Positions 1 through 64,000 of a stretch of 64,000 nt of DNA are shown piece by piece. A program made the translations under genes and the position numbers. How positions within the stretch are numbered: position 1 is the stretch's first letter; each line of letters begins with the position of its first letter. Under the pieces are notes generated by a model. That model did no database searches, was not told the origin of the DNA, and worked only from the letters and a program-made list of their open reading frames with translations. Source of the stretch: Falsiroseomonas algicola (GTDB taxonomy: Bacteria; Pseudomonadota; Alphaproteobacteria; Acetobacterales; Acetobacteraceae); the NCBI RefSeq assembly GCF_011040385.1, contig NZ_JAAIKB010000001.1, positions 806,001-870,000 of the forward strand, given 5' to 3'.

Positions 1-1995
1 CTGCTGGCCGCCGTGGCGCCCACGCTGCTGCGGGGCCGGGCGCAGGGCCTGCTGATGATGGTCGCCGGCGCCGGCGTCGTCGCCTGGATCTTCCTGATGG
101 GCCACGCCATCGGCCTGCGCGGCCTGGCCTGGGAAGGCCTGGCGCCGCTGCTCGGCGCGCCCCCGGCGCAGCCCTCGCTCGGCTGGGGCGCGCTGCTGGT
201 GCTGGCGGGCGGCGTCGCGCTGTTCTCCGCGGGGCTTGCGGCGCGCGGCAGCTTCGGCGCGGATGCCTTCGTCAGCTTCCTCGTCTGCGGCAGCGCCTTT
301 CTCCTGCTGCTCTTCGTCTTCATCCCGCTCGTCACCATCCTCTCCGCCGCGATCTATGAGGATGGGCGCTTCGCGCCGGAGGCCATGGCCGCCCGCCTGA
401 CGGCGCCGGAGGCCTGGTCGCTCGCCTGCGTCACCACCCATGCCGGCTGCGGCGTGGTGTGGAACACGCTGCTGCTGGCGACGCTGACGGGCGTGATCTC
501 CACCCTGCTCGGCCTCGGCTTCGCGCTGCTCGCCGTGCGCGGCAATGTCCGCGGCGCCGTCGCCTTCCGCGCGATGACGATCCTGCCCCTCATCACGCCG
601 CCTTTCGTGGTGTCGCTCGCCCTGATCGTCCTGTTCGGACGCACCGGCATCGTCACCGGCTTCCTGTGGGAGCATTTCGACATCCCGCGCAGCCGCTGGA
701 TCTACGGGCTGCCGGGCGTGCTGCTGGCCCAGGTCCTGGCCCAGGCCCCCGTCGCCTTCATGCTGCTGGACGGCGCGCTGCGCGCCATCGCCCCGAGCCT
801 GGAGGAAGCCGCCAGCACCATGGGCGCGAAGCGCTTCAAGGTCTTCCGCAGCGTCACCTGGCCGCTGCTGAAGCCCGCACTCGCCGCCGCCTTCCTGCTG
901 GGCTTCGTGGAAAGCCTTGCCGATTTCGGCAACCCCCTCGTGCTGGGCGGCGACTTCGACGTGCTCTCCACCCGCATCTTCTTCGCCATCGCCGGCGCGC
1001 GGCACGATCCGGGCCGCGCCGCTGCGCTGGCCCTGCTGCTGCTGGCGCTGACCTTCGGCGCCTTCGCGCTGCAGGCGCTCTGGCTCGGCAAGCGGCGCTA
1101 CACCACCGTCACGGGCAAGGGCGACAGCGGCCTGCCGGCGCCGCTGCCGAAGGGCCTCAAGCTCGGCTGCTCCATCGTGGTGTGGCCCTGGATGGCCTTC
1201 ACCGCCGTGGTCTACGGCATCATCCTGGTCGGCGGCTTCGTGCGCGACATCGGCCGCGGCGACATGGAATTCACCTGGCGCCACTTCCTGACGGGCTTCG
1301 AGGTCGAATGGCACAACGGCCTCGACTTCCGCGGCAGCGCCTGGGACAGCCTGTTCACGACGATCGAGGTCGCGGCCATCGCCGCGCCACTGACGGCGGG
1401 CCTCGGCATCCTGCTCGCCTGGCTGATCGCGCGGCAGTCCTTCAAGGGACGGGGCACGCTGGAATTCATGACCATGCTGTCCTTCGCCATCCCGGGGACC
1501 GTGGTCGGCGTCTCCTACGTCATGGCCTTCAACGTGCCGCCCGTCGAACTGACGGGCACGGCGCTGATCCTCATCATCTGCTTCGTCTTCCGCAACCTGC
1601 CCGTCGGCGTGCGCGGCGGCCTCGCCGCGCTGGCGCAGATCGACAAGTCGCTGGACGAGGCCTCCGCCACCATGGGTGGTGGCGCGCTGTCCACGCTACG
1701 CCGCGTCGTGCTGCCGCTGCTGCGGCCCGCGATCGTCGCCTCGCTGGCCTTCAGCTTCGTCCATGCGATGACGGCGGTCTCGGCGGTGATCTTCCTCGTC
1801 TCCGCGCAGCACAACCTCGCCACCGTCTACATCGTCGGCCGCGTGGAGGCCGGGGAGATGGCGCTCGCCATCGCCTATTCCACGGTGCTGATCGTCATCA
1901 TGCTGGCCGTCGTGCTCGGCATCGAGAAGCTGGTCGGCCGCGCGCAGATCGGCCGCCGCGCTGCCACGCCCACCACCATGCACGCCGGAGCCTGA
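1..1995 (+). CDS. Iron(III)-type ABC transporter, double permease subunit (5' end outside window)
   Basis: Inner-membrane permease of a binding-protein-dependent importer of the FbpB/AfuB type. The frame is open from the first base, so the true start lies upstream and at least 664 residues are visible. It contains two consecutive permease modules, each of about six membrane helices. Each has an EAA loop, near residue 265 (EEAASTMGAKRFKVFRSVTW) and near residue 550 (DEASATMGGGALSTLRRVVL), which dock on the ATPase. The ATPase gene follows after 5 bases, so the two are one operon. The binding-protein gene presumably lies upstream. Iron is the commonest substrate of this fused-permease family, but other small oxyanion or amine substrates are possible. 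Confidence 0.85.
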   Translation: MLAAVAPTLLRGRAQGLLMMVAGAGVVAWIFLMGHAIGLRGLAWEGLAPLLGAPPAQPSLGWGALLVLAGGVALFSAGLAARGSFGADAFVSFLVCGSAFLLLLFVFIPLVTILSAAIYEDGRFAPEAMAARLTAPEAWSLACVTTHAGCGVVWNTLLLATLTGVISTLLGLGFALLAVRGNVRGAVAFRAMTILPLITPPFVVSLALIVLFGRTGIVTGFLWEHFDIPRSRWIYGLPGVLLAQVLAQAPVAFMLLDGALRAIAPSLEEAASTMGAKRFKVFRSVTWPLLKPALAAAFLLGFVESLADFGNPLVLGGDFDVLSTRIFFAIAGARHDPGRAAALALLLLALTFGAFALQALWLGKRRYTTVTGKGDSGLPAPLPKGLKLGCSIVVWPWMAFTAVVYGIILVGGFVRDIGRGDMEFTWRHFLTGFEVEWHNGLDFRGSAWDSLFTTIEVAAIAAPLTAGLGILLAWLIARQSFKGRGTLEFMTMLSFAIPGTVVGVSYVMAFNVPPVELTGTALILIICFVFRNLPVGVRGGLAALAQIDKSLDEASATMGGGALSTLRRVVLPLLRPAIVASLAFSFVHAMTAVSAVIFLVSAQHNLATVYIVGRVEAGEMALAIAYSTVLIVIMLAVVLGIEKLVGRAQIGRRAATPTTMHAGA

Positions 1996-2000
1996 CGCCG

Positions 2001-3041
2001 ATGTCCGACGTCTCCATCACCTTCGACCGCATCACCAAGGCCTTCGGCAGCTTCCGCGCGGTGGACGAGGTCTCCTTCGCCCTGCCCCGCGGCGCGCTCG
2101 TCACTCTCCTCGGCCCCTCCGGCTGCGGCAAGACCACGACGCTTCGCCTGGTGGCGGGCCTGGAACTGCCGACCAGCGGCCGGATCGAGATCGAGGGCCG
2201 CGACGTCACGGCCCTCGCGGCTGCCGAGCGGAAGATCGCGATGGTGTTCCAATCCTACGCGCTCTTCCCGCACATGAATGTGCTGGAAAACGTCTCCTAC
2301 GGCCTGCTCGTCAACGGCGCCCGCAAGGCCTCCGCGGAGGCGGAAGCGCTGGCCATGCTGAAGACGCTCGGGCTCGAGGGCCTGGGCCAGCGCCTGCCCT
2401 CCGAACTCTCGGGCGGGCAGCAGCAGCGCGTCGCCGTCGCCCGCGCCCTCGTGCTCCGCCCGAAGGTCCTCCTCTTCGACGAGCCGCTGTCGAACCTCGA
2501 CGCGCGCCTCCGCCGCCGCGTGCGCGAGGACATCCGGGACCTGCAGAAGAAGCTCGACCTCTCCGTCGTCTATGTCACGCATGACCAGCAGGAGGCGCTG
2601 GCCGTCTCCGACCTCGTCTGCGTCATGCGCGCCGGTAAGATCGCGCAGATGGGCACGCCGAACGCCCTCTACGAGGACCCGGCCGACGCCTTCATCGCCG
2701 ACTTCATGGGGGAGGCGAACGTCATCCAGGGCGAAGTGCTCGGTCCCAACCGCATCGCGCTGGGCGGCACCGCGCTGGACACCCTCATGCGTGCCCATCC
2801 GGCCGGCCCTGCGCAGATCGCCGTTCGCCCCGAATCCATCATGCTCCAGCCCGAAGGCGCTCCCGGCCTGGCCGGCCGCATCCAGCGCGCGGCCTTCCTG
2901 GGCCAGACCCGCGAATACGAGGTCCAGACCCCGGCCGGCGAACTCTTTGTCGTCACGCCTGCCGCCGCGCCGGCCTTCGCCACCGGCGATGCCGTGTCCT
3001 GCGCGATGCAGCGCGTGATCCCGCTGCGGCCGGGGTCGTAG
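2001..3041 (+). CDS. ABC transporter ATP-binding protein (FbpC/PotA-like)
   Basis: Cytoplasmic ATPase, 346 aa, that powers the preceding double permease. Walker A is GPSGCGKT at residues 38-45, followed by a Q-loop (VFQSYALFPH), signature LSGGQQQR and Walker B LLFDEPLSNLDARLR. The region after about residue 240 looks like the TOBE regulatory domain common in iron, polyamine and molybdate importers. The ATG at 2001 lies 5 bases after the permease stop. Substrate cannot be fixed from the ATPase alone. Confidence 0.9.
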   Translation: MSDVSITFDRITKAFGSFRAVDEVSFALPRGALVTLLGPSGCGKTTTLRLVAGLELPTSGRIEIEGRDVTALAAAERKIAMVFQSYALFPHMNVLENVSYGLLVNGARKASAEAEALAMLKTLGLEGLGQRLPSELSGGQQQRVAVARALVLRPKVLLFDEPLSNLDARLRRRVREDIRDLQKKLDLSVVYVTHDQQEALAVSDLVCVMRAGKIAQMGTPNALYEDPADAFIADFMGEANVIQGEVLGPNRIALGGTALDTLMRAHPAGPAQIAVRPESIMLQPEGAPGLAGRIQRAAFLGQTREYEVQTPAGELFVVTPAAAPAFATGDAVSCAMQRVIPLRPGS

Positions 3042-3126
3042 GGCAGCGCGCGCAGGGCCGCCCTGCAAGCATCACGATTGCGCCGCGCCGCCTGCGTCGC
3101 GAACATCGCCGCAAAGGGAGATCGTG

Positions 3127-3756
3127 ATGCCAACGATGATCGACTACTACATCAGCCTCAACAGCCCCTGGGCGCATCTGGGCGCCGCGCGGATCGAGGC
3201 CCTGGCCGCGAGGCACGGGGCCAGGCTCCGCGTTCATCCCTGCGACTACCGGGAGACGATCTTCCCCGCCTCCGGCGGCCTGCCCCTGCCCAAGCGCAGC
3301 CCGCAGCGCCAGGCCTACCGCATGCAGGAATTGCGGCGCTGGCGCGCCCATCTCGGCGCCCCGATCGTCCTGACGCCGAAGCACTCTCCGTTCGATGAGG
3401 TCTTCGCCGCGCATGTCGTGATCGCGGCGCGGGAGAGTATCGGTGACACCGCGGCCGTCACGCTCGCACACCGCATCCTGCGCGCGCTGTGGGAGAAGGA
3501 GGAGAACCCCGCCGACCCTGCGACGCTGACGCGCCTGGTCACGGAATCGGGCCTGGACGCCCCTGCCCTGCTGGCGCTGGCGGAGGATCCCCGCTGGGCC
3601 GCGATGCGCCTGGCCGAGAGCGAGGCGGCGCTCGCGCGCGGCGTTTTCGGCGCGCCGAGCTACGTCATCGGCGACGAGATCTTCTGGGGCCAGGACCGGC
3701 TGGATTTCGTCGCCCGCCACCTCGACGCCCTGGCGCCGCCTCAGGCGACGGCATAG
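3127..3756 (+). CDS. 2-hydroxychromene-2-carboxylate isomerase family protein (DsbA/GST-kappa fold)
   Basis: Protein of 209 aa with the thioredoxin-like NahD fold. Near the N-terminus NSPWAHLG carries the serine that replaces the DsbA cysteine in these glutathione-dependent isomerases. The C-terminal [20 protein letters not shown] is a hallmark of the family. Family members act on aromatic degradation intermediates, but no aromatic pathway genes are adjacent, so the substrate is unknown. The ATG at 3127 has AAAGGGA about 7 bases upstream and is preferred to the GTG at 3124. Its last 16 bases overlap the convergent end of dadA. Confidence 0.8.
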
Positions 3757-5000
3757 CGCTCCAGCGCCAAGTCGTCCGCGGCGATGTCGGGCTTGCGCCC
3801 GGTGACGAGGTCCGCCAGCAGGCGGCCCGATCCGCAGGCCATGGTCCAGCCCAGCGTGCCATGGCCGGTATTCAGCGACAGGTTCGCATAGCGCGTCGGC
3901 CCCACCACCGGCGTGCCGTCCGGCGTCATCGGGCGGAGCCCCGTCCAGAAGCTCGCACGCTCGATGTCGCCGCCCTTCGGGAACAGGTCGCCGACGCTGT
4001 GGGCCAGCGTCTCCCGCCGCGGCTTGCGGAGCTTCAGCGAGAAGCCCGCCAGCTCCGCCGTGCCGCCCACGCGGATGCGGTCGCCGAGCCGCGTGATCGC
4101 GACCTTGTAGGTCTCGTCCATCACCGTGGAGACGGGTGCGGCGCTTTCATCCGTGATCGGCAGCGTCAGCGAATATCCCTTCACCGGATAGACCGGCACA
4201 TGCACGTTGAGCGGCCGCAGCAGCGCCGGCGAATAGCTGCCCATGGCGACGACGTAGTGGTCCGCGGTGACGCGGCCGGTATCGGTCACGACGCCACTCA
4301 CGCGCCCGGCCTCGGTCTCCAGCGCCTTCACCGTCACGCCGTGGCGGAACACCACGCCCGCCGCCGCGGCCAGGGCCGCGAGGCGCTGGGTGAAGATGTG
4401 GGCATCGCCCGTCTCGTCACCCGGCAGCTGCAGCCCGCCCACGAACTTGCCGGGCACCAGGCCGAGCGCCGGCTCCGCCGCGATGCATCCGGCGGGGTCC
4501 AGCACGCTGTGGCGTACGCCGAAGCCCTTCAGCACCTCGATGTCGGCGCCGATGGAATCCAGCTGCTTCTGCGTGCGGAACAGCTGCAGCGTGCCCCGGG
4601 TGCGCTGGTCATACTGGATGCCGGTATCGTCGCGCAGATCCTTCAGGCAGTCGCGCGAATACTCGGCGAGGCGCACCATCCGCGCCTTGTTGCGGCCATA
4701 GGCGGCTTCCGTGCAGTTCGCGAGCATCTGCGCCAGCCAGCCGTAGAGGCCGCTATCCATGCTGGGCCACAGCACCAGCGGCCGGTGGCGCATCATCAGC
4801 CACTTCAGCGCCTTGATGGGGATGCCGGGGCCGGCCCAGGGGGCGGAATAGCCGGGGGAGACCTGCCCCGCATTGGCGAAGCTCGTCTCCATGCCGGCCG
4901 CCGGTTGGCGGTCCAGCACCGTCACCTGGTGGCCCGCGCGGGCCAGGTACCAGGCGCTCGTCACGCCCACCACACCACTGCCGAGCACCACGACGCGCAT
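3741..5000 (-). CDS. dadA: D-amino acid dehydrogenase (DadA-like FAD oxidoreductase)
   Basis: FAD-dependent oxidoreductase of 419 aa that deaminates D-amino acids to keto acids and passes electrons to the respiratory chain. The N-terminus [20 protein letters not shown] is the dinucleotide-binding GxGxxG motif. The C-terminal [20 protein letters not shown] and [21 protein letters not shown] match the DAO/DadA C-terminal pattern. The start at 5000 gives MRVVVLG directly, with GGAG about 8 bases upstream. It is divergent from an Lrp-type regulator, the arrangement known for dad systems, and two palindromic operators lie between them. Confidence 0.88.
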
Positions 5001-5051
5001 TGCCACCGCTCCGTTGCTGATCAATGAAGGATAGAAGCCGAAGCGGTGAAT

Positions 5052-5074
5052 ATCCTGCGCGATTGACGCAGGAT
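5052..5074. promoter_or_regulatory. Palindromic operator 1 between dadA and lrp
   Basis: Perfect inverted repeat ATCCTGCG-N7-CGCAGGAT. It lies in the 136-base gap between the divergent dadA and Lrp-family genes. An identical arm pair occurs exactly 50 bases downstream. Probable binding site of the adjacent Lrp-family regulator (inference). Confidence 0.7.
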
Positions 5075-5101
5075 GCCTCGCCAGGGGGCAATTCACGCAA
5101 T

Positions 5102-5124
5102 ATCCTGCGAAGAATCCGCAGGAT
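5102..5124. promoter_or_regulatory. Palindromic operator 2 between dadA and lrp
   Basis: Second perfect copy of ATCCTGCG-N7-CGCAGGAT. It ends 12 bases before the Lrp-family start codon, so a bound regulator would block its own initiation region. The spacing of 50 bases from copy 1 is close to a whole number of helical turns, as expected for an Lrp-type octamer wrapping DNA. Confidence 0.7.
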
Positions 5125-5136
5125 CGACCGGACGCC

Positions 5137-5574
5137 ATGGACGACATCGACCGCGCCATCATCCGCGCCCTGCGCGTCGATGGCCGCATGCCCAATGCGA
5201 AGCTGGCTGAGACGGTCGGCCTCAGCCCCTCCGCCTGCCTCCGCCGCCTGCGGATGCTGGAGCGGGACGGGACGATCCGCGGCTACACGGTAGTGGTGGA
5301 GGATGCGGCCCCGCAGGGCGCCGTTGTCGTCATCGTCCAGATCACCCTCGAACGGCAGACCGACGACCACCTCAAGCGCTTCGAGGAAGCGGTCCGCCGC
5401 TGCCCGGAGGTGCGGGAGTGCTACCTGATGACCGGCATCGCCGACTACCTGCTGCGGGTGGAGGCGCGGGACGCCGCCGATTACGAGCGCATCCACAAGG
5501 AAGCGCTGTCCCGCATGCCCGGCGTCGCGCGCATCCAGTCGAGCTTCGCCATCCGCACCGTCATCCGGGGCTGA
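5137..5574 (+). CDS. Lrp/AsnC family transcriptional regulator
   Basis: DNA-binding regulator of 145 aa, the normal Lrp length. The N-terminal winged helix contains [19 protein letters not shown] as the helix-turn-helix. The C-terminal half is the RAM ligand-binding domain ([20 protein letters not shown]). It is divergent from dadA, so it probably senses an amino acid and controls dadA and itself through the two palindromes. Its last 14 bases overlap the convergent VOC gene. Confidence 0.9.
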
Positions 5575-5983
5575 AGGTCACGCGCCCCTGGCCGTCGATC
5601 GGCCAGGCAGGGTTCCAGGCGATCTCCCAGGCATGGCCGTCGCGGTCCGCGACATAGCCGCGCAGGCCGCCATGGGGTGGCGCATCGGCGGGCCGCAGCA
5701 GGGTGCCGCCCGACGCCAGCAGCCGCTCCATCACCGCCGCGACCTCGGCTTCGGTCCGCACATTACGCGCCAGCGCGACGGCCCCCGATTCCGTGGCGGC
5801 GCGGCCCGTATCCGCCTCCATGGCCGGGCGCAGCCACAACCCCAGCACGAAGCCATTCATCTGGGTGAAGACAATCTCCTCATTCGCGAAGACGGGGGGC
5901 CAGCCGAACCCCTCCTCGGAGAAGCGGCGGGCGCGGGCCAGATCGGCCACGGCGAGCGTGATGACAGCCATGGATGGCGGCAT
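5561..5983 (-). CDS. VOC (glyoxalase/bleomycin-resistance fold) family protein
   Basis: Small protein of 140 aa. The start MAVITLAVADLARARRFSEEGFGW and the end GGLRGYVADRDGHAWEIAWNP show one vicinal-oxygen-chelate domain of paired beta-alpha-beta-beta-beta modules. The terminal glutamate of HAWEI is a usual metal ligand of the fold. The start at 5983 has GGGAGG about 6 bases upstream. Functions in the family range from glyoxalase to dioxygenase and drug binding, and nothing here chooses between them. Confidence 0.8.
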   Translation of the reverse strand: MPPSMAVITLAVADLARARRFSEEGFGWPPVFANEEIVFTQMNGFVLGLWLRPAMEADTGRAATESGAVALARNVRTEAEVAAVMERLLASGGTLLRPADAPPHGGLRGYVADRDGHAWEIAWNPAWPIDGQGRVTFSPG

Positions 5984-6149
5984 GGGTAACCTCCCGCTGC
6001 CCGACCTTACGCGCCGCAAGCCCGTTTCATCACCCCCGCGAATGACGGCCATCGAAGCGGCGAGGTGGCGCGCCGCGCCCGCCGCGCCCAACTCTCGCCC
6101 CAACGCCGCGGCGCATCCCCGCCGCCGGCCCCTCCCAGGAACTACCCCG

Positions 6150-7211
6150 ATGACCGAAACCCGCGACCTCTTCGCCCCCGCGCAGCTCGGCGACATCCAA
6201 GTCGCCAACCGCATCGTCATGGCGCCCATGACGCGCAACCGCGCGCCGGGCAACCTGCCCAATGCGCTGATGGCCGAATACTACGCGCAGCGCGCCTCCG
6301 CCGGCCTGATCGTGACGGAGGGCACGACCCCCGCCGCCAATGGCCGAGGCTACATCGACATCCCCGGCCTCTACAGCGACGCGCAGGTCGAAGGCTGGCG
6401 CGGCGTGGCCGATGCGGTGCACGCCAAGGGCGGGCGCATCGTCGCGCAGATCATGCATGTCGGCCGCATCTCCCACCCCGATTTCCAGGAAGGCGCGCAG
6501 CCCGTCGCCCCCTCCGCCATCGCCGCCAAGGGTGAGATCTTCACCTATGAGGGCATGAAGCCGCTGGCCACGCCGCGCGCATTGGAACCGGCGGAGATCG
6601 AGGCGCTGATCGCCGCCTATGGCCAGGCGGCCGCCAATGCCGTGAAGGCCGGACTCGATGGCGTGGAGGTGCATGCCGCCAATGGCTACCTGCCCGGCCA
6701 GTTCCTGGCCCCCAACGCCAACCAGCGCACCGACCAGTGGGGCGGCAGCGTGGAGAACCGGGCCCGCTTCCTGGTCGCGATCGTGGAGGCCTCGGTGAAG
6801 GCGATCGGCGCCGGCCGCGTCGGCGTGCGCATCAGCCCCGGCAACCCCTTCAACGACATCGCCGACCCCAATGCCGAGGAGACCTACGACTACGTCACGA
6901 AGGCGCTGGGCGGACGTGGCCTCGCTTTCCTGCACATCCTCGATGCGAAGCCGCCCTTCGACATCGCCGCCATGGCGCGCCGCAACTTCGGCGGGCCGAT
7001 CATCCTGAATGGCGGCTATGACCGCGACCGCGCGCAGGCGGATATCGCCAGCGGCCGGGCGGACTTCATCGCCTTCGGGTCCAAGTTCATCAGCAACCCG
7101 GACCTGCCGGCGCGGCTGCAGAAGGGCGCCGAGTTGACGCCGCCGGACACCGCCACCTTCTACGGCGGCGGCGCCAAGGGCTACACGGACTACCCGGCGC
7201 TCGCGGCGTAA
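6150..7211 (+). CDS. Alkene reductase, Old Yellow Enzyme family (NemA-like)
   Basis: FMN-dependent NAD(P)H oxidoreductase of 353 aa forming a TIM barrel. It reduces activated C=C bonds or nitro groups. VEVHAANGYLPGQFLAPNAN carries the His/Asn pair that holds the substrate carbonyl in this family. NQRTDQWGGSVENRARF is the strongly conserved OYE signature. IVMAPMTRNRA near residue 23 is the FMN-binding N-terminal motif. The ATG at 6150 follows CCAGGA by 9 bases, and the 166 bases upstream separate it from the divergent VOC gene. Confidence 0.9.
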   Translation: MTETRDLFAPAQLGDIQVANRIVMAPMTRNRAPGNLPNALMAEYYAQRASAGLIVTEGTTPAANGRGYIDIPGLYSDAQVEGWRGVADAVHAKGGRIVAQIMHVGRISHPDFQEGAQPVAPSAIAAKGEIFTYEGMKPLATPRALEPAEIEALIAAYGQAAANAVKAGLDGVEVHAANGYLPGQFLAPNANQRTDQWGGSVENRARFLVAIVEASVKAIGAGRVGVRISPGNPFNDIADPNAEETYDYVTKALGGRGLAFLHILDAKPPFDIAAMARRNFGGPIILNGGYDRDRAQADIASGRADFIAFGSKFISNPDLPARLQKGAELTPPDTATFYGGGAKGYTDYPALAA

Positions 7212-7219
7212 CCGGAAGG

Positions 7220-7241
7220 GGGGGGCGGGGCTCCGCCCCCC
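7220..7241. terminator. GC-rich hairpin between convergent OYE and dctM genes
   Basis: Nine-base-pair stem GGGGGGCGG closed by a GGCT loop, lying in the 38 bases between two convergent stop codons. It could end transcription from both sides, although no clear T-run follows. Confidence 0.45.
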
Positions 7242-7249
7242 GTCCTGCC

Positions 7250-8575
7250 TCACCAGCCGATGGCCTTGGGCAGCCAAGTCGCAAGCGCGGGTGCGAAGAA
7301 CACGAGCGCCACCGCCATCACCTGCATCGCCACGAAGGGGATGACGCCGACATAGATGTCACGCGTCGTGATCTCCGGTGGCGCGACGCTCCTCAGGAAG
7401 AACAGCGCCCAGCCGAAGGGCGGCGTCAAGAAGCTGGTCTGCAGCATCACGCAGATCAGCACCGCGAGCCAGACCGGGTCCACGCCGGCTTGCGCGAAGA
7501 TCGGCAGGAACAGCGGCACGGCGATGTAGCTGATCTCGATCCATTCAAGGAAGAAGCCAAGGACGAAGATCAGCAGCAGCATGAACCAGATATCGGCCTC
7601 GATGCCGCCGGGCAGGAAGGCGAAGAGGTCATGCACCAGCTGCTCCCCCTGCAGCCCGCGGAAGGACAGCGCGAAGACCTGGGCGCAGATCAGGATGAAC
7701 ATCATCATCGCCGTGATGCGCGCCGTGCTGCGCAGCGTTTCCTTGACCAGCATCCAGTCCAGCCGCCGCCCCAGCGCGCAGACCAGCATGGACCCGATGG
7801 CGCCCATCGCCGCCGCTTCCGTCGGCGCCGCGATGCCCGCGATGATGGAGCCCAGCACGGCGAAGACCAGGCCGAGCGGCGGGGCGATCACCTTGGCCAG
7901 CTTGACCAGCAGCTGCTTCGTCGAGATCAGTGCCCGCTCCTCCGCCGGCACCGCGGGCACCATCTCCGGCTTCAGGATGCCGAGCGCCAGGATGTAGGCG
8001 CAGTAGATTCCCGCCAGCATCAGCCCCGGGATCATGGCGGCCGCGAAGAGCGTGCCGACCGACAGGTTCATGATGTCCGCCAGCAGGATCAGGATCAGGC
8101 TCGGCGGGATGATCTGCCCCAACGTACCCGACGCGCAGATCACGCCGCAGGACAGGCCCGGATCATAGCCGCGCCGCAGCAGCGCCGGCAGCGTCAGCAG
8201 CCCCAGCGTCACGACGGTGGCGCCGACGATCCCCGTGGTCGCGCCCATCAGCACGCCGACGAAGACGATACCGAGGCCGAGCCCGCCGCGCAGCGCGCCG
8301 GACAGCCGGCCCACCACCTCCATCAAATCCTCGGCCAGCTTCGATTTCTCGAGCGCCACGCCCATGAAGACGAAGAGCGGGATGGCGAGCAGGGAGTAGC
8401 TGGTGACGACGCCGTAGATGCGCGCCGGCAGCAGGTTGAACAGCATCGGCCCGAAGCCGAGCCAGCCGAACACGAAGCCGGAGATGGCCAGCGTCAGCGC
8501 GACCGGGATGCCCGCCATGAGCAGCCCGAAGAACGCCACCAGCATCAGGATGGCGTAGAGTTCCGTGAGTGGCAT
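7250..8575 (-). CDS. dctM: TRAP transporter large permease (DctM-like)
   Basis: Inner-membrane protein of 441 aa with about twelve hydrophobic segments. This is the ion-coupled transport subunit of a tripartite ATP-independent transporter. The N-terminal IPVALTLAISGFVFGWLG and VFMGVALEKSKLAEDLMEVV are typical of DctM. It is the last gene of a dctP-dctQ-dctM operon and starts 7 bases after dctQ. Confidence 0.92.
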   Translation of the reverse strand: MPLTELYAILMLVAFFGLLMAGIPVALTLAISGFVFGWLGFGPMLFNLLPARIYGVVTSYSLLAIPLFVFMGVALEKSKLAEDLMEVVGRLSGALRGGLGLGIVFVGVLMGATTGIVGATVVTLGLLTLPALLRRGYDPGLSCGVICASGTLGQIIPPSLILILLADIMNLSVGTLFAAAMIPGLMLAGIYCAYILALGILKPEMVPAVPAEERALISTKQLLVKLAKVIAPPLGLVFAVLGSIIAGIAAPTEAAAMGAIGSMLVCALGRRLDWMLVKETLRSTARITAMMMFILICAQVFALSFRGLQGEQLVHDLFAFLPGGIEADIWFMLLLIFVLGFFLEWIEISYIAVPLFLPIFAQAGVDPVWLAVLICVMLQTSFLTPPFGWALFFLRSVAPPEITTRDIYVGVIPFVAMQVMAVALVFFAPALATWLPKAIGW

Positions 8576-8582
8576 GGTGTCC

Positions 8583-9080
8583 TCAGCCGCGCAGGCGGGA
8601 TGCGGCGCGCAGCGTCTCCGCCACGAATTGCAGCAGCAGCAGCGCGAAGCCCGCGGGGATGAAGGCCTTCAGGATGTAGCGCGCGGGGATGCCGCCGGGA
8701 TTGGCCGATCCCTCATCCTGCCCGTAGCTCTGCATCACGTAGCGCCAGGACAGCTGGATCACGAGCACGCAGACGACGCAGCCCGCGATGCCCGCCACCA
8801 GGTCCACCAGCGCCTTCATGCGCGGCGAGAAGCCGGCATAGAGCACATCGACCCGCACATGCTCCCCATGCCGCAGCGCATAGGCCGCGCCGATCAGCGC
8901 GATGGGCGACATCAGGTGCCACTCCAGCTCCTGCGCCCAGACGGAGCCCAGCGAGAAGCCGTAGCGCAGCAGGACATTGCTCGCCATCACCAGCACGAGG
9001 GCCGCGACGGCGAGCGCGGAAAGCTGGCCGATGCGATCGACGATGTCGTCGATCGCGTCGGCCGCACCGGACAGTGTCAT
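8583..9080 (-). CDS. dctQ: TRAP transporter small permease (DctQ-like)
   Basis: Membrane protein of 165 aa with four predicted helices, the usual DctQ size. ELEWHLMSPIALIGAAYALR and HGEHVRVDVLY form the conserved DctQ core. It starts 3 bases after dctP and partners with the adjacent DctM. Confidence 0.9.
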   Translation of the reverse strand: MTLSGAADAIDDIVDRIGQLSALAVAALVLVMASNVLLRYGFSLGSVWAQELEWHLMSPIALIGAAYALRHGEHVRVDVLYAGFSPRMKALVDLVAGIAGCVVCVLVIQLSWRYVMQSYGQDEGSANPGGIPARYILKAFIPAGFALLLLQFVAETLRAASRLRG

Positions 9081-9083
9081 CGA

Positions 9084-10169
<1,086 letters not shown>

Positions 10170-10391
10170 GGTCTCGTCCCGGTGCGTTACGCCGCGGTCA
10201 TTAGCAATCGACGTGCCAGCAACCTTCTGGAGAAATTCTGTGCAAACGATCGCATCCACACGGTGCGATGGCCTTCTTCTTCATCGATCTGATCAATGAA
10301 TCGGCACCAGCAACCCCTGACGTTCCTTTGAGTTGAGAAAGCGTATTGAACTGCGATGTTCGGTCCGCCCCGCGGAGGATCGTCTGAAAAT

Positions 10392-12884
10392 ATGGCTACG
10401 GCTTTCGGCCGAGGCGACATCGCACCCGCGCCCCTGCGACGCCGTCAGACCCGCGTGGACCTGCTGGGCCAGGTCGCCGCAATCCTGATCCCCGCCATCC
10501 TCTTCGCGATCTCCGCCGCCCATTCCTGGCACGCGACCTGGGACGATGCGGCGAGTGACCTTCGCCGTGGCGCCCAGACCGCGAGCGAATACGTCCGCCG
10601 TATCCTCGACAGCCATGCCCTGCGGCTCGACAGGGCGAACGATCTGCTGGCCGGTCTGGATGACGACGCGATCCGTGACCAGGAAGCGCGGCTGCACGGC
10701 GCCTTCGCCCGCATCGCCGACAAGGGCCCGGCCTCCACCTACCACATCTCGATCTTCGCCTTCGACGCCTCGGGTCGTCCCCTCGTCAGTGCCAGCCTCT
10801 ATCCCGTGCCGCGCGATCTCGACCTCTCCGATCGCGAGTTCAACCAGGTGCTGCGCAATCCGGCGGAGCCGGAGCCGCATCTCAGCAGCGTGCATGTCGG
10901 CCGCATCGAACCCGATGCCTACTTCGCCTTGACGCGCCGGCGCGCGCCCTCCGGCAACCTTCCCGGCGGCACCTATGAGGGCGTGCTGAACTACTCCATC
11001 TATGTGGACGACATGGCGGAGAACCTCCGCCGCCTGGCGCTGGAGCCGACCGACATCCTGAGCCTGGTCCGGCGGGATGGCCGGGTGCTCGCGCGTTCCG
11101 TGCCGCCGCCGGGGGATCCGACGCAGTTGCGCATCTCCCGCGACGGGGATGTGCCGGCGAAGCTCGAGCGGAGCGAGGACTCCTTCCTGGCCCTGCGGGC
11201 GTCAGGCGTCGATGGCGTGCAGCGCCTCTCGGCCTGGCAGGCCGTGGCGGGGTATTCCGCCCATGTCGCCATCGCGCGCCCGCGCAGCGCCATCGTCAGC
11301 CGCTGGACGCGGAGCATCCTGCCACAGGGCCTCGCCGCCACCGGCGCGGCCGCGGCGCTGCTGGTGATCGGCGCCGCCCTCAACCGCCGCCGCCTGGCCG
11401 AGGAACGCGTCGCCGCGGGCCTCGCGGAAGCCAAGATCATCCTCGAGAAGCGGGTGGAAGAAAGGACCGCCGCGCTGGGCGAAGCCATGCAGCGGTCGGA
11501 GGATGCGGCGGCGGAGCGCGTCGCCATCCTGTCGCAGCTGGCGGAAGGCGTCGTCGTCGCGGATCGGGACGGCCGCATCGTCTTCATCAACGAAGCCGCC
11601 GCCCGCATCCATGGGACCAGCGAGCTCGGCGTCCCGCCCGAGCGCTATTCGGCCGCCTACACCCTGCTGACGGAGGATGGTCGTCCCCACCCGCCGGAAA
11701 CCCTGCCCATGTTCCGCGCCGTGCGGCATGGGGAGGTCGTGACCGATGCGCGCTGGCGCGTGCGGCGTCCGGACGGGACGGTCGTGCTTGCCGCCGGCAG
11801 CGCCCGACCCCTGCGCGACGCCGCGGGCCAGCCCAACGGCGCCGTGCTGACGCTGCGCGACGAGACGGCGCGGGACGAGGCCGAACGGGCCCTCGCCGCC
11901 AGCGAGGCCGAGTTCCGCGCCATCTTCGATACCGCCGCCGCGGGGGTGACGGAGGTGGACGTGGCCACCAACCGCTACCGCCGCGTCAACCGTCGCTTCA
12001 CCGAACTGGTCGGGCTCGACCAGGCGGAGATCATCGACCGTGGCCTCGGCCCCGATGACGTCACCCATCCCGACGACCGTGGCATCAACATCTCCCGCCT
12101 CGCCGCCTCGTCGGCGGAGGGACAGCGGGAGGGCGACAAGCGCTACCTGCGCCCCGACGGGACCGTGATCTGGGTCCGGATCAGCGCCGCCGTCGCCGCC
12201 CGGGATGCCGATGGCCAGCCGACGCGCACCGTCTCCATGGTGCAGGACATCACGGAGCGTCGCCAGGCGGAGCGCCGCCAGGCGCTGCTGGTCGCCGAGT
12301 TGAACCACCGCGTGAAGAATGTGCTGGCGACGGTGCAGGCCATCGCCAGCCAGACGCTGCGCGGCAGCCGCGGCGATCCGGCGCGCTTCGCCGAGGATTT
12401 CGCGGGCCGGTTGCGCGTGCTGGCCCATGCCCATGACCTGCTGACGGAAACCGCCTGGCATTCGGCCGATCTCGGCGCGCTGGCACGGGCGGCCCTGGCG
12501 CCCTGGATCGCCCCGGACGCGCCCGATCGGGTGGTGATGCGGGGGCTGGGGGGCGTGCGCCTCGACCCCCGCCAGGGCCAGGCCATGGTGCTGGCGCTGC
12601 ACGAACTGGCCACCAACGCGGTGAAGCATGGCGGCCTGTCCCTCCCGGGCGGCCAGGTCCGGCTGGAGGCCGCCTGGCAGGGGGAATCGCTCCGCCTCTC
12701 CTGGCGGGAATCCGGCGGCCCGCCCGTCTCCGCCCCCCCTGCCCGGCGCGGTTTCGGCACCAGGCTTCTGGAACGCGGCCTGGCCTCGGACCTCGGCGCC
12801 GACGCCACGGTGACCCTCCGCTTCGCCCCCGCCGGCGTCGAGGCCGAGATCCTGTTCAGGCCGGAGGGCGAGGCCGCGCTGTGA
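10392..12884 (+). CDS. HWE-family sensor histidine kinase with periplasmic sensor and two PAS domains
   Basis: Membrane sensor kinase of about 830 aa. It has a first helix at residues 21-44, a periplasmic sensory region of Cache/CHASE type to about 305, a second helix at 307-330, a coiled coil, PAS 1 at about 370-480, PAS 2 at about 503-622, then the kinase core. The phospho-acceptor is H639 in ELNHRVKNVLATVQAIASQT. The N-box is LHELATNAVKHG, and the WRE triplet at 771-773 is the feature that names the HWE family. The ATG at 10392 is preferred because GGAGG lies upstream, and ATG 10356 has no ribosome site. No response regulator is adjacent. Confidence 0.9.
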   Translation: MATAFGRGDIAPAPLRRRQTRVDLLGQVAAILIPAILFAISAAHSWHATWDDAASDLRRGAQTASEYVRRILDSHALRLDRANDLLAGLDDDAIRDQEARLHGAFARIADKGPASTYHISIFAFDASGRPLVSASLYPVPRDLDLSDREFNQVLRNPAEPEPHLSSVHVGRIEPDAYFALTRRRAPSGNLPGGTYEGVLNYSIYVDDMAENLRRLALEPTDILSLVRRDGRVLARSVPPPGDPTQLRISRDGDVPAKLERSEDSFLALRASGVDGVQRLSAWQAVAGYSAHVAIARPRSAIVSRWTRSILPQGLAATGAAAALLVIGAALNRRRLAEERVAAGLAEAKIILEKRVEERTAALGEAMQRSEDAAAERVAILSQLAEGVVVADRDGRIVFINEAAARIHGTSELGVPPERYSAAYTLLTEDGRPHPPETLPMFRAVRHGEVVTDARWRVRRPDGTVVLAAGSARPLRDAAGQPNGAVLTLRDETARDEAERALAASEAEFRAIFDTAAAGVTEVDVATNRYRRVNRRFTELVGLDQAEIIDRGLGPDDVTHPDDRGINISRLAASSAEGQREGDKRYLRPDGTVIWVRISAAVAARDADGQPTRTVSMVQDITERRQAERRQALLVAELNHRVKNVLATVQAIASQTLRGSRGDPARFAEDFAGRLRVLAHAHDLLTETAWHSADLGALARAALAPWIAPDAPDRVVMRGLGGVRLDPRQGQAMVLALHELATNAVKHGGLSLPGGQVRLEAAWQGESLRLSWRESGGPPVSAPPARRGFGTRLLERGLASDLGADATVTLRFAPAGVEAEILFRPEGEAAL

Positions 12885-12965
12885 AGCGCGGGGCGGCAAG
12901 GATTGGCGAAGCCCGCCCGGCAGCCTAGCCTGCGGGCCATCCTTGTCCCGAGAGGCCAGTTCCTG

Positions 12966-14348
12966 ATGACCGATGCCCCCTATGACCTCCTGCTTCGTGG
13001 CGACCTCGTGCTGTCGGACCGCGTGGTGTCGGATGGTTACGTCGGCATCCGCGCCGGGCGCATCGCCGCGATCGGCGAGGGCGAGGCGCCGCCCGCCAAG
13101 GCGGTGGCGGACCACCGCGGCAAGGTGGTGATGCCGGGCCTGGTCGATGGCCACATGCACACCTCCAGCAGCACCGGCTGGCCGGGGATCGAGGGGGCCA
13201 CCATGTCGGCCGCCGCCGGCGGCGTCACCACCGTCTGCGACATGCCCTATGATGTGCCGAACCCCGTGACCAGCGCCGCGATCTTCGCCGACAAGGTGGA
13301 GCATGTGCACCGCCTGTCGCATGTGGACATGGCGCTCTACGGCACCATCCGGAAGGATGGGGGGCTCGACGACATCGCCGCCATCGCGGAAGCCGGCGCC
13401 TCCGCCTTCAAGGTCTCCACCTACGAATACGACGCGCACCGCTTCCCGCGCATCGATCACCCGACCATGCTGGCGGCCTTCGCGGAGATGGCGAAGACCG
13501 GCCTGATGGTCGCCGTGCACAACGAGGACCAGGAACTCGTCGTCAAGCTGACGGAAGCCGCGAAGGCCGCGGGCAACACCAGCCCGATCTGGCATTGCCG
13601 CACCCGCCCGCCCCTGGCCGAGAGCATGGCGGATCTCGAGATCTTCGAGATGGCGCTGGAGACCGGCGCGCATGTCCACATCGCGCATTCCTCCATCGCG
13701 CGCGGCTTCGACCTGGCGCAGGTCTACCGGAAGATGGGCGCCAAGGCCTCCGGCGAGGCCTGCATCCAGTACCTCTGCATGACGGAGGAGGACATCGTCC
13801 GCCTGCAGGGCTTCGGCAAGTGCAACCCCCCCTTCCGCACGGCGGAGGAGGTGGAGCGCATGTGGGAATCGCTGAAGGCCGGCACCATGGCCTACATCTC
13901 GACGGACCATGCGCCCTGGCCGAAGCCCAAGAAGCAGTATACCGGCGACATCTTCGCGGTTGGCGCGGGGCTGACAGGGCTGCAGAGCTTCGCGCCGCTG
14001 ATGTACACGCTGCTGGTCGAGCGCGGCCTGCCGCCGACCGTCATGGCGCGGATGTGCAGCGAACAGCCCGCGCGCTACCACGGGCTCGATCCCGTGAAGG
14101 GCGGCATCCGCCTCGGCGCCGATGCCGATTTCTGCATCCTGGAGACCGGCGACTTCGTCTTCGACGAACGCATCATCCAGGACCGGGAGGATGCGCGCTG
14201 GTCGCCCTATCACGGCCGCCCGATGAAGGCGCGTGTCGCCAGCACGATCCTGCGTGGGCAGGAGATCTGGAACGGCACGGAGGTGAAGGCCAAGCCCGGC
14301 ACCGGCCGCTTCGTGCCCCGCCAGCACCGCCGCAGCGCGCTGGACTGA
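12966..14348 (+). CDS. Amidohydrolase, allantoinase/dihydropyrimidinase-like
   Basis: Metal-dependent cyclic amidohydrolase of 460 aa. The binuclear metal site is visible: HMH in GLVDGHMHTSSS, a lysine likely to be carboxylated in AFKVST, histidines in AVHNED and HIAHSS, and the aspartate in STDHAPW. This marks an active hydrolase of the allantoinase, hydantoinase and dihydroorotase group. The TSSSTGW loop differs from classical allantoinase, so the ring substrate is open. It lies in a region with two D-carbamoylases and a hydantoin-type racemase, which points to hydantoin or ureide breakdown. The GlcG-like gene follows after 5 bases. Confidence 0.82.
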   Translation: MTDAPYDLLLRGDLVLSDRVVSDGYVGIRAGRIAAIGEGEAPPAKAVADHRGKVVMPGLVDGHMHTSSSTGWPGIEGATMSAAAGGVTTVCDMPYDVPNPVTSAAIFADKVEHVHRLSHVDMALYGTIRKDGGLDDIAAIAEAGASAFKVSTYEYDAHRFPRIDHPTMLAAFAEMAKTGLMVAVHNEDQELVVKLTEAAKAAGNTSPIWHCRTRPPLAESMADLEIFEMALETGAHVHIAHSSIARGFDLAQVYRKMGAKASGEACIQYLCMTEEDIVRLQGFGKCNPPFRTAEEVERMWESLKAGTMAYISTDHAPWPKPKKQYTGDIFAVGAGLTGLQSFAPLMYTLLVERGLPPTVMARMCSEQPARYHGLDPVKGGIRLGADADFCILETGDFVFDERIIQDREDARWSPYHGRPMKARVASTILRGQEIWNGTEVKAKPGTGRFVPRQHRRSALD

Positions 14349-14353
14349 CGGCG

Positions 14354-14848
14354 ATGGGGGGCGACTACTACGTCAGGCACCTCGCCGTCGAACTGCCGCT
14401 GGCCTATGCGGAGCGCATCGCCGATGCGACGCTGGCGGCGGGGCGGGAGGCCGGGCTGCTGCCGCTGACCGTCGTCGTCCTCGATGCCGGCGGCCACATC
14501 ATCGTGCTGAAGCGGGAGGATGGGTCCGGCATCCTCCGGGCCGAGATCGCCCGCGGCAAGGCACATGGCGCGCTCGGCATGGGCATCGGCAGCCGCGTGA
14601 TCCGCGACCGGCTGAAGGAACGCCCTGCCTTCCAGTCGGCCATTGCGGCCGCCAGCGATGGCCGCTTCATCCCGGTGCCAGGCGGCGTGCTGATCTGCCG
14701 CGCGGACGGCGCGGTGATCGGCGCCGTCGGGGTCAGCGGCGATGCCTCCGACAAGGACGAATATGCGGCCATCGCCGGCGTGCGCGCCGCGGGCCTCACC
14801 CCCCATCCCGATAACCCCGTGGAGAATTGGCGCGATGCCGGTCTTTAG
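14354..14848 (+). CDS. GlcG/HbpS-like heme-degrading domain protein
   Basis: Small protein of 164 aa with the GlcG/HbpS fold. VVVLDAGGHIIVLKREDG and the glycine-rich IPVPGGVLICRADGAVIGAVGVSG are the family landmarks. Members occur as single-domain partners in many catabolic operons, and their role is often unclear. It lies between the amidohydrolase (5-base gap) and a Bug receptor that overlaps its last 14 bases, so these three are probably one operon. Confidence 0.8.
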   Translation: MGGDYYVRHLAVELPLAYAERIADATLAAGREAGLLPLTVVVLDAGGHIIVLKREDGSGILRAEIARGKAHGALGMGIGSRVIRDRLKERPAFQSAIAAASDGRFIPVPGGVLICRADGAVIGAVGVSGDASDKDEYAAIAGVRAAGLTPHPDNPVENWRDAGL

Positions 14849-15815
14849 CCGACGTTCCCTGCTAGCCCTCGCGGGCTCGACCCTGGCCGCGCCCGCGCTG
14901 GCGCAGACCTTCCCCGCGCGCCCCATCCGCCTGGTGATCCCCTTCCCCGCCGGCGGCCCGACCGACGTCTATGCCCGCTTCTACGCAGACCGCATGACCC
15001 GCGAACTCGGCCAGCCCGTGGTCACGGAAAACCGCGGCGGCGCCGGCGGCGCGATCGGGGCGCAGGAGGTGATGCGGGCGAGGCCCGACGGCCACACCCT
15101 GCTCTTCGGCACCGCCTCCACCCACGCGCTCTACAACCTCGTCACCGCGCAGCCGCAATACGACCAGGCGAAGGACTTCCTGGCGGTCGCCACGCTCGGC
15201 GGCGGTCCGCTCTGCTGGCTGGCCAACCCCTCGCAGCCCGGCACGCTCGCCGCCTTCCTGGCCGCCGCCCGCAACGCCCGCCCGCCCATGGCCTATGGGT
15301 CGCCCGGCACGGGCACGCTCATGCACCTCGCGACCGAGATCCTGAAGCGGGAAGCGGGCGGCGTTGAGATCAGCCACATCCCCTATCGCGGCGCCGCGCC
15401 GGCGATGAATGACCTGGTCGCCGGCACCCTGGCGCTGGCCGTGAATACCCTCGGCGCCGGGCTGCCGCTGCACCAGGCCGGGCGCGCGCGCATGCTGGCC
15501 GTGGCGTCGGCAGCCCGCGCCGCCCAGGCGCCGGATGTGCCGACGGCGGCGGAGGCGCTGGGCCGCCCCGGCTTCACCGCCGTCCTGTGGCACGCCGTCT
15601 TCGCCCCGCCCGGCCTGCCGGAGCCGATCATGGCGCGACTGTCGGAGGCGACGAACGCGGCACTTGCGGATGGCGCCTTCCGGGCCCAACTCGCTGGCGC
15701 CGGGATCGAAGCGGCGGCCCCCGGCACACCGGCCTCCGCCGCCGCCTTCATCGCGGCGGAGACCGCCCGCTACCGCCCCATCGTTGACGCCATCCGCCCC
15801 GAACTAGAGAGCTAG
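14835..15815 (+). CDS. Tripartite tricarboxylate transporter receptor (Bug/TctC family)
   Basis: Periplasmic solute receptor of 326 aa. The signal peptide begins MPVFSRRSLLALAGSTLAAP and ends near ALAQ. FPARPIRLVIPFPAGGPTD is the conserved start of Bug proteins and ENRGGAGGAIGAQEV is the first conserved loop. No TctA or TctB permease gene is adjacent, so this is an orphan receptor. Its overlap with the GlcG-like gene and proximity to the amidohydrolase suggest that it binds that pathway's substrate or product (inference). Confidence 0.88.
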   Translation: MPVFSRRSLLALAGSTLAAPALAQTFPARPIRLVIPFPAGGPTDVYARFYADRMTRELGQPVVTENRGGAGGAIGAQEVMRARPDGHTLLFGTASTHALYNLVTAQPQYDQAKDFLAVATLGGGPLCWLANPSQPGTLAAFLAAARNARPPMAYGSPGTGTLMHLATEILKREAGGVEISHIPYRGAAPAMNDLVAGTLALAVNTLGAGLPLHQAGRARMLAVASAARAAQAPDVPTAAEALGRPGFTAVLWHAVFAPPGLPEPIMARLSEATNAALADGAFRAQLAGAGIEAAAPGTPASAAAFIAAETARYRPIVDAIRPELES

Positions 15816-15824
15816 CACCGCACC

Positions 15825-16067
15825 ATGGCGCGCTCGCCCCGCCGCGACGATCCCTTTCGCGACCCGGCCGATGACGATGAGCGGGAGTATGCGCCGCCGT
15901 CGAAGCGCGCGACCGCGATCACGATCGCTATCCTGATCTCCGCTGGGTTGACTCTGATCGCCTACTTCATTCTGGAATTGAGCGCCGAGGACCTGGGCGG
16001 TATCTGGGTTGCCAGCGTCATCGGCGTTATCGGCTTCGTCCTGGCGCGCGCCCGGCTGTGGCGTTGA
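15825..16067 (+). CDS. Small two-helix membrane protein, unknown function
   Basis: Hypothetical protein of 80 aa. A charged N-terminus (RRDDPFRDPADDDEREY) precedes two hydrophobic segments at about 30-50 and 58-74. It lies 9 bases after the Bug receptor stop and 19 bases before the AhpD-like gene. Its codon choice is less strictly G/C-ended than its neighbours (TTG, ATT and CTG mixed). I recognise no family. Confidence 0.6.
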   Translation: MARSPRRDDPFRDPADDDEREYAPPSKRATAITIAILISAGLTLIAYFILELSAEDLGGIWVASVIGVIGFVLARARLWR

Positions 16068-16086
16068 AGGCATCGGAGGCCGTGTC

Positions 16087-16662
16087 ATGCCCAACCCCGC
16101 CATAACTCCCCTGCCACGCGCTGCCATGGAGCCGCGCTGGCGAAGCGTGGCCGAAACGGCCGACCAGATCCGCGGTGAGTCGACGCTGATCGAGGTGCTG
16201 GCCCAGGCGCCGGAACTCCTCGCCTGGTACTATGACGGCTTCTACGCGGAGGTCTTCTTCAAGGGCCGCGTCGAGCGCCGGGTGAAGGAGGTGCTGCGCC
16301 TCAGCCTCTCCATCATCCATGGCTGCGCCTTCTGCAACAAGGGCAACACGAAGTCGGCGCTGGATGCCGGCGTGACGCCCGCGCAGATCGACGCCATCGG
16401 CGACATCGACAACCCCGTCTTCGACGACCGCGACCGCGCCGTGATGCGCCTGGCCGCGGAGATGGCGCTGCCCAACATGCAGGGCGAATGCACGCCCGCG
16501 CTCCAGGCCGAACTCCGCAGCTTCTTCAACGAGGCCGAGATCGTCGAACTCGCGATGGTCGCGGCCGTGCTGACCGGCATGGCGAAGATGCTCTTCGTCT
16601 TCGACCTGGTCAGCCGCGAAGCGACCTGCCCCATCGGCCCGCGCTCGCAGCGCGCCTCATAG
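16087..16662 (+). CDS. AhpD-like/carboxymuconolactone decarboxylase family protein
   Basis: Protein of 191 aa with the all-helical AhpD-like fold. HGCAFCNKGN carries the CxxC pair plus the preceding histidine expected of thiol peroxidase-partner members. The sequence RVERRVKEVLRLSLSIIHGC fits the family helix before that motif. It may act in peroxide or organic hydroperoxide defence, but family members vary. Its last 6 bases overlap the convergent secreted-protein gene. Confidence 0.8.
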   Translation: MPNPAITPLPRAAMEPRWRSVAETADQIRGESTLIEVLAQAPELLAWYYDGFYAEVFFKGRVERRVKEVLRLSLSIIHGCAFCNKGNTKSALDAGVTPAQIDAIGDIDNPVFDDRDRAVMRLAAEMALPNMQGECTPALQAELRSFFNEAEIVELAMVAAVLTGMAKMLFVFDLVSREATCPIGPRSQRAS

Positions 16663-17331
16663 CGGTTCGATCCGCCAGCCGAACTCGCCCCGGCGCAGCA
16701 TGACGGGCTCCGGCCCCGTCATCTCGGGCGGGCTGCCCCGCCAGGCGCAGAGCAGCGCCTCCTCCTCCCCGGTCCAGCGCCAGAAGGTGAAATGCGCGTA
16801 GCGTTCGACGCCCTGGCGCGGCACGTGCTGCCAGGTGCGGATGACGCCGCCCCGCGACAGGTCGAAGACCTCGATCCCGTTCAGCGCCGCATAGGTGGAG
16901 GGGGACACCGACACCATCCAGCCAAGCGAGGCCGAGAATCGTGGCAGGTGCGCCAGCGATTCGCGCTGGCCCTGGATGGCATCCACCCACAGGTGATCGG
17001 CATGCTCGTAGTGCTGGCGCTGCACCAGGTAGCCACGCGGCGCCGCGAAGGCCGCGACCAGCCGATGCGTCACGCACTCGACATGGTCCGACGACTCCGC
17101 ACAGGCGGGATGATCCGCCAGCCGGATGGGGCCGAGTTCTCCCTGAAGCACCAGCGTGCCGCCGTCCCGCCGCGAAAGGGCCGGGGCCTCTGCCGTGGGC
17201 AACGGCGTGGCGGCGCCGAAGCCGGGCCGTTCGATGAAGGGATCGCCTTCGCCCGCGCAGGGCGCCTCCGCCATGGCCAGGGCGGGCAGCAGGATCAGGG
17301 CCATCAGCAGGGATCGCATGGTCGCCATCAT
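16657..17331 (-). CDS. Secreted protein of unknown function
   Basis: A 224-aa protein with a signal peptide (MMATMRSLLMALILLPALAM, cleavage near AMA-EAPC). The mature part has four cysteines: C near the N-terminus, the pair around HPACAESSDHVECVTHR, and a late one in LLCAWRG. They could form disulfides in the periplasm. SLGWMVSVSPSTYAALNGIEVF and the Trp-rich RYAHFTFWRWTGEEEALLCA suggest a beta-rich fold. AAGGAG lies 8 bases before the ATG at 17331. I do not recognise the family. Confidence 0.7.
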   Translation of the reverse strand: MMATMRSLLMALILLPALAMAEAPCAGEGDPFIERPGFGAATPLPTAEAPALSRRDGGTLVLQGELGPIRLADHPACAESSDHVECVTHRLVAAFAAPRGYLVQRQHYEHADHLWVDAIQGQRESLAHLPRFSASLGWMVSVSPSTYAALNGIEVFDLSRGGVIRTWQHVPRQGVERYAHFTFWRWTGEEEALLCAWRGSPPEMTGPEPVMLRRGEFGWRIEPL

Positions 17332-17410
17332 GGCATCGGCTCCTTGCCGATTCATCGCCGGCGCGGCGGCCGGGCTGACTCGGGCCCGCGCGGGCGCTAC
17401 ACCCGCTTCC

Positions 17411-17707
17411 ATGGCCCCTGAACCCCGCCGCCCCCCCGGCCAGCGCTGGATCAAGCGCCCGCCGCGCCCCTCCCGCGCCGCGCCGCCAAAGCCGCAGTCT
17501 CGGGTGAAGCCGGGCCGGACGCAGTTGTTCATGGCGGTCGGCACCGGTACCGCGGCGGGCATCGTCGCCGTCATCCTCGCCCAGCTCGCCGGGGCACGCC
17601 CCGGCATCCCCGGCTTCGCCTTCGGCGCCGGCTTCTGCCTCGGCTTCATCCTGCTCTGGCGCGGCTTCGGCGGCACCACGCAGGACATCAAGGACCTCTT
17701 CCGATGA
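17411..17707 (+). CDS. Small membrane protein upstream of a D-carbamoylase
   Basis: Hypothetical protein of 98 aa. A proline- and arginine-rich N-terminus of about 38 residues is followed by two helices (LFMAVGTGTAAGIVAVILAQ, then FAFGAGFCLGFILLWRGFGG). Its stop overlaps the following D-carbamoylase start by 4 bases, so the pair are translationally coupled. Function unknown. Confidence 0.65.
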   Translation: MAPEPRRPPGQRWIKRPPRPSRAAPPKPQSRVKPGRTQLFMAVGTGTAAGIVAVILAQLAGARPGIPGFAFGAGFCLGFILLWRGFGGTTQDIKDLFR

Positions 17708-18651
17708 CCCGCAAGCTGATCATCGCCGGCGCGCAGCTCGGCCCCATCCAACGCGCCGATAGCCGCGCCGCCACCCTCGCACGCCTCATCGCGCTGCTCG
17801 AACAGGCGGCGGCGAAGGGTGCGAAGCTCGTGGTCTTCCCCGAACTCGCCTTCACCACCTTCTTCCCGCGCTGGCCGATGGAGCGCGATGCGCCGGAGCT
17901 GCTGGGCTGCTTCGAAGCCGCCATGCCGAACCCGCAGGTGCAGAAGCTGTTCGACCGCGCGCGCGACCTCGGCGTCGGCTTCTACGTGGGCTACGCCGAA
18001 CTCACGCCCGATGGACACCGCTTCAACAGCGCCATCACCGTCGGCCCCGATGGCGAGATCCTGTTCAAGTACCGCAAGATCCACCTCCCCGGCTCCGACC
18101 ACGTGAAGGAAGGCCAGAAGTACCAGCAGCTCGAGAAGATGTATTTCGAGTATGGCGACATGGGTTTCCCCGTGCAGCGGGGCCCGGAAGCCTGGGGCCG
18201 CCCCGTGCTCGGCATGCTGGTCTGCAACGACCGCCGCTGGCCGGAAGGCTGGCGCTGCCTCGGCCTGCAGGGCGTGGAGCTGGTGATGGTCGGCTACAAC
18301 TCCGCCGCCTATGACCCGAATGGCGGGGAGAGCGAGAGCGAGGAACTGCGCACCTTCCACTCCATCCTGGCCGCGCAGTCCAATGCCTATATGAACGCCA
18401 CCTGGGCCATCGCCGTCGCCAAGGCGGGCGTGGAGGATGGCGCCGGCCTGATCGGCGGGTCCGTCATCGTCGATCCCAACGGCCAGGTCGTGGCACAGGC
18501 GAAGACCAAGGACGATGAGGTGATCGTGGCGGAGGTCGATTTCGACGCCTGCCGCCAGGGCAAGGAGAAGATGTTCAACTTCGCCCAGCACCGCCGCCCG
18601 CAGCACTACCGCCGCATCGTGGACCAGGTGGGCGCGGAGGCGCCGGCCTGA
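17704..18651 (+). CDS. N-carbamoyl-D-amino acid hydrolase (D-carbamoylase), copy 1
   Basis: Nitrilase-superfamily amidase of 315 aa, close to the roughly 304 aa of characterised D-carbamoylases. The Glu-Lys-Cys triad is present: E47 in VFPELAF, the lysine in KYRKIHLPG near residue 125, and C174 in VCNDRRWPEGW. The CNDRRWPE motif is typical of D-carbamoylases rather than of nitrilases. The enzyme hydrolyses N-carbamoyl-D-amino acids to D-amino acids, CO2 and ammonia. A second copy lies at 20380, on the far side of the photoreceptor operon. Confidence 0.88.
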   Translation: MTRKLIIAGAQLGPIQRADSRAATLARLIALLEQAAAKGAKLVVFPELAFTTFFPRWPMERDAPELLGCFEAAMPNPQVQKLFDRARDLGVGFYVGYAELTPDGHRFNSAITVGPDGEILFKYRKIHLPGSDHVKEGQKYQQLEKMYFEYGDMGFPVQRGPEAWGRPVLGMLVCNDRRWPEGWRCLGLQGVELVMVGYNSAAYDPNGGESESEELRTFHSILAAQSNAYMNATWAIAVAKAGVEDGAGLIGGSVIVDPNGQVVAQAKTKDDEVIVAEVDFDACRQGKEKMFNFAQHRRPQHYRRIVDQVGAEAPA

Positions 18652-18679
18652 TCCACGCCCGTGATGAATTCGCGGCAAG

Positions 18680-18713
18680 GAAGACAGGGCGCGGTCGATG
18701 ACCGCCCGTCTTC
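18680..18713 (+). terminator. Strong hairpin between D-carbamoylase and photoactive yellow protein gene
   Basis: Stem with arms GAAGAC/GTCTTC, GGG/CCC and CGGTC/GACCG, with small bulges on the left arm and a GAT loop. It lies 28 bases after the D-carbamoylase stop and 82 bases before pyp. It may end the upstream transcript or be part of the pyp leader. There is no clean T-run. Confidence 0.45.
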
Positions 18714-18795
18714 AACCCTTCCTTAGCCGCCGTCTCCTAGCCTGCGTCGGCCCGTCGATGGATGGCGGGCCCAGCCTCGACAAGGGAACGCAGCG

Positions 18796-19185
18796 GTGGA
18801 CGGCAGCCTCGACCTCATGAGCTTCGCCAAGGGCGATATCGACAACGTCCTGTCGGGGATGTCGTCCAACGACATCGACCGCCTGGCCTTCGGCGCGATC
18901 GAGCTCGACCGCACCGGCAAGGTGCTTCGCTACAACTCCGCGGAGGGCAAGATCACCGGCCGCGACCCGAAGGCGGTGATCGGCAAGAACTTCTTCACCG
19001 AGGTCGCGCCCTGCACCAACCGCCCGGCCTTCCGTGGCGAGTTCGACAAGGGCGTCGCCGCCGGCAGCATGAACACGATGTTCTCCTACACCTTCGACTA
19101 CCAGATGAAGCCGACGCAGGTGAAGGTGCACATGAAGAAGGCCATCGCGTCCGACACCTACTGGGTTTTCGTGAAGCGCCTGTGA
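18796..19185 (+). CDS. pyp: Photoactive yellow protein (PYP)
   Basis: Blue-light photoreceptor of 129 aa, a PAS-fold protein that binds p-coumaric acid as a thioester. All key residues of Halorhodospira PYP are present with a constant offset of four: Y46 and E50 (hydrogen bonds to the chromophore phenolate), T54, R56 and P72, with C73 as the attachment cysteine in [28 protein letters not shown] and [17 protein letters not shown] are near-identical to the reference family. The start is GTG 18796 with AAGGGA upstream, and the later ATG 18817 would cut the N-terminal cap. The next gene is a p-coumarate:CoA ligase overlapping by 4 bases, which supports a working chromophore pathway. Confidence 0.95.
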
Positions 19186-20336
19186 GCGTCACGGCCTGGT
19201 GGCAGGCGGAGGAGGCGCGCGCGCGCTTCCTCGCGGACCTGATCGCCGCGGAGGTCGCGCGGCTGCGCCCGGGCGAGCCTGCGGCGGCGCCGCTCGACAT
19301 GCTCGACTCGATTGAGCTTCTCTCGGTCGCCGCCGCCGTGTCCGAAGCACTCCACCTGCATGAAAGCGGGATCGAGGATCTGCTCCTCGCCCATCGCCGC
19401 ATCGAGGATTGGCGCGCCATCGCGCGCGAGGCTCTCACCCGCTTCGATGCCGCGATCACCTTCCGCACCTCCGGCAGCACCGGGGAGCCGAAGCCCTGCA
19501 CCCATGCACTGGCGCGGCTGGAGGCGGAGGCGGCGGGCCACGCTGGGCTGATCGGCCCTCGGCAGCGTGTGCTGTCCGCCGTGCCGTCGCATCACATCTA
19601 CGGCTTCCTGTTCACGCAACTGCTGCCGCGGCATCTCGGCGGCCTGCCCGTGCTGGATTTGCGTGGCACCTCGCCCGCCGGCGTCGCCGCCAAGCTGCAG
19701 CCGGGCGACCTCCTCATCGGCCATCCCGCCTGGTGGGGCGCCGTGGCACGCTTCGCCCCCGGCGCCCTGCCGCCGGACATCATCGGCGTCACCTCCACCG
19801 CCCCCTGCCCGCCCGCCACCGCGATGGCACTGCGGGATCGCGGCCTGGCGCGGCTGGTGCAGGTCTACGGCTCGTCGGAGACCGCCGGCATCGGCTGGCG
19901 CGACACGCCGGACGGCCCCTTCACCCTGCTGCCTAGCTGGACGCGCGACGGCGAGGCCATCGCCGCGCCCGACCACCTCACCTTCCTGCCCTGCGGCCGC
20001 CGCTTCACCATCGGGGGCAGGGCGGATGGCGCCGTGCAGGTGGCGGGCCACAACGTCTTCCCCGCGCGCATCCGCGCGGCCCTCGAAGCCCATCCCGCCG
20101 TCGCGGCCGCTTCCGTCCGGCTGATGCGGCCCGAGGAAGGGGATCGCCTCAAGGCCTTCATCGTCCCCCGCGACCCAGCCTCCGATCTTGCTGTTCTGCG
20201 CGGAACACTCGCGGCCTGGGCGGAAGCGACCCTGGCGCCGCCCGAACGCCCCCGCGCCTGGCGCTTCGGGGCCGGGCTGCCGGAGGGCGCCATGGGCAAG
20301 GCGGCCGACTGGTCCTGCCTCGCGGAAGCGGGCTGA
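19182..20336 (+). CDS. p-Coumarate:CoA ligase of the PYP system (adenylate-forming enzyme)
   Basis: AMP-forming acyl-CoA synthetase of 384 aa, shorter than ordinary 4-coumarate ligases of over 500. [12 protein letters not shown] is the P-loop (A3), [14 protein letters not shown] is A5, [16 protein letters not shown] is the hinge region, and the late lysine in GAMGK is the adenylation lysine. Short ligases of this kind sit beside pyp genes and make the p-coumaroyl-CoA used to load the cysteine. The start GTG 19182 overlaps the pyp stop (GTGA), so translation is coupled. A tyrosine ammonia-lyase gene, the usual source of p-coumarate, is not in the window. Confidence 0.88.
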
Positions 20337-20379
20337 CCGCATACTTCCGCGTGCCGCCCGCGCGCGGTAAGCATCGCGC

Positions 20380-21348
20380 ATGACCTTCCGTCGCCTCACC
20401 GTCGCCGCCGCCCAGATGGGCCCCCTCCAGAAGGCCGAGGGCCGCGACGTCGCCGTCGCCCGCATGATCGCCCTGATGGAAAAGGCCGCGCGGCGCGGCG
20501 CGGAGGTCGTGGTCTATCCCGAACTCGCGCTGACGACGTTCTTCCCGCGCTGGCATCACGAGAATCTGGCCGACGCCGATCACTGGTACGAACACGCGCT
20601 GCCGTCCAACGAGACCGCGCCGCTTTTCGATGCCGCCCGCCGCCTGAACATCGGCTTCCACCTCGGCTACGCGGAGAAGACGCCGGATGGCCGCCGCTTC
20701 AACACCGCGGTCTATGTCCATCCCAACGGCCAGGTCGTCCTGAAGTACCGCAAGGTGCACCTGCCCGGCCACGCGGAATACGATCCCGTCCGCAAGGTCC
20801 AGCACCTGGAGAAGCGCTATTTCGAGCCGGGCGACCTCGGCTTCCCCGTGGTCCGGGCGCCGATCGGCGCGGCGGGCCCCGTCAATATCGGCATGATGAT
20901 CTGCAACGACCGCCGCTGGCCGGAAAGCTGGCGCGTGCTGGGCCTGCAGCAGGTCGAACTCGTCATGCTCGGCTACAACACGCCCAGCCTGAACATGGAG
21001 AACCGGGGGTTCGAGGCGCATCACCTCCGCGTCGCCCATAGCCACCTGTCGATCCAGGCCGGCTGCTACCAGAATGCCTGCTTCGGCGTCGGCGTCGCCA
21101 AGGCGGGGACGGAGGACGGGCACGAACTCTTCGGCCATTCCATCATCGTGAACCCGCAGGGCGAGATCATGGCCCAGGCGACCTCCTGGGATGACGAGGT
21201 GATCGTCGCGGAATGCGATCTCGGCATGTGCGAGCTTGGCCGGAACACCATCTTCAACTTCGCCCGCCACCGCCGGCCGGAACACTACACCCGCATCACC
21301 GCCCAGACGGGCAGCGAGGCCCCGCCGGCCTGGACGCCGACGGTCTAG
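20380..21348 (+). CDS. N-carbamoyl-D-amino acid hydrolase (D-carbamoylase), copy 2
   Basis: A 322-aa paralog of the enzyme at 17704. The triad is retained: glutamate in VYPELAL, lysine in KYRKVHLPG and cysteine in ICNDRRWPESW. The middle region (IQAGCYQNACFGVGVAKAG) differs from copy 1, which suggests a different side-chain preference. It starts 43 bases after the p-coumarate:CoA ligase and may be co-transcribed with pyp. In other bacteria, close relatives act with hydantoinases. Confidence 0.87.
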   Translation: MTFRRLTVAAAQMGPLQKAEGRDVAVARMIALMEKAARRGAEVVVYPELALTTFFPRWHHENLADADHWYEHALPSNETAPLFDAARRLNIGFHLGYAEKTPDGRRFNTAVYVHPNGQVVLKYRKVHLPGHAEYDPVRKVQHLEKRYFEPGDLGFPVVRAPIGAAGPVNIGMMICNDRRWPESWRVLGLQQVELVMLGYNTPSLNMENRGFEAHHLRVAHSHLSIQAGCYQNACFGVGVAKAGTEDGHELFGHSIIVNPQGEIMAQATSWDDEVIVAECDLGMCELGRNTIFNFARHRRPEHYTRITAQTGSEAPPAWTPTV

Positions 21349-21410
21349 GCGGCCCCCCGGGCCCCGCGCTAAACCCCTGCCTGCACGCGCTCCACAGCGA
21401 AGGCTTCCGC

Positions 21411-22169
21411 ATGACCGACCCTTCCGCCTACCCCGTCCTCTTCCGCGTCACCGCGGCGACCGAGCTGCGCGCGGGCCCCGGCGCGGACCAGAAGGCGGTG
21501 CGCGCGCTGCCGGCCGACCAGATCGTGGTGATGGTGGCGGAGGCCGCGGATGGCTGGATCCAGGTGGAGGCGCCCGGCGGCCAGCAGGGCTTCGCCCCCG
21601 CCGGCCTGCTCCGCCGCCAGGTCGCCGGCGCCAAGTCGCCGACCCATGTGACGGAAACCTTCCCCTGGCGGAACGTGGATCGCGTGAACCGCGACCCGAA
21701 GATGCTGCACACCGCCTTCCGGGACCGCGCGCTGCGCGTCGTCGCCCGCCTGAACGCGGAAGGCATCCCCTTCGGCATCTATGAGGGCATGCGCGGCCCC
21801 TGGCGGCAGAACCACCTCTACGCCTCCGGCCGCAGCCGGTCCGGCCGCATGCTGACGCCGGTGCAGGCCTGGAACAGCCTGCACCAGTTCGGCCTGGCGG
21901 CCGACTTCGTGCTGGCCCTCGAAGGCCGCTGGTCCTGGGACGCGGATGAGGGCCAGTCCTTCATGTGGGACCGCCTGGAAGCCGTCGGCCGCGACGAGGG
22001 CCTGGTCTCCAAGCCCGGGGAGCGTCCGCACCTCCAGCTCGATGGCATCACGGTGGAGGATCTCAAGGCCGGCAAGCTGCCGCCCGGTGCCGACCCCACC
22101 TGGATGACCGCCTTCACCTGGATCACCGACAGCTGGGACGGCAAGCCGGCCGGCCCCAAGCTGAAGTAA
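21411..22169 (+). CDS. SH3b domain plus M15-type peptidoglycan peptidase
   Basis: Protein of 252 aa. Residues 10-68 form a bacterial SH3 domain (TELRAGPGADQKAVRALP, then DGWIQVEAPGGQQGFAPAGL). Residues from about 90 to 225 resemble M15 D,D- or L,D-peptidases of the VanY/CwlK/endolysin type, with zinc ligands in SLHQFGLAADF (His and Asp) and in ERPHLQL. No signal peptide is visible, which is odd for a wall enzyme and recalls phage endolysins, but no other phage genes are nearby. Confidence 0.78.
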   Translation: MTDPSAYPVLFRVTAATELRAGPGADQKAVRALPADQIVVMVAEAADGWIQVEAPGGQQGFAPAGLLRRQVAGAKSPTHVTETFPWRNVDRVNRDPKMLHTAFRDRALRVVARLNAEGIPFGIYEGMRGPWRQNHLYASGRSRSGRMLTPVQAWNSLHQFGLAADFVLALEGRWSWDADEGQSFMWDRLEAVGRDEGLVSKPGERPHLQLDGITVEDLKAGKLPPGADPTWMTAFTWITDSWDGKPAGPKLK

Positions 22170-22175
22170 GTCCGC

Positions 22176-22598
22176 CTATCTGGCGCGGGCGATGTCCCGC
22201 GCCAGCGTCTCCCGCTCCGGGCAGTTGCCGCAGCTGTTCATGAGCTGCGCCAGATTGGCTTCCGCCCCCGCGCGATCCCCCATCTCCAGCAGCAACGCCC
22301 CCTGGTAGGCCAGCGCCCCGGGGTGGTTGGGATTGCTGCCCAGCGCCTGGAGGTAGGCCTCCATCGCCGCATCCCGGTTGCCGAGGCGGCGCTGCGCGAA
22401 GGCGATATAGACCAGGATGTCCGGATCCCCCGGCAGCCGCGCCAGCGCTGATTCCAGCACCGGCAGGCCGAGTTCGTAGCGCCCGCTTTCGACCAGCCGC
22501 GCGCCCTCCGCCACCTCCGCATCGCCGGGCGGCGTCGGCGGGACGGCCAGCGCGGGCGCGGCCAGCAGGGCCAGCGCCAGCACCGCCGCGCGCCTCAT
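22176..22598 (-). CDS. Tetratricopeptide-repeat protein, exported
   Basis: Protein of 140 aa with a signal peptide (MRRAAVLALALLAAPALAVP) followed by about three TPR units, for example YELGLPVLESALARLPGDPD and AAMEAYLQALGSNPNHPGA. TPRs mediate protein contacts. A CxxC (SCGNC) lies near the C-terminus. The start overlaps the racemase stop by 4 bases, so both are in one operon. Confidence 0.8.
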   Translation of the reverse strand: MRRAAVLALALLAAPALAVPPTPPGDAEVAEGARLVESGRYELGLPVLESALARLPGDPDILVYIAFAQRRLGNRDAAMEAYLQALGSNPNHPGALAYQGALLLEMGDRAGAEANLAQLMNSCGNCPERETLARDIARAR

Positions 22599-23269
22599 TC
22601 CGCCGCCTGCGCCAGCGCCGGGCGCCCGGCCACCACGGCCTGGATGGCCAGCGCCGTGGCCGCCTGGCAGGGCTCGATCACCGGCACCCCGCAGGCCGCC
22701 TCCACCGCCGCGCGATGCGCCGCCATCCCCGCGCAGCCCAGGATCACCGCCTCCGCCCCCTGCTCCACGATGCGCTTCGCGGTCGCGATCAGGGCGGCGC
22801 GCGGCGCCACCGGGTCCGTCAGCACATCCATGGGCAGGTTCAGCGGGATGTGGCCCGCGAGCCGCGCCTCCACCCCCATCGCCGCCATGGAACGGCGCTG
22901 CCGCGCGATGGAAGGATCGGCGAAGGCGATGATCCCGAAGCGGTCGGCCCGGGCCAGGGCGGCGGCGATGGCGCTGCGCAACGGCCCGAAGACCGGCGCC
23001 CGCGTCACGGTCCGCACCGCGTCCACCCCGGGGTCCGACACGCAGGCGATCACATAGGCCGCGGCCGGCTCCCGCTGCACCAGCTGGCAGAGCGGCTCCG
23101 CCACGCCGAACCAGTCCCGCCAGGTGACGACCGCCGGCGGGCCATCCCGCAGATCCGTCACCTCCAGCCGCGGCATCCCCGGCGCCGCGAAGCCCGCCAG
23201 GGCGTCGGCGATGCCCCGGGTGCAGGCCGCGCTGCTGTTCGGGTTGATCACCAGGATACGCTCCGCCAT
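22595..23269 (-). CDS. Asp/Glu/hydantoin racemase family protein
   Basis: Cofactor-independent racemase of 224 aa. The two catalytic cysteines typical of the family are visible, one in VIACVSDPGVDAVR and one in VILGCAGMAAHR. INPNSSAACTRGI at the N-terminus is the conserved opening of hydantoin racemases. With two D-carbamoylases and a cyclic amidohydrolase within 10 kb, racemisation of 5-substituted hydantoins is a plausible role, though other two-cysteine racemases cannot be excluded. The start at 23269 has GGAGA upstream. Confidence 0.82.
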   Translation of the reverse strand: MAERILVINPNSSAACTRGIADALAGFAAPGMPRLEVTDLRDGPPAVVTWRDWFGVAEPLCQLVQREPAAAYVIACVSDPGVDAVRTVTRAPVFGPLRSAIAAALARADRFGIIAFADPSIARQRRSMAAMGVEARLAGHIPLNLPMDVLTDPVAPRAALIATAKRIVEQGAEAVILGCAGMAAHRAAVEAACGVPVIEPCQAATALAIQAVVAGRPALAQAAE

Positions 23270-23532
23270 CGCCCGTCTCCCTGCTGAAGGGCGCAGCCTT
23301 CCGACCCGCCGCCGCGTTGCCCCACCATCCCGGGTCTCGCCCTGCCGTTCAAGCGGCGAGCGATGACAGCGGGCGCTGCCTTGCCACCCTGCCATGCAAC
23401 CGCAACGCTTGATCCCGCCCGGGCGCCACGCCATGATGCACTGCACAATTGGCGGGGCACGCCTGGGCTTCCCGGCCGTCACCGACGGCCGCGCCCCGGA
23501 TGGGGCCACAACGCCGGAAGGAACGCCTCATC

Positions 23533-23988
23533 ATGCGCTGGGAGCCCGATCGCTCGGCCGCCGCCCTGCCCTATACGCCCCCCACCAGCCTCTGGCAGGC
23601 CGCGGGGCGTGGCTTTCGCAACCGCTGCCCGGTCTGCGGCGTCGGCAAGGTCTTCTCCGGCTACCTCACGGTGGTCAAGGAATGCTCCAACTGCCACGCG
23701 CCGCTCGGCCGGCTGCGGGCGGATGACGCGCCGCCCTACTTCACCATCTTCGTCGCCGGCCATTTGCTGGTGCCGCCGGTGCTGTGGATCGAGAAGGCCT
23801 ACCAGCCGCCCATGTGGCTGCACATGGTGGTCTGGCTGCCGGCCTTCACCATCGCCTGCCTGCTGCTGCTGCGCCCGATCAAGGGTGCCACGGTGGGCTG
23901 GATGATGCGGCTGGGCTTCGACGGCACGGAACACGGCAACGACCCGATCCCGCCCCCGCGCCCGGCCCCCGGAAGGCCCGATGCCTGA
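23533..23988 (+). CDS. DUF983 membrane protein with zinc-finger-like N-terminus
   Basis: Conserved alphaproteobacterial protein of 151 aa. RNRCPVCGVGKVFSGYLTV and CSNCHAPLGRL supply two CxxC pairs for zinc. Two membrane helices follow at about residues 68-85 and 96-117. Its function is not established. The next gene overlaps by 8 bases. Confidence 0.85.
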   Translation: MRWEPDRSAAALPYTPPTSLWQAAGRGFRNRCPVCGVGKVFSGYLTVVKECSNCHAPLGRLRADDAPPYFTIFVAGHLLVPPVLWIEKAYQPPMWLHMVVWLPAFTIACLLLLRPIKGATVGWMMRLGFDGTEHGNDPIPPPRPAPGRPDA

Positions 23989-24466
23989 CCGCGTGCATGG
24001 CCCCCGCGACCTCGTCAGCATCGTGCTGCCGGATGCGACGCCGCTCCCCAGCCCCTATGCCGAGGCCGATCGCCGCCAGGCGGTGGAGGATCTGCTGGCC
24101 GGCAACCGCTTCCTGCCCCAGGGCCTGCCGGACGGCCCCTATGGCCTGGCCATCGCCGTCCGCGACGGCCGCCTGATCCTGGATATCCGCGACGCCCAGG
24201 ACCAGCCGCTTCACGCGCTGGTCCTGGCGCTCGGCCCCTTCCGCCGCCTGATCAAGGACTATCACCTGGTGGTGGAAAGCCACGAGAAGGCGGTGGCCGA
24301 GGGCGGGTCGGAAGCCCGCATCCAGGCGATCGACATGGGCCGCCGTGGCCTGCACAACGAGGGGGCGGAGCTGTTGACCGCCCGCCTCGCCGGCCGTGTC
24401 GAGATCGATTTCGAAACCGCGCGCCGACTCTTCACCCTGGTCTGCGCGCTGCATCAGCGGATCTAG
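23981..24466 (+). CDS. UPF0262 family protein
   Basis: Cytoplasmic protein of 161 aa, normal length for UPF0262, a family found mainly in alphaproteobacteria. Landmarks are FRRLIKDYHLVVESHEKAV, IQAIDMGRRGLHNEGAELL and FETARRLFTLVCALH. GGAAGG lies just before the ATG. No molecular function is known. It ends sharing a CTAG with the convergent PepSY-like gene. Confidence 0.88.
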   Translation: MPDRVHGPRDLVSIVLPDATPLPSPYAEADRRQAVEDLLAGNRFLPQGLPDGPYGLAIAVRDGRLILDIRDAQDQPLHALVLALGPFRRLIKDYHLVVESHEKAVAEGGSEARIQAIDMGRRGLHNEGAELLTARLAGRVEIDFETARRLFTLVCALHQRI

Positions 24467-24714
24467 CGCTGGCGCGGCTCGCCGCTGACAGGGTCGAGGC
24501 GCAGTTCCACCTTGCGGCCGTCCCGGGTCCGGTATTCCACCTTCCAGTAGCCGTCATCGTCCCAGTCGAGCTCGGACAGATACGCGAAATCCGGCCGCTG
24601 CTCGATCATCCGCAGCACCTCGGAGGCCGGGCGCGCATTGCCGGGGGGCGGCGCGGCGAAGGCCGGCAGGGCGAGGCTCGCGGCGAGAAGGGCGGCGGTC
24701 AGGGTCTGGCGCAT
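24463..24714 (-). CDS. PepSY-like exported small protein
   Basis: Protein of 83 aa with a signal peptide (MRQTLTAALLAASLALPAFA). The mature part, including DDDGYWKVEYRTRDGRKVEL and LDPVSGEPR, fits one PepSY-like domain as found in many small periplasmic proteins. AAAGGA lies 7 bases before the ATG. A role in inhibiting or modulating a periplasmic enzyme is only a family-level guess. Confidence 0.75.
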   Translation of the reverse strand: MRQTLTAALLAASLALPAFAAPPPGNARPASEVLRMIEQRPDFAYLSELDWDDDGYWKVEYRTRDGRKVELRLDPVSGEPRQR

Positions 24715-24792
24715 CAATCGTCCTTTCTTAGTCCCGCCCCTGGATGAGGAGGCACCGGGCATGGTTCAAGGCAAACTCTTCGGGAGACAGGC

Positions 24793-25890
<1,098 letters not shown>

Positions 25891-25920
25891 TGGCGCTTCC
25901 TGCTGCACTGCAATAGGCTT

Positions 25921-25937
25921 TCCGGCGCAACGCCGGA
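25921..25937 (+). promoter_or_regulatory. Short hairpin overlapping the Bug receptor ribosome-binding site
   Basis: Perfect 7-bp stem TCCGGCG with a CAA loop. Its right arm runs into the GGAGAG ribosome site of the next gene, so folding could lower its translation. It also lies 30 bases after mtnA. Confidence 0.35.
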
Positions 25938-25947
25938 GAGCCCCTGC

Positions 25948-26919
25948 ATGACCACCCGCCGCGCCCTTGCCGCCCTTGCCCTCGGCACGCTCGCCGCCCC
26001 CGCCGTGCTGGCGCAGCCCGCCTGGCCGCGGCGGCCCGTGCGCATGCTGGTGGGCTTCGCGCCCGGCGGCTTCACGGACATCGTGGCGCGCGGCATCGCG
26101 GAGCAATACGCCAGCGCCTTCGGCCAGCCCTTCGTGATCGAGAATCGCTCTGGCGCCTCCGGCACCCTCGCCGCCGATGCCGTGGCGAAGGCGAACCCCG
26201 ATGGCTCCACCCTGCTCTTCGGCCACTCCACGCCGAATGCGGTCGCCGCCGCGCTCTTCACCAACCTGCCCTATGACCCGCTGCGGGATTTCACGCCGGT
26301 GGCGCAGGTGGCGGTGCATCCGCATCTCCTCGTGGTGCCGGCTTCCTCTCCGCATCGCACGACGGAAAGCCTGATCGCGGCGGCGAAGGCGCAGGCGGGT
26401 GCCGTCTCCTACGCCTCCTCCGGCATCGGCTCCGTGCACCACCTGGCCTGCGAGATGCTGGCCAAGGCCGCCGGCGTGCAGCTGACGCATGTGCCCTATC
26501 GCGGCAGCGCGCCGGCCATGGCGGACCTCATCGCCGGGCGCGTGGACATGACGATCGACGGCGTCTCCGCCGTCGCGCCGCAGATCGCCGATGGCAAGCT
26601 GCGGCCGCTTGCCGCCGGCACGCTGGCGCGCATCGCGCGCTACCCGGACCTCACGACGCTGCGCGAACAGGGCTATGGCGACATCGATGCGATGAGCTGG
26701 GTCGGCGTCTTCGGCCCGCCCGGCCTGGCGCCGGAGATCGTGCAGGCGCTGTCCCAGGCAACGGACCGCGCCATGCAGGCACCCGGGCTGCAGCGCGTGC
26801 TGGAAGGGGGCGGGTCGATCCCCGCCGACCGTCGCGGCGCCGCTTTCCGCGACTTCATCGCCGCCGAGATCGATCGCTACAAGGCGGTGCTCGGCGATGG
26901 ACGCATCCCGGTCACCTGA
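25948..26919 (+). CDS. Tripartite tricarboxylate transporter receptor (Bug/TctC family)
   Basis: Orphan periplasmic receptor of 323 aa. The signal peptide is MTTRRALAALALGTLAAPAV with cleavage near VLAQ. WPRRPVRMLVGFAPGGFTDI and ENRSGASGTLAADAV are the conserved Bug segments, and VHHLACEMLAKAAG with HVPYRGSAPAMADL forms the ligand-cleft region. It starts 57 bases after mtnA and no TctAB genes are nearby. Ligand unknown. Confidence 0.88.
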   Translation: MTTRRALAALALGTLAAPAVLAQPAWPRRPVRMLVGFAPGGFTDIVARGIAEQYASAFGQPFVIENRSGASGTLAADAVAKANPDGSTLLFGHSTPNAVAAALFTNLPYDPLRDFTPVAQVAVHPHLLVVPASSPHRTTESLIAAAKAQAGAVSYASSGIGSVHHLACEMLAKAAGVQLTHVPYRGSAPAMADLIAGRVDMTIDGVSAVAPQIADGKLRPLAAGTLARIARYPDLTTLREQGYGDIDAMSWVGVFGPPGLAPEIVQALSQATDRAMQAPGLQRVLEGGGSIPADRRGAAFRDFIAAEIDRYKAVLGDGRIPVT

Positions 26920-27175
26920 TGGGGTTCAGGGGCCGCGCCGTTCCGCGGCCCTCCTCCGGCCCGGCGCCATCCAGCATCCAGAGCCCCGCGACCAGCGACA
27001 CCCCACCCAGCCCCGCCAGCACCGCGGCGAAGAAGGGCGGCACGCGGCCAGGCAGCGTCGCATCGCCCAGCACGAGCAGCACGGTCAGCAGGATGGCCAT
27101 CAGGCCCAGCACGACGAGGGAGAGCGCAAACCGGGGCATCGCAGTGGTTCCAGGAGCCGTGGTGTCATTCAGCAT
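26912..27175 (-). CDS. Small two-helix membrane protein, unknown function
   Basis: Hypothetical protein of 87 aa. It has two strong hydrophobic segments, FALSLVVLGLMAILLTVLLV and FFAAVLAGLGGVSLVAGLWM. The start at 27175 is chosen by length, and the internal ATG at 27139 is an alternative because neither has a clear ribosome site. Its end overlaps the convergent Bug gene by 8 bases. No family recognised. Confidence 0.55.
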   Translation of the reverse strand: MLNDTTAPGTTAMPRFALSLVVLGLMAILLTVLLVLGDATLPGRVPPFFAAVLAGLGGVSLVAGLWMLDGAGPEEGRGTARPLNPIR

Positions 27176-27254
27176 CCCCGTTCTACGCAGCCGGTTTGGC
27201 GGGCACGGGCCGCTGCCGCGGCGAAAATGGGGCATGTGATCAGCGGCATCCTTC

Positions 27255-27281
27255 ATCCTGCATACGAAAGAAGCGCAGGAT
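27255..27281. promoter_or_regulatory. Inverted repeat resembling the dadA/lrp operator
   Basis: Left arm ATCCTGCA and right arm CGCAGGAT, separated by 11 bases. The right arm equals the operator arm at 5067 and 5117, and the left arm differs in its last base. The spacer is 4 longer. It lies 166 bases before an amino-acid ABC transporter, a plausible Lrp-family target. Confidence 0.35.
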
Positions 27282-27446
27282 TTTCCGTCACTTGCCCTCC
27301 GCACAGCCAATCCGCCCCCGCAGCGGGCATCGGGGGGCACAAAATCGGGTGAATTCTCGGTAATGCGCGCCTCCGCCGCGTGGCGCCCGCGGCCCAGCGG
27401 TGGGAGTGTCCCCCCGCCAGACCACCCCTATCCGGAGGCCCGCCCC

Positions 27447-28286
27447 ATGCGCCGTACCCTTGCCGCATGCCTGCTTGCATTCAGCGCGCTCGCCGCCGCG
27501 CCCGCCAGCGCGCAGCAGCCGCCGCTGCGCTGCGCGGTGGACGGCACCTTCGCCCCCCACGCCTTCCCGCGACTCGAAGGCGGCGTGCAGGGCTTCAACA
27601 TCGACCTGTTCCGCGAAGCTGCCCGCCGCATGGGGCGGGAACTGACGATCGACAGCGCCAGCTTCTCCGGCCTGGTGCCCGCGATGAATGCCGGCCGCTA
27701 CGACTTCCTCTGCGCACCCACCACCGCGACGGCGGAGCGCGCGGCGAACATGCTGTTCACGGAAGGCTATCTCTACACCGCCTTCCAGTTCGGCATCCGC
27801 CGCGGCAGCGCGCCGATCCGCAGCATGGATGACCTTCGCGGCAAGGCGATCACGGTGAACAAGGGCAGCGCCTATGACGCCTGGGCCGCCGCGAATGCCG
27901 CGCGCTACGGCTTCACCGTGCAGACCTACGACACGCAGACCGATGCCGTGCAGGCCGTGGTGTCCGGCCGCGCCTACGCCAATCTCGGCGGCAACACCGT
28001 CGTGCGCTACGCCGCGACGCGCACGCCGCAATTCGTCGCCGACTTCGTCATGACGGATACGCGCGCCCACTGGTCCGCGCCGCTGCCGATGGGCGCGACC
28101 GCCATGCGGGTGGAGCTGGAGAACGCGCTGGAGTGCATGAAGCGGGACGGCACCATCGCGCGGCTGTCGCAGCAATGGTTCGGCACCGCGCCCGCGGCCG
28201 ACGACGCCGAGAACACGGTCTTCCCGGGCACCGGCGTGCCCGGCCTGGCCGGCTACGACCCCACGCCCCGCGAACCGCGTTGCTGA
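27447..28286 (+). CDS. Amino-acid ABC transporter substrate-binding protein
   Basis: Periplasmic binding protein of 279 aa, family 3 (polar amino acids, opines). The signal peptide is MRRTLAACLLAFSALAAAPA with cleavage near ASAQ. FNIDLFREAARRMG and RYDFLCAPTTATAERAANMLF match the family signature region. TCCGGAGG lies 8 bases before the ATG. Two permease genes follow after 70 bases that contain a strong hairpin. Confidence 0.88.
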   Translation: MRRTLAACLLAFSALAAAPASAQQPPLRCAVDGTFAPHAFPRLEGGVQGFNIDLFREAARRMGRELTIDSASFSGLVPAMNAGRYDFLCAPTTATAERAANMLFTEGYLYTAFQFGIRRGSAPIRSMDDLRGKAITVNKGSAYDAWAAANAARYGFTVQTYDTQTDAVQAVVSGRAYANLGGNTVVRYAATRTPQFVADFVMTDTRAHWSAPLPMGATAMRVELENALECMKRDGTIARLSQQWFGTAPAADDAENTVFPGTGVPGLAGYDPTPREPRC

Positions 28287-28303
28287 TCCTGGCGGCCACG
28301 ACG

Positions 28304-28330
28304 CCCTCTTCCCCCCTGCGGGGAAGAGGG
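28304..28330 (+). promoter_or_regulatory. Perfect hairpin between binding protein and permease genes
   Basis: Eleven-base-pair stem CCCTCTTCCCC with a CCTGC loop, located between two co-directional transporter genes. Such intercistronic hairpins stabilise or partly terminate the message so that the binding protein is made in excess over the permeases. It resembles dispersed palindromic units of GC-rich alphaproteobacteria. Confidence 0.55.
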
Positions 28331-28356
28331 ATGCCTGAAGCCGGAGTCCCCGCCGC

Positions 28357-29037
28357 ATGACGGGCTGGGAAAAATTCGCCTTCTCCTTCCTGAACCCCCA
28401 GGTCGCGGCGGACTACACGCCGAAGATCATCGAGGGTCTCGGCCTCACCATCCTGCTGGCCGCCTGCATCATCGCCACCGGCCTGGTGGCGGGGCTGGTG
28501 CTGGCGACGATCCGCGCGCTCGGCATCCGGCCGCTGAACTGGCTCATCATCTTCACGGTCGATGTCTTCCGCGCGCTGCCGCCGCTGGTCATCATCGTGC
28601 TGATCTATTTCGGCCTGCCCAATGCCGGCATCGACTTCTCCGGCTTCGGCGCCACCTGGCTCGCCCTCTCGCTCGTGCTCATGGCCTTTGCGGAGGAGAT
28701 CTACTGGGCCGGCATCTGCGCCGTGCCCGCGGGGCAATGGGAGGCTTCGCGTGCGCTCGGGCTCCGCTTCCTGCCGACGCTGTTCCGCATCGTGCTGCCG
28801 CAGGCCATCCGCATCGCCATCCCGCCGCTGGTCAACCGCACCATCGCCATCACCAAGGGCACGGCGCTCGGCTCCGTCGTCGCGGTGGCGGAGATCCTCG
28901 GCGCCGCGCAATCCGCCATGGCCTTCTCCGGCAACCCGACCCCGCTGACCCTCGGCGCCATCGCCTACATCATCCTCTTCCTCCCCGTCGTCTTCGCCGG
29001 GCGATGGATCGAGACGAAATTTGCCTGGAAGCGCTGA
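28357..29037 (+). CDS. Amino-acid ABC transporter permease 1
   Basis: Inner-membrane permease of 226 aa with about five helices, of the His/Glu/Gln/Arg/opine family. DVFRALPPLVIIVLIYFGLP is a family signature, and EASRALGLRFLPTLFRIVLP is the EAA loop that contacts the ATPase. It overlaps permease 2 by one base (TGATG), so the pair probably form a heterodimer. Confidence 0.9.
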   Translation: MTGWEKFAFSFLNPQVAADYTPKIIEGLGLTILLAACIIATGLVAGLVLATIRALGIRPLNWLIIFTVDVFRALPPLVIIVLIYFGLPNAGIDFSGFGATWLALSLVLMAFAEEIYWAGICAVPAGQWEASRALGLRFLPTLFRIVLPQAIRIAIPPLVNRTIAITKGTALGSVVAVAEILGAAQSAMAFSGNPTPLTLGAIAYIILFLPVVFAGRWIETKFAWKR

Positions 29038-29711
29038 TGGAAGACTTCATCGAGACCTTCCTGAACCTCGACATCGCCCGCCAGGCGAGCCCGATCCTCA
29101 TCCAGGGCTTCATCCAGACCTTGCTGCTGGCGGCGATGACGGTGCCGCTCGGCCTCGGCGCCGGGATCGTGCTGGCGGTGCTGTCCACGCGCAGGAATCC
29201 CTGGCTGCGCTATCCGCTGATGGCCTTCGTCGATTTCTTCCGCGCCATCCCGCCGCTGGTGCTGCTGATCTTCCTCTATGCCGGCCTGCCCTTCGCGGGG
29301 CTCGACCTCGGCGCCTGGGGCGCGGTCGCGCTCGGCTTCCTGCTGAACACCGGCGCCTACTACGCGGAGATCCTGCGCGCGGGGATCGAGAGCGTGCCGC
29401 GTGGCCAGCCGGAGGCTGCGCGCGCGCTCGGGCTCCGCCCCTGGCAGGTCTGGGTCTTCGTGGTGCTGCCCCAGGCCGTGCGCAACGTGCTGCCCGACCT
29501 CATCAGCAACACGCTGGAGGTGGTGAAGCTCACCTCCATCGCCAGCGTCGTGGCGCTGCCCGAACTGCTCTTCCAGGCCCGCCAGGCGCAGAGCGTGACC
29601 TACAACGCGACTCCCATCATGGTCGCCGCGCTGGCCTACTTTCTTCTGTTGTGGCCCTGCGTCCGGCTGCTGTCGCGGCTGGAGAACAAGCAGATCGCGG
29701 GGAAGCGATAA
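29037..29711 (+). CDS. Amino-acid ABC transporter permease 2
   Basis: Partner permease of 224 aa. DFFRAIPPLVLLIFLYAGLP and the EAA loop PEAARALGLRPWQVWVFVVL are both present. It ends 3 bases before the stop of a convergent Bug gene, so no ATPase gene follows. The ATP-binding subunit must be supplied from elsewhere. Confidence 0.9.
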   Translation: MEDFIETFLNLDIARQASPILIQGFIQTLLLAAMTVPLGLGAGIVLAVLSTRRNPWLRYPLMAFVDFFRAIPPLVLLIFLYAGLPFAGLDLGAWGAVALGFLLNTGAYYAEILRAGIESVPRGQPEAARALGLRPWQVWVFVVLPQAVRNVLPDLISNTLEVVKLTSIASVVALPELLFQARQAQSVTYNATPIMVAALAYFLLLWPCVRLLSRLENKQIAGKR

Positions 29712-29714
29712 GGC

Positions 29715-30686
29715 TCAGAACCGCAGCCCCATCGCCCGCACCATCGCGCTGTCCTCCGCGTAGAATTCCCGCGCATAGCGGGCATAGGCGGCGCCATCCG
29801 CATACATCAGCGGCATGTTGAATCGCTCCAGGATGGCGAGATGCGCGGGGTCCTGCAGCGCGTCCCGGAAGGCGTCGTGCAGCGCGGCGACGATCTCGGG
29901 GTCCATGCCCTTCGGCCCCGCCAGGCCATAGGGCGAGGAGTTCACCACGGGCACCCCGGCCTCCCGCAGGGTCGGCGCCATGGGGAAGCGCGCCGGCCGC
30001 TCCTCCCCCCAGGTCGCGAGCAGCCGGAGGCGCCCATCCAGCACCAGCTCCGCCCAGACGCTGCTCTCGGCGGAGACGTTGATCTGCCCGGCCAGCAGCG
30101 CCTGGATGTTGTCCGCGCCGCCGCGGAACGGCACATGCACCCACTGGATGCCGCCCGAAAGCTGCGCGATCCGCTCCATCGTCACGTCGAGCGTGGCGAC
30201 GCCCGGCGTGCCATAGGTGATCTTCCCCGGGTTCGCCCGCGCATCCGCCAGCAATTCCTGCAGCGTGCGCCACGGCGCATCGGCGCGCACGACGATGCCG
30301 AAGGTGTAGCCCACCAGGCGGATGACCCAGGTGAAATCCTCCATCGGATCGTAGCTTGGCCGCGCCATCATCACGGGGATGCGGAAGATGGAATTCGGCA
30401 TGCAGGACAGCGTGTAGCCATCCGGACGCGTCCCCTGCGCCAGCGCCGTGGCGCCCAGGCTGCCGCCGGCGCCGGGCCGGTTCTCGATCACGATGGGCTG
30501 GCCGAGGCGGCGCGACGCACCCTCGCACAGCGCGCGCATCTGGATATCCGTGGTGCCGCCTGGCGGGAAGGGAACCAGCACGCGGATGGCGCGGTCGGGG
30601 AACCGACCCTGCGCCAGTGTGGGCGAGGCGAGCACCGCCCCCGCCATCCCCAGCGCCACGCGCCGCCCGAAGCCCGTTCCCGGCAT
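29715..30686 (-). CDS. Tripartite tricarboxylate transporter receptor (Bug/TctC family) in the pim operon
   Basis: Periplasmic receptor of 323 aa with signal peptide (FGRRVALGMAGAVLASPTLAQ region). FPDRAIRVLVPFPPGGTTDI and ENRPGAGGSLGATAL are the Bug landmarks. It lies 26 bases after the pimD-like gene on the same strand, so it is probably the last gene of the dicarboxylate beta-oxidation operon. An orphan Bug protein of Rhodopseudomonas is known to bind adipate, so a medium-chain dicarboxylate ligand is a good hypothesis here. Confidence 0.88.
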   Translation of the reverse strand: MPGTGFGRRVALGMAGAVLASPTLAQGRFPDRAIRVLVPFPPGGTTDIQMRALCEGASRRLGQPIVIENRPGAGGSLGATALAQGTRPDGYTLSCMPNSIFRIPVMMARPSYDPMEDFTWVIRLVGYTFGIVVRADAPWRTLQELLADARANPGKITYGTPGVATLDVTMERIAQLSGGIQWVHVPFRGGADNIQALLAGQINVSAESSVWAELVLDGRLRLLATWGEERPARFPMAPTLREAGVPVVNSSPYGLAGPKGMDPEIVAALHDAFRDALQDPAHLAILERFNMPLMYADGAAYARYAREFYAEDSAMVRAMGLRF

Positions 30687-30712
30687 GAATCGTCTCCCCC
30701 TCTTGTTGGGGG

Positions 30713-31867
30713 TCAGACTGCCTCGGGCAGGCCCCCCGCCGCAACAACGACGCGCAGATGGTGGTCCACATCGCCGAACAGCGTGCCGATCATGGTCAGC
30801 CGCTTGAAGTAGTGGCCGGCCTTGTATTCCTCCGTCATCGCGATGCCGCCATGCAGCTGGATCGCATCCTTGCCGAGCTGGTCGGCGAGCTTCGCGACCA
30901 GCGCCTTGGCGGCCGACAGCGCCGTGCGCCGCGCCGCCGCATCGCCGGACTGCACCATCATCGCCGCATACATCGCCATGCTGCGCGCCTGTTCCGTCGC
31001 CACCAGCATGTCGGCGGCGCGGTGCTGCAGCGCCTGGAAATTGCCGATGGGCTGGCCGAATTGCTGGCGCTGCTTGAGGTAGTCGACCGTCAGGTCGCGC
31101 AGCACCTCCATCGCCCCCAGCGCCTCCGCGCAGAGCGCCGCATTCGCTTCATCCACCACCAGCTCGATCAGCGGCAGCGCCTGGCCCTCCGCGCCCAGCA
31201 GCGCGTCCGCTGGCACCCGCACGCCTTCCAGCACCAGCTCCGCCGCGCGAAGCCCGTCCTGCGTCGCATAGCCGCGGCGGGTGACGCCTGGTGTCGCGGG
31301 ATCCAGCAGGAACAGGCTGATGCCCTCGCGATCCCGCCGTGCGCCGGATGTGCGGGCGGAGACGATGATCCGGTCCGCGCTGTCACCCGCCAGCACCACG
31401 CCCTTGGCGCCATCCAGCACCCAGGCCTCGCCATCCCGCTTCGCCGTCGTCGCGAGGTCGTGCAGGTCATGCCGCGCCTGGCGTTCCTGATGCGCGAAGG
31501 CCAGCACAGTGCTGCCCTCCACAACCCCCGGCAGGATTTCCGCGCGCTGCGCGGCGCTGCCCGCGCGCCGCAGCAGCCCGCCGGCCAGCACCACGGTCGG
31601 CAGGAAGGGCTCCAGCACCAGGCCGCGGCCGAAGGCCTCCATGACCAGCATGGTCTCGACGGGCCCGCCGCCGAAGCCGCCATCCTCCTCCGCGAAGGGC
31701 AGGCCGAGCAGCCCCATCTCCGCCAGCGCCTTCCAGTTCGCATCGGCGAAGCCGCGCGCTTCGGCGCGGTAGCCCTTGCGATGCTCGAAATCGCCATAGG
31801 CATCGGCCACGAGGCGATTGACGCTCTCGGCCAGCATGCGCTGTTCGTCGGTCAGGTCGAAATCCAT
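30713..31867 (-). CDS. pimD: Acyl-CoA dehydrogenase, pimeloyl-CoA dehydrogenase small-subunit type
   Basis: FAD enzyme of 384 aa with the acyl-CoA dehydrogenase fold. MDFDLTDEQRMLAESVNRL at the start and HRKGYRAEARGFADANWKAL resemble PimD. DAIQLHGGIAMTEEYKAGHY is the conserved C-terminal FAD/active-site region. It starts 6 bases after the large-subunit gene, and the pair are expected to act as a heteromer that oxidises dicarboxyl-CoA esters. Confidence 0.85.
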   Translation of the reverse strand: MDFDLTDEQRMLAESVNRLVADAYGDFEHRKGYRAEARGFADANWKALAEMGLLGLPFAEEDGGFGGGPVETMLVMEAFGRGLVLEPFLPTVVLAGGLLRRAGSAAQRAEILPGVVEGSTVLAFAHQERQARHDLHDLATTAKRDGEAWVLDGAKGVVLAGDSADRIIVSARTSGARRDREGISLFLLDPATPGVTRRGYATQDGLRAAELVLEGVRVPADALLGAEGQALPLIELVVDEANAALCAEALGAMEVLRDLTVDYLKQRQQFGQPIGNFQALQHRAADMLVATEQARSMAMYAAMMVQSGDAAARRTALSAAKALVAKLADQLGKDAIQLHGGIAMTEEYKAGHYFKRLTMIGTLFGDVDHHLRVVVAAGGLPEAV

Positions 31868-31873
31868 CGGTGA

Positions 31874-33073
31874 TCAGAGCCCCAAAAAGGCTTTTGCGAT
31901 GATGTTGCGCTGGATCTCGTTGCTGCCGCCGTAGATCGAGACCTTGCGGTAGTTGAAGAACAGCGGCGCCGCCGCATCCGCCCATTCCGGCCCGACCGAG
32001 GGCAGGTTCAGCCCTTCCTCCTCCCGGTCCGGCCGCGGCATCGCATAAGGCCCGGCGACATCCACCAGCAGTTGCGTCGCCTGCTGCTGGATCTCGCTGC
32101 CCTTGATCTTGAGGATCGACGACGACGGATCGGGCTTGTCACTGGCCTTGCTGCGCTGCGCGGCCACGACGCGCATCTGCGTGATCTCCAGAGCCTTCAG
32201 CTCGATCTCGGACCAGGCCAAGCGGCGGCGGAAATCGGGATCGTCCCAGACCATCCCCTCCCCCGCCGGCGTCTCCTGCGCCAGGCGCTTCACCCGCGCG
32301 AGCCGCTCCTTCGTCAGCCCGATGCGCGCGATGCCGATGCGTTCGTTGGAGAGCAGGAACTTCGCGTAGTCCCAGCCCTTGTTGACCTGGCCGACCAGAT
32401 TCTCGGCGGGGACGCGCACATCGTCGAAGAAGACCTCGTTCACCTCATGCCCGCCATCGATGGTGATGATCGGGCGGATGGTGATGCCGGGCGTCTTCAT
32501 GTCGATGAGCAGGAAGCTGATGCCCTGCTGCTTCTTGGCCGCCGGGTCCGTGCGCACCAGGCAGAATATCCAGTCCGCATACTGCCCGAGCGTCGTCCAG
32601 GTCTTCTGCCCGTTGACGACATACTCGTCGCCTTCGAGCTTCGCCGTCGTCTTCAAGGACGCGAGGTCCGACCCCGCGCCCGGCTCCGAGAATCCCTGCG
32701 CCCACCAGATATCGAGCGTCGCCGTCTTCGGCAGGAACCGCTCCTTCTGCGCCTGCGACCCGAAGGTGGCGATGACGGGGCCGACCATGTTGACGTTGAA
32801 GGAGAGCGGCTGCGGCACGGCGCAGGCCTGGATCTCCTCGCTGAAGATGTAGCGCTGCACCGGCGACCAGTCCTTGCCGCCCCACTCAACCGGCCAGTTC
32901 GGCGTCGCCATGCCATGGGCATGCAGGACGCGCTGCGTCGTCACGATATCCTCGCGCGACAGCTTGCGCCCCTCGCTCACCTTGCGGCGGATTTCCGCCG
33001 GGATCTGGGTCTTGAAGAAGGTGCGGAGGTCGTCGCGGAAGGCGATCTCCTCCGGCGTGTAGCGGAGTTCCAT
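31874..33073 (-). CDS. pimC: Acyl-CoA dehydrogenase, pimeloyl-CoA dehydrogenase large-subunit type
   Basis: FAD enzyme of 399 aa. MELRYTPEEIAFRDDLRTFF and TPNWPVEWGGKDWSPVQRYI are characteristic of PimC-like subunits. WAQGFSEPGAGSDLASLKT is the acyl-CoA dehydrogenase signature, and the C-terminus VSIYGGSNEIQRNIIAKAFL is the second one. AGGAGAG precedes the start. It sits between the CoA ligase (10-base gap) and pimD (6-base gap). Confidence 0.87.
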   Translation of the reverse strand: MELRYTPEEIAFRDDLRTFFKTQIPAEIRRKVSEGRKLSREDIVTTQRVLHAHGMATPNWPVEWGGKDWSPVQRYIFSEEIQACAVPQPLSFNVNMVGPVIATFGSQAQKERFLPKTATLDIWWAQGFSEPGAGSDLASLKTTAKLEGDEYVVNGQKTWTTLGQYADWIFCLVRTDPAAKKQQGISFLLIDMKTPGITIRPIITIDGGHEVNEVFFDDVRVPAENLVGQVNKGWDYAKFLLSNERIGIARIGLTKERLARVKRLAQETPAGEGMVWDDPDFRRRLAWSEIELKALEITQMRVVAAQRSKASDKPDPSSSILKIKGSEIQQQATQLLVDVAGPYAMPRPDREEEGLNLPSVGPEWADAAAPLFFNYRKVSIYGGSNEIQRNIIAKAFLGL

Positions 33074-33083
33074 GGCGTCTCTC

Positions 33084-34697
33084 CTAGGGGCGCGTCACGC
33101 GCGCCGCTTCCTCATCCCGCAGCGTCGCGGCCATCAGTTTCCCGGCCGCGCTGCGTGGCAGCGATTCCCGCAATTCAAGCGCAGCCGGCAGCTCATGTTT
33201 GCCGAGGCGGTCGCCCAGAAATGCGCGCAGTTCCTCCAGCGTGAAGGGGGCCGCGCCCGGCTTCAACGCGCAGAAGGCCTTCGCGGCCTGGCCGCGATAA
33301 TCGTCGGGCACGCCGATGACGATGCATTCCGCAACCGCCGGGTGTTCGTAGATCGCCTGCTCGATCTGCGCGGGATAGACGTTGAAGCCGCCGGACAGAA
33401 TCATGTTCTTGCGGCGATCGACCAGGGTGAAGTAGCCCTGCTCGTCCATCCATCCATTGTCGCCGGTCAGGAACCAGCCATCGATGAAGGTGTCGGCATT
33501 GTCGCGCCCCCAATAGCCCACGAAGACGTTGGGGCCACGCACGGCCATCTCCCCCACCTCGCCCGGCGGCAGGACACGCCTGGGGTCGTCCAGCGCCACG
33601 ATCCGCGCATCCACGCCCGGCAGCGGCAGCCCGATCAGCCCCGCGCGGCGCGGCGCGTGCGGCGGCAGGCGCGTGCCGGCCGGCCCCGTCTCCGTCATCC
33701 CCCAGCCGCCGCCGATGCGCTGGCCGAGCACCGCTTCCAGCTTCTGCTGCACCTCGTGCGGCATCGGCGCGCCGCCCGAACTCAACTGCCGCAGGGATGA
33801 CAGGTCGCGCGTCTCGATCCCCGGCAGGTTGAGGATGCCGATCCACATGGTCGGCACGCCGGGGAAGGTCGTGATGCGCAGCCGCTCCACATCATCCGCC
33901 CAGGCCGCGGCATCGAAGCGCACGCGCAGATGGCAGAGCGCGCCTTCGGAGAACTGCCGCAGCAGCACTGCCGTCAGCGCGAAGATATGGAACAGCGGCA
34001 GCGCCACCAGCACCCGCGCCGTGCCCTCGGGCAGGGAGGTCGCATCCCGCCACGCCTTGTAGCAGGCAACCGTCGCCGTCAGGTTCCCATGCGTCAGCAT
34101 CGCGCCCTTGGGCGTGCCGGTGGTGCCGCCGGTGTATTGCAGCAGCGCGATATCCTCGACGCCGATCGCGGGCCAGGCGTCGGGCAAATCCGCGTCGGGC
34201 AGCGGAAGGAAATCGTTGGCAACATCCTCGCCGCCCCAGCGCGCCTCCGGCGCCAGGAACACGTCGCGCACCGCGCCCGTCTCCCGCAGCCATTGCGCAT
34301 TCGCCACCAGCGATCCGAAGCCGGTGGTGATGACGCAGGTGGCCCCCGCATCCCGCGCCTTGTGCCCGATCTCCCGCTTCGCATCCAGCGCCGAGAGATG
34401 CACCACCCGCGCCCCCGTTCGCAGCACCGCGAAGAAGCAGAGCGGATGCCAGGGCGTGTTCGGCAGGTAGAGCGCCACGCAATCCCCGCGCCCGATGCCC
34501 CGCGCCATCAGCCCCGCCGCGATGCGGTCCGACCAGTCGCGCAGCTCCGCATAGCGCAGCACATGCCCGCGATATTCCAGCGCGGGCAACGCGGAAAAGC
34601 GCGCCGCCACATCGTCCAGGAAGCCCGGCAGCGTGCCCGTCCGGATGGGCACGTCCCACCGGCATTCCGGCGGGTATGCGGCGTCCCAGGGGCGCAT
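33084..34697 (-). CDS. pimA: Acyl-CoA ligase (PimA/long-chain type AMP-dependent synthetase)
   Basis: Adenylate-forming ligase of 537 aa that activates a carboxylic acid with CoA and ATP. LLQYTGGTTGTPKGAMLTHG is the AMP-binding P-loop, GGGWGMTETGP is A5, GWFLTGDNGWMDEQGYFTL is A7 and DRRKNMILSGGFNVYPAQIE is the hinge. AAGK near the end carries the adenylation lysine. The ATG at 34697 shares its A with the upstream TGA stop, so translation is coupled. Substrate inferred from operon context as a medium-chain mono- or dicarboxylate. Confidence 0.87.
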   Translation of the reverse strand: MRPWDAAYPPECRWDVPIRTGTLPGFLDDVAARFSALPALEYRGHVLRYAELRDWSDRIAAGLMARGIGRGDCVALYLPNTPWHPLCFFAVLRTGARVVHLSALDAKREIGHKARDAGATCVITTGFGSLVANAQWLRETGAVRDVFLAPEARWGGEDVANDFLPLPDADLPDAWPAIGVEDIALLQYTGGTTGTPKGAMLTHGNLTATVACYKAWRDATSLPEGTARVLVALPLFHIFALTAVLLRQFSEGALCHLRVRFDAAAWADDVERLRITTFPGVPTMWIGILNLPGIETRDLSSLRQLSSGGAPMPHEVQQKLEAVLGQRIGGGWGMTETGPAGTRLPPHAPRRAGLIGLPLPGVDARIVALDDPRRVLPPGEVGEMAVRGPNVFVGYWGRDNADTFIDGWFLTGDNGWMDEQGYFTLVDRRKNMILSGGFNVYPAQIEQAIYEHPAVAECIVIGVPDDYRGQAAKAFCALKPGAAPFTLEELRAFLGDRLGKHELPAALELRESLPRSAAGKLMAATLRDEEAARVTRP

Positions 34698-36769
34698 CAC
34701 CCCGCCTTCAGGCTGCCGAAGCCCTTGCCCTCCGCCGCCAGCCTGGCCAGCAGAGGGGCGGGGCGGAGCGATTCATCGCCGGTCTGGTCAGCGAATTGCG
34801 AAAGCCGCGCCGCGACCTCCGCCAGGCCCCGCGCATCGGCGTAGTGCATGGGACCGCCGCGCCAGGCTGGCCAGTTGTAGCCATTCAGCCAGACCACATC
34901 GATGTCGCCGGGCCGCGCCGCGATCCCTTCCTCCAGGATGCGCGCGCCTTCGTTCACCATCGGCAGCACCAGACGGTCGAGGATTTCGTCACCATCGATC
35001 GTGCGCCGCGTCACGCCCTCCGCGCTCGCGACCTTCTCGATCAGCGCATCGACATCCGGATCGGCCACGCCGGTCCGCGCACCCTGCGGATACAGATAAA
35101 AGCCCTTCTGCGTCTTCTGGCCGAGCCTGCCGGCCTCCACCAGCGCATCCGCCACCGGCGCGCGGCCGCCCGTCGCCTTGCGCACGCGCCAGCCGATATC
35201 GAGGCCCGCCAGATCCGTCATCGCAAACGGGCCCATCTTGAAGCCGAAGCCCATCAGCGCGGCGTCCACCTGCGCCGGCGATGCGCCCTCCAGCAGCAGC
35301 CGCTCCGCCTGGCGAGACCGCTGCGCCAGCATGCGGTTGCCGACGAAGCCGAAGCAGACGCCGACGACGACCGGTACCTTCTTCAGCTTCCGCCCGATCT
35401 CCGCCGCCGTCGCCAGCGCCTCGGCGCTCGTGTGCTTCGCGCGCACGATCTCCAGCAGCTTCATGACATTGGCCGGGGAGAAGAAATGCATGCCGAGCAC
35501 ATCGCCCGGCCGCGTCGTCACCGCCGCCATCGCATCGATGTCGAGGTAGGAGGTGTTGGAAGCCAGCACCGTCCCCGGCTTCGTCACCCGGTCGAGCGTC
35601 GCGAAAACCTGCTTCTTGAGGTCGAGATCCTCGAAGATCGCCTCGACGACCAGGTCGGCCTCGGCGGCGCTTTCCAGCCCGACCGCCCCCTCGATCAGCG
35701 CCATCCGCGCATCGCGCGCCTCCGCCGTCAGGCTGCCGCGCTTCACGCTGGCCTCGTAGGTCCCACGGATGCGCTCGATGCCCTTGGCGCTCGCGGCTTC
35801 GTCCGTCTCGATGACGCGGACGGGGGTGCCGGCATTGGCGAAGCACATGGCGATGCCCGCACCCATGGTGCCGGAGCCCAGCACGGCGGCGCGCTTCACC
35901 TCCCGCGGCTTCGTGCCGGCCGGCACGCCCGCGATCTTCGCCGCCTCGCGCTCCGCGAAGAAGACGTGGCGCAGCGCCTTGCTGCGGGGATCGTCGAGCA
36001 GCCGCAGGAAGGCCGCACGCTCGAAGGCCACGCCGTCCTTGAAGGGCATGTCGAAGGCCGCGCGGACGCAGGCGATGCAATCGGCGATCTGCGGCTCGTC
36101 CTTCGCGCGTGCCGCCAGCTTCGCGGCCTCCGCCTCGAAGGCCTCCCGCGATCCCAGCCCCTCATCCCGCGCCGAGACCGGCTTCGGCGTCGCGCCATCG
36201 GCCAGCGCCGCCGCATGCGCCCGCGCGGCCGCCGGCAGGTCGCCCTCCGCGATGCCGTCCGCGAGCCCCGCCTCGACCGCCGCCTTCGCCGGCAGCGGGT
36301 CGCCCTGCACCATCAGCTTCAGCGCCGCCGCCGCGCCCATCAGCCGCGGTGCCCGCTGCGTGCCGCCGGAGCCCGGCAACAGGCCGAGCTTCACCTCCGG
36401 CAGGCCGAGGCTCGCCTTCGGCCCCAGCAGCCGCGCCGTGCAGGCCATGGCCACTTCCAGCCCGCCTCCCAGCGCCGCCGCATGGATCGCCGCCACCACC
36501 GGCTTCGACGCCTGATCCAGCGCCGCCACCAGGTCGGCCAGGGTCGGCGAGGCCGGCGGCTTGCCGAATTCGGAGATGTCGGCGCCGGCGATGAAGGTCC
36601 GCCCCTCCGCCGCAATCACCAGCGCGCGCACCGCCGCATCCGCTTCCGCCCGCTTCACCGCCCCGAACAGCGCGGCGCGCAGCGCGGCCGAGAGCGCATT
36701 GACCGGCGGGTTCGAGAGCGTCGCGACGCCGATGCCGTCCACCACCTCGAACCGGACCAGATCGGCCAT
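34697..36769 (-). CDS. pimF: Fused enoyl-CoA hydratase/3-hydroxyacyl-CoA dehydrogenase (PimF/FadJ-like)
   Basis: Bifunctional beta-oxidation enzyme of 690 aa. Residues 1 to about 190 are an enoyl-CoA hydratase/isomerase: oxyanion-hole region AADISEF-like FIAGADISEFG, ALGGGLEVAMAC, and the catalytic glutamate in GLPEVKLGLLPGSGGTQRAP. From about residue 290 an NAD-binding domain (VLGSGTMGAGIAMCFANAG) leads into the 3-hydroxyacyl-CoA dehydrogenase with HFFSPANVMKLLEIV. It is the first gene of the operon, with GGGAG 6 bases before the ATG. Confidence 0.9.
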   Translation of the reverse strand: MADLVRFEVVDGIGVATLSNPPVNALSAALRAALFGAVKRAEADAAVRALVIAAEGRTFIAGADISEFGKPPASPTLADLVAALDQASKPVVAAIHAAALGGGLEVAMACTARLLGPKASLGLPEVKLGLLPGSGGTQRAPRLMGAAAALKLMVQGDPLPAKAAVEAGLADGIAEGDLPAAARAHAAALADGATPKPVSARDEGLGSREAFEAEAAKLAARAKDEPQIADCIACVRAAFDMPFKDGVAFERAAFLRLLDDPRSKALRHVFFAEREAAKIAGVPAGTKPREVKRAAVLGSGTMGAGIAMCFANAGTPVRVIETDEAASAKGIERIRGTYEASVKRGSLTAEARDARMALIEGAVGLESAAEADLVVEAIFEDLDLKKQVFATLDRVTKPGTVLASNTSYLDIDAMAAVTTRPGDVLGMHFFSPANVMKLLEIVRAKHTSAEALATAAEIGRKLKKVPVVVGVCFGFVGNRMLAQRSRQAERLLLEGASPAQVDAALMGFGFKMGPFAMTDLAGLDIGWRVRKATGGRAPVADALVEAGRLGQKTQKGFYLYPQGARTGVADPDVDALIEKVASAEGVTRRTIDGDEILDRLVLPMVNEGARILEEGIAARPGDIDVVWLNGYNWPAWRGGPMHYADARGLAEVAARLSQFADQTGDESLRPAPLLARLAAEGKGFGSLKAG

Positions 36770-36873
36770 GCTGCGCTCCCTTTATTCCGTATCGTGGAAA
36801 TGAATGGTCGTTTTCCGCCACACTGGTCGCCCATCCCCGGCAGAGCGTCAAGCCGTCAGCGCCACCATGCCAC

Positions 36874-36892
36874 AATTCCGAATTTCGGAATT
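36874..36892. promoter_or_regulatory. Palindromic operator in the pimF/nitronate monooxygenase divergent region
   Basis: Perfect 9-1-9 palindrome with arm AATTCCGAA around a central T. It lies 104 bases upstream of pimF and 67 bases upstream of the nitronate monooxygenase. A weaker related dyad (ATTCC ... GGAAAT, 36784-36801) lies close to pimF. Likely binding site of the IclR-type regulator at 37886 (inference). Confidence 0.6.
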
Positions 36893-36959
36893 ATGATGGG
36901 AAGGCTTGCCGCGCCCCCTGCCTGCCCCCATCCTCCGCCCGATCGAGCCGGAGCCCCCC

Positions 36960-37886
36960 ATGCCCCTTCCCGCGCTTCTGCAGGGCCGCCTCAGCCTGCC
37001 CGCCATCGCCGCGCCGATGTTCATCGTCTCCCACCCCGACCTCGTCATCGCGCAATGCCAGGCCGGCATCGTCGGTTCCTTCCCGGCGTTGAACGCGCGC
37101 CCCAAGGAAGCGCTGGACGAATGGCTGACGCATCTCCGCGCCACGCTGACGGATCGCGACGCGCCCTTCGCCGTGAACCAGATCGTCCACGCCTCCAACG
37201 ACCGGCTGGAGCATGACCTGGAGGTCTGCGCGAAGCACCGCGTCCCCATCATCATCACCTCGCTCCGCGCGCCCAACGCCGTGATCGACGCCGTGCATGC
37301 CTGGGGCGGCATCGTCTTTCACGACGTCACCAACCTCCGCCATGCGGAGAAGGCGCTGGAGGCGGGCGTCGATGGCCTCATCCTCGTCGCCGCCGGCGCC
37401 GGCGGCCATGCCGGCACCCTCTCCCCCTTCGCCCTCGTCGCGGAGGTGCGGCGCATCTTCGACGGGCCCATCGCGCTGTCCGGCAGCATCACCCAGGGCG
37501 GGCAGATCCTTGCCGCCCAGGCCATGGGCGCCGACCTCGCCTATATCGGCACGCGCTTCATCGCGACGCGGGAGGCCAATGCGGCGGAGGGCTACAAGCG
37601 CATGATCGTCGAAAGCAGCGCGGCCGATGTCCTCTACACCCCCTTCTTCACCGGCGTGCACGGCAACTACCTGAAGCCCTCCATCGTGGCCCAGGGCCTC
37701 GATCCCGATGCGCTGCCGCCGCGCGACAAGACGGCGATGAATTTCGGCAGCACCAGCGTGAAGGCCTGGCGGGACATCTGGGGCGCCGGCCAGGGGGTCG
37801 GCAGCATCACCGACGCGCCCACCACCGCGGAGGTCGTGGCGCGGCTCCGCGCCGAATATGCCGAGGCGCGCGAAAGGCTGCGCTGA
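36960..37886 (+). CDS. Nitronate monooxygenase family protein
   Basis: FMN-dependent TIM-barrel oxidoreductase of 308 aa related to 2-nitropropane dioxygenase. LVAAGAGGHAGTLSPFAL is the conserved phosphate-binding segment with its histidine, and IALSGSITQGGQILAAQAMG and YIGTRFIATREANA match the family. It may oxidise nitronates, but some relatives are enoyl-ACP or other flavin reductases. The start at 36960 has GGAG 6 bases upstream. The IclR gene overlaps its stop by one base. Confidence 0.85.
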   Translation: MPLPALLQGRLSLPAIAAPMFIVSHPDLVIAQCQAGIVGSFPALNARPKEALDEWLTHLRATLTDRDAPFAVNQIVHASNDRLEHDLEVCAKHRVPIIITSLRAPNAVIDAVHAWGGIVFHDVTNLRHAEKALEAGVDGLILVAAGAGGHAGTLSPFALVAEVRRIFDGPIALSGSITQGGQILAAQAMGADLAYIGTRFIATREANAAEGYKRMIVESSAADVLYTPFFTGVHGNYLKPSIVAQGLDPDALPPRDKTAMNFGSTSVKAWRDIWGAGQGVGSITDAPTTAEVVARLRAEYAEARERLR

Positions 37887-38686
37887 TGGCCAGGCGCCGC
37901 GCCGGCGAAACCCTGCCTGCGGAGGCCGCGGACACCGTCACTGCCCTGACCCGCGGGCTCGACGTGCTCGGCTGCTTCCGACGCGGCGATGGCCCGCTCG
38001 GCAACCAGGAGATCGCGGCGCGGGTCCGCCTGCCGCGCAGCACCGTCTCCCGCCTCACCGCCACGCTGACGCGCGCGGGCTGGCTGCTGCATGTGCCGGA
38101 GACGCAGCGCTACCGCCTCGGCCCCGCGGCCATCGCGCTGGGTGGCGCGGCGCTGGGCGGGCTCGACATCCGCGGCATCGCCCGCGCGCCGATGCAGGAA
38201 CTGGCGAACCGCACCCGCGCCGTCGTGGCGCTCGGCATGCGGGACCGCCTGTCGATGCTCTACCTGGAAGTGGTCCGCAGCGACGCGCCGATCTCGCTGA
38301 ACCTGGAGGCCGGGTCGCGCATCTCGCTGGCCTTCTCCGCCATGGGCCGCGCCTGGCTGGCCGCCGCGCCGGCCAATGAGCGGGAGGAGGCGCTGCTGCG
38401 GCTGCGGGAACTCGATGACGGCGCCTGGCCCCGCATCGCCGCCGGCATCGCGAAGGCGCGGGAGGACGCGGCGCGGATCGGCATCTGCTGTTCCTTCGGC
38501 GAATGGCAGGACGGCGTGAACGCCATCGCGACCAGCTTCCGGCCCGGCGGCGGGCTGCCGCTGATGGTGATCAATGTCGGCGCACCCGCCTTCGTCTGCT
38601 CGCAGGAGGCGCTGCTGGACGAAGCCCGCCCCGCGCTGCTCGACCTCGCCCGCGGGCTGGAGGGCGTGCTGGACCGACCGCATTGA
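37886..38686 (+). CDS. IclR family transcriptional regulator
   Basis: Regulator of 266 aa. The N-terminal winged helix is TALTRGLDVLGCFRRGDGPL with recognition helix LPRSTVSRLTATL. The C-terminal part is the IclR effector domain, with SISLAFSAMGRAWLAA-like ISLAFSAMGRAWLAA and the late GICCSFGEWQDGVNAIAT. It overlaps the nitronate monooxygenase by one base (TGATG) and is opposite the pim operon, so it probably controls both through the palindrome at 36874. Confidence 0.9.
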   Translation: MARRRAGETLPAEAADTVTALTRGLDVLGCFRRGDGPLGNQEIAARVRLPRSTVSRLTATLTRAGWLLHVPETQRYRLGPAAIALGGAALGGLDIRGIARAPMQELANRTRAVVALGMRDRLSMLYLEVVRSDAPISLNLEAGSRISLAFSAMGRAWLAAAPANEREEALLRLRELDDGAWPRIAAGIAKAREDAARIGICCSFGEWQDGVNAIATSFRPGGGLPLMVINVGAPAFVCSQEALLDEARPALLDLARGLEGVLDRPH

Positions 38687-38751
38687 CCCGCCGCCGCAAG
38701 GGTGCCTAGCCTCCCCCCGCTGTCGCGAAGAACAGCGAGGAGGAAGCTGCC

Positions 38752-40341
38752 ATGCAACGTCGTTCCCTGCTTCAGGCGGGGGCGGGGCTCGGCCTGTTCG
38801 CCGGCCACGCGCCCGCCATCGCCCAGCCCGCCCGCGCGGCCACGCTGCGCTTCGTGCCGCAGGCGAACCTGACGGCGCTCGACCCCATCTGGACCAGCGC
38901 CATCGTCACCCAGATGCATGGCTACCACGTCTATGACACGCTCTATGCGCTGGACGGCCAGCTGCGCCCGAAGCCGCAGATGGCGGAGGGACACGAGACC
39001 TCCGCCGATGGCCGGACCTGGCGGATCAGGCTGCGCGACGGCCTCCGCTTCCATGATGGCGAACCCGTCCGCGCCCAGGATTGCGCCGCCAGCCTGGCGC
39101 GCTGGGCGCGGCGCGACCCCTTCGGCCAGATCCTGGCGCAATCCGTCGATGAATGGCGCGCCGCCGACGACCGCACGCTGGAGATCCGGCTGAAGCGCCC
39201 CTTCCCGCTGCTGCTGGAGGCGCTGGCCAAGCCCGACGCCAACGTCCCCTTCATCATCCCCGCTCGCCTGGCCGCGACGGATGCCAACGCCCAGGTCAGC
39301 GACCCCGTCGGCAGCGGCCCCTACCGCTTCGTCCGCGACGAATTCGTCAGCGGCAGCCGCGTGGTCTATGCGAAGAACGAGGCCTACCAGCCTCGATCCG
39401 AAGCCGCGGAAGGCGCCTCCGGCGGTAAGGTCGCGCATTTCCCGCGGATCGAGTGGCACATCCTGCCGGACCCGGCGACGGCCGCCGCCGCGCTGCAGGC
39501 CGGCGAGGTGGATTGGCTGGAACAGCCCCTGTCCGACCTGATCCCGACGCTCGCGCGCAACCGCAACATCCAGGTGGGCGTGCTGGCGGAGGCCGGCCTC
39601 ATGTCCATCATGCGCCTCAACCACCTGCAGCCGCCCTTCAACAATTTGAAGGTCCGGCAGGCCGTGGCGCTGGCGGTGGACCAGTCGGAATACATGCGAT
39701 CGACGCTCGGCGACGACCGCAGCATCTGGCGCGAATGCCACAGCCTGTTCCCCTGCGGCACGCCCTATGGCGTCGAGGATCTCTCACCACTCAACGCCGC
39801 GCCGCGCAGCCTGGACCGCGCCCGCGCCGCGCTCCAGGCGAGCGGCTACAACGGGGAGAAGGTGGTGATCATCAACCCCACCGATTTCCCGCTGATCGGC
39901 CCCCATGGCCAGATCACCGCGGACCGGCTGAAGCGCATCGGCATGAATGTCGAACTCGCCGAGACCGATTGGGGCACCGTCGTGCAGCGCCGCGTCCGCA
40001 CCGAACCGACCGAGCGCGGCGGCTGGAGCATCTTCCACACCTATGGCAGCTCGCTCGGCTACCTGAACCCGGCCGTGTCGTCGCTGGTGAAGGGGCCCGG
40101 GCCGACGGGCTGGTTCGGCTGGTATGACAGCGCCCGCGCGCAGGAGCTGATCCAGGCCTGGTTCGACGCACCCAATGCCGACCAGCAACAGACCCTGGCG
40201 AACGAGATCAACCGCCTGGCGCAGGACGATGTCGCCACCATCCCGCTCGGCCAGTTCACGGTGCGCAACGCCTGGCGGCGGAGCATCACGGGGATGGTGA
40301 AGGGCAGCATGCCGTACCCGTGGGGGGTACGGCCGGCCTAG
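38752..40341 (+). CDS. Orphan ABC transporter substrate-binding protein, peptide/nickel (SBP_bac_5) family
   Basis: Periplasmic binding protein of 529 aa with a twin-arginine style signal (MQRRSLLQAGAGLGLFAGHA, cleavage near AIAQ). WRIRLRDGLRFHDGEPVRAQD is the family signature, and SDPVGSGPYRFVRDEFVSGS and RQAVALAVDQSEYMR are further conserved blocks. AGGAGG precedes the ATG. No permease or ATPase genes are adjacent. Ligand could be a peptide, amine or other organic molecule. Confidence 0.88.
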   Translation: MQRRSLLQAGAGLGLFAGHAPAIAQPARAATLRFVPQANLTALDPIWTSAIVTQMHGYHVYDTLYALDGQLRPKPQMAEGHETSADGRTWRIRLRDGLRFHDGEPVRAQDCAASLARWARRDPFGQILAQSVDEWRAADDRTLEIRLKRPFPLLLEALAKPDANVPFIIPARLAATDANAQVSDPVGSGPYRFVRDEFVSGSRVVYAKNEAYQPRSEAAEGASGGKVAHFPRIEWHILPDPATAAAALQAGEVDWLEQPLSDLIPTLARNRNIQVGVLAEAGLMSIMRLNHLQPPFNNLKVRQAVALAVDQSEYMRSTLGDDRSIWRECHSLFPCGTPYGVEDLSPLNAAPRSLDRARAALQASGYNGEKVVIINPTDFPLIGPHGQITADRLKRIGMNVELAETDWGTVVQRRVRTEPTERGGWSIFHTYGSSLGYLNPAVSSLVKGPGPTGWFGWYDSARAQELIQAWFDAPNADQQQTLANEINRLAQDDVATIPLGQFTVRNAWRRSITGMVKGSMPYPWGVRPA

Positions 40342-40362
40342 GCATCGACCCCCTCACCCACC

Positions 40363-40383
40363 GTCGGGCGCAGTGCGCCCGAC
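40363..40383. terminator. Palindromic hairpin between convergent binding-protein and gatB genes
   Basis: Perfect 10-1-10 palindrome with arm GTCGGGCGCA, in the 71 bases between two convergent stop codons. Outer CCCTC/GAGGG segments could extend the stem, and CTTTTCG follows on the plus side. Probable two-way terminator. Confidence 0.6.
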
Positions 40384-40412
40384 CCCCCAACCGGCGGAGA
40401 GGGCTTTTCGAG

Positions 40413-41864
40413 TCAGCCGCCCAGCTTCGCCTTCAGCACCTCATTCACCAGGGCCGGGTTCCCCTTGCCCTGGAGCGCCTTCATCGTCTGGCCGACGAAG
40501 AAGCCGAACAGCGTCACCTTGCCGGCCTTGTACTGCTCCACCTGGCCCGCATTGGCGGCCAGCACCTTGTCCACCGCGGCATCGATGGCGCCGGTATCCG
40601 TCACCTGCTTCAACCCGCGCGCCTCCACGATCGCGGCGGGCGTCTTGCCCTCCTCGAACATGATCTCCAGCACGTCCTTGGCGATCTTGCCGTTGATCGT
40701 CTTGTCCGCGATCAGGTCGATCAGCGCGCCGAGGTCGGCGGCCGGCACCGGGCTTTCCTCGATGCCGACGCCGCGCTTGTTCAGATGCGCGAAGAAGTCG
40801 CCGGTCAGCCAGTTCGCCACCGTCTTGGCGTCGCGCCCCTTGGCCACTGCCTCGAAGAAGACGGCCGTCTCCTTCTCCAAGGTCAGCACATGGGCGTCAT
40901 AGGGCGAGAGCCCCATGGCGACGTAGCGCGCGCGGCGCGCATCCGGCAGTTCCGGCAGCGCGGCCTTCAGCGCCTCCACCCAGTCGCTCTCCAGCACCAG
41001 CGGGGGAAGGTCGGGCTCCGGGAAGTAGCGGTAGTCATGCGCATCCTCCTTGGACCGCATGGAGCGCGTCGTGCCGCGGCTGGTGTCGAAGAGGCGCGTC
41101 TCCTGCACCACCTCCCCGCCATCCTCCCAGACCTCGATCTGCCGCCGCGCCTCGGCCTCCACCGCCTGCATGACGAAGCGGATGGAGTTGACGTTCTTCA
41201 CCTCGCAGCGCGTGCGATATCCCTCGCCGGCCTTGCGGACGGAGACATTGACGTCGGCCCGCATGGACCCCTCGTCCATGTTGCCGTCGCAGGTGCCGAG
41301 GTAGCGGAGGATCTGCCGCAGCTTGGACAAGTAGGCCCCGGCTTCCTCCGGCGACCGCATGTCGGGTTCGCTGACGATCTCCATCAGCGCCACGCCCGAC
41401 CGGTTCAGGTCGATGAAGCTCTTGGACGGATGCTGGTCATGCAGCGACTTGCCCGCATCCTGTTCCAGGTGCAGCCGCGTGATACCGATGGACTTCACCG
41501 TGCCGTCGGCCAGCGTGATCTCCACCGCGCCTTCCCCGATGATGGGGTGCGCGAACTGGCTGATCTGATAGCCCTGCGGCAGGTCCGCGTAGAAGTAGTT
41601 CTTGCGGTCGAAGCGGGACCAGAGGTTGACCTTGGCGTTCAGGCCAAGCCCCGTCCGCACCGCCTGCGCCACGCATTCCTGGTTGATGACGGGCAGCATG
41701 CCGGGGAAGCCGGCATCGATGAAGCTGACCTGGCTGTTCGGCTCCGCCCCGAAGGCGGTGGCGGCGCCGCTGAACAGCTTGGACTGGCTGATCACCTGGG
41801 CATGGACCTCAAGCCCGATGACGAGTTCCCAGGGGCCCGTGCGGCCTTCGATCGTGTAGGTCAT
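40413..41864 (-). CDS. gatB: Asp-tRNA(Asn)/Glu-tRNA(Gln) amidotransferase subunit B
   Basis: Subunit of 483 aa that binds misacylated tRNA and activates it for amidation. [19 protein letters not shown] is the N-terminal signature, [20 protein letters not shown] is a second conserved block, and the C-terminal YqeY-like domain ends [19 protein letters not shown]. It overlaps gatA by 4 bases as the last gene of gatCAB. Confidence 0.97.
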
Positions 41865-43348
41865 GCCCCAGCCCTCAGCCCCGGTGCCGCCGTGAAATTC
41901 GCGGCCCGCTCGATCGCGTGGCCGACTGCGAAGACGCTTTCCTCGTCGAAGGCCTTGCCGATCACCTGCAGGCCGAGCGGCAGCCCCTGCCCGTCCAGCC
42001 CCGCCGGCACAGCGAGCCCCGGCAGGCCCGCCAGGTTCGCCGTCACGGTGAAGACGTCGTTCAGGTACATCGTCACCGGGTCGTCCTGCTTCTCATCCAT
42101 CCCGAAGGCGGCCGAGGGCGTGGCGGGGGTGACGATGGCGTCCACCTGCTTGAACGCCTCCTCGAAGTCCCGCCGGATCAGCGCGCGGATCTTCTGCGCC
42201 TTGAGGTAGTAGGCATCGTAGTAGCCGGCGCTCAGCACATAGGTGCCGATCATGATGCGCCGCTTCACCTCCGCCCCGAAGCCCGCGGCGCGGGTGCGCT
42301 CATAGAGGTCCCGCAGGTCGGAACCCGGCTCCGTCACCCGGCTGCCGAAGCGCACGCCGTCATAGCGCGCGAGGTTGGAGGACGCCTCCGCCGGCGCCAC
42401 GATGTAGTAGGTCGGCAGCGCATACTTGGTGTGCGGCAGGCTGATCTCCACCGTCTCCGCGCCCTGCTCCCGCAGCCAGGCCAGGCCCTGGTCCCACAGC
42501 GCCCCGATCTCCGGCGCCAGGCCATCCAGCCGGTATTCCTTCGGCACCCCGATCCGCAGCCCCTTCACGCCGCGACGGCAGGCCGCGGCGAAGTTCGGCA
42601 CCGCGATGTCGGCGCTGGTGGAATCCTTCGGGTCGAAGCCCGCCATGGATGTCAGCAGCAGCGCGCAATCCTCGACCGTGCGCGCCACCGGCCCGGCCTG
42701 GTCCAGGCTCGACGCGAAGGCCACGATCCCGAAGCGGGAGCAGCGCCCATAGGTCGGCTTGATGCCCGCGATGCCGCAGAAGGCCGCGGGCTGGCGGATG
42801 GACCCGCCCGTGTCGGTCGCCGTCGCCCCCAGCGCCATCCGCGCCGCGACCGCGGCGGCGGAGCCGCCTGACGACCCGCCCGGCACCAGCCGCGTGTCCG
42901 GGTCGTTGGCGCGGGACCACGGATTCTCCACCGGCCCCGCCGCGCTGGTCGTGTTGGACGACCCCATGGCGAATTCGTCGAGGTTCGCCTTGCCGAGGAA
43001 GACCGCCCCGTCATCCAGCAGCTTCTGCGACACCGTGCTCTCATAGGGCGGCACGAATCCCTTGAGGATGCGGCTGCCCGCCGTCGTCTCCGTCCCCGCC
43101 GTGCAGAACAGGTCCTTGATGGCGAGCGGAATGCCCTCCAGCGCCCGCGCCTCGCCCCGCTTACGGCGCGCATCGCTCTCCGCCGCCTGGGCCAGCGCCT
43201 TCTCCGCCGTGACGGTGATGTAGGCGTTGAGTCGCGGGTTCAGCTTCGCGATCCCGTCGAGATGCGCCTGCGTCAGCTCCACGCTGCTGATGGCGCCTTC
43301 CTCCAGCGCGGCGAGGGCGCCGGCCAGGGTGAAATCGGTCGGATGCAT
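41861..43348 (-). CDS. gatA: Asp-tRNA(Asn)/Glu-tRNA(Gln) amidotransferase subunit A
   Basis: Amidase-signature glutaminase of 495 aa that supplies ammonia to GatB. The Ser-cisSer-Lys triad is visible: lysine in [10 protein letters not shown] and the two serines in [19 protein letters not shown] with [15 protein letters not shown]. The start ATG at 43348 shares its A with the gatC TGA. A GTG just before it is possible but less likely. Confidence 0.97.
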
Positions 43349-43644
43349 CACTCAACCACCTTCGGCACGCCGAACCAGGCGCCCATGCGGTCCGGCGCAT
43401 TGGCCAGGACCTGTTCCGCGCGATCGCCATCGGTCACGGCATCCGGCCGCAGCCTTGCCTGTACCTGGCCCACCGGGCTGCCGCCCGCCATGGGCTCCAC
43501 CCCTTCCGTATCAACGGCTTGCAGTTGCTCGATCCAGCCGAGGATGCCGTTGATCTCGGCCTGCATGCGGGAAAGCTCGTCGTCTTCCAGCCGGATGCGG
43601 GCCAGCGAGGCGATGCGCCGGACGGTTGCGGAATCGAGGGACAT
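43348..43644 (-). CDS. gatC: Asp-tRNA(Asn)/Glu-tRNA(Gln) amidotransferase subunit C
   Basis: Small subunit of 98 aa that holds GatA and GatB together. [20 protein letters not shown] is the conserved start, and the end WFGVPKVVE fits GatC. It is the first gene of gatCAB and is divergent from ruvX across 67 bases. Confidence 0.95.
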
Positions 43645-43711
43645 GGGGAGGCGAAAATCCTTGATATCGCTTGGTTTGCCCAAAGCGAGGCGCCGGACCA
43701 TAACTTCCGCC

Positions 43712-44179
43712 ATGCCCATCTTCAACATGGCCGACCTCCGCGCCGCGCTGCCGCGCCATTCCCGCCTGATCGGGATCGACCCCGGGGCGCGGACGATCGG
43801 GCTCGCGCTGTCCGACGTGCTGCTGATGCTGGCGACGCCCTATGGGTCGCTGCCCCGCGGCAAGATGGGCAGGACGGCCGCTGACCTGGCCGCGATCGCG
43901 GCGAAGGAGGGCGCGGGCGGCCTGGTGGTCGGCCTGCCGCTCTCCATGGATGGCAGCTTCGGCCCCGCCGCCCAGGCCGCGAAGGATTTCGGGCGCGACC
44001 TGGCGAATGCCGCCGGGCTGCCGGTGGCCTTCTGGGACGAACGCCTGTCCTCGGCGGCGGTGAACCGGGCAATGATCGAGGCCGACGTGACGCGAGCGAA
44101 GCGCGCCAAGGCGGTGGATGCGGCGGCGGCGGCCTACATGCTGCAGGCGGCCTTGGACGCGAGCGTCCCCCCCGGCTAG
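43712..44179 (+). CDS. ruvX: Putative pre-16S rRNA nuclease / Holliday junction resolvase RuvX (YqgF)
   Basis: RNase H-fold protein of 155 aa. LIGIDPGARTIGLALSD carries the first catalytic aspartate, VVGLPLSMDGSFGPAAQ the glycine-rich region, FWDERLSSAAVNRAM the conserved Asp-Glu-Arg and KAVDAAAAAYMLQ the last aspartate. The family is linked to 16S rRNA maturation and also proposed as a resolvase. The ATG at 43712 (MPIFNMADLR) is chosen, with the internal ATG 43727 as alternative. pyrB follows after 27 bases. Confidence 0.93.
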   Translation: MPIFNMADLRAALPRHSRLIGIDPGARTIGLALSDVLLMLATPYGSLPRGKMGRTAADLAAIAAKEGAGGLVVGLPLSMDGSFGPAAQAAKDFGRDLANAAGLPVAFWDERLSSAAVNRAMIEADVTRAKRAKAVDAAAAAYMLQAALDASVPPG

Positions 44180-44206
44180 GTTCCGCCCAACCAGCGGCGA
44201 GTCCCC

Positions 44207-45145
44207 ATGTTCCCCTTCCCCCACCGCCACCTGCTCGCGATCGAGGGCCTCGAGCCCCCCTATATCGCCGACCTCCTCGACCTCGCGGAGAGCTACGCCC
44301 TGCTGAACCGCCAGGGGAAGACGCAGCGCGACCTGCTGAAGGGCCGCACGCTCATCAACCTCTTCTTCGAGGACAGCACGCGGACGCGCACCAGCTTCGA
44401 ACTCGCGGGCAAGCGGTTGGGCGCCGATATCGTCAACATGTCCGTCTCCACCAGCAGCGTGAACAAGGGGGAGACGCTGCTCGACACCGCCTCCACCCTG
44501 AACGCCATGAAGACGGATCTGCTGGTGATCCGCCACGGCCAGTCCGGCGCGCCGGCGCTGCTGGCGCAGAAGCTGGACGCCGCCGTCATCAATGCCGGCG
44601 ACGGCACGCATGAACACCCGACCCAGGCGCTACTCGATGCCCTGACCATCCGCCGCCGCAAGGGCACGCTGGAGGGGCTGACCGTCGCCATCTGCGGCGA
44701 CGTGCTGCACTCCCGCGTCGCGCGGTCCAACATCCATCTCCTGCTGGCCATGAACTGCCGGGTCCGCATCGTCGGCCCGCCGACCCTGATCCCGGCCGAG
44801 GCCGCGTCGCTGGGCGTCGAGGTGCATCATTCCATGAAGACGGGGCTGAAGGACGCCGACGTCGTCATGATGCTGCGCCTGCAGAAGGAACGGATGACCG
44901 GCGGCCTGGTCCCCAGCGCGCGGGAGTTCTTCCGCTTCTACGGCCTGGATGCCGAGAAGCTCTCCCACGCCAAGCCCGACGCCATCGTCATGCACCCCGG
45001 TCCCATGAACCGCGGCGTCGAGATCGACAGCGCCATCGCCGACGATCCCGTGCGGTCCGTGATCGGGGAGCAGGTGGAGATGGGCGTCGCCGTGCGGATG
45101 GCGGTGCTGGACGTGCTGGCGCGGGGCCTGCGCCGCAACGCGTGA
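44207..45145 (+). CDS. pyrB: Aspartate carbamoyltransferase catalytic subunit
   Basis: Enzyme of 312 aa for the first committed step of pyrimidine synthesis, carbamoyl phosphate plus aspartate to carbamoyl aspartate. [20 protein letters not shown] is the carbamoyl-phosphate loop, [20 protein letters not shown] the second signature and [12 protein letters not shown] the C-terminal one. In related genomes pyrB is followed directly by the dihydroorotase-like gene. Here that gene lies about 7.5 kb further on. The first array gene overlaps its stop by 4 bases. Confidence 0.96.
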
Positions 45146-45669
45146 GCAGCGGCAAGCCGCCACCACCCGACGCCTTCCGCCTCTCCGGCCCCGTCACGGT
45201 GACGGAGGTCCTGGTCTGCGTCGTGATCTGGCTTGCCCTGTGCTGGTTCCCCGCGGATCTGCCGCGCCTGGCGCGGGAGCGCTGGATTGCCATCACCGGC
45301 ACCTCGGTCCAGGCCACCGTCACCGGCGTGACATCGGGCGGGGAGCGTGTCCCGAAGCGCGGCCATCCCTTCCTCGTCACGCTGGAAGCCCAGCTGCCCG
45401 ACGGCCGGCAGGTCCGGACGCCGGCCCCGGTCACGCTGTTCAGCATGAGCCTCGACCCTGACGCGCGCGATGCCCATGGCGGCCAGCGCCAGCGCCCGCC
45501 CCTCCTTGGCGAGACGCTTGCGGCCTATGCCGATGCGCGCGGCGCCGGAAGGCTGGTGCTGGAGGAGGCGTTGATGCGCCTTGGCTTTGCGCTTTCCTGG
45601 ATGTCGCTCATCGCCGCCGCCCTCATCTACGGCGCATGGCGCGCCCGGAACCTGCCCCCTTCGCCATGA
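45142..45669 (+). CDS. DUF3592-like two-helix membrane protein, array member 1
   Basis: Protein of 175 aa. A helix at about 20-37 is followed by a soluble domain ([20 protein letters not shown], then [20 protein letters not shown], then [15 protein letters not shown]) and a second helix at about 150-168. This layout is that of DUF3592-type proteins, where the domain between the helices is a small beta structure. It is closest to members 2 and 3. GTG start overlaps the pyrB stop by 4 bases. Function unknown. Confidence 0.75.
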
Positions 45670-45793
45670 AGCGGCTGTCGCGGCCGGAACGGTCGGGCCG
45701 CGCCGCCAGGGTTGCAGGCGGGTCCTCGATCGACCAGCTTGGCTGCACCGATGCTGGATCGCATCGACAGGCGGCAGCGCGGGAGGAGCCCTG

Positions 45794-46312
45794 GTGACCG
45801 ATCAGCCGCCGCCGGCGCGCTACCTTGCGCACCGCCGCCTGGTCCCGGCCGATCGGCGCGAGGCGATCCAGCGAATCGTGGGCAGCCTTGGCTTTTTCTT
45901 GCTGTTCCTGGCCATTAGCGGCCTGCCCGGGGAACGCTGGATCGCCATCACCTGGCCCCGGGTGGAGGCCACCGTGACCAGCGCTGTACCAGGCGGTGAA
46001 CTGGAGAAGCAGGGCTACCCCTTCCACGTGATGCTGGAAGCCACGCTGCCCGATGGCCGCCGGATCGCCCCGCCAGCCCCGGTGACGCTGTACAGCAGCA
46101 CCCTGGACCCCAGCGCCCGCCAGCCCTACGGCGAAGGCCGTCGGCGCCCGCCCCAGCCCGGCGAAACGGTGCCCGCCTATGCGGATGCGCGCGGCGCCGG
46201 GACCCTGCTGCCGATCGAGAACATGAAGAAGGTCGGCTTGGCCATCATCCTGGGACTTTTCGTGAGTTTCAACATCGGCATCAGCGTCTGGCGCCTGCAG
46301 AACCCGCCATGA
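45794..46312 (+). CDS. DUF3592-like two-helix membrane protein, array member 2
   Basis: Protein of 172 aa with the same order as member 1: helix (GSLGFFLLFLAISGL), [59 protein letters not shown], then helix (VGLAIILGLFVSFNIGISVW). The GTG start at 45794 has GGAGG 7 bases upstream. Its end overlaps member 3 by 4 bases. Confidence 0.75.
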   Translation: MTDQPPPARYLAHRRLVPADRREAIQRIVGSLGFFLLFLAISGLPGERWIAITWPRVEATVTSAVPGGELEKQGYPFHVMLEATLPDGRRIAPPAPVTLYSSTLDPSARQPYGEGRRRPPQPGETVPAYADARGAGTLLPIENMKKVGLAIILGLFVSFNIGISVWRLQNPP

Positions 46313-46869
46313 CGGAACGGCCTTTCCTGCACGCGCTGCGATGGCGCGACCGGGCCAGCCAGGCGGCCGACGCCCGGAACCGCTTCATCCCGGCAACACG
46401 GCGCGTGGCGCTGGCCTGGATCGTGATGTCGACCGCTTTCCTGATACTCGAAGGCAGTCTCGCGCGGCTGTTGCGCGAGCGCTGGATGGCGCTGACCTGG
46501 ACGAAGGTGGAGGCCAGCGTCACCGGCGTGGCCCCGGGCGGAGAGCGTCATCCGAATCGAGGATTTCCGTTCCTGGTCTCGCTCGAAGCCACGCTGCCGG
46601 ACGGACGCGTGATGGCCACGCCGGCGCCCGTCCTGCTGTTCAGCCGGACACTCGACCCAGGCGCACCCGCCAGGTCCAGCACCCACCGCTCCCGCGCCCC
46701 GCAGCCGGGTCAGACGCTGCCGGCCTACGTCGATGCGCACGGCACGGGCGCCTTCGTGCCGGTCGAGCGCATGCTGCCCTTCTGGCTGACGGTGCCATGG
46801 GTGGCCCTCCCGCTGCTCACCATCGGCTTCGGCCTATGGCGTCTGTTCAACCCGCCCCCGGCGCCATGA
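46309..46869 (+). CDS. DUF3592-like two-helix membrane protein, array member 3
   Basis: Protein of 186 aa. RERWMALTWTKVEASVTGVA and LVSLEATLPDGRVMATPAP repeat the pattern of members 1 and 2, with the linker PQPGQTLPAYVDAHGTGAF before the second helix. Overlaps member 2 by 4 bases. The near-identity of blocks in members 1-3 indicates recent tandem duplication. Confidence 0.75.
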   Translation: MTERPFLHALRWRDRASQAADARNRFIPATRRVALAWIVMSTAFLILEGSLARLLRERWMALTWTKVEASVTGVAPGGERHPNRGFPFLVSLEATLPDGRVMATPAPVLLFSRTLDPGAPARSSTHRSRAPQPGQTLPAYVDAHGTGAFVPVERMLPFWLTVPWVALPLLTIGFGLWRLFNPPPAP

Positions 46870-46936
46870 CGCCGCCCTTTTCCCCCATGGCTGGCACCTC
46901 CGCCCAGCGGCACCGCTGCCGCGCGCGGCGGATGGC

Positions 46937-47437
46937 ATGACGGGCGAGGCGCGCCACCGTCGCTGGTCGCGGATCGGCGCCTCGGCCGCCGCCTGCCTTG
47001 CCTTCCTGGTCGCCTTCGGCATCGACATCGCGCTCCGCGACGCCTGGATCTCCCAGACCTGGCCGAGGGCGGACGCCATCGTGACCGCGGTCGGGCCGCC
47101 CGGACCCCGGCTGAACGGCTTCCGGGAAGCCAAGGGCCTCCCCTACCGCGTCAGCCTGTCGGTCGAGGGCCCCGACGGCCAGCGGCAGGAGGCGCCGGCG
47201 CTGGCGCCGCTGACCAGCGCCTACTCGACCCTGGAGCCCGTGCCCGAAGGCGGCAGCCGACCGCCGCCCCGGGTGGGTGATCGCCTGGCGGTGCACCTCC
47301 ATCCCGCCGGCGATGGCCGCGCGATGCCACGGGAGAATCTGCACGATCGCGGCGGAAGCCTGATGATCTTCGGGTCGATCGCGTTGATCATCCTGCTCAA
47401 CAGCCTGCGCGATCGCTGGCGCGCCTGGACGGCATGA
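46937..47437 (+). CDS. DUF3592-like two-helix membrane protein, array member 4 (divergent)
   Basis: Protein of 166 aa with the same layout but more diverged sequence: first helix SAAACLAFLVAFGIDIAL, then AWISQTWPRADAIVTAVGP, YRVSLSVEGPDGQRQEAPA, PPPRVGDRLAVHLHPAGDG, second helix LMIFGSIALIILLNSL. Overlaps member 5 by 4 bases. Function unknown. Confidence 0.7.
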   Translation: MTGEARHRRWSRIGASAAACLAFLVAFGIDIALRDAWISQTWPRADAIVTAVGPPGPRLNGFREAKGLPYRVSLSVEGPDGQRQEAPALAPLTSAYSTLEPVPEGGSRPPPRVGDRLAVHLHPAGDGRAMPRENLHDRGGSLMIFGSIALIILLNSLRDRWRAWTA

Positions 47438-47910
47438 CCAAGCCAGCCCCCATGACGCGCAACCTGACCTGGGGCTTCCTGTGGGGCGCCATCGCCCCCC
47501 TGCTGCTGGCACTCATCATCACCGGCATCGTGCTCCGCCAGGCCTCGACGCACCCCGGCGAGCCCTCCGAGGTGCTGGTGGAATGGACCGGCCGCTCCTT
47601 CAGCAAGCCGCGCCGGGTCGAGATGGCCTTCATCGTCACCGATCCCGCCGGCAACGCCGCCACCATCGAAGCCGGCCAACGCTATCGCGGCGAGGTCGGC
47701 CTCGGCATGTGGGGCAAGGTTCCAAGCGCCGGCGACCAACTCCGCGTCTACCTGCCGCCAGACCGCTTCCCCGAGCTGGTGCCGGTGGACGGCCGAACCG
47801 CGGCGCGGGGGACTCTCGCCATCCTGCCATTCTTCTGGCTGATGGCCCTCCTCTGGCTCTTCGTCGCCGCCGCGCTCCATTGGGGCTTCAGCAGCACCAA
47901 GCCAAAATAG
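47434..47910 (+). CDS. Two-helix membrane protein, array member 5 (most divergent)
   Basis: Protein of 158 aa. Helices lie at about 13-34 and 128-150, around a beta-rich middle (VEMAFIVTDPAGNAATIEAG, VPSAGDQLRVYLPPDRFPEL). The order helix, soluble domain with a D-x-G step, GD-x-L, helix is kept, but sequence similarity to the others is weak. Followed by an AT-richer patch and the Ntn hydrolase. Confidence 0.65.
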   Translation: MTKPAPMTRNLTWGFLWGAIAPLLLALIITGIVLRQASTHPGEPSEVLVEWTGRSFSKPRRVEMAFIVTDPAGNAATIEAGQRYRGEVGLGMWGKVPSAGDQLRVYLPPDRFPELVPVDGRTAARGTLAILPFFWLMALLWLFVAAALHWGFSSTKPK

Positions 47911-47927
47911 CATACTTTATTCTTGTC

Positions 47928-47945
47928 GATCACGCTGCCGTGATC
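47928..47945. promoter_or_regulatory. Dyad upstream of the Ntn hydrolase
   Basis: Seven-base arms GATCACG/CGTGATC with a CTGC loop, 31 bases before the Ntn hydrolase start. They follow an unusually AT-rich stretch (47905-47926) for this DNA. Could be a promoter with an operator, or a weak terminator of the array. Confidence 0.4.
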
Positions 47946-47976
47946 CATGCTGAGCGCATCCCCACGGAGGCCTCGC

Positions 47977-48426
47977 ATGACCACCATCGCCTGGGATGGC
48001 CGCACCCTTGCCGGCGACCGCCGCGGCAATGCCGGCGGCATGGCCTATGAACTGATCAAGATCCGCCGCACCGGCGATGGCCGCCTGCTCGGCTTCTCCG
48101 GCGATATCGGCGTCGGGATGCTGATGCTGGACTGGCTGGATCGGGGCGGCGCCCGCCCTCCCCAGCAGGACACCGACCGCTGGGCGACCGTGCTGGAAAT
48201 CACCCCCGACGGCGCCTGCTGGTGCCACGGCCGCGACAGCCGCTGGCGGATCGAGCAGCCCTTCTTCGCCATCGGCTCGGGCCGGGACTTCGCCCTGGCC
48301 GCCATGGCGTGCGGCCGCAGCGCCGCGGAGGCGGTCGACCTCGCCGCCCGCTTCGACACCGGCACGGGAAATGGCGTGGACGCACTGGCGCTGGAAGCCA
48401 CGCCTGCGCTGCGCGTCGCGGCGTAA
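47977..48426 (+). CDS. Proteasome-like Ntn hydrolase (HslV/20S-beta related)
   Basis: Protein of 149 aa starting MTTIAWDGRTLAGDRRGNAG. After removal of Met the N-terminal threonine would be the nucleophile. The aspartate of AGDRR and the lysine of YELIKIRR match positions of the catalytic Asp and Lys of proteasome-type proteases, and LLGFSGDIGVG is the next conserved strand-turn. It resembles the short single-gene proteasome homologues seen in phages and scattered bacteria, rather than HslV with its ATPase HslU. ACGGAGG lies 6 bases before the ATG. Substrate unknown. Confidence 0.75.
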   Translation: MTTIAWDGRTLAGDRRGNAGGMAYELIKIRRTGDGRLLGFSGDIGVGMLMLDWLDRGGARPPQQDTDRWATVLEITPDGACWCHGRDSRWRIEQPFFAIGSGRDFALAAMACGRSAAEAVDLAARFDTGTGNGVDALALEATPALRVAA

Positions 48427-48447
48427 GCCGCGCGGGGATTTGTTCGC

Positions 48448-49419
48448 CTAATCCGCCGTCGCTCCGCTCGCCCGCACCACCGGCACCCATTCCGCCAGTT
48501 CCCGCCGCAGGAAGGCGGCGAACTCCGCCGGGCTGCCCTCCGCGATCGGCGGCAGGTCCTGCTCCTCCAGCCTTGCCTTGTTCCCGGGGTCCGTCACCGC
48601 CGCCCGCACCGCCTCGTTCATTCGCGTCACGATCGCGGCCGGCGTCCCGGCAGGCGCGAAAAGCCCGAACCAGGAATAGGCCTTGTACTGCGGCAGCCCT
48701 GCCTCCGCCGCCGTCGGCACATCCGGCATCAGCGGAGACCGTGCCCCCGTCGCCACCGCCAGGCAGCGCAGCCGCCCGGCCGCGTGGTGCGGCGCGATCA
48801 GCGCCGGCGTGTCGAAACAGATGGAGACCTGCCCCGCCAGCATGTCCGTCAGCATCGGCGCGCTGCCGCGATACGGCACATGCGTCGCCTCCGCCCCGAT
48901 GGCGTTCAGGAAAGCCACCGCCCCGATATGCGCCGACCCGCCCGCGCCCCCGGTGCCATAGGCATACCTGCCCGGATTGGCCTTCAGCAGCGCCACCAGC
49001 CCGCGCAGATCGCTCACTCCCAATGACGGATGCACCGTGATGCAGATCGGCACCATCACCGTCGGCGCCACCGCCACGAAATCCCGCTCCGGGTCATAGG
49101 GCAGCCGCGCGCCATACAGGCCCACGGCCAGCACATGGGTCGAGATCGTCCCCATCACGAAGACGCTGCCATCCGGCGGCGACTTCGCCACGCTGTCCGA
49201 CCCGATCGTGCCCCCCGCCCCGCCCCGGTTCTCGATCACCACCGGCTGCCCCAGCACCTGCTGGATGCGCGGCGCCAGCAGCCGGGTGGAGACATCCGTG
49301 CTGCCCCCCGCCGCGAAGGGCACCACGATGCGCACCGGCCGCGTCGGCCAGGGCGCCTGCGCGCGGGCGATGCCGGGCAGCGCCAGGGCGGGGAGGAGAA
49401 GGGCGGAACGACGATGCAT
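48448..49419 (-). CDS. Tripartite tricarboxylate transporter receptor (Bug/TctC family)
   Basis: Orphan periplasmic receptor of 323 aa. The signal peptide is MHRRSALLLPALALPGIARA. WPTRPVRIVVPFAAGGSTDV and ENRGGAGGTIGSDSV are the Bug blocks, and ATHVPYRGSAPMLTDMLAG lines the cleft. It is the only minus-strand gene between the two halves of the membrane-protein array and has no transporter partner nearby. Confidence 0.87.
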   Translation of the reverse strand: MHRRSALLLPALALPGIARAQAPWPTRPVRIVVPFAAGGSTDVSTRLLAPRIQQVLGQPVVIENRGGAGGTIGSDSVAKSPPDGSVFVMGTISTHVLAVGLYGARLPYDPERDFVAVAPTVMVPICITVHPSLGVSDLRGLVALLKANPGRYAYGTGGAGGSAHIGAVAFLNAIGAEATHVPYRGSAPMLTDMLAGQVSICFDTPALIAPHHAAGRLRCLAVATGARSPLMPDVPTAAEAGLPQYKAYSWFGLFAPAGTPAAIVTRMNEAVRAAVTDPGNKARLEEQDLPPIAEGSPAEFAAFLRRELAEWVPVVRASGATAD

Positions 49420-49572
49420 GCGGCGGGCCTCGGGGTGAAGCTTCGACCATAGGCCACCGGCACGCCGTCGCCACCAGCCTGGCAAGCCTCCGTTACGATG
49501 GCGGCGCCGTTGCTGCCAGCGTAGCATGCGGCTCGATGCACAACATGCGCGCAGCCTGGGCAAGCCCGACCC

Positions 49573-50142
49573 GTGCCTGATCCGGCGCCCCCGTCCCCCT
49601 GGGGCCCCTTCGCCTGCAACCCCCTGGCGCGCAGCCAGGCGCTTCTGCTGGCCTTCACCCTGGCCGCCCTGCCGGTCGCCTGGCTCGGTCGCTGCGCGGA
49701 GATCGCGTGGATCCGCCTGATCGCCACGCCCGCCGAGGCCGTGATCATCGGCCCTCCCCGGGTGGAGCCCAGCAGCGGGCGCGGCGGGCCCAACCATTGG
49801 CCCATGCTCCAGGTCACGCTGCCGGACGGCCGCGCCGTCACCGCGACCGCCTCCCATCCGCTCAAGGTCGAGATCATCCCCGGCGCCAACGAGGCTACCG
49901 CGCCGATCCGGCGTCCGCCCCAGGCGGGCGACCGCATCGCCATCCGCCTGCACGGCGCCGATCCCGTGCGGCTCACGCCGGAACGGGCCCTCGCCTTCAA
50001 CTGGTCACCGCTGGTGGAGGCCATCTTCCTCCTGGCCCTGACCTCCATCGCCTACCCGATCCTGCGCGGCCGCAAGCCGGACGGCCGGCTTCCATTCGAA
50101 GACCCGGCCCGGCTCAACGCTCTCATCCGCCGCAGCCGATGA
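49573..50142 (+). CDS. DUF3592-like two-helix membrane protein, array member 6
   Basis: Protein of 189 aa. The first helix is LLLAFTLAALPVAWLG, then RLIATPAEAVIIGPPRVEP, LQVTLPDGRAVTATASHPL, PPQAGDRIAIRLHGADPVRL and the helix VEAIFLLALTSIAYPILRG. It is very similar to member 7 and shares the A-x-V ... LPDGR ... PQ-x-GD pattern with members 1-3. GTG start at 49573. Overlaps member 7 by 4 bases. Confidence 0.72.
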   Translation: MPDPAPPSPWGPFACNPLARSQALLLAFTLAALPVAWLGRCAEIAWIRLIATPAEAVIIGPPRVEPSSGRGGPNHWPMLQVTLPDGRAVTATASHPLKVEIIPGANEATAPIRRPPQAGDRIAIRLHGADPVRLTPERALAFNWSPLVEAIFLLALTSIAYPILRGRKPDGRLPFEDPARLNALIRRSR

Positions 50143-50747
50143 GCGGCTCCCGGCCCGACACGCCCGATGCCTGCCCGCCGGGCTGGCGCCCCTGGCTGCG
50201 CAAGCCGCTCCGCCGCCGCGTCGCCTTGCCGCTGTCCTTTCTGCTCGCCGCGCTCGCCGTCGGCATCCCGGGCCGCACGGCGGAAGTCGCCTGGCTCCGC
50301 CTGGTCGGGATCAGGGCGGAGGCCGTCATCATCGGCACCCCGCCGCCCACACCCAGCACCGACCGCGGTGGCCCCGATTTCTGGCCGCTGCTGTCCATCA
50401 CCCGGCCCGACGGCACCACGATCGAGGCGATCGCCTCCCACCCCCTCCGCACCGTCATCATCCCGCCGGCGAGGGGCAGCACCGAATGGACGCGGCGCAC
50501 GCCGCAGGAAGGCGACCGGGTCGCCGTGCGCCTCACCGGGCGCGACCCGCCCCGCATCACGCCAGAGCGCGCGCTGGCCTACGGGCAGAGCCCCCTGGTG
50601 GAGAGCTTCGTCCTCCTCATCATCGCCTCGCTGCTCTACTCGCTGTTCCGCAACCATCCCCCCATGTCGCGGCGCGATGCCACGGCTGGAACAGGGCTGC
50701 TCGACCTGCTGCGGCGGAAGCGTGGACCACATGACCGCAGCGTCTGA
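50139..50747 (+). CDS. DUF3592-like two-helix membrane protein, array member 7
   Basis: Protein of 202 aa. VAWLRLVGIRAEAVIIGTPP, LSITRPDGTTIEAIASHPL, PQEGDRVAVRLTGRDPPRIT and PERALAYGQSPLVESFVLLI align directly with member 6, so the pair are a recent duplication. Its C-terminal basic tail (SRRDATAGTGLLDLLRRKR) overlaps the start of member 8 by 17 bases. Confidence 0.72.
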   Translation: MSGSRPDTPDACPPGWRPWLRKPLRRRVALPLSFLLAALAVGIPGRTAEVAWLRLVGIRAEAVIIGTPPPTPSTDRGGPDFWPLLSITRPDGTTIEAIASHPLRTVIIPPARGSTEWTRRTPQEGDRVAVRLTGRDPPRITPERALAYGQSPLVESFVLLIIASLLYSLFRNHPPMSRRDATAGTGLLDLLRRKRGPHDRSV

Positions 50748-51351
50748 CCCACCCGGCGAGCGACCATCCCAAGGCCCCTACCGGCCCAGCCATCTCCATC
50801 TCCTGAGAGGCTCGCGCCTGTTCTGGCCCGCCCTGCTGGAGGAGACCCGCCGCCTTCCGGAAGACCGCCTTCGGCGATCGGAAGCGCGGGTGCTGCTGTG
50901 CGGCCTGGTGTCCTGCATCGTCGCCGTGATCTTCGTGCCGGACATGGTCGACGACCTCCGCACCCGCTGGGCCTGGCAACCCATGCCAGCCACCATCGTC
51001 AACGCGGAGCGCGTCGTTCAGGCGCGCAAGGACACCACCTGCTTCCGGCTGCGCCTCGATGTCGAGGCGTCGGGAAGCGCGGTTCCCACCGTCACCACCA
51101 CCTCGCACCCGCATTGCCTGCGCGGAAGCTGGTCCAGCCCGCCCCGCCAACCCCAGCCTGGGGAGCGCATCAACGTCCGCGCCGATCCGGACGACCTGAG
51201 CCGGGTCATCCCGGACAGCGCCCTCCTGAATCTTGGCCAGTATGTCGCGATCGTCTTCGTCACGATCCTCGGCATCATCCCGACCGCCCTGGCCCTCATC
51301 GGCCACCGCGCCGCAAGGCAGGTCCTGCGCGAACGCGCGGGCCGCGCCTGA
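50731..51351 (+). CDS. DUF3592-like two-helix membrane protein, array member 8
   Basis: Protein of 206 aa with an N-terminal cytoplasmic stretch of about 50 residues, helix LLCGLVSCIVAVIFVP, then WAWQPMPATIVNAERVV, CFRLRLDVEASGSAVPTVTT, PQPGERINVRADPDDLSRVI and helix YVAIVFVTILGIIPTALALI. The same layout as the others, with two cysteines in the soluble part (TTCFRL, HPHCLRG). Function unknown. Confidence 0.7.
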   Translation: MTAASDPPGERPSQGPYRPSHLHLLRGSRLFWPALLEETRRLPEDRLRRSEARVLLCGLVSCIVAVIFVPDMVDDLRTRWAWQPMPATIVNAERVVQARKDTTCFRLRLDVEASGSAVPTVTTTSHPHCLRGSWSSPPRQPQPGERINVRADPDDLSRVIPDSALLNLGQYVAIVFVTILGIIPTALALIGHRAARQVLRERAGRA

Positions 51352-51485
51352 GGCCCTATGGAGGTCCTGCGCCGCCGCGCGCGGAGCAGGGCATGGCACC
51401 ATCGACATCCGCCCCGCCAGCGGCCCCGGGCCAACGCCTGCCTTCACCAACCGATCGCCCGCCCCAGGCGCCATCGACGGGCGCC

Positions 51486-52484
51486 CTACACCTCCGCGTC
51501 GATCACCCGGTCCTTGCCGGCCGCCTTCGCCGCATACATCACCGCATCCACCCTCGCGAGCGCCGCCGCCGCATCCTCCGGCGGCCGCCGGAAGGTGACA
51601 GCGCCCACCGAGGCCGAGACCGCGCGCCCCAGCACCGCCATCCGCTGCACCAGCGCGGCCCGCACCCGCTCCCCTGTCGCCGCCATGTCGGGCTGGTCGC
51701 CACCGACTAGCAGGCAGGCGAATTCATCGCCCCCCATCCGCGCCGCCAGATCCTCGCGCCGCAGCGCGGCGTTCAGCACCGAAGCGGTCGCCCGCAGCAC
51801 CTCGTCACCCGCGGCGTGGCCGAAGCGGTCATTGACGCCCTTGAACCCATCGAGATCGAGGTAGAGCAGCGCAAAGGGCAGTCCATCGCGGCGCTGCCGC
51901 GCCATGGCGCGTTCCAGCGCATCCATGAAGGCGACCCGGTTCGCCAGGCCCGTCAGCGCGTCGGTCAGCGCAAGGCCGCGCACCTGGCGCGCCGCGCGAT
52001 GCAGGGCGATCGTCTTGCTGACCGCCTTCGCGAGCGATGCCAGCATCTCCACCTGGGCCTGGCCCAACTCCCGCGGCTGCCGGTCGGCGATGCAGAGGGT
52101 CCCGATCGCATGTCCCTCCAGCGTCACCAGCGGCGCACCGGCATAGAAGCGGATGCCCGCCTCCCCGGTCACCAGCGGGTTGTCCGCGAACCGCCCGTCC
52201 TGCGTCGTGTCGGGCACCACCATGGTGCGGTCCGGCTCCAGGATCGCATGCGCGCAAAAGGAGATGTCGCGCGACGTCCGGTCGGCCTCGACACCGACGC
52301 GGCATTTGAAGATCTGCTCCTTTTCTTCAACCAGGGAGATCATGGCCATCGGGCTGTCGGTCAGTCTCGCGGCCAGTTGCGTCAGGTCACCGAAAGCATC
52401 GTCGAAGGCCGTATCAAGCAGGGAACAGGCACGCAGCGTCGCCAGGCGGTCGGATTCATTGGCGGGAACCGGGGCAGGCGGCAC
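51486..52484 (-). CDS. GAF domain diguanylate cyclase
   Basis: Cytoplasmic protein of about 332 aa that makes cyclic di-GMP. Residues about 20-165 form a GAF domain (DISFCAHAILEPDRTMVVPD, AGAPLVTLEGHAIGTLCIAD). The cyclase domain follows, with GGDEF in RMGGDEFACLL and an inhibitory RxxD site (RRED) five residues before it, so both activity and product inhibition are likely. The GTG at 52484 has GGAG 7 bases upstream and is preferred to GTG 52520. It is divergent from pyrC/X. Confidence 0.88.
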   Translation of the reverse strand: MPPAPVPANESDRLATLRACSLLDTAFDDAFGDLTQLAARLTDSPMAMISLVEEKEQIFKCRVGVEADRTSRDISFCAHAILEPDRTMVVPDTTQDGRFADNPLVTGEAGIRFYAGAPLVTLEGHAIGTLCIADRQPRELGQAQVEMLASLAKAVSKTIALHRAARQVRGLALTDALTGLANRVAFMDALERAMARQRRDGLPFALLYLDLDGFKGVNDRFGHAAGDEVLRATASVLNAALRREDLAARMGGDEFACLLVGGDQPDMAATGERVRAALVQRMAVLGRAVSASVGAVTFRRPPEDAAAALARVDAVMYAAKAAGKDRVIDAEV

Positions 52485-52625
52485 GATGATACTCCGAGTG
52501 TTGGACCCTTGGCGCGCCACCGGTACGGTGGAACTCGCCGGACTTCAACGATCAATGCCATGGCGCCAGCCGACGCCATCGCCACGCCCGATGGCGGGAC
52601 TCCGCCACCACGCTATAAGCGCCCC

Positions 52626-53900
52626 ATGGCCGACACCCTCCTCACCAATGCCCGCCTCATCGACCCCGCCACCGGCCTCGATGCGCCAGGCGGGCTGCTG
52701 GTGCGGGATGGCGTCATCCTCGACCACGGCAGCAACCTTGGCGTCCCCGATGGCGCGACCATCGTCGATGCCGCCGGCGCCGTCCTCGCCCCGGGGATCA
52801 TCGACATGCGCGCCGCCCTCGGCGAACCCGGCTTCGAGCATCGGGAGACGGTGGCCTCCGCCGCCCAGGCCGCGGCCGCCGGCGGCATCACCACGCTCTG
52901 CGCCCTGCCGGACACCGATCCGCCCATCGACGATGCCGCGCTGGTGCAGTTCCTGATCCGCCGGGGCGAGATCACCGGCAGCCTCACCATCCTCCCCTAC
53001 GGCGCCGCCACCGCCGGCTGCGAGGGGAAGGACATCGCCGAATACGGCCTGCTGCAGGAAGCCGGCGCCATCGCCTTCACCGATGGCCGCCGCGCCATCG
53101 GCAGCGCGCGGCTCATGCGCCTCGCCCTCTCCTACGCCCGCGCCTTCGGCAGCTTCATCATCCAGCATCCCGAGGACCCCTCGCTCGCCGCCAATGGCGC
53201 GGCGACGGAGGGCGAGCGCGCCACCCGCATGGGCCTGCCCGGCATCCCGCCCGCCGCCGAATCCATGATGGTCGCCCGCGACATCGCCCTGGCGCGCCTG
53301 ACGAAGGGCCATGTCCACTTCGCCCATGTCTCCACCGCCGCCGCGCTGGACCTGATCCGGGCCGCGAAGGCGGAGGGCCTTGCCGTCACCTGCGACACCG
53401 CGCCCCCCTATTTCGACCTGAACGAGACGGCGATCGGGGAATACCGTACCTACGCCAAGCTCTCGCCGCCGCTCCGGATCGAGGCCGATCGCCTGGCCGT
53501 CGTCGCCGCCCTCAAGGATGGCACCATCGATGCTATCGCCTCCGACCACCAGCCCCGCGACGCCGATGACAAGCGCCTGCCCTTCGCCCAGGCCGAGGCC
53601 GGCGGCGCAGGCCTCGCCACCCTGCTCGCGGTCACCCTCGCCCGCGTCCATGCCGGCGACCTGACGCTGCCCCAGGCCCTCGCCCTCCTCACCTCCCGCC
53701 CCGCCGCCCTGCTGAAGCTGCCCACCGGCACGCTGGCCAAGGGCGCCCCCGCCGACCTCATGCTGTTCCAGCCCGAGCGCGGCTGGCGGGTGGAGGCCGG
53801 CAGGCTCCCCGGCAAGGCGCAGAACACCCCCTTCGATGGCCGCGCCCTGGAAGGCCGCGTCATCGGCACCTGGAAGGCGGGGCGGAGGGTCTTCGGCTGA
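52626..53900 (+). CDS. pyrC: Dihydroorotase-like protein, pyrB-linked PyrC/PyrX type lacking the HxH metal site
   Basis: Amidohydrolase-fold protein of 424 aa from the pyrimidine operon. Where active dihydroorotases have D-x-H-x-H-x-R-E-P-G, this one reads DMRAALGEPG, so both metal histidines and the substrate arginine are gone. Later ligands (QHPED, HFAHVST, ASDHQPRD) are kept. This matches the PyrX (pyrC') type, which in Pseudomonas is inactive and serves to assemble aspartate carbamoyltransferase. An active dihydroorotase should be elsewhere in the genome. plsY overlaps its stop by one base. Confidence 0.85.
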   Translation: MADTLLTNARLIDPATGLDAPGGLLVRDGVILDHGSNLGVPDGATIVDAAGAVLAPGIIDMRAALGEPGFEHRETVASAAQAAAAGGITTLCALPDTDPPIDDAALVQFLIRRGEITGSLTILPYGAATAGCEGKDIAEYGLLQEAGAIAFTDGRRAIGSARLMRLALSYARAFGSFIIQHPEDPSLAANGAATEGERATRMGLPGIPPAAESMMVARDIALARLTKGHVHFAHVSTAAALDLIRAAKAEGLAVTCDTAPPYFDLNETAIGEYRTYAKLSPPLRIEADRLAVVAALKDGTIDAIASDHQPRDADDKRLPFAQAEAGGAGLATLLAVTLARVHAGDLTLPQALALLTSRPAALLKLPTGTLAKGAPADLMLFQPERGWRVEAGRLPGKAQNTPFDGRALEGRVIGTWKAGRRVFG

Positions 53901-54493
53901 TGTCGCTCCTGCTCGCCGCCCTGCTCGGCTACCTGCTCGGCTCCGTCCCCTATGGCCTGCTGCTGACCCGCGCCGCGGGGCTTGGCGACATCCGCGCCAT
54001 CGGTTCGGGCAATATCGGCGCCACCAACGTGCTGCGCACCGGCAACAAGAAGCTGGCCGCCGCCACCCTGGCCCTCGATGTGCTGAAGGGTGTCGCCGCC
54101 CTGCTGATCGCCCGCGCCGCCTGGGGGGAGGATGCGGCGCTGGTCGCGGGCTTCGCCGCCATGGCCGGCCACGCCTTCCCCGTCTGGCTCGGCTTCAAGG
54201 GCGGCAAGGGGGTCGCCACCGGCGCCGGCGTCCTGCTGGCCGCGCAATGGTGGCTGGGCCTCGCCGCGCTGCTGACCTGGATTGCGGTCTTTGCCGCCAC
54301 CCGCATCTCCTCCGCCGCGGCACTCGCCACCTGCGCCATCGCGCCGGTCATCGCGATCCTGTTCGGCGACGTGAAGCTCGCCCTCTTCGCCCTCGGCCTC
54401 GCCGCCCTGATCACCTGGCGGCACAAGGCCAACATCCAGCGGCTGATGGCCGGCACCGAGCCGAAATCCAGCTTCGGCAGCAGGAAGGCCTGA
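53900..54493 (+). CDS. plsY: Acyl-phosphate:glycerol-3-phosphate acyltransferase
   Basis: Inner-membrane enzyme of 197 aa with about five helices for the first step of phospholipid synthesis. The three conserved cytoplasmic motifs are visible: GSVPYGLLLTRAAGLGDIRAI with GSGNIGATNVLRT, GHAFPVWLGFKGGKGVATGAG, and the late HKANIQRLMAGTEPK. The start overlaps the pyrC/X stop as TGATG. Confidence 0.95.
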   Translation: MSLLLAALLGYLLGSVPYGLLLTRAAGLGDIRAIGSGNIGATNVLRTGNKKLAAATLALDVLKGVAALLIARAAWGEDAALVAGFAAMAGHAFPVWLGFKGGKGVATGAGVLLAAQWWLGLAALLTWIAVFAATRISSAAALATCAIAPVIAILFGDVKLALFALGLAALITWRHKANIQRLMAGTEPKSSFGSRKA

Positions 54494-54559
54494 CACCTCC
54501 CGCTTGCCTTAGCACCCTGCGCGCGATCACACTGGCCGTCTATCAACCTGGACGACAGG

Positions 54560-55681
54560 ATGGCGGCCACTCCTTCCCCCGGCGATGACCTCGCCCGCCT
54601 GCGCCTGGCGCGGACGGAGGGGATCGGCCCCGCCACCTTCCGGCGCCTGCTGGCCCGCCACGGCAGCGCCCGCGCGGCGCTGGAGGCGCTGCCCGGCCAC
54701 GCCGCCCGCAGCGGCCGCAGCCTCACCCCCTACCCCGCCGCCCAGGCGGAGCGGGAGATGGCGGCGCTGACCATGCTGGGTGGCCGCTTCCTCTTCCTCG
54801 GCTCCCCCCTCTATCCCCCGCTGCTGTCCCTGCTGGAGGATGCGCCCCCCGCGCTGGCCGTCCTCGGCAACCCCGCCCTGCTCGCCTCCCGCCAGATCGG
54901 CCTGGTCGGCGCCCGCTCCGCCTCCGCCGCCGGGCGCCGCATGGCGGAGCAACTGGCCCGCGACCTCGCCGGCGCCGGCCTTGCCATCACCTCCGGCCTC
55001 GCCCGCGGCATCGACGCCGCGGCGCATGAAGGCGCGCTGGCCGCCCCCGGCCCCACCATCGCCGTCGTCGCCGGCGGCCTCGATGAGCCCTATCCGCCGG
55101 AGAACGCGCCCCTCCAGGCCCGCATCGTCGCGGAAGGCGGCGCGGTGGTGGCGGAGGCCCCGCTCGGCACCGCCCCCCTCGCCCGCCACTTCCCCCGCCG
55201 CAACCGGATCGTCGCCGGGTTGGTGCTGGGCGTCGTGGTGGTGGAAGCCGCGCCCAAATCCGGCAGCCTCATCACCGCGCGGCTCGCCCTGGAAGCGGGG
55301 CGGGAGGTCTTCGCGGTGCCCGGCAACCCGCTCGACCCCCGTGCCCGGGGCGGCAACGACCTCATCCGCCAGGGCGCGCACCTCACGGAAACGGCCGAGG
55401 ATGTCCTGCAATTCCTCCCCGAAGCGCCCCGGGACCTGCCCCTCTTCGCCCCGCGAAACACGCCCGAAACACAGCCGGAGCCCCGGGCGGAGGCCCCTTC
55501 CCCCCCGGGCGAGCCGTCGAAAGTGCTTGAATTGATTGGCACCACACCCGTGGCCGTTGACGATCTGGTCCGTCGCTGCCAGCTATCCGCCCCGTCCGTG
55601 CAGGCGATCCTGCTTGACCTGGAGTTGTCCGGGCTGGTGGAAACCCTGCCCGGAAACCGGGTCGCGCGGTCCCTCTCCTAG
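54560..55681 (+). CDS. dprA: DNA-processing protein DprA
   Basis: Protein of 373 aa that binds incoming single-stranded DNA and loads RecA. A helix-hairpin-helix start (GIGPATFRRLLARHGSARAA) is followed by the Rossmann core: GLVGARSASAAGRRMAEQLA, ITSGLARGIDAAAHEGAL, VAGGLDEPYPPEN and the signature FPRRNRIVAGLVLGVVVVEA. The C-terminal winged helix (DDLVRRCQLSAPSVQAILLD) is present. topA follows after 38 bases. Confidence 0.95.
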   Translation: MAATPSPGDDLARLRLARTEGIGPATFRRLLARHGSARAALEALPGHAARSGRSLTPYPAAQAEREMAALTMLGGRFLFLGSPLYPPLLSLLEDAPPALAVLGNPALLASRQIGLVGARSASAAGRRMAEQLARDLAGAGLAITSGLARGIDAAAHEGALAAPGPTIAVVAGGLDEPYPPENAPLQARIVAEGGAVVAEAPLGTAPLARHFPRRNRIVAGLVLGVVVVEAAPKSGSLITARLALEAGREVFAVPGNPLDPRARGGNDLIRQGAHLTETAEDVLQFLPEAPRDLPLFAPRNTPETQPEPRAEAPSPPGEPSKVLELIGTTPVAVDDLVRRCQLSAPSVQAILLDLELSGLVETLPGNRVARSLS

Positions 55682-55719
55682 GGAAACGCGGACAAGCGCC
55701 GAAAGCAGACCGATACACA

Positions 55720-58476
55720 ATGCCCGACGTCCTCGTGGTCGAAAGCCCCGCCAAGGCGAAGACGATCAACAAGTATCTTGGCTCGGATTTCACCGTCCTC
55801 GCCTCCTTCGGCCATGTCCGCGACCTCCCGCCCAAGGACGGCTCCGTCCGGCCGGAGGAAGACTTCGCCATGGATTGGGAGGCCGATGAGCGCGGCGAGC
55901 GCCAGGTCGGCGCCATCGCCAAGGCGCTGAAGGGCGCGCGCCGCCTCTTCCTGGCCACCGACCCGGACCGGGAGGGCGAGGCCATCTCCTGGCACGTGCA
56001 GGACATGCTGGCCCGCCGCGGCGCGCTGAAGGGCGTGCAGGTCAACCGCATCACCTTCAACGAGATCACGAAGCGCGCCGTCCAGCATGCGGTGGCCAAC
56101 CCCCGCCCGCTCGACGTGCCGCTGATCGACGCCTACCTGGCGCGCCGGGCGCTCGACTACCTCGTCGGCTTCAACCTCTCCCCGGTGCTGTGGCGGAAGC
56201 TCCCCGGCAGCCGCTCCGCCGGCCGCGTGCAATCCGTGGCACTCCGCCTGATCTGCGAGCGGGAGGCCGAGATCGAGGCCTTCCGCGCCCGCGAATACTG
56301 GACGGTGGAGGCCCAGTTCGCGACCCCCGTGGGCGCCAAGTTCACCGCCCGCCTGACCCACCATGAGGGCAAGCGGCTCGAGCAGTTCGACCTGCCGAAC
56401 GAGGCCGCGGCGATGGCCGCCAAGGCCGCGGTCGAGGCCGGCAAGTTCAGCGTCGCCTCCATCGAGAAGAAGCGCACCAAGCGCAACCCGCCGCCGCCCT
56501 TCACCACCTCCACCCTCCAGATGGAGGCCAGCCGCAAGCTGGGCATGGGCGCGCAGGCGGCGATGCGCGTGGCACAGCAGCTCTATGAGGGTGTCGATAT
56601 CGGCGGCGAGACCGTCGGCCTCATCACCTATATGCGGACCGATGGCGTGCAGATGGCGCGGGAGGCGATCTTCGCCATCCGCGACCACGTCAAGGAAGCC
56701 TTCGGCCCGGACTACGTCCCCGGCGCGCCGCGCGAGTATTCCTCCAAGGCCAAGAACGCGCAGGAAGCCCATGAGGCGATCCGCCCGACCGACGTGACCC
56801 GCACGCCGGACCAGGTGGCCCGCTTCCTCGATGACCGGCAGCGGAAGCTCTACGAACTCGTCTGGAAGCGCGCCGTCGCCTCCCAGATGCAATCGGCCGA
56901 GATTGACCAGACCGCGGTGGACATCGCCGATGCCAGCGGCCGCACGCGGCTGCGCGCCAACGGCTCCGTCATCGCCTTCGACGGCTTCCTGCGCCTCTAT
57001 CGGGAGGACGAGGACGACCGCGCCGCCGACGCCCGCGCTGGCCTGGCCGCCGCCGCCGAGGATGAGGACAGCAAGATCCTGCCCCCGATGCGGGAGAAGG
57101 ATGCGCTGCGAAACGGCCCCGTCGCCGCCAACCAGCACTTCACCCAGCCCCCGCCCCGCTATTCCGAGGCGACGCTGGTGAAGCGGCTGGAGGAGCTCGG
57201 CATCGGCCGTCCCTCCACCTACGCCTCCATCCTGCAGGTGCTGCAGGACCGGGAATATGTCCGCCTCGACAAGCGGCGCTTCATCCCGGAGGACCGCGGC
57301 CGCCTCGTCACCGCCTTCCTCGTCGCCTTCTTCGAACGCTACGTCGATACCGGCTTCACTGCGGGGCTCGAGGAGAAGCTCGACGACATCTCCGGCGGCC
57401 GCGCCGATTGGCGCGCGGTGATGCGCGCCTTCTGGGACGAATTCAGCAAGGCCATCGCCTCCACCAGCGAACTCACCATCAGCGACGTCATCGATGCGCT
57501 GGACGAGGATCTGGGCCCGCACTTCTTCCCGGCGCGGGAGGACGGCAGCGACCCGCGCGCCTGCCCGGCCTGCTCTGGCGGAAGGCTCGGCCTGCGGCTC
57601 GGCCGCACCGGCGCCTTCATCGGCTGCAATAACTATCCGGAGTGCCGCTACACCCGCCCGCTCGTCGCCCCCGGCGCGGAGGCCGATGGCGCGGCCAGCT
57701 TCAACGAGGGCGCGCGCGACCTGGGCGTCGATCCCACCTCCAACCTGCGCGTCCAGCTGAAGCGTGGCCCCTACGGCCTCTATGTCCAGCTGGGCGAGGA
57801 GACGGAGGACGCCAAGGGCAAGAAGGTGAAGCCGCGGCGCGCCAGCCTGGCCAAGGGCATGGACCCGGAGGCATTGACGCTCGACCGTGCGCTCGCGTTG
57901 CTGTCGCTGCCTCGCATCGTCGGCGTGCATCCGGAGACCCATGAGGAGATCACGGCCGCCATCGGCCGCTTCGGCCCCTATGTGAAGATGGGCAATCTCT
58001 TCAAGTCGCTCGATCCCGATGACGATGTGCTGGTCATCGGCCTGAACCGCGCCATGGCGCTGCTGGCCGATGTGAAGCCGCGCGGAAGGCCGCTCGGCGA
58101 CCATCCCTCCGGCGGCGTGGTGGAGGTGCGGCGCGGGCGCTTCGGCCCCTTCGCGCTGCATGGCAGCCGCGTCGCCTCCCTCCCCCGCACCATGGATTTC
58201 GACAGCGTGACGCTGGACGATGCCGTGAAGCTGCTGGCGGAGAAGGGCAAGGACCTGCCGCCCAAGGGTGGCAAGGGGGCGAAGGGCAAGGCCAAGGCCG
58301 CGCCGAAGAAGGCCGCCGCCGCCAAGGCCCCGGCCGCCGATGACGCACCTGCGCCGAAGAAGGCGCCCGCCAGGAAGGCCGCAGCCCCCAAGGCGGCGGC
58401 GAAGAAGCCGGCGGCGAAGAAGCCCGCCGCCAAGGCAGCCCCCGCCAAGAAGCCGGCCGCCCGGAAGGCCACCTGA
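55720..58476 (+). CDS. topA: DNA topoisomerase I
   Basis: Type IA topoisomerase of 918 aa that relaxes negative supercoils. The TOPRIM domain starts VLVVESPAKAKTINKYLG, with ATDPDREGEAISWH as its acidic motif. The catalytic tyrosine is Y304 in LITYMRTDGV. A zinc-finger module (ACPACSGGRLG ... GCNNYPECRY) lies near 610-640, followed by topoisomerase C-terminal repeats. From about residue 848 the protein ends in a long Lys/Ala/Pro tail, common in high-GC actinobacteria and some alphaproteobacteria, which probably binds DNA. rnr starts 1 base after the stop. Confidence 0.97.
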   Translation: MPDVLVVESPAKAKTINKYLGSDFTVLASFGHVRDLPPKDGSVRPEEDFAMDWEADERGERQVGAIAKALKGARRLFLATDPDREGEAISWHVQDMLARRGALKGVQVNRITFNEITKRAVQHAVANPRPLDVPLIDAYLARRALDYLVGFNLSPVLWRKLPGSRSAGRVQSVALRLICEREAEIEAFRAREYWTVEAQFATPVGAKFTARLTHHEGKRLEQFDLPNEAAAMAAKAAVEAGKFSVASIEKKRTKRNPPPPFTTSTLQMEASRKLGMGAQAAMRVAQQLYEGVDIGGETVGLITYMRTDGVQMAREAIFAIRDHVKEAFGPDYVPGAPREYSSKAKNAQEAHEAIRPTDVTRTPDQVARFLDDRQRKLYELVWKRAVASQMQSAEIDQTAVDIADASGRTRLRANGSVIAFDGFLRLYREDEDDRAADARAGLAAAAEDEDSKILPPMREKDALRNGPVAANQHFTQPPPRYSEATLVKRLEELGIGRPSTYASILQVLQDREYVRLDKRRFIPEDRGRLVTAFLVAFFERYVDTGFTAGLEEKLDDISGGRADWRAVMRAFWDEFSKAIASTSELTISDVIDALDEDLGPHFFPAREDGSDPRACPACSGGRLGLRLGRTGAFIGCNNYPECRYTRPLVAPGAEADGAASFNEGARDLGVDPTSNLRVQLKRGPYGLYVQLGEETEDAKGKKVKPRRASLAKGMDPEALTLDRALALLSLPRIVGVHPETHEEITAAIGRFGPYVKMGNLFKSLDPDDDVLVIGLNRAMALLADVKPRGRPLGDHPSGGVVEVRRGRFGPFALHGSRVASLPRTMDFDSVTLDDAVKLLAEKGKDLPPKGGKGAKGKAKAAPKKAAAAKAPAADDAPAPKKAPARKAAAPKAAAKKPAAKKPAAKAAPAKKPAARKAT

Positions 58477-58477
58477 C

Positions 58478-60796
58478 ATGCCGCGGCGCGCCCCGCCCCT
58501 GAAGGGCTTCGGGGTGCGCAGCCGCGCGCCCCTCGGCAAGAAATCCGCCCTCCACCGCCTGGCCGCCACCGCGGAACCAGGCGTGATGCCGACCCTGGAG
58601 AAACTGCGGGAATTCATCCAGGCGGCGGGCCAGCGAGTCGGCAAGACGGAGATCGCCGCGCATTTCGGCCTGAACACCGACCAGCGCGCCGAACTCCGCG
58701 GCATGCTCCGCGAGCTCACGGAATCCGGCCACGCCACGCCGATCGGCCGCAAGGGCCTCATCGCCCATGACCGCCTTCCCGACATGGCGGTGGTGGAGAT
58801 GACCGGCACCGACCCGGATGGCGACCCCATCGCGCGCCCCGTGCAGTGGGACCGCGCGAACGGCCCAGCGCCCGTCATCTACATGGCGCGCGAACCTGCC
58901 GGGCAGCCCGCCCTCGCCCCCGGCCAGCGTGTGCTGGCCCGGCTGAAGTTCATCGGCATCGGCCGCTATGAAGGCCGCACCTTCAAGCGCCTGCACAGCA
59001 CCGCCCCCGCCCGCATCCTCGGCGTGTTCGAGGAAGGCCGGATCATCCCGACCGACCGCCGCCAGAAGGCGGATTGGCGCGTGCCGGCCAACGAGGTGAA
59101 CGGCGCCCGACCCGGCGACATCGTGCTGGCCGAACCGCTGCCGACCGGCCACGGCCTCGGCGCCCGCCCCGCCCGCATCATCGAGCGCATCGGCCGCATG
59201 GGAGAGGCGCGCGCCGTCTCCCTCATCTGCATCCACGCGCACGGCATCCCCGATGTCTTCCCCGCCGAGGCGCTGGAGGAAGCGGAGGACGCCAAGGGCG
59301 TCACCAAGCGCAACCGGGAAGACCTCCGCGCCATCCCGCTGGTGACGATTGATGGCGAGGATGCGCGCGACTTCGACGATGCCGTCTGGGCCGAGCCCGG
59401 CGAGGGCGGCTGGCGCGTGCTCGTCGCCATCGCCGATGTCGCGCACTACGTGAAGCCCGACAGCGCGCTGGACCGGGAGGCCTGGGCCCGCGGCAACAGC
59501 GTCTATTTCCCCGACCGCGTCGTGCCCATGCTGCCCGAAGCGCTCTCCAATGGCTGGTGCAGCCTGCGCCCGAAGGAAGATCGCGGCTGCCTCTTCGTCG
59601 AGATGAATTTCGACAAAGCGGGCACCAAGGTCAGCCACCGCTTCGGCCGCGGCATCATGAAAAGCGCCGCGCGGCTCACCTACGAACAGGTGCAGGCCGC
59701 GCGGGACGAAGGCACCGTCCCCGATGGCGTGCCCGACGATCTGATCGGCCACCTCTACGGCGCCTATGAGGCCCTGCTGGCCGACCGCGCGCGGCGCGGC
59801 ACGCTCGACCTCGAAGTGCCCGAACGCCGCGTCCTGCTCGACGCCCGCGGCCAGGTGCAGGGCGTGGTCCCGCGCGCCCGCCTCGATTCCCACAAGCTGA
59901 TCGAGGAATTCATGGTCGCCGCCAATGTCTGCGCGGCGGAGGAGCTGGAGCGCCTGAGCCAGCCCTGCATGTATCGCGTCCATGACCGGCCCTCCGACGA
60001 GAAGCTGGAGGGGCTGCGCCAGTTCCTGCAGTCGCTCGACCTGAACCTGCCCGCGCGGGACCGCCTGCATCCCCGCGACTTCGGCGGCATCCTGGAGCGT
60101 GTGAAGGGCAGGCCGGAGGAGCGCCTGGTGAACGAGGCCGTGCTGCGCGGCCAGTCCCAGGCCGCCTATGACCCCGACAATATCGGCCATTTCGGCCTCG
60201 CATTGGCGCGCTACGCCCATTTCACCAGCCCGATCCGCCGCTACGCGGACCTTCTGGTCCACCGCGCACTGATCCGCGGCCTGAACCTGTCCAAGGGCGA
60301 CGGCGCGCTGACCGATGCCGAAACCGCACGCTTCCCCGACACCGCCGAGCATATCACCAGCACCGAACGCCGCGCCGCGGCGGCGGAGCGGGAGGCGGTG
60401 GACCGCTACCTCGCTGCCTTCATGGCAACACGCGTCGGAGAGTTGTTCGAAGCGCGGATTTCGGGGGTGACACGCTTCGGCCTCTTCGTCACCGTGGAGG
60501 AGAACGGCGCCAGTGGAATCGTACCGCTTGCGTCCTTGCCGGACGACAGATGGACGTTGGACGAGGCCGGGCGCGGAATGTCCGGTCGCAATACGGGTCT
60601 GACCTTTTCCCTCGGCCAGGCGGTCGAGGTGCGGCTGGCGGAGGCGACTCCGCGGACGGGGGGGATGGTCTTCGCCATGATGCAGGGCGACCCCTCCGCC
60701 ATCCGCCCGCGCGGCGCCCGCTCCCGCGCCTCTGGCAAGCGCTTGTCCAAGGCGCCCGCACGGCGGCCCTCGGAACGCTCCTCGCGGCGGGAATAG
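58478..60796 (+). CDS. rnr: Ribonuclease R
   Basis: Processive 3'-5' exoribonuclease of 772 aa. An N-terminal helix-turn-helix region (REFIQAAGQRVGKTEIAAHF) and cold-shock domains lead into the RNB catalytic domain: LVTIDGEDARDFDDAVWAE holds the metal-binding aspartates, and FGLALARYAHFTSPIRRYAD is the second signature. An S1 domain follows (FEARISGVTRFGLFVTVEEN) and a basic tail ends the protein. The coding end overlaps the possible S41 peptidase start by 247 bases. Confidence 0.95.
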   Translation: MPRRAPPLKGFGVRSRAPLGKKSALHRLAATAEPGVMPTLEKLREFIQAAGQRVGKTEIAAHFGLNTDQRAELRGMLRELTESGHATPIGRKGLIAHDRLPDMAVVEMTGTDPDGDPIARPVQWDRANGPAPVIYMAREPAGQPALAPGQRVLARLKFIGIGRYEGRTFKRLHSTAPARILGVFEEGRIIPTDRRQKADWRVPANEVNGARPGDIVLAEPLPTGHGLGARPARIIERIGRMGEARAVSLICIHAHGIPDVFPAEALEEAEDAKGVTKRNREDLRAIPLVTIDGEDARDFDDAVWAEPGEGGWRVLVAIADVAHYVKPDSALDREAWARGNSVYFPDRVVPMLPEALSNGWCSLRPKEDRGCLFVEMNFDKAGTKVSHRFGRGIMKSAARLTYEQVQAARDEGTVPDGVPDDLIGHLYGAYEALLADRARRGTLDLEVPERRVLLDARGQVQGVVPRARLDSHKLIEEFMVAANVCAAEELERLSQPCMYRVHDRPSDEKLEGLRQFLQSLDLNLPARDRLHPRDFGGILERVKGRPEERLVNEAVLRGQSQAAYDPDNIGHFGLALARYAHFTSPIRRYADLLVHRALIRGLNLSKGDGALTDAETARFPDTAEHITSTERRAAAAEREAVDRYLAAFMATRVGELFEARISGVTRFGLFVTVEENGASGIVPLASLPDDRWTLDEAGRGMSGRNTGLTFSLGQAVEVRLAEATPRTGGMVFAMMQGDPSAIRPRGARSRASGKRLSKAPARRPSERSSRRE

Positions 60797-62280
60797 CCGC
60801 ACCGGCGCGGGCGCAGGAGAACACCTTCCCGCGCAGCGCCATCGAGCCCGTCCTGGCCGAGAGCCACTTCCTTGTCCTCGAACGACATATCGAGGCCGAG
60901 AACCCCGCCAACCTCGCCCTCTGGTCGCTGCGCGGCCTGACGGTCATCGATCCCCGCCTCGGCGCGGAGATCCGCCAGGATCGCCTGCGCCTGCTCGGCG
61001 AGGACCGGGTCCTCGCCAGCCTGCCGATCGCGCCGCTCACCGCCCGCGCCGCGCCGCAGCAGCTGGGCAACGCCGTCGCGGCCTCGCTCACGGAACTCTA
61101 CGAGGCCGCCTGGCGCGCCTCCCCGGCGCTACGCCGCGCCGGCGCCGAACGCCTGGTCGCCTCGGGGTTCGAGGAGCTGTTCAACCACCTCGACCCCTAT
61201 AGCCGCTACGTAACGCCGACCGAGGCGCGCGCCGCCCGCGAACGCCGGGTCGGCCAGTCCGGCCTCGGCCTCCGCGTTGCCGCCCGCCGCGACGCGCTGG
61301 TGATCGCGGAGGTGGTGCGGGACGGCCCCGCCGCCCAGGCCGGCATCCGCGCCGGGGACATCCTGGTCGCGGTGGAAGGCCGCAGCCTCGGCCCCCGCGA
61401 CCCCGGCCTGGCCGCGACGCTCCTGGAAGGCCCCGAAGGCTCCGATGTCAGCCTCACCATCGCCCGCGGCCGCATGCGGCGGGAGGTGACCCTGGTGCGG
61501 GAGGTGGTGGTGCCGGAGACCGTGACGGCGGAGACGCGGGACGGCATCCTCTGGCTGCGCATCACCGGCTTCTCCGCCGTCACGGACCGTCGAGTCGCCA
61601 CCGTGCTGAGCGACGGCCTCGGCGGCCCCCGCCAGCCCCGCGGCGTGGTGCTGGACCTCCGCGGCAATCGCGGCGGGCTGCTCGGCCAGGCGGTTGCCGT
61701 CGCCGATGCCTTCCTGGCGGAGGGCGAGGTGGTGCGCACGGAAGGCCGCCACCCCGAGGCGAATCGCCGCTACCGCGCCGGCGGCCAGGACCTCGCGCAG
61801 GGCATGCCGGTGGTGGTGCTGGTCGATGGCCGCACCGCCTCCGCCGCCGAGATCGTGGCGGTGGGCCTGGCGGAACGCGGCCGCGCCGCCATCGTCGGCA
61901 GCGCCACCATGGGCAAGGGGCTGATCCAGCTGGTGGCACCCCTGCCGAATGAGGGCGAGATCCTGGTCACCTGGTCGCGAGTCGTGGCGCCGAGCGGCTG
62001 GCCGATCCAGGGCATGGGCGTGCTGCCCGCGCTCTGCACCAGCCTTGGCCCCGAAGCCCTGGCGCAGGGCCTGGCGCGGCTGAACCAGGGCGAGCCGCCC
62101 ATGGGCCGCGCCCTGCTGCGCCAGCGCGCCGCCCGCGCCCCGGTACTGGCCAGCGAGATGTCGGCGCTGCGCGGCACCTGCCCGCCCGCGGAGGGCCGCG
62201 GCGCGGACCTCACCGCCGCGCGCGCCCTGATCGAATCGCCCGCGGCCTACGGCACCGCCATCCGCGGCCCGGGTGGTTGA
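60550..62280 (+). CDS. S41 family C-terminal processing peptidase with PDZ domain (start uncertain)
   Basis: Periplasmic serine protease of CtpA type. A signal-like segment (TAALGTLLAAGIAAPARAQ) is encoded at about 60754-60815, then an N-terminal helical region, a PDZ domain (GLRVAARRDALVIAEVVRDG, AGIRAGDILVAVEGRSL) and the S41 core. The catalytic serine is in DGRTASAAEIVAVGLA and the lysine in GSATMGKGLIQLV. The only ATG, GTG or TTG in frame before the signal segment is ATG 60550, deep inside rnr, which would put about 60 odd residues in front of it. Translation may instead begin at a rare codon near 60730. Confidence 0.8.
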   Translation: MDVGRGRARNVRSQYGSDLFPRPGGRGAAGGGDSADGGDGLRHDAGRPLRHPPARRPLPRLWQALVQGARTAALGTLLAAGIAAPARAQENTFPRSAIEPVLAESHFLVLERHIEAENPANLALWSLRGLTVIDPRLGAEIRQDRLRLLGEDRVLASLPIAPLTARAAPQQLGNAVAASLTELYEAAWRASPALRRAGAERLVASGFEELFNHLDPYSRYVTPTEARAARERRVGQSGLGLRVAARRDALVIAEVVRDGPAAQAGIRAGDILVAVEGRSLGPRDPGLAATLLEGPEGSDVSLTIARGRMRREVTLVREVVVPETVTAETRDGILWLRITGFSAVTDRRVATVLSDGLGGPRQPRGVVLDLRGNRGGLLGQAVAVADAFLAEGEVVRTEGRHPEANRRYRAGGQDLAQGMPVVVLVDGRTASAAEIVAVGLAERGRAAIVGSATMGKGLIQLVAPLPNEGEILVTWSRVVAPSGWPIQGMGVLPALCTSLGPEALAQGLARLNQGEPPMGRALLRQRAARAPVLASEMSALRGTCPPAEGRGADLTAARALIESPAAYGTAIRGPGG

Positions 62281-62361
62281 GTCTTCTTCTGCCCTCAAAC
62301 GGCGGGCGCCGGCTCCGCCGGCTTGCCTTCGCGGCACTTGCCGCGGGCCGCGTTCCGGGAC

Positions 62362-62392
62362 CCCATGCACGTTGCGGAGCAACGCGCATGGG
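62362..62392. repeat. Long imperfect hairpin after the S41 peptidase gene
   Basis: Arms CCCATGC-A-CGTTGC and GCAACG-C-GCATGGG give 13 pairs with one A-C mismatch around a GGA loop. It lies 81 bases after the peptidase stop and 147 before rpmG. Could be a terminator or a dispersed palindromic element. Confidence 0.45.
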
Positions 62393-62486
62393 CACCCGTC
62401 GCGGCCTCGGCCGCCCATGGCGGCCGCATCATCACCCCGTCCCGCTTGACCTTCCCGCCCGCCCGACTATGGTGCGGCCTCTCGAC

Positions 62487-62508
62487 GGGCGGGCCGCAAG
62501 GCTCGCCC
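62487..62508 (+). promoter_or_regulatory. GCAA-tetraloop hairpin in the rpmG leader
   Basis: Nine-pair stem (GGGCGGGCC with GGCTCGCCC, one G-U pair) closed by the stable GNRA tetraloop GCAA, 31 bases before the rpmG start. Possible leader element for translation control of L33. Confidence 0.35.
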
Positions 62509-62539
62509 GCAACCTGTTTCGCGCGTTGGAACCTGAACG

Positions 62540-62713
62540 ATGGCCAAGGCCAATACCATCCTGATCAAGCTCGTCAGCACGGCGGAGCCCGCGACGGGCT
62601 ACTTCTACGTGACGAAGAAGAACACCCGGAATGCCCAGGGCAAGCTGGAGCTGAAGAAGTACGACCCCGTCGCGCGCAAGCACGTCGTCTTCCGGGAAGC
62701 CAAGATCAAGTAA
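62540..62713 (+). CDS. rpmG: 50S ribosomal protein L33
   Basis: Ribosomal protein of 57 aa. [40 protein letters not shown] and [16 protein letters not shown] match bacterial L33 along the full length. This is the cysteine-free form that lacks the zinc ribbon, usual in alphaproteobacteria. A strong terminator structure follows. Confidence 0.96.
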
Positions 62714-62769
62714 TCCCGCGCGGGGCCCCGGGTTCTCCCCCGGGCCCCACGTCAGCCTGATCCAACGCG

Positions 62770-62804
62770 AACCGCGCCAGACCCCAGGGTCCGGCGCGGT
62801 TTTC
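62770..62804 (+). terminator. Rho-independent terminator of rpmG
   Basis: Arms AACCGCGCC (62770-62778) and GGCGCGGTT (62793-62801) with an inner GACCC/GGGTC stem, followed by TTTTCGTC. A first hairpin lies at 62722-62748 (arms near GGGGCCC and GGGCCCC). The end of the rpmG message is therefore well defined. Confidence 0.75.
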
Positions 62805-62845
62805 GTCGTCGGTGATGTCCTGGGAGCCCTCCCCCGCGCTTGCGG

Positions 62846-62870
62846 GGCGTTGCGGCACTGCCGCAACGCC
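62846..62870. repeat. Perfect 12-1-12 palindrome between rpmG and pleD
   Basis: Arm GGCGTTGCGGCA and its exact complement around a single C. It is preceded at once by a CCCCGC-GCTT-GCGGGG hairpin. It shares the CGTTGCGG core with the hairpin at 62362. It may terminate pleD on the minus strand or be a dispersed repeat. Confidence 0.45.
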
Positions 62871-62917
62871 AGCGGCTGGTTGGGTGGGGGCGATCCGATC
62901 CCCGCCGAATCCTCGCC

Positions 62918-64000
62918 CTACCGCGCCTGCCGCGCCGCCGGCGTGCCCCGGTCCGCGCTCGGCGGCCAATCCTCGTCCACCGCGGGCTCGACCCGGTCGC
63001 GGCCATTGTTCTTGGCGCGGTACAGCGCCGCATCCGCGGCACTCACCACGTCATCGGACTGCGCCCCGATGCCGCCGGAGGCGACGCCGATGCTGGCCGT
63101 GACGTTCAGCGCCTGGCCTTCCGCCACCATCGGCACATTGGCGATCGCGGCCCGAAGCCGCTCCGCCACCAGCATCCCGTCCTCGGTCGTGGCGCCCGAC
63201 ATGACGATGAGGAACTCCTCCCCGCCATAGCGCGCGATGACGTCGGCGGCGCGGAGGTGCCCGCGCACGCGCTCCGCCACCTCCCGCAGCACCACGTCGC
63301 CGGCGGCGTGGCCGTAGGTGTCGTTCACCGACTTGAAGCGGTCCACGTCGATCAGCAGGCAGGCCGCGCCGGAATTGCGCAGCACGCCTTCCAGGTGGCG
63401 GCGGACATAGCGGCGGTTGCGCAGCCCCGTCAGCGGGTCCGTCACCGCCATCTCCAGGCTGCGGTCGAGGTCCGCCCGCAGCCTCTCCTGGTAGCGCTTG
63501 CGCCGGATCTGGTTGCGCACCCGCGCCCGCAATTCGTTGGGGTCCACCGGCCGCAGCACATGGTCATTGGCGCCGAGGTCGAAGCCCCGCAGCACCAGCC
63601 CCTTCTGCCCGCTATCCGCCACCAGCAGCACCGGCAGGTCGCGCGTCGCCGCCTGGGCGCGCAGCCGCGACGCCAGGCGCAGCGCATCGCCGCCATCCAG
63701 CGAGAGGCTCAGCAGCACCACGTCATGTTGGCCATCCATCAGGATGTCCCAGGATTCGGCGCTGTCCGCGCAATGGCCGACATCGATGCCATCCGCGGCC
63801 AGCACCCGGGTCAGCGCATCGGCCTCATCGAAATCCTCGTTGACGATCAGCGCACGCGCCCCCGCCACATTCGGCGATGGCCCCGGCGGCGGCTCGAACC
63901 CCAAATCGCGCGCCGTCTCCGCCCGCAGGCGCCAGGCATCCAGCACCTGCTTCATGCGGAGCAGCGCGCGCAGCCGGGCGAACAGCGTCGCATCGTCCAC
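62918..64000 (-). CDS. pleD: PleD-type response regulator diguanylate cyclase (5' end outside window)
   Basis: The visible 360 residues show the second receiver-like domain (ARALIVNEDFDEADALTRVL, VVLLSLSLDGGDALRLASRL) and a C-terminal GGDEF domain with GGEEF active site. RAAD five residues before it is the inhibitory I-site. Those parts and the linker LFARLRALLRMKQVLDAWRL match the back half of PleD, so the first, phosphorylated receiver domain should lie beyond the window. The frame is open at base 64000, so a GTG there is not taken as the start. The protein makes cyclic di-GMP to control cell-surface and motility changes. Confidence 0.9.
   Translation of the reverse strand: MDDATLFARLRALLRMKQVLDAWRLRAETARDLGFEPPPGPSPNVAGARALIVNEDFDEADALTRVLAADGIDVGHCADSAESWDILMDGQHDVVLLSLSLDGGDALRLASRLRAQAATRDLPVLLVADSGQKGLVLRGFDLGANDHVLRPVDPNELRARVRNQIRRKRYQERLRADLDRSLEMAVTDPLTGLRNRRYVRRHLEGVLRNSGAACLLIDVDRFKSVNDTYGHAAGDVVLREVAERVRGHLRAADVIARYGGEEFLIVMSGATTEDGMLVAERLRAAIANVPMVAEGQALNVTASIGVASGGIGAQSDDVVSAADAALYRAKNNGRDRVEPAVDEDWPPSADRGTPAARQAR

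Follow-up and report, generated by a model that had tools for sequence, protein, structure and literature searches.

A photoactive yellow protein gene and an adjoining ligase gene, probably gained together recently, in a phototrophic bacterium of the Acetobacteraceae

Among the systems closest to the locus described here is the pyp-pCL-TAL operon of Halorhodospira halophila (PMC12826048, section 8), with genes for photoactive yellow protein (PYP), p-coumarate:CoA ligase (pCL) and tyrosine ammonia-lyase (TAL). Our locus resembles it in encoding a single-domain PYP (125-129 aa) with the same pocket residues and in having pCL directly downstream. It differs in having no TAL-type gene beside pyp (none was detected elsewhere in the genome either), in its other neighbours, and in a PYP that is 62% identical (78 of 125 residues). 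The nearest named PYPs (66-72% identity) belong to Azospirillaceae pairs (Skermanella stibiiresistens, Arenibaculum, Niveispirillum, Azospirillum), in which pCL also lies just downstream of pyp; these pairs differ in host and insertion site, and no amidohydrolase neighbours were seen. Within the host family, genome G298 has the closest PYP (74%) and the closest pCL (57%) that were found, in the same order but with different neighbours. Other PYPs of the family (G356, G121, G216 and others) mostly have pCL nearby and mostly come from reaction-centre genomes; unlike ours, they form a separate branch, are 40-50% identical to our PYP, and have pCL placed divergently in eight of the nine cases where it is near pyp. 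Section 4 of PMC12826048 counts 984 PYP homologs over many phyla, so the statement of an earlier sequence-only reading of this DNA that PYPs are mostly known from purple bacteria is outdated. A search of open-licence full text (supplements excluded) found no article linking PYP with Acetobacteraceae or Roseomonas; given that scope, published homolog lists may already contain the sequences reported here.

The window (the whole stretch of 64,000 nucleotides that was analysed) contains the following features around pyp:

10356-12884, PAS-kinase upstream of pyp, 74% in G397 and G398
17704-18651, plus strand, carbon-nitrogen hydrolase 1, left flank of the block (PF00795, 151 bits)
18652-20378, plus strand, block of 1.73 kb, probably inserted (spacer, pyp, pcl); right edge placed to within about 20-30 bases
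18776-18789, plus strand, 14-base leader before pyp, identical to the hydrolase 2 leader in relatives (one mismatch in G398)
18796-19185, plus strand, pyp, predicted PYP of 129 aa, GTG start, chromophore cysteine Cys73
19182-20336, plus strand, pcl, predicted short pCL of 384 aa, GTG start, four-base overlap with the pyp stop
20380-21348, plus strand, carbon-nitrogen hydrolase 2, right flank of the block (PF00795, 185 bits)

Translation of 18796-19185 on the plus strand gave an open frame of 129 aa. Its GTG start is backed by a related locus (L089) that reads ATG-Asp-Gly-Ser in the same register, a gene for which the simple gene caller picked a longer start. A search against PYP families, which the sequence-only reading had proposed as a check, gave 187.4 bits for the NCBIfam equivalog TIGR02373 (photo_yellow; cut-off 143.05), with residues 8-129 covering positions 3-124 of the 124 in the model. 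All 33 distinct PDB sequences matched at E ≤ 0.01 were PYP, engineered FAST derivatives or the Ppr PYP domain (best match, E = 1.5e-53), and the family match is far above chance. Alignment with H. halophila PYP showed that the pocket residues listed by the earlier reading had been correctly assigned, at a constant offset of four: Y42 corresponds to Y46, E46 to E50, T50 to T54, R52 to R56, P68 to P72, and C69 to C73. Further H. halophila residues that are kept include I31, F62, V66, A67, F96, Y94, D97, Y98, M100, and W119. The conserved pocket list given in section 5 of PMC12826048, which includes Cys69, Tyr42, and Glu46, is present in full (C73, Y46, E50, I35, F66, V70, A71, P72, and F100). 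The chromophore cysteine is invariant across an alignment of 19 PYP sequences. An AlphaFold2 model based on a 19-sequence alignment reached a mean pLDDT of 81.8 (residues 1-8 below 50), and the top 41 PDB rows of a Foldseek search with this model were PYP or PYP-derived (TM up to 0.92, query). The predicted fold is that of a PYP-type PAS domain. Judged by its sequence, the gene encodes a canonical, full-length PYP with a complete chromophore pocket, as the earlier reading had claimed. What PYPs are known to be from published work is unchanged by this protein alone.

That a ligase gene follows pyp was likewise borne out. The best family of the product of the overlapping short frame was TIGR02372 (4-coumarate--CoA ligase) with 294 bits, below the curated cut-off of 334.7, and the second-best family reached 61.8 bits; a match to Pfam AMP-binding was also found. 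The TIGR02372 match covers positions 48-385 of the 386 in the model. The protein carries SGSTG, YGSSE, and a C-terminal GK, which we take to be adenylation/ligase motifs (including the lysine); the C-terminal Gly-Lys (K373) is invariant in an alignment of seven sequences. Around eight residues near residue 42, present in four of six aligned relatives, are missing. The gene next to pyp thus encodes a short ligase that spans most of TIGR02372 and has the presumed adenylation motifs. A pCL match was located near pyp in 35 of the 53 loci of the genome-contig collection (with a partial match at L031) and in 12 of the 15 PYP carriers of the host family, the exceptions being G006, G209 (on a 4.6-kb contig), and G044. 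Because of the TIGR02372 match, the kept motifs, and the presence of pCL near most pyp loci, the two genes look like the usual chromophore-loading unit, even though pCL formally falls below the curated cut-off.

Comparison with near relatives revealed the site without the two genes. In G397, G398, and G393 (hydrolase 1 identity to that of the window 98, 97, and 95%), only 44, 44, and 67 bp, respectively, separate the two hydrolase genes, and all three genomes lack a PYP over the cut-off, as do 13 of the 15 genomes of the genus in total. In the window, spacers of 144 bp (hydrolase 1 to pyp) and 43 bp (pcl to hydrolase 2) separate the four genes, all on the same strand. DNA similarity to G397 ends at 18651, the stop of hydrolase 1, and resumes at 20379; for G398 it ends at 18651 and resumes at 20389, and for G393 it ends at 18655 and resumes at 20358. 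Each of the three empty sites lies inside a long syntenic stretch, with contamination in the genome table at 7 and 6% for two of these three genomes. Used as a DNA query against the 15 genus genomes, the block had, outside itself, only short matches of up to about 110 bases, plus the genes of G356 (pyp 72%, pcl 67%), which are located elsewhere. Because similarity breaks at the stop of one gene and resumes at about the start of the next, the sequence comparison suggests that pyp-pcl is probably a recent gain of two genes in 1.7 kb. An older copy lost in G397, G398, and G393 is a less simple explanation.

In most of the genus, the two hydrolase genes are near neighbours. Among the 14 other genomes, the gap between them was below 100 bp in five and 848 to 3823 bp in eight, the long gaps containing other open frames, several with coding-like composition; G262 had no second hydrolase gene in the stretch compared. 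As a separate observation (18651-20380 of the window and loci L151-L164), the site between the hydrolases is variable in the genus, its open frames changing from species to species.

The 14-base leader of pyp (CTCGACAAGGGAAC) is also the leader of hydrolase 2 in G397 and, with a single exchange (sixth base T instead of C), in G398. Upstream of other called genes of the window, the best match to this leader was 10 of 14, and mononucleotide shuffling of the 144-bp spacer gave no match of 13 or more of 14 in 4000 trials. We read this as a probable insertion just behind the ribosome-site leader of hydrolase 2, which pyp would then have used, although the remainder of the spacer shows no match. A mobile element as the carrier was considered and set aside: no genes besides pyp and pcl were found in the block, and a repeat search found no repeats at its ends. 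A tblastn search located PYP relatives in 13 of 72,556 plasmid records (best identity 69%) and in none of 50,697 phage records. In three of the plasmid matches (H5, H8, and H9), PYP-like proteins are annotated as 'phosphonate transporter', probably a naming error.

Gene trees point to a wider group as the likely source of the pair. The PYP tree had 92 rows, 36 of them from the host family (the G209 gene was entered twice), leaving out matches that spanned fewer than about 90 query residues and host-family matches without a retrieved stretch. In this tree, the window PYP groups with G298, G132, and G006 as well as Azospirillaceae and Sphaerotilaceae rows (93/81, under the star threshold), and G356, of the same genus as the window, falls in a separate host-family branch of 14 rows (99/92; one gene twice). 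Given the starred branches, the family label must have changed at least four times. For the pCL tree (46 rows), 12 named loci were dropped, mostly shorter copies of stretches present in longer form, and the pCL of L094 (G275), split in two pieces, was removed by the length filter. The window pCL appears there in the same company as its PYP, including Azospirillaceae-type pairs (a set of 15 rows, SH-aLRT 95). Since both trees place the pair in the same wider group, pyp-pcl was likely acquired by horizontal transfer from this group, which includes the Azospirillaceae and Sphaerotilaceae rows. Wide horizontal transfer of PYP has already been inferred in a passage of PMC9664959.

The genome bearing the window (6.56 Mb, 99.3% complete) has pufL, pufM, bchX, bchY, and bchC on one contig, each over its cut-off. 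The host carries photosynthesis genes and is not plainly heterotrophic; the earlier description of the region as heterotroph-like is not supported. A 24-kb query from the window matched 66 plasmid records (42 from Sinorhizobium and 12 from Roseomonas), a weak indication that fits the plausible Acetobacteraceae label. The same genome has a second PYP-like gene on another contig (G000:C3:32445-32759; L105 9986-10465, minus strand), scoring 75 bits, below the cut-off; its product retains the Tyr, Glu, and Cys, but positions 50 and 52 are occupied by Ser and Leu, and the Trp at 119 is missing. Downstream of it lies a gene for a 354-aa protein with PAS matches, an order also found in G398. Low-scoring PYP matches were seen in G397 and G369.

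Across 397 host-family genomes, drawn evenly from a larger group, 41 had some PYP match and 15 were over the cut-off, a tally that includes G044 (one internal TAA in the match) and G326 (69% complete). A reaction-centre gene was over its cut-off in 124 of the 397, namely in 12 of the 15 PYP carriers versus 112 of the 382 other genomes (Fisher p = 1e-4). When counted by genus, with descent corrected at this level only, at least one sampled genome had a reaction centre in 8 of 9 carrier genera versus 35 of 93 others (p = 0.004). Thus, PYP in the host family goes with reaction-centre genes; the carriers without one are G326 (69% complete), G348, and G207.

Several arrangements in the family deserve mention in their own right. 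In genome G006 (L091, L092, and L093), four PYPs exceed the cut-off, and two of these are encoded by adjacent, divergently oriented genes; the one that was read closely has Phe at position 42, and the three stretches have no pCL match. In G207 (L102 4729-5786), two tandem PYP genes lie near one pCL, and the genome has no aromatic-lyase match. In six host-family genomes (L074-L079), PYP matches lie inside open frames 381 to 1089 aa long and are probably fused to other sensor domains.

Concerning chromophore supply, the genome of the window has a single match to the aromatic-lyase family (PF00221). This lyase has a Ser-His pair, which we take to indicate the histidine type (histidine ammonia-lyase), and its neighbours are presumably hutU and hutI; at the corresponding place, several of the lyases adjacent to other pyp genes carry His-Leu. 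No TAL was found beside pyp or elsewhere in the 99.3% complete genome, so the locus does not match the complete pyp operon with TAL. Because the sole aromatic amino-acid lyase found looks like histidine ammonia-lyase, p-coumarate is probably scavenged from outside. Alternatively, it could be made by a broad-range lyase or through a gene that the incomplete assembly lacks. According to section 8 of PMC12826048, most pyp operons lack TAL, and uptake has been suggested.

Among the 15 host-family carriers, 11 have the Ser-His lyase alone (including G326, 69% complete), G356 has Ser-His and an odd lyase, G132 has His-Leu beside pyp, and G213 and G207 have none. With histidine-type lyases only in 11 of 15 and no lyase in 2 of 15, the whole lineage may run PYP on a borrowed chromophore. 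Nineteen further PYP genomes comprised (i) seven with a His-Leu lyase (G402 and G412 also with Ser-His, G407 also with an unread one); (ii) three with Tyr-His or Phe-His; (iii) six with Ser-His only; (iv) one with Ser-His and an odd lyase; (v) one with Ser-His and an unread fragment; and (vi) one without lyase.

Taken together, we favour, with a probability of roughly 85%, the reading that the window encodes a canonical receptor for blue light together with the enzyme that loads its chromophore, recently gained as a two-gene block by a phototrophic bacterium. As known for the family, pCL would convert p-coumarate to its CoA thioester, and Cys73 of PYP would take up the activated p-coumarate. 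Blue light near 445 nm would then isomerise the chromophore, Glu50 would give up its proton, and PYP would partly unfold into the signalling state. Sections 3 and 8 of PMC12826048 describe p-coumarate activation by the ligase, binding by the cysteine, a photocycle driven by blue light, and glutamate as the proton donor; section 5 gives 445 nm as the mean maximum of Thr50 PYPs, and a maximum near this value is suggested for our protein because it has Thr at position 50 (H. halophila numbering). Judging from the absence of a TAL-type gene, p-coumarate would come from plant or algal matter, not from tyrosine. By analogy, the likeliest outputs would be light avoidance or the tuning of pigment and biofilm programmes. 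Given a pCL but no tyrosine lyase, PYP could also act as a coincidence detector, lit only if blue light coincides with a supply of p-coumarate from plant or algal matter outside the cell; in our estimate this is unlikely.

A search of 17600-21500 yielded no promoter-like site. Two terminator-like sites were detected, both on the minus strand (1.6 expected), and the 144-bp spacer folded little better than its shuffles (z = −1.0). No output gene was seen adjoining pyp-pcl, and when the genes called up to 4.5 kb from each of 12 related pyp loci were compared by eye, no neighbour besides pCL recurred, a weak test since the gene caller misses genes, including the pCL of the window itself. As no output gene was seen beside the pair, the PYP signal is probably handed on to a partner located elsewhere in the cell.

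The strongest rival, which we nevertheless hold to be quite improbable, is that pyp-pcl is a fresh passenger whose PYP folds but is not usefully lit or expressed, with p-coumarate or an output partner missing. Such a state would suit the patchy, apparently recent gain, the lack of any tyrosine-lyase-type gene found in the genome, the lack of a recurring neighbour at the related loci, and the pCL score below the TIGR02372 cut-off. Against it, both frames are open, the pocket and ligase motif residues are intact, and the leader in front of pyp serves another gene in relatives; moreover, pyp and pcl have a third-position G+C of 0.96 and 0.89, close to the 0.88-0.93 of six other genes in the window.

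Far less probable is that PYP controls the surrounding hydantoin/amide genes by light and is co-transcribed with them. The sequence-only reading had placed pyp in a region of amide and hydantoin catabolism, and pyp shares the strand of both flanking amidohydrolase genes, with short spacers on both sides of the pair. The cluster, however, exists in relatives without pyp, and hydrolase homologs occurred at none of the 53 genome-contig and 17 host-family pyp loci (with flanks of at most 10 kb, frequently shorter). The upstream PAS-kinase, a candidate partner gained together with pyp, was rejected in that role, as G397 and G398 have the PAS-kinase and lack a pyp of the window type, so that it did not arrive with pyp. 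Because the flanking genes are neighbours without pyp-pcl in near relatives, and because the flanking hydrolases were beside no other pyp locus examined, the catabolic surroundings are probably accidental and without functional link. The cluster itself looks like a hydantoin-type one around 12963-14348, where an amidohydrolase is nearest to ErtD, the hydantoin-5-propionate amidohydrolase of ergothioneine use (489.5 bits, cut-off 600). Finally, that the protein is an ordinary PAS domain merely resembling PYP can be dismissed almost entirely: Pfam labels it as PAS and nothing more specific, but it passes the equivalog cut-off, has the cysteine and the full pocket, and finds its best PDB matches among PYPs by sequence and by fold, with other PAS domains trailing far behind (the nearest non-PYP one in Foldseek only at E = 8.7e-07).

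For the favoured reading of a recently gained receptor and loading enzyme, the value of this PYP lies in the empty-site comparison and in the missing tyrosine lyase. The whole-genome lyase counts extend a point that is open in the literature, the origin of the chromophore when TAL is absent. What the locus offers is an apparently recent and precisely bounded gain of a light receptor, and near relatives with the empty site provide a natural before-and-after comparison for a bare pyp-pcl pair in a phototroph.
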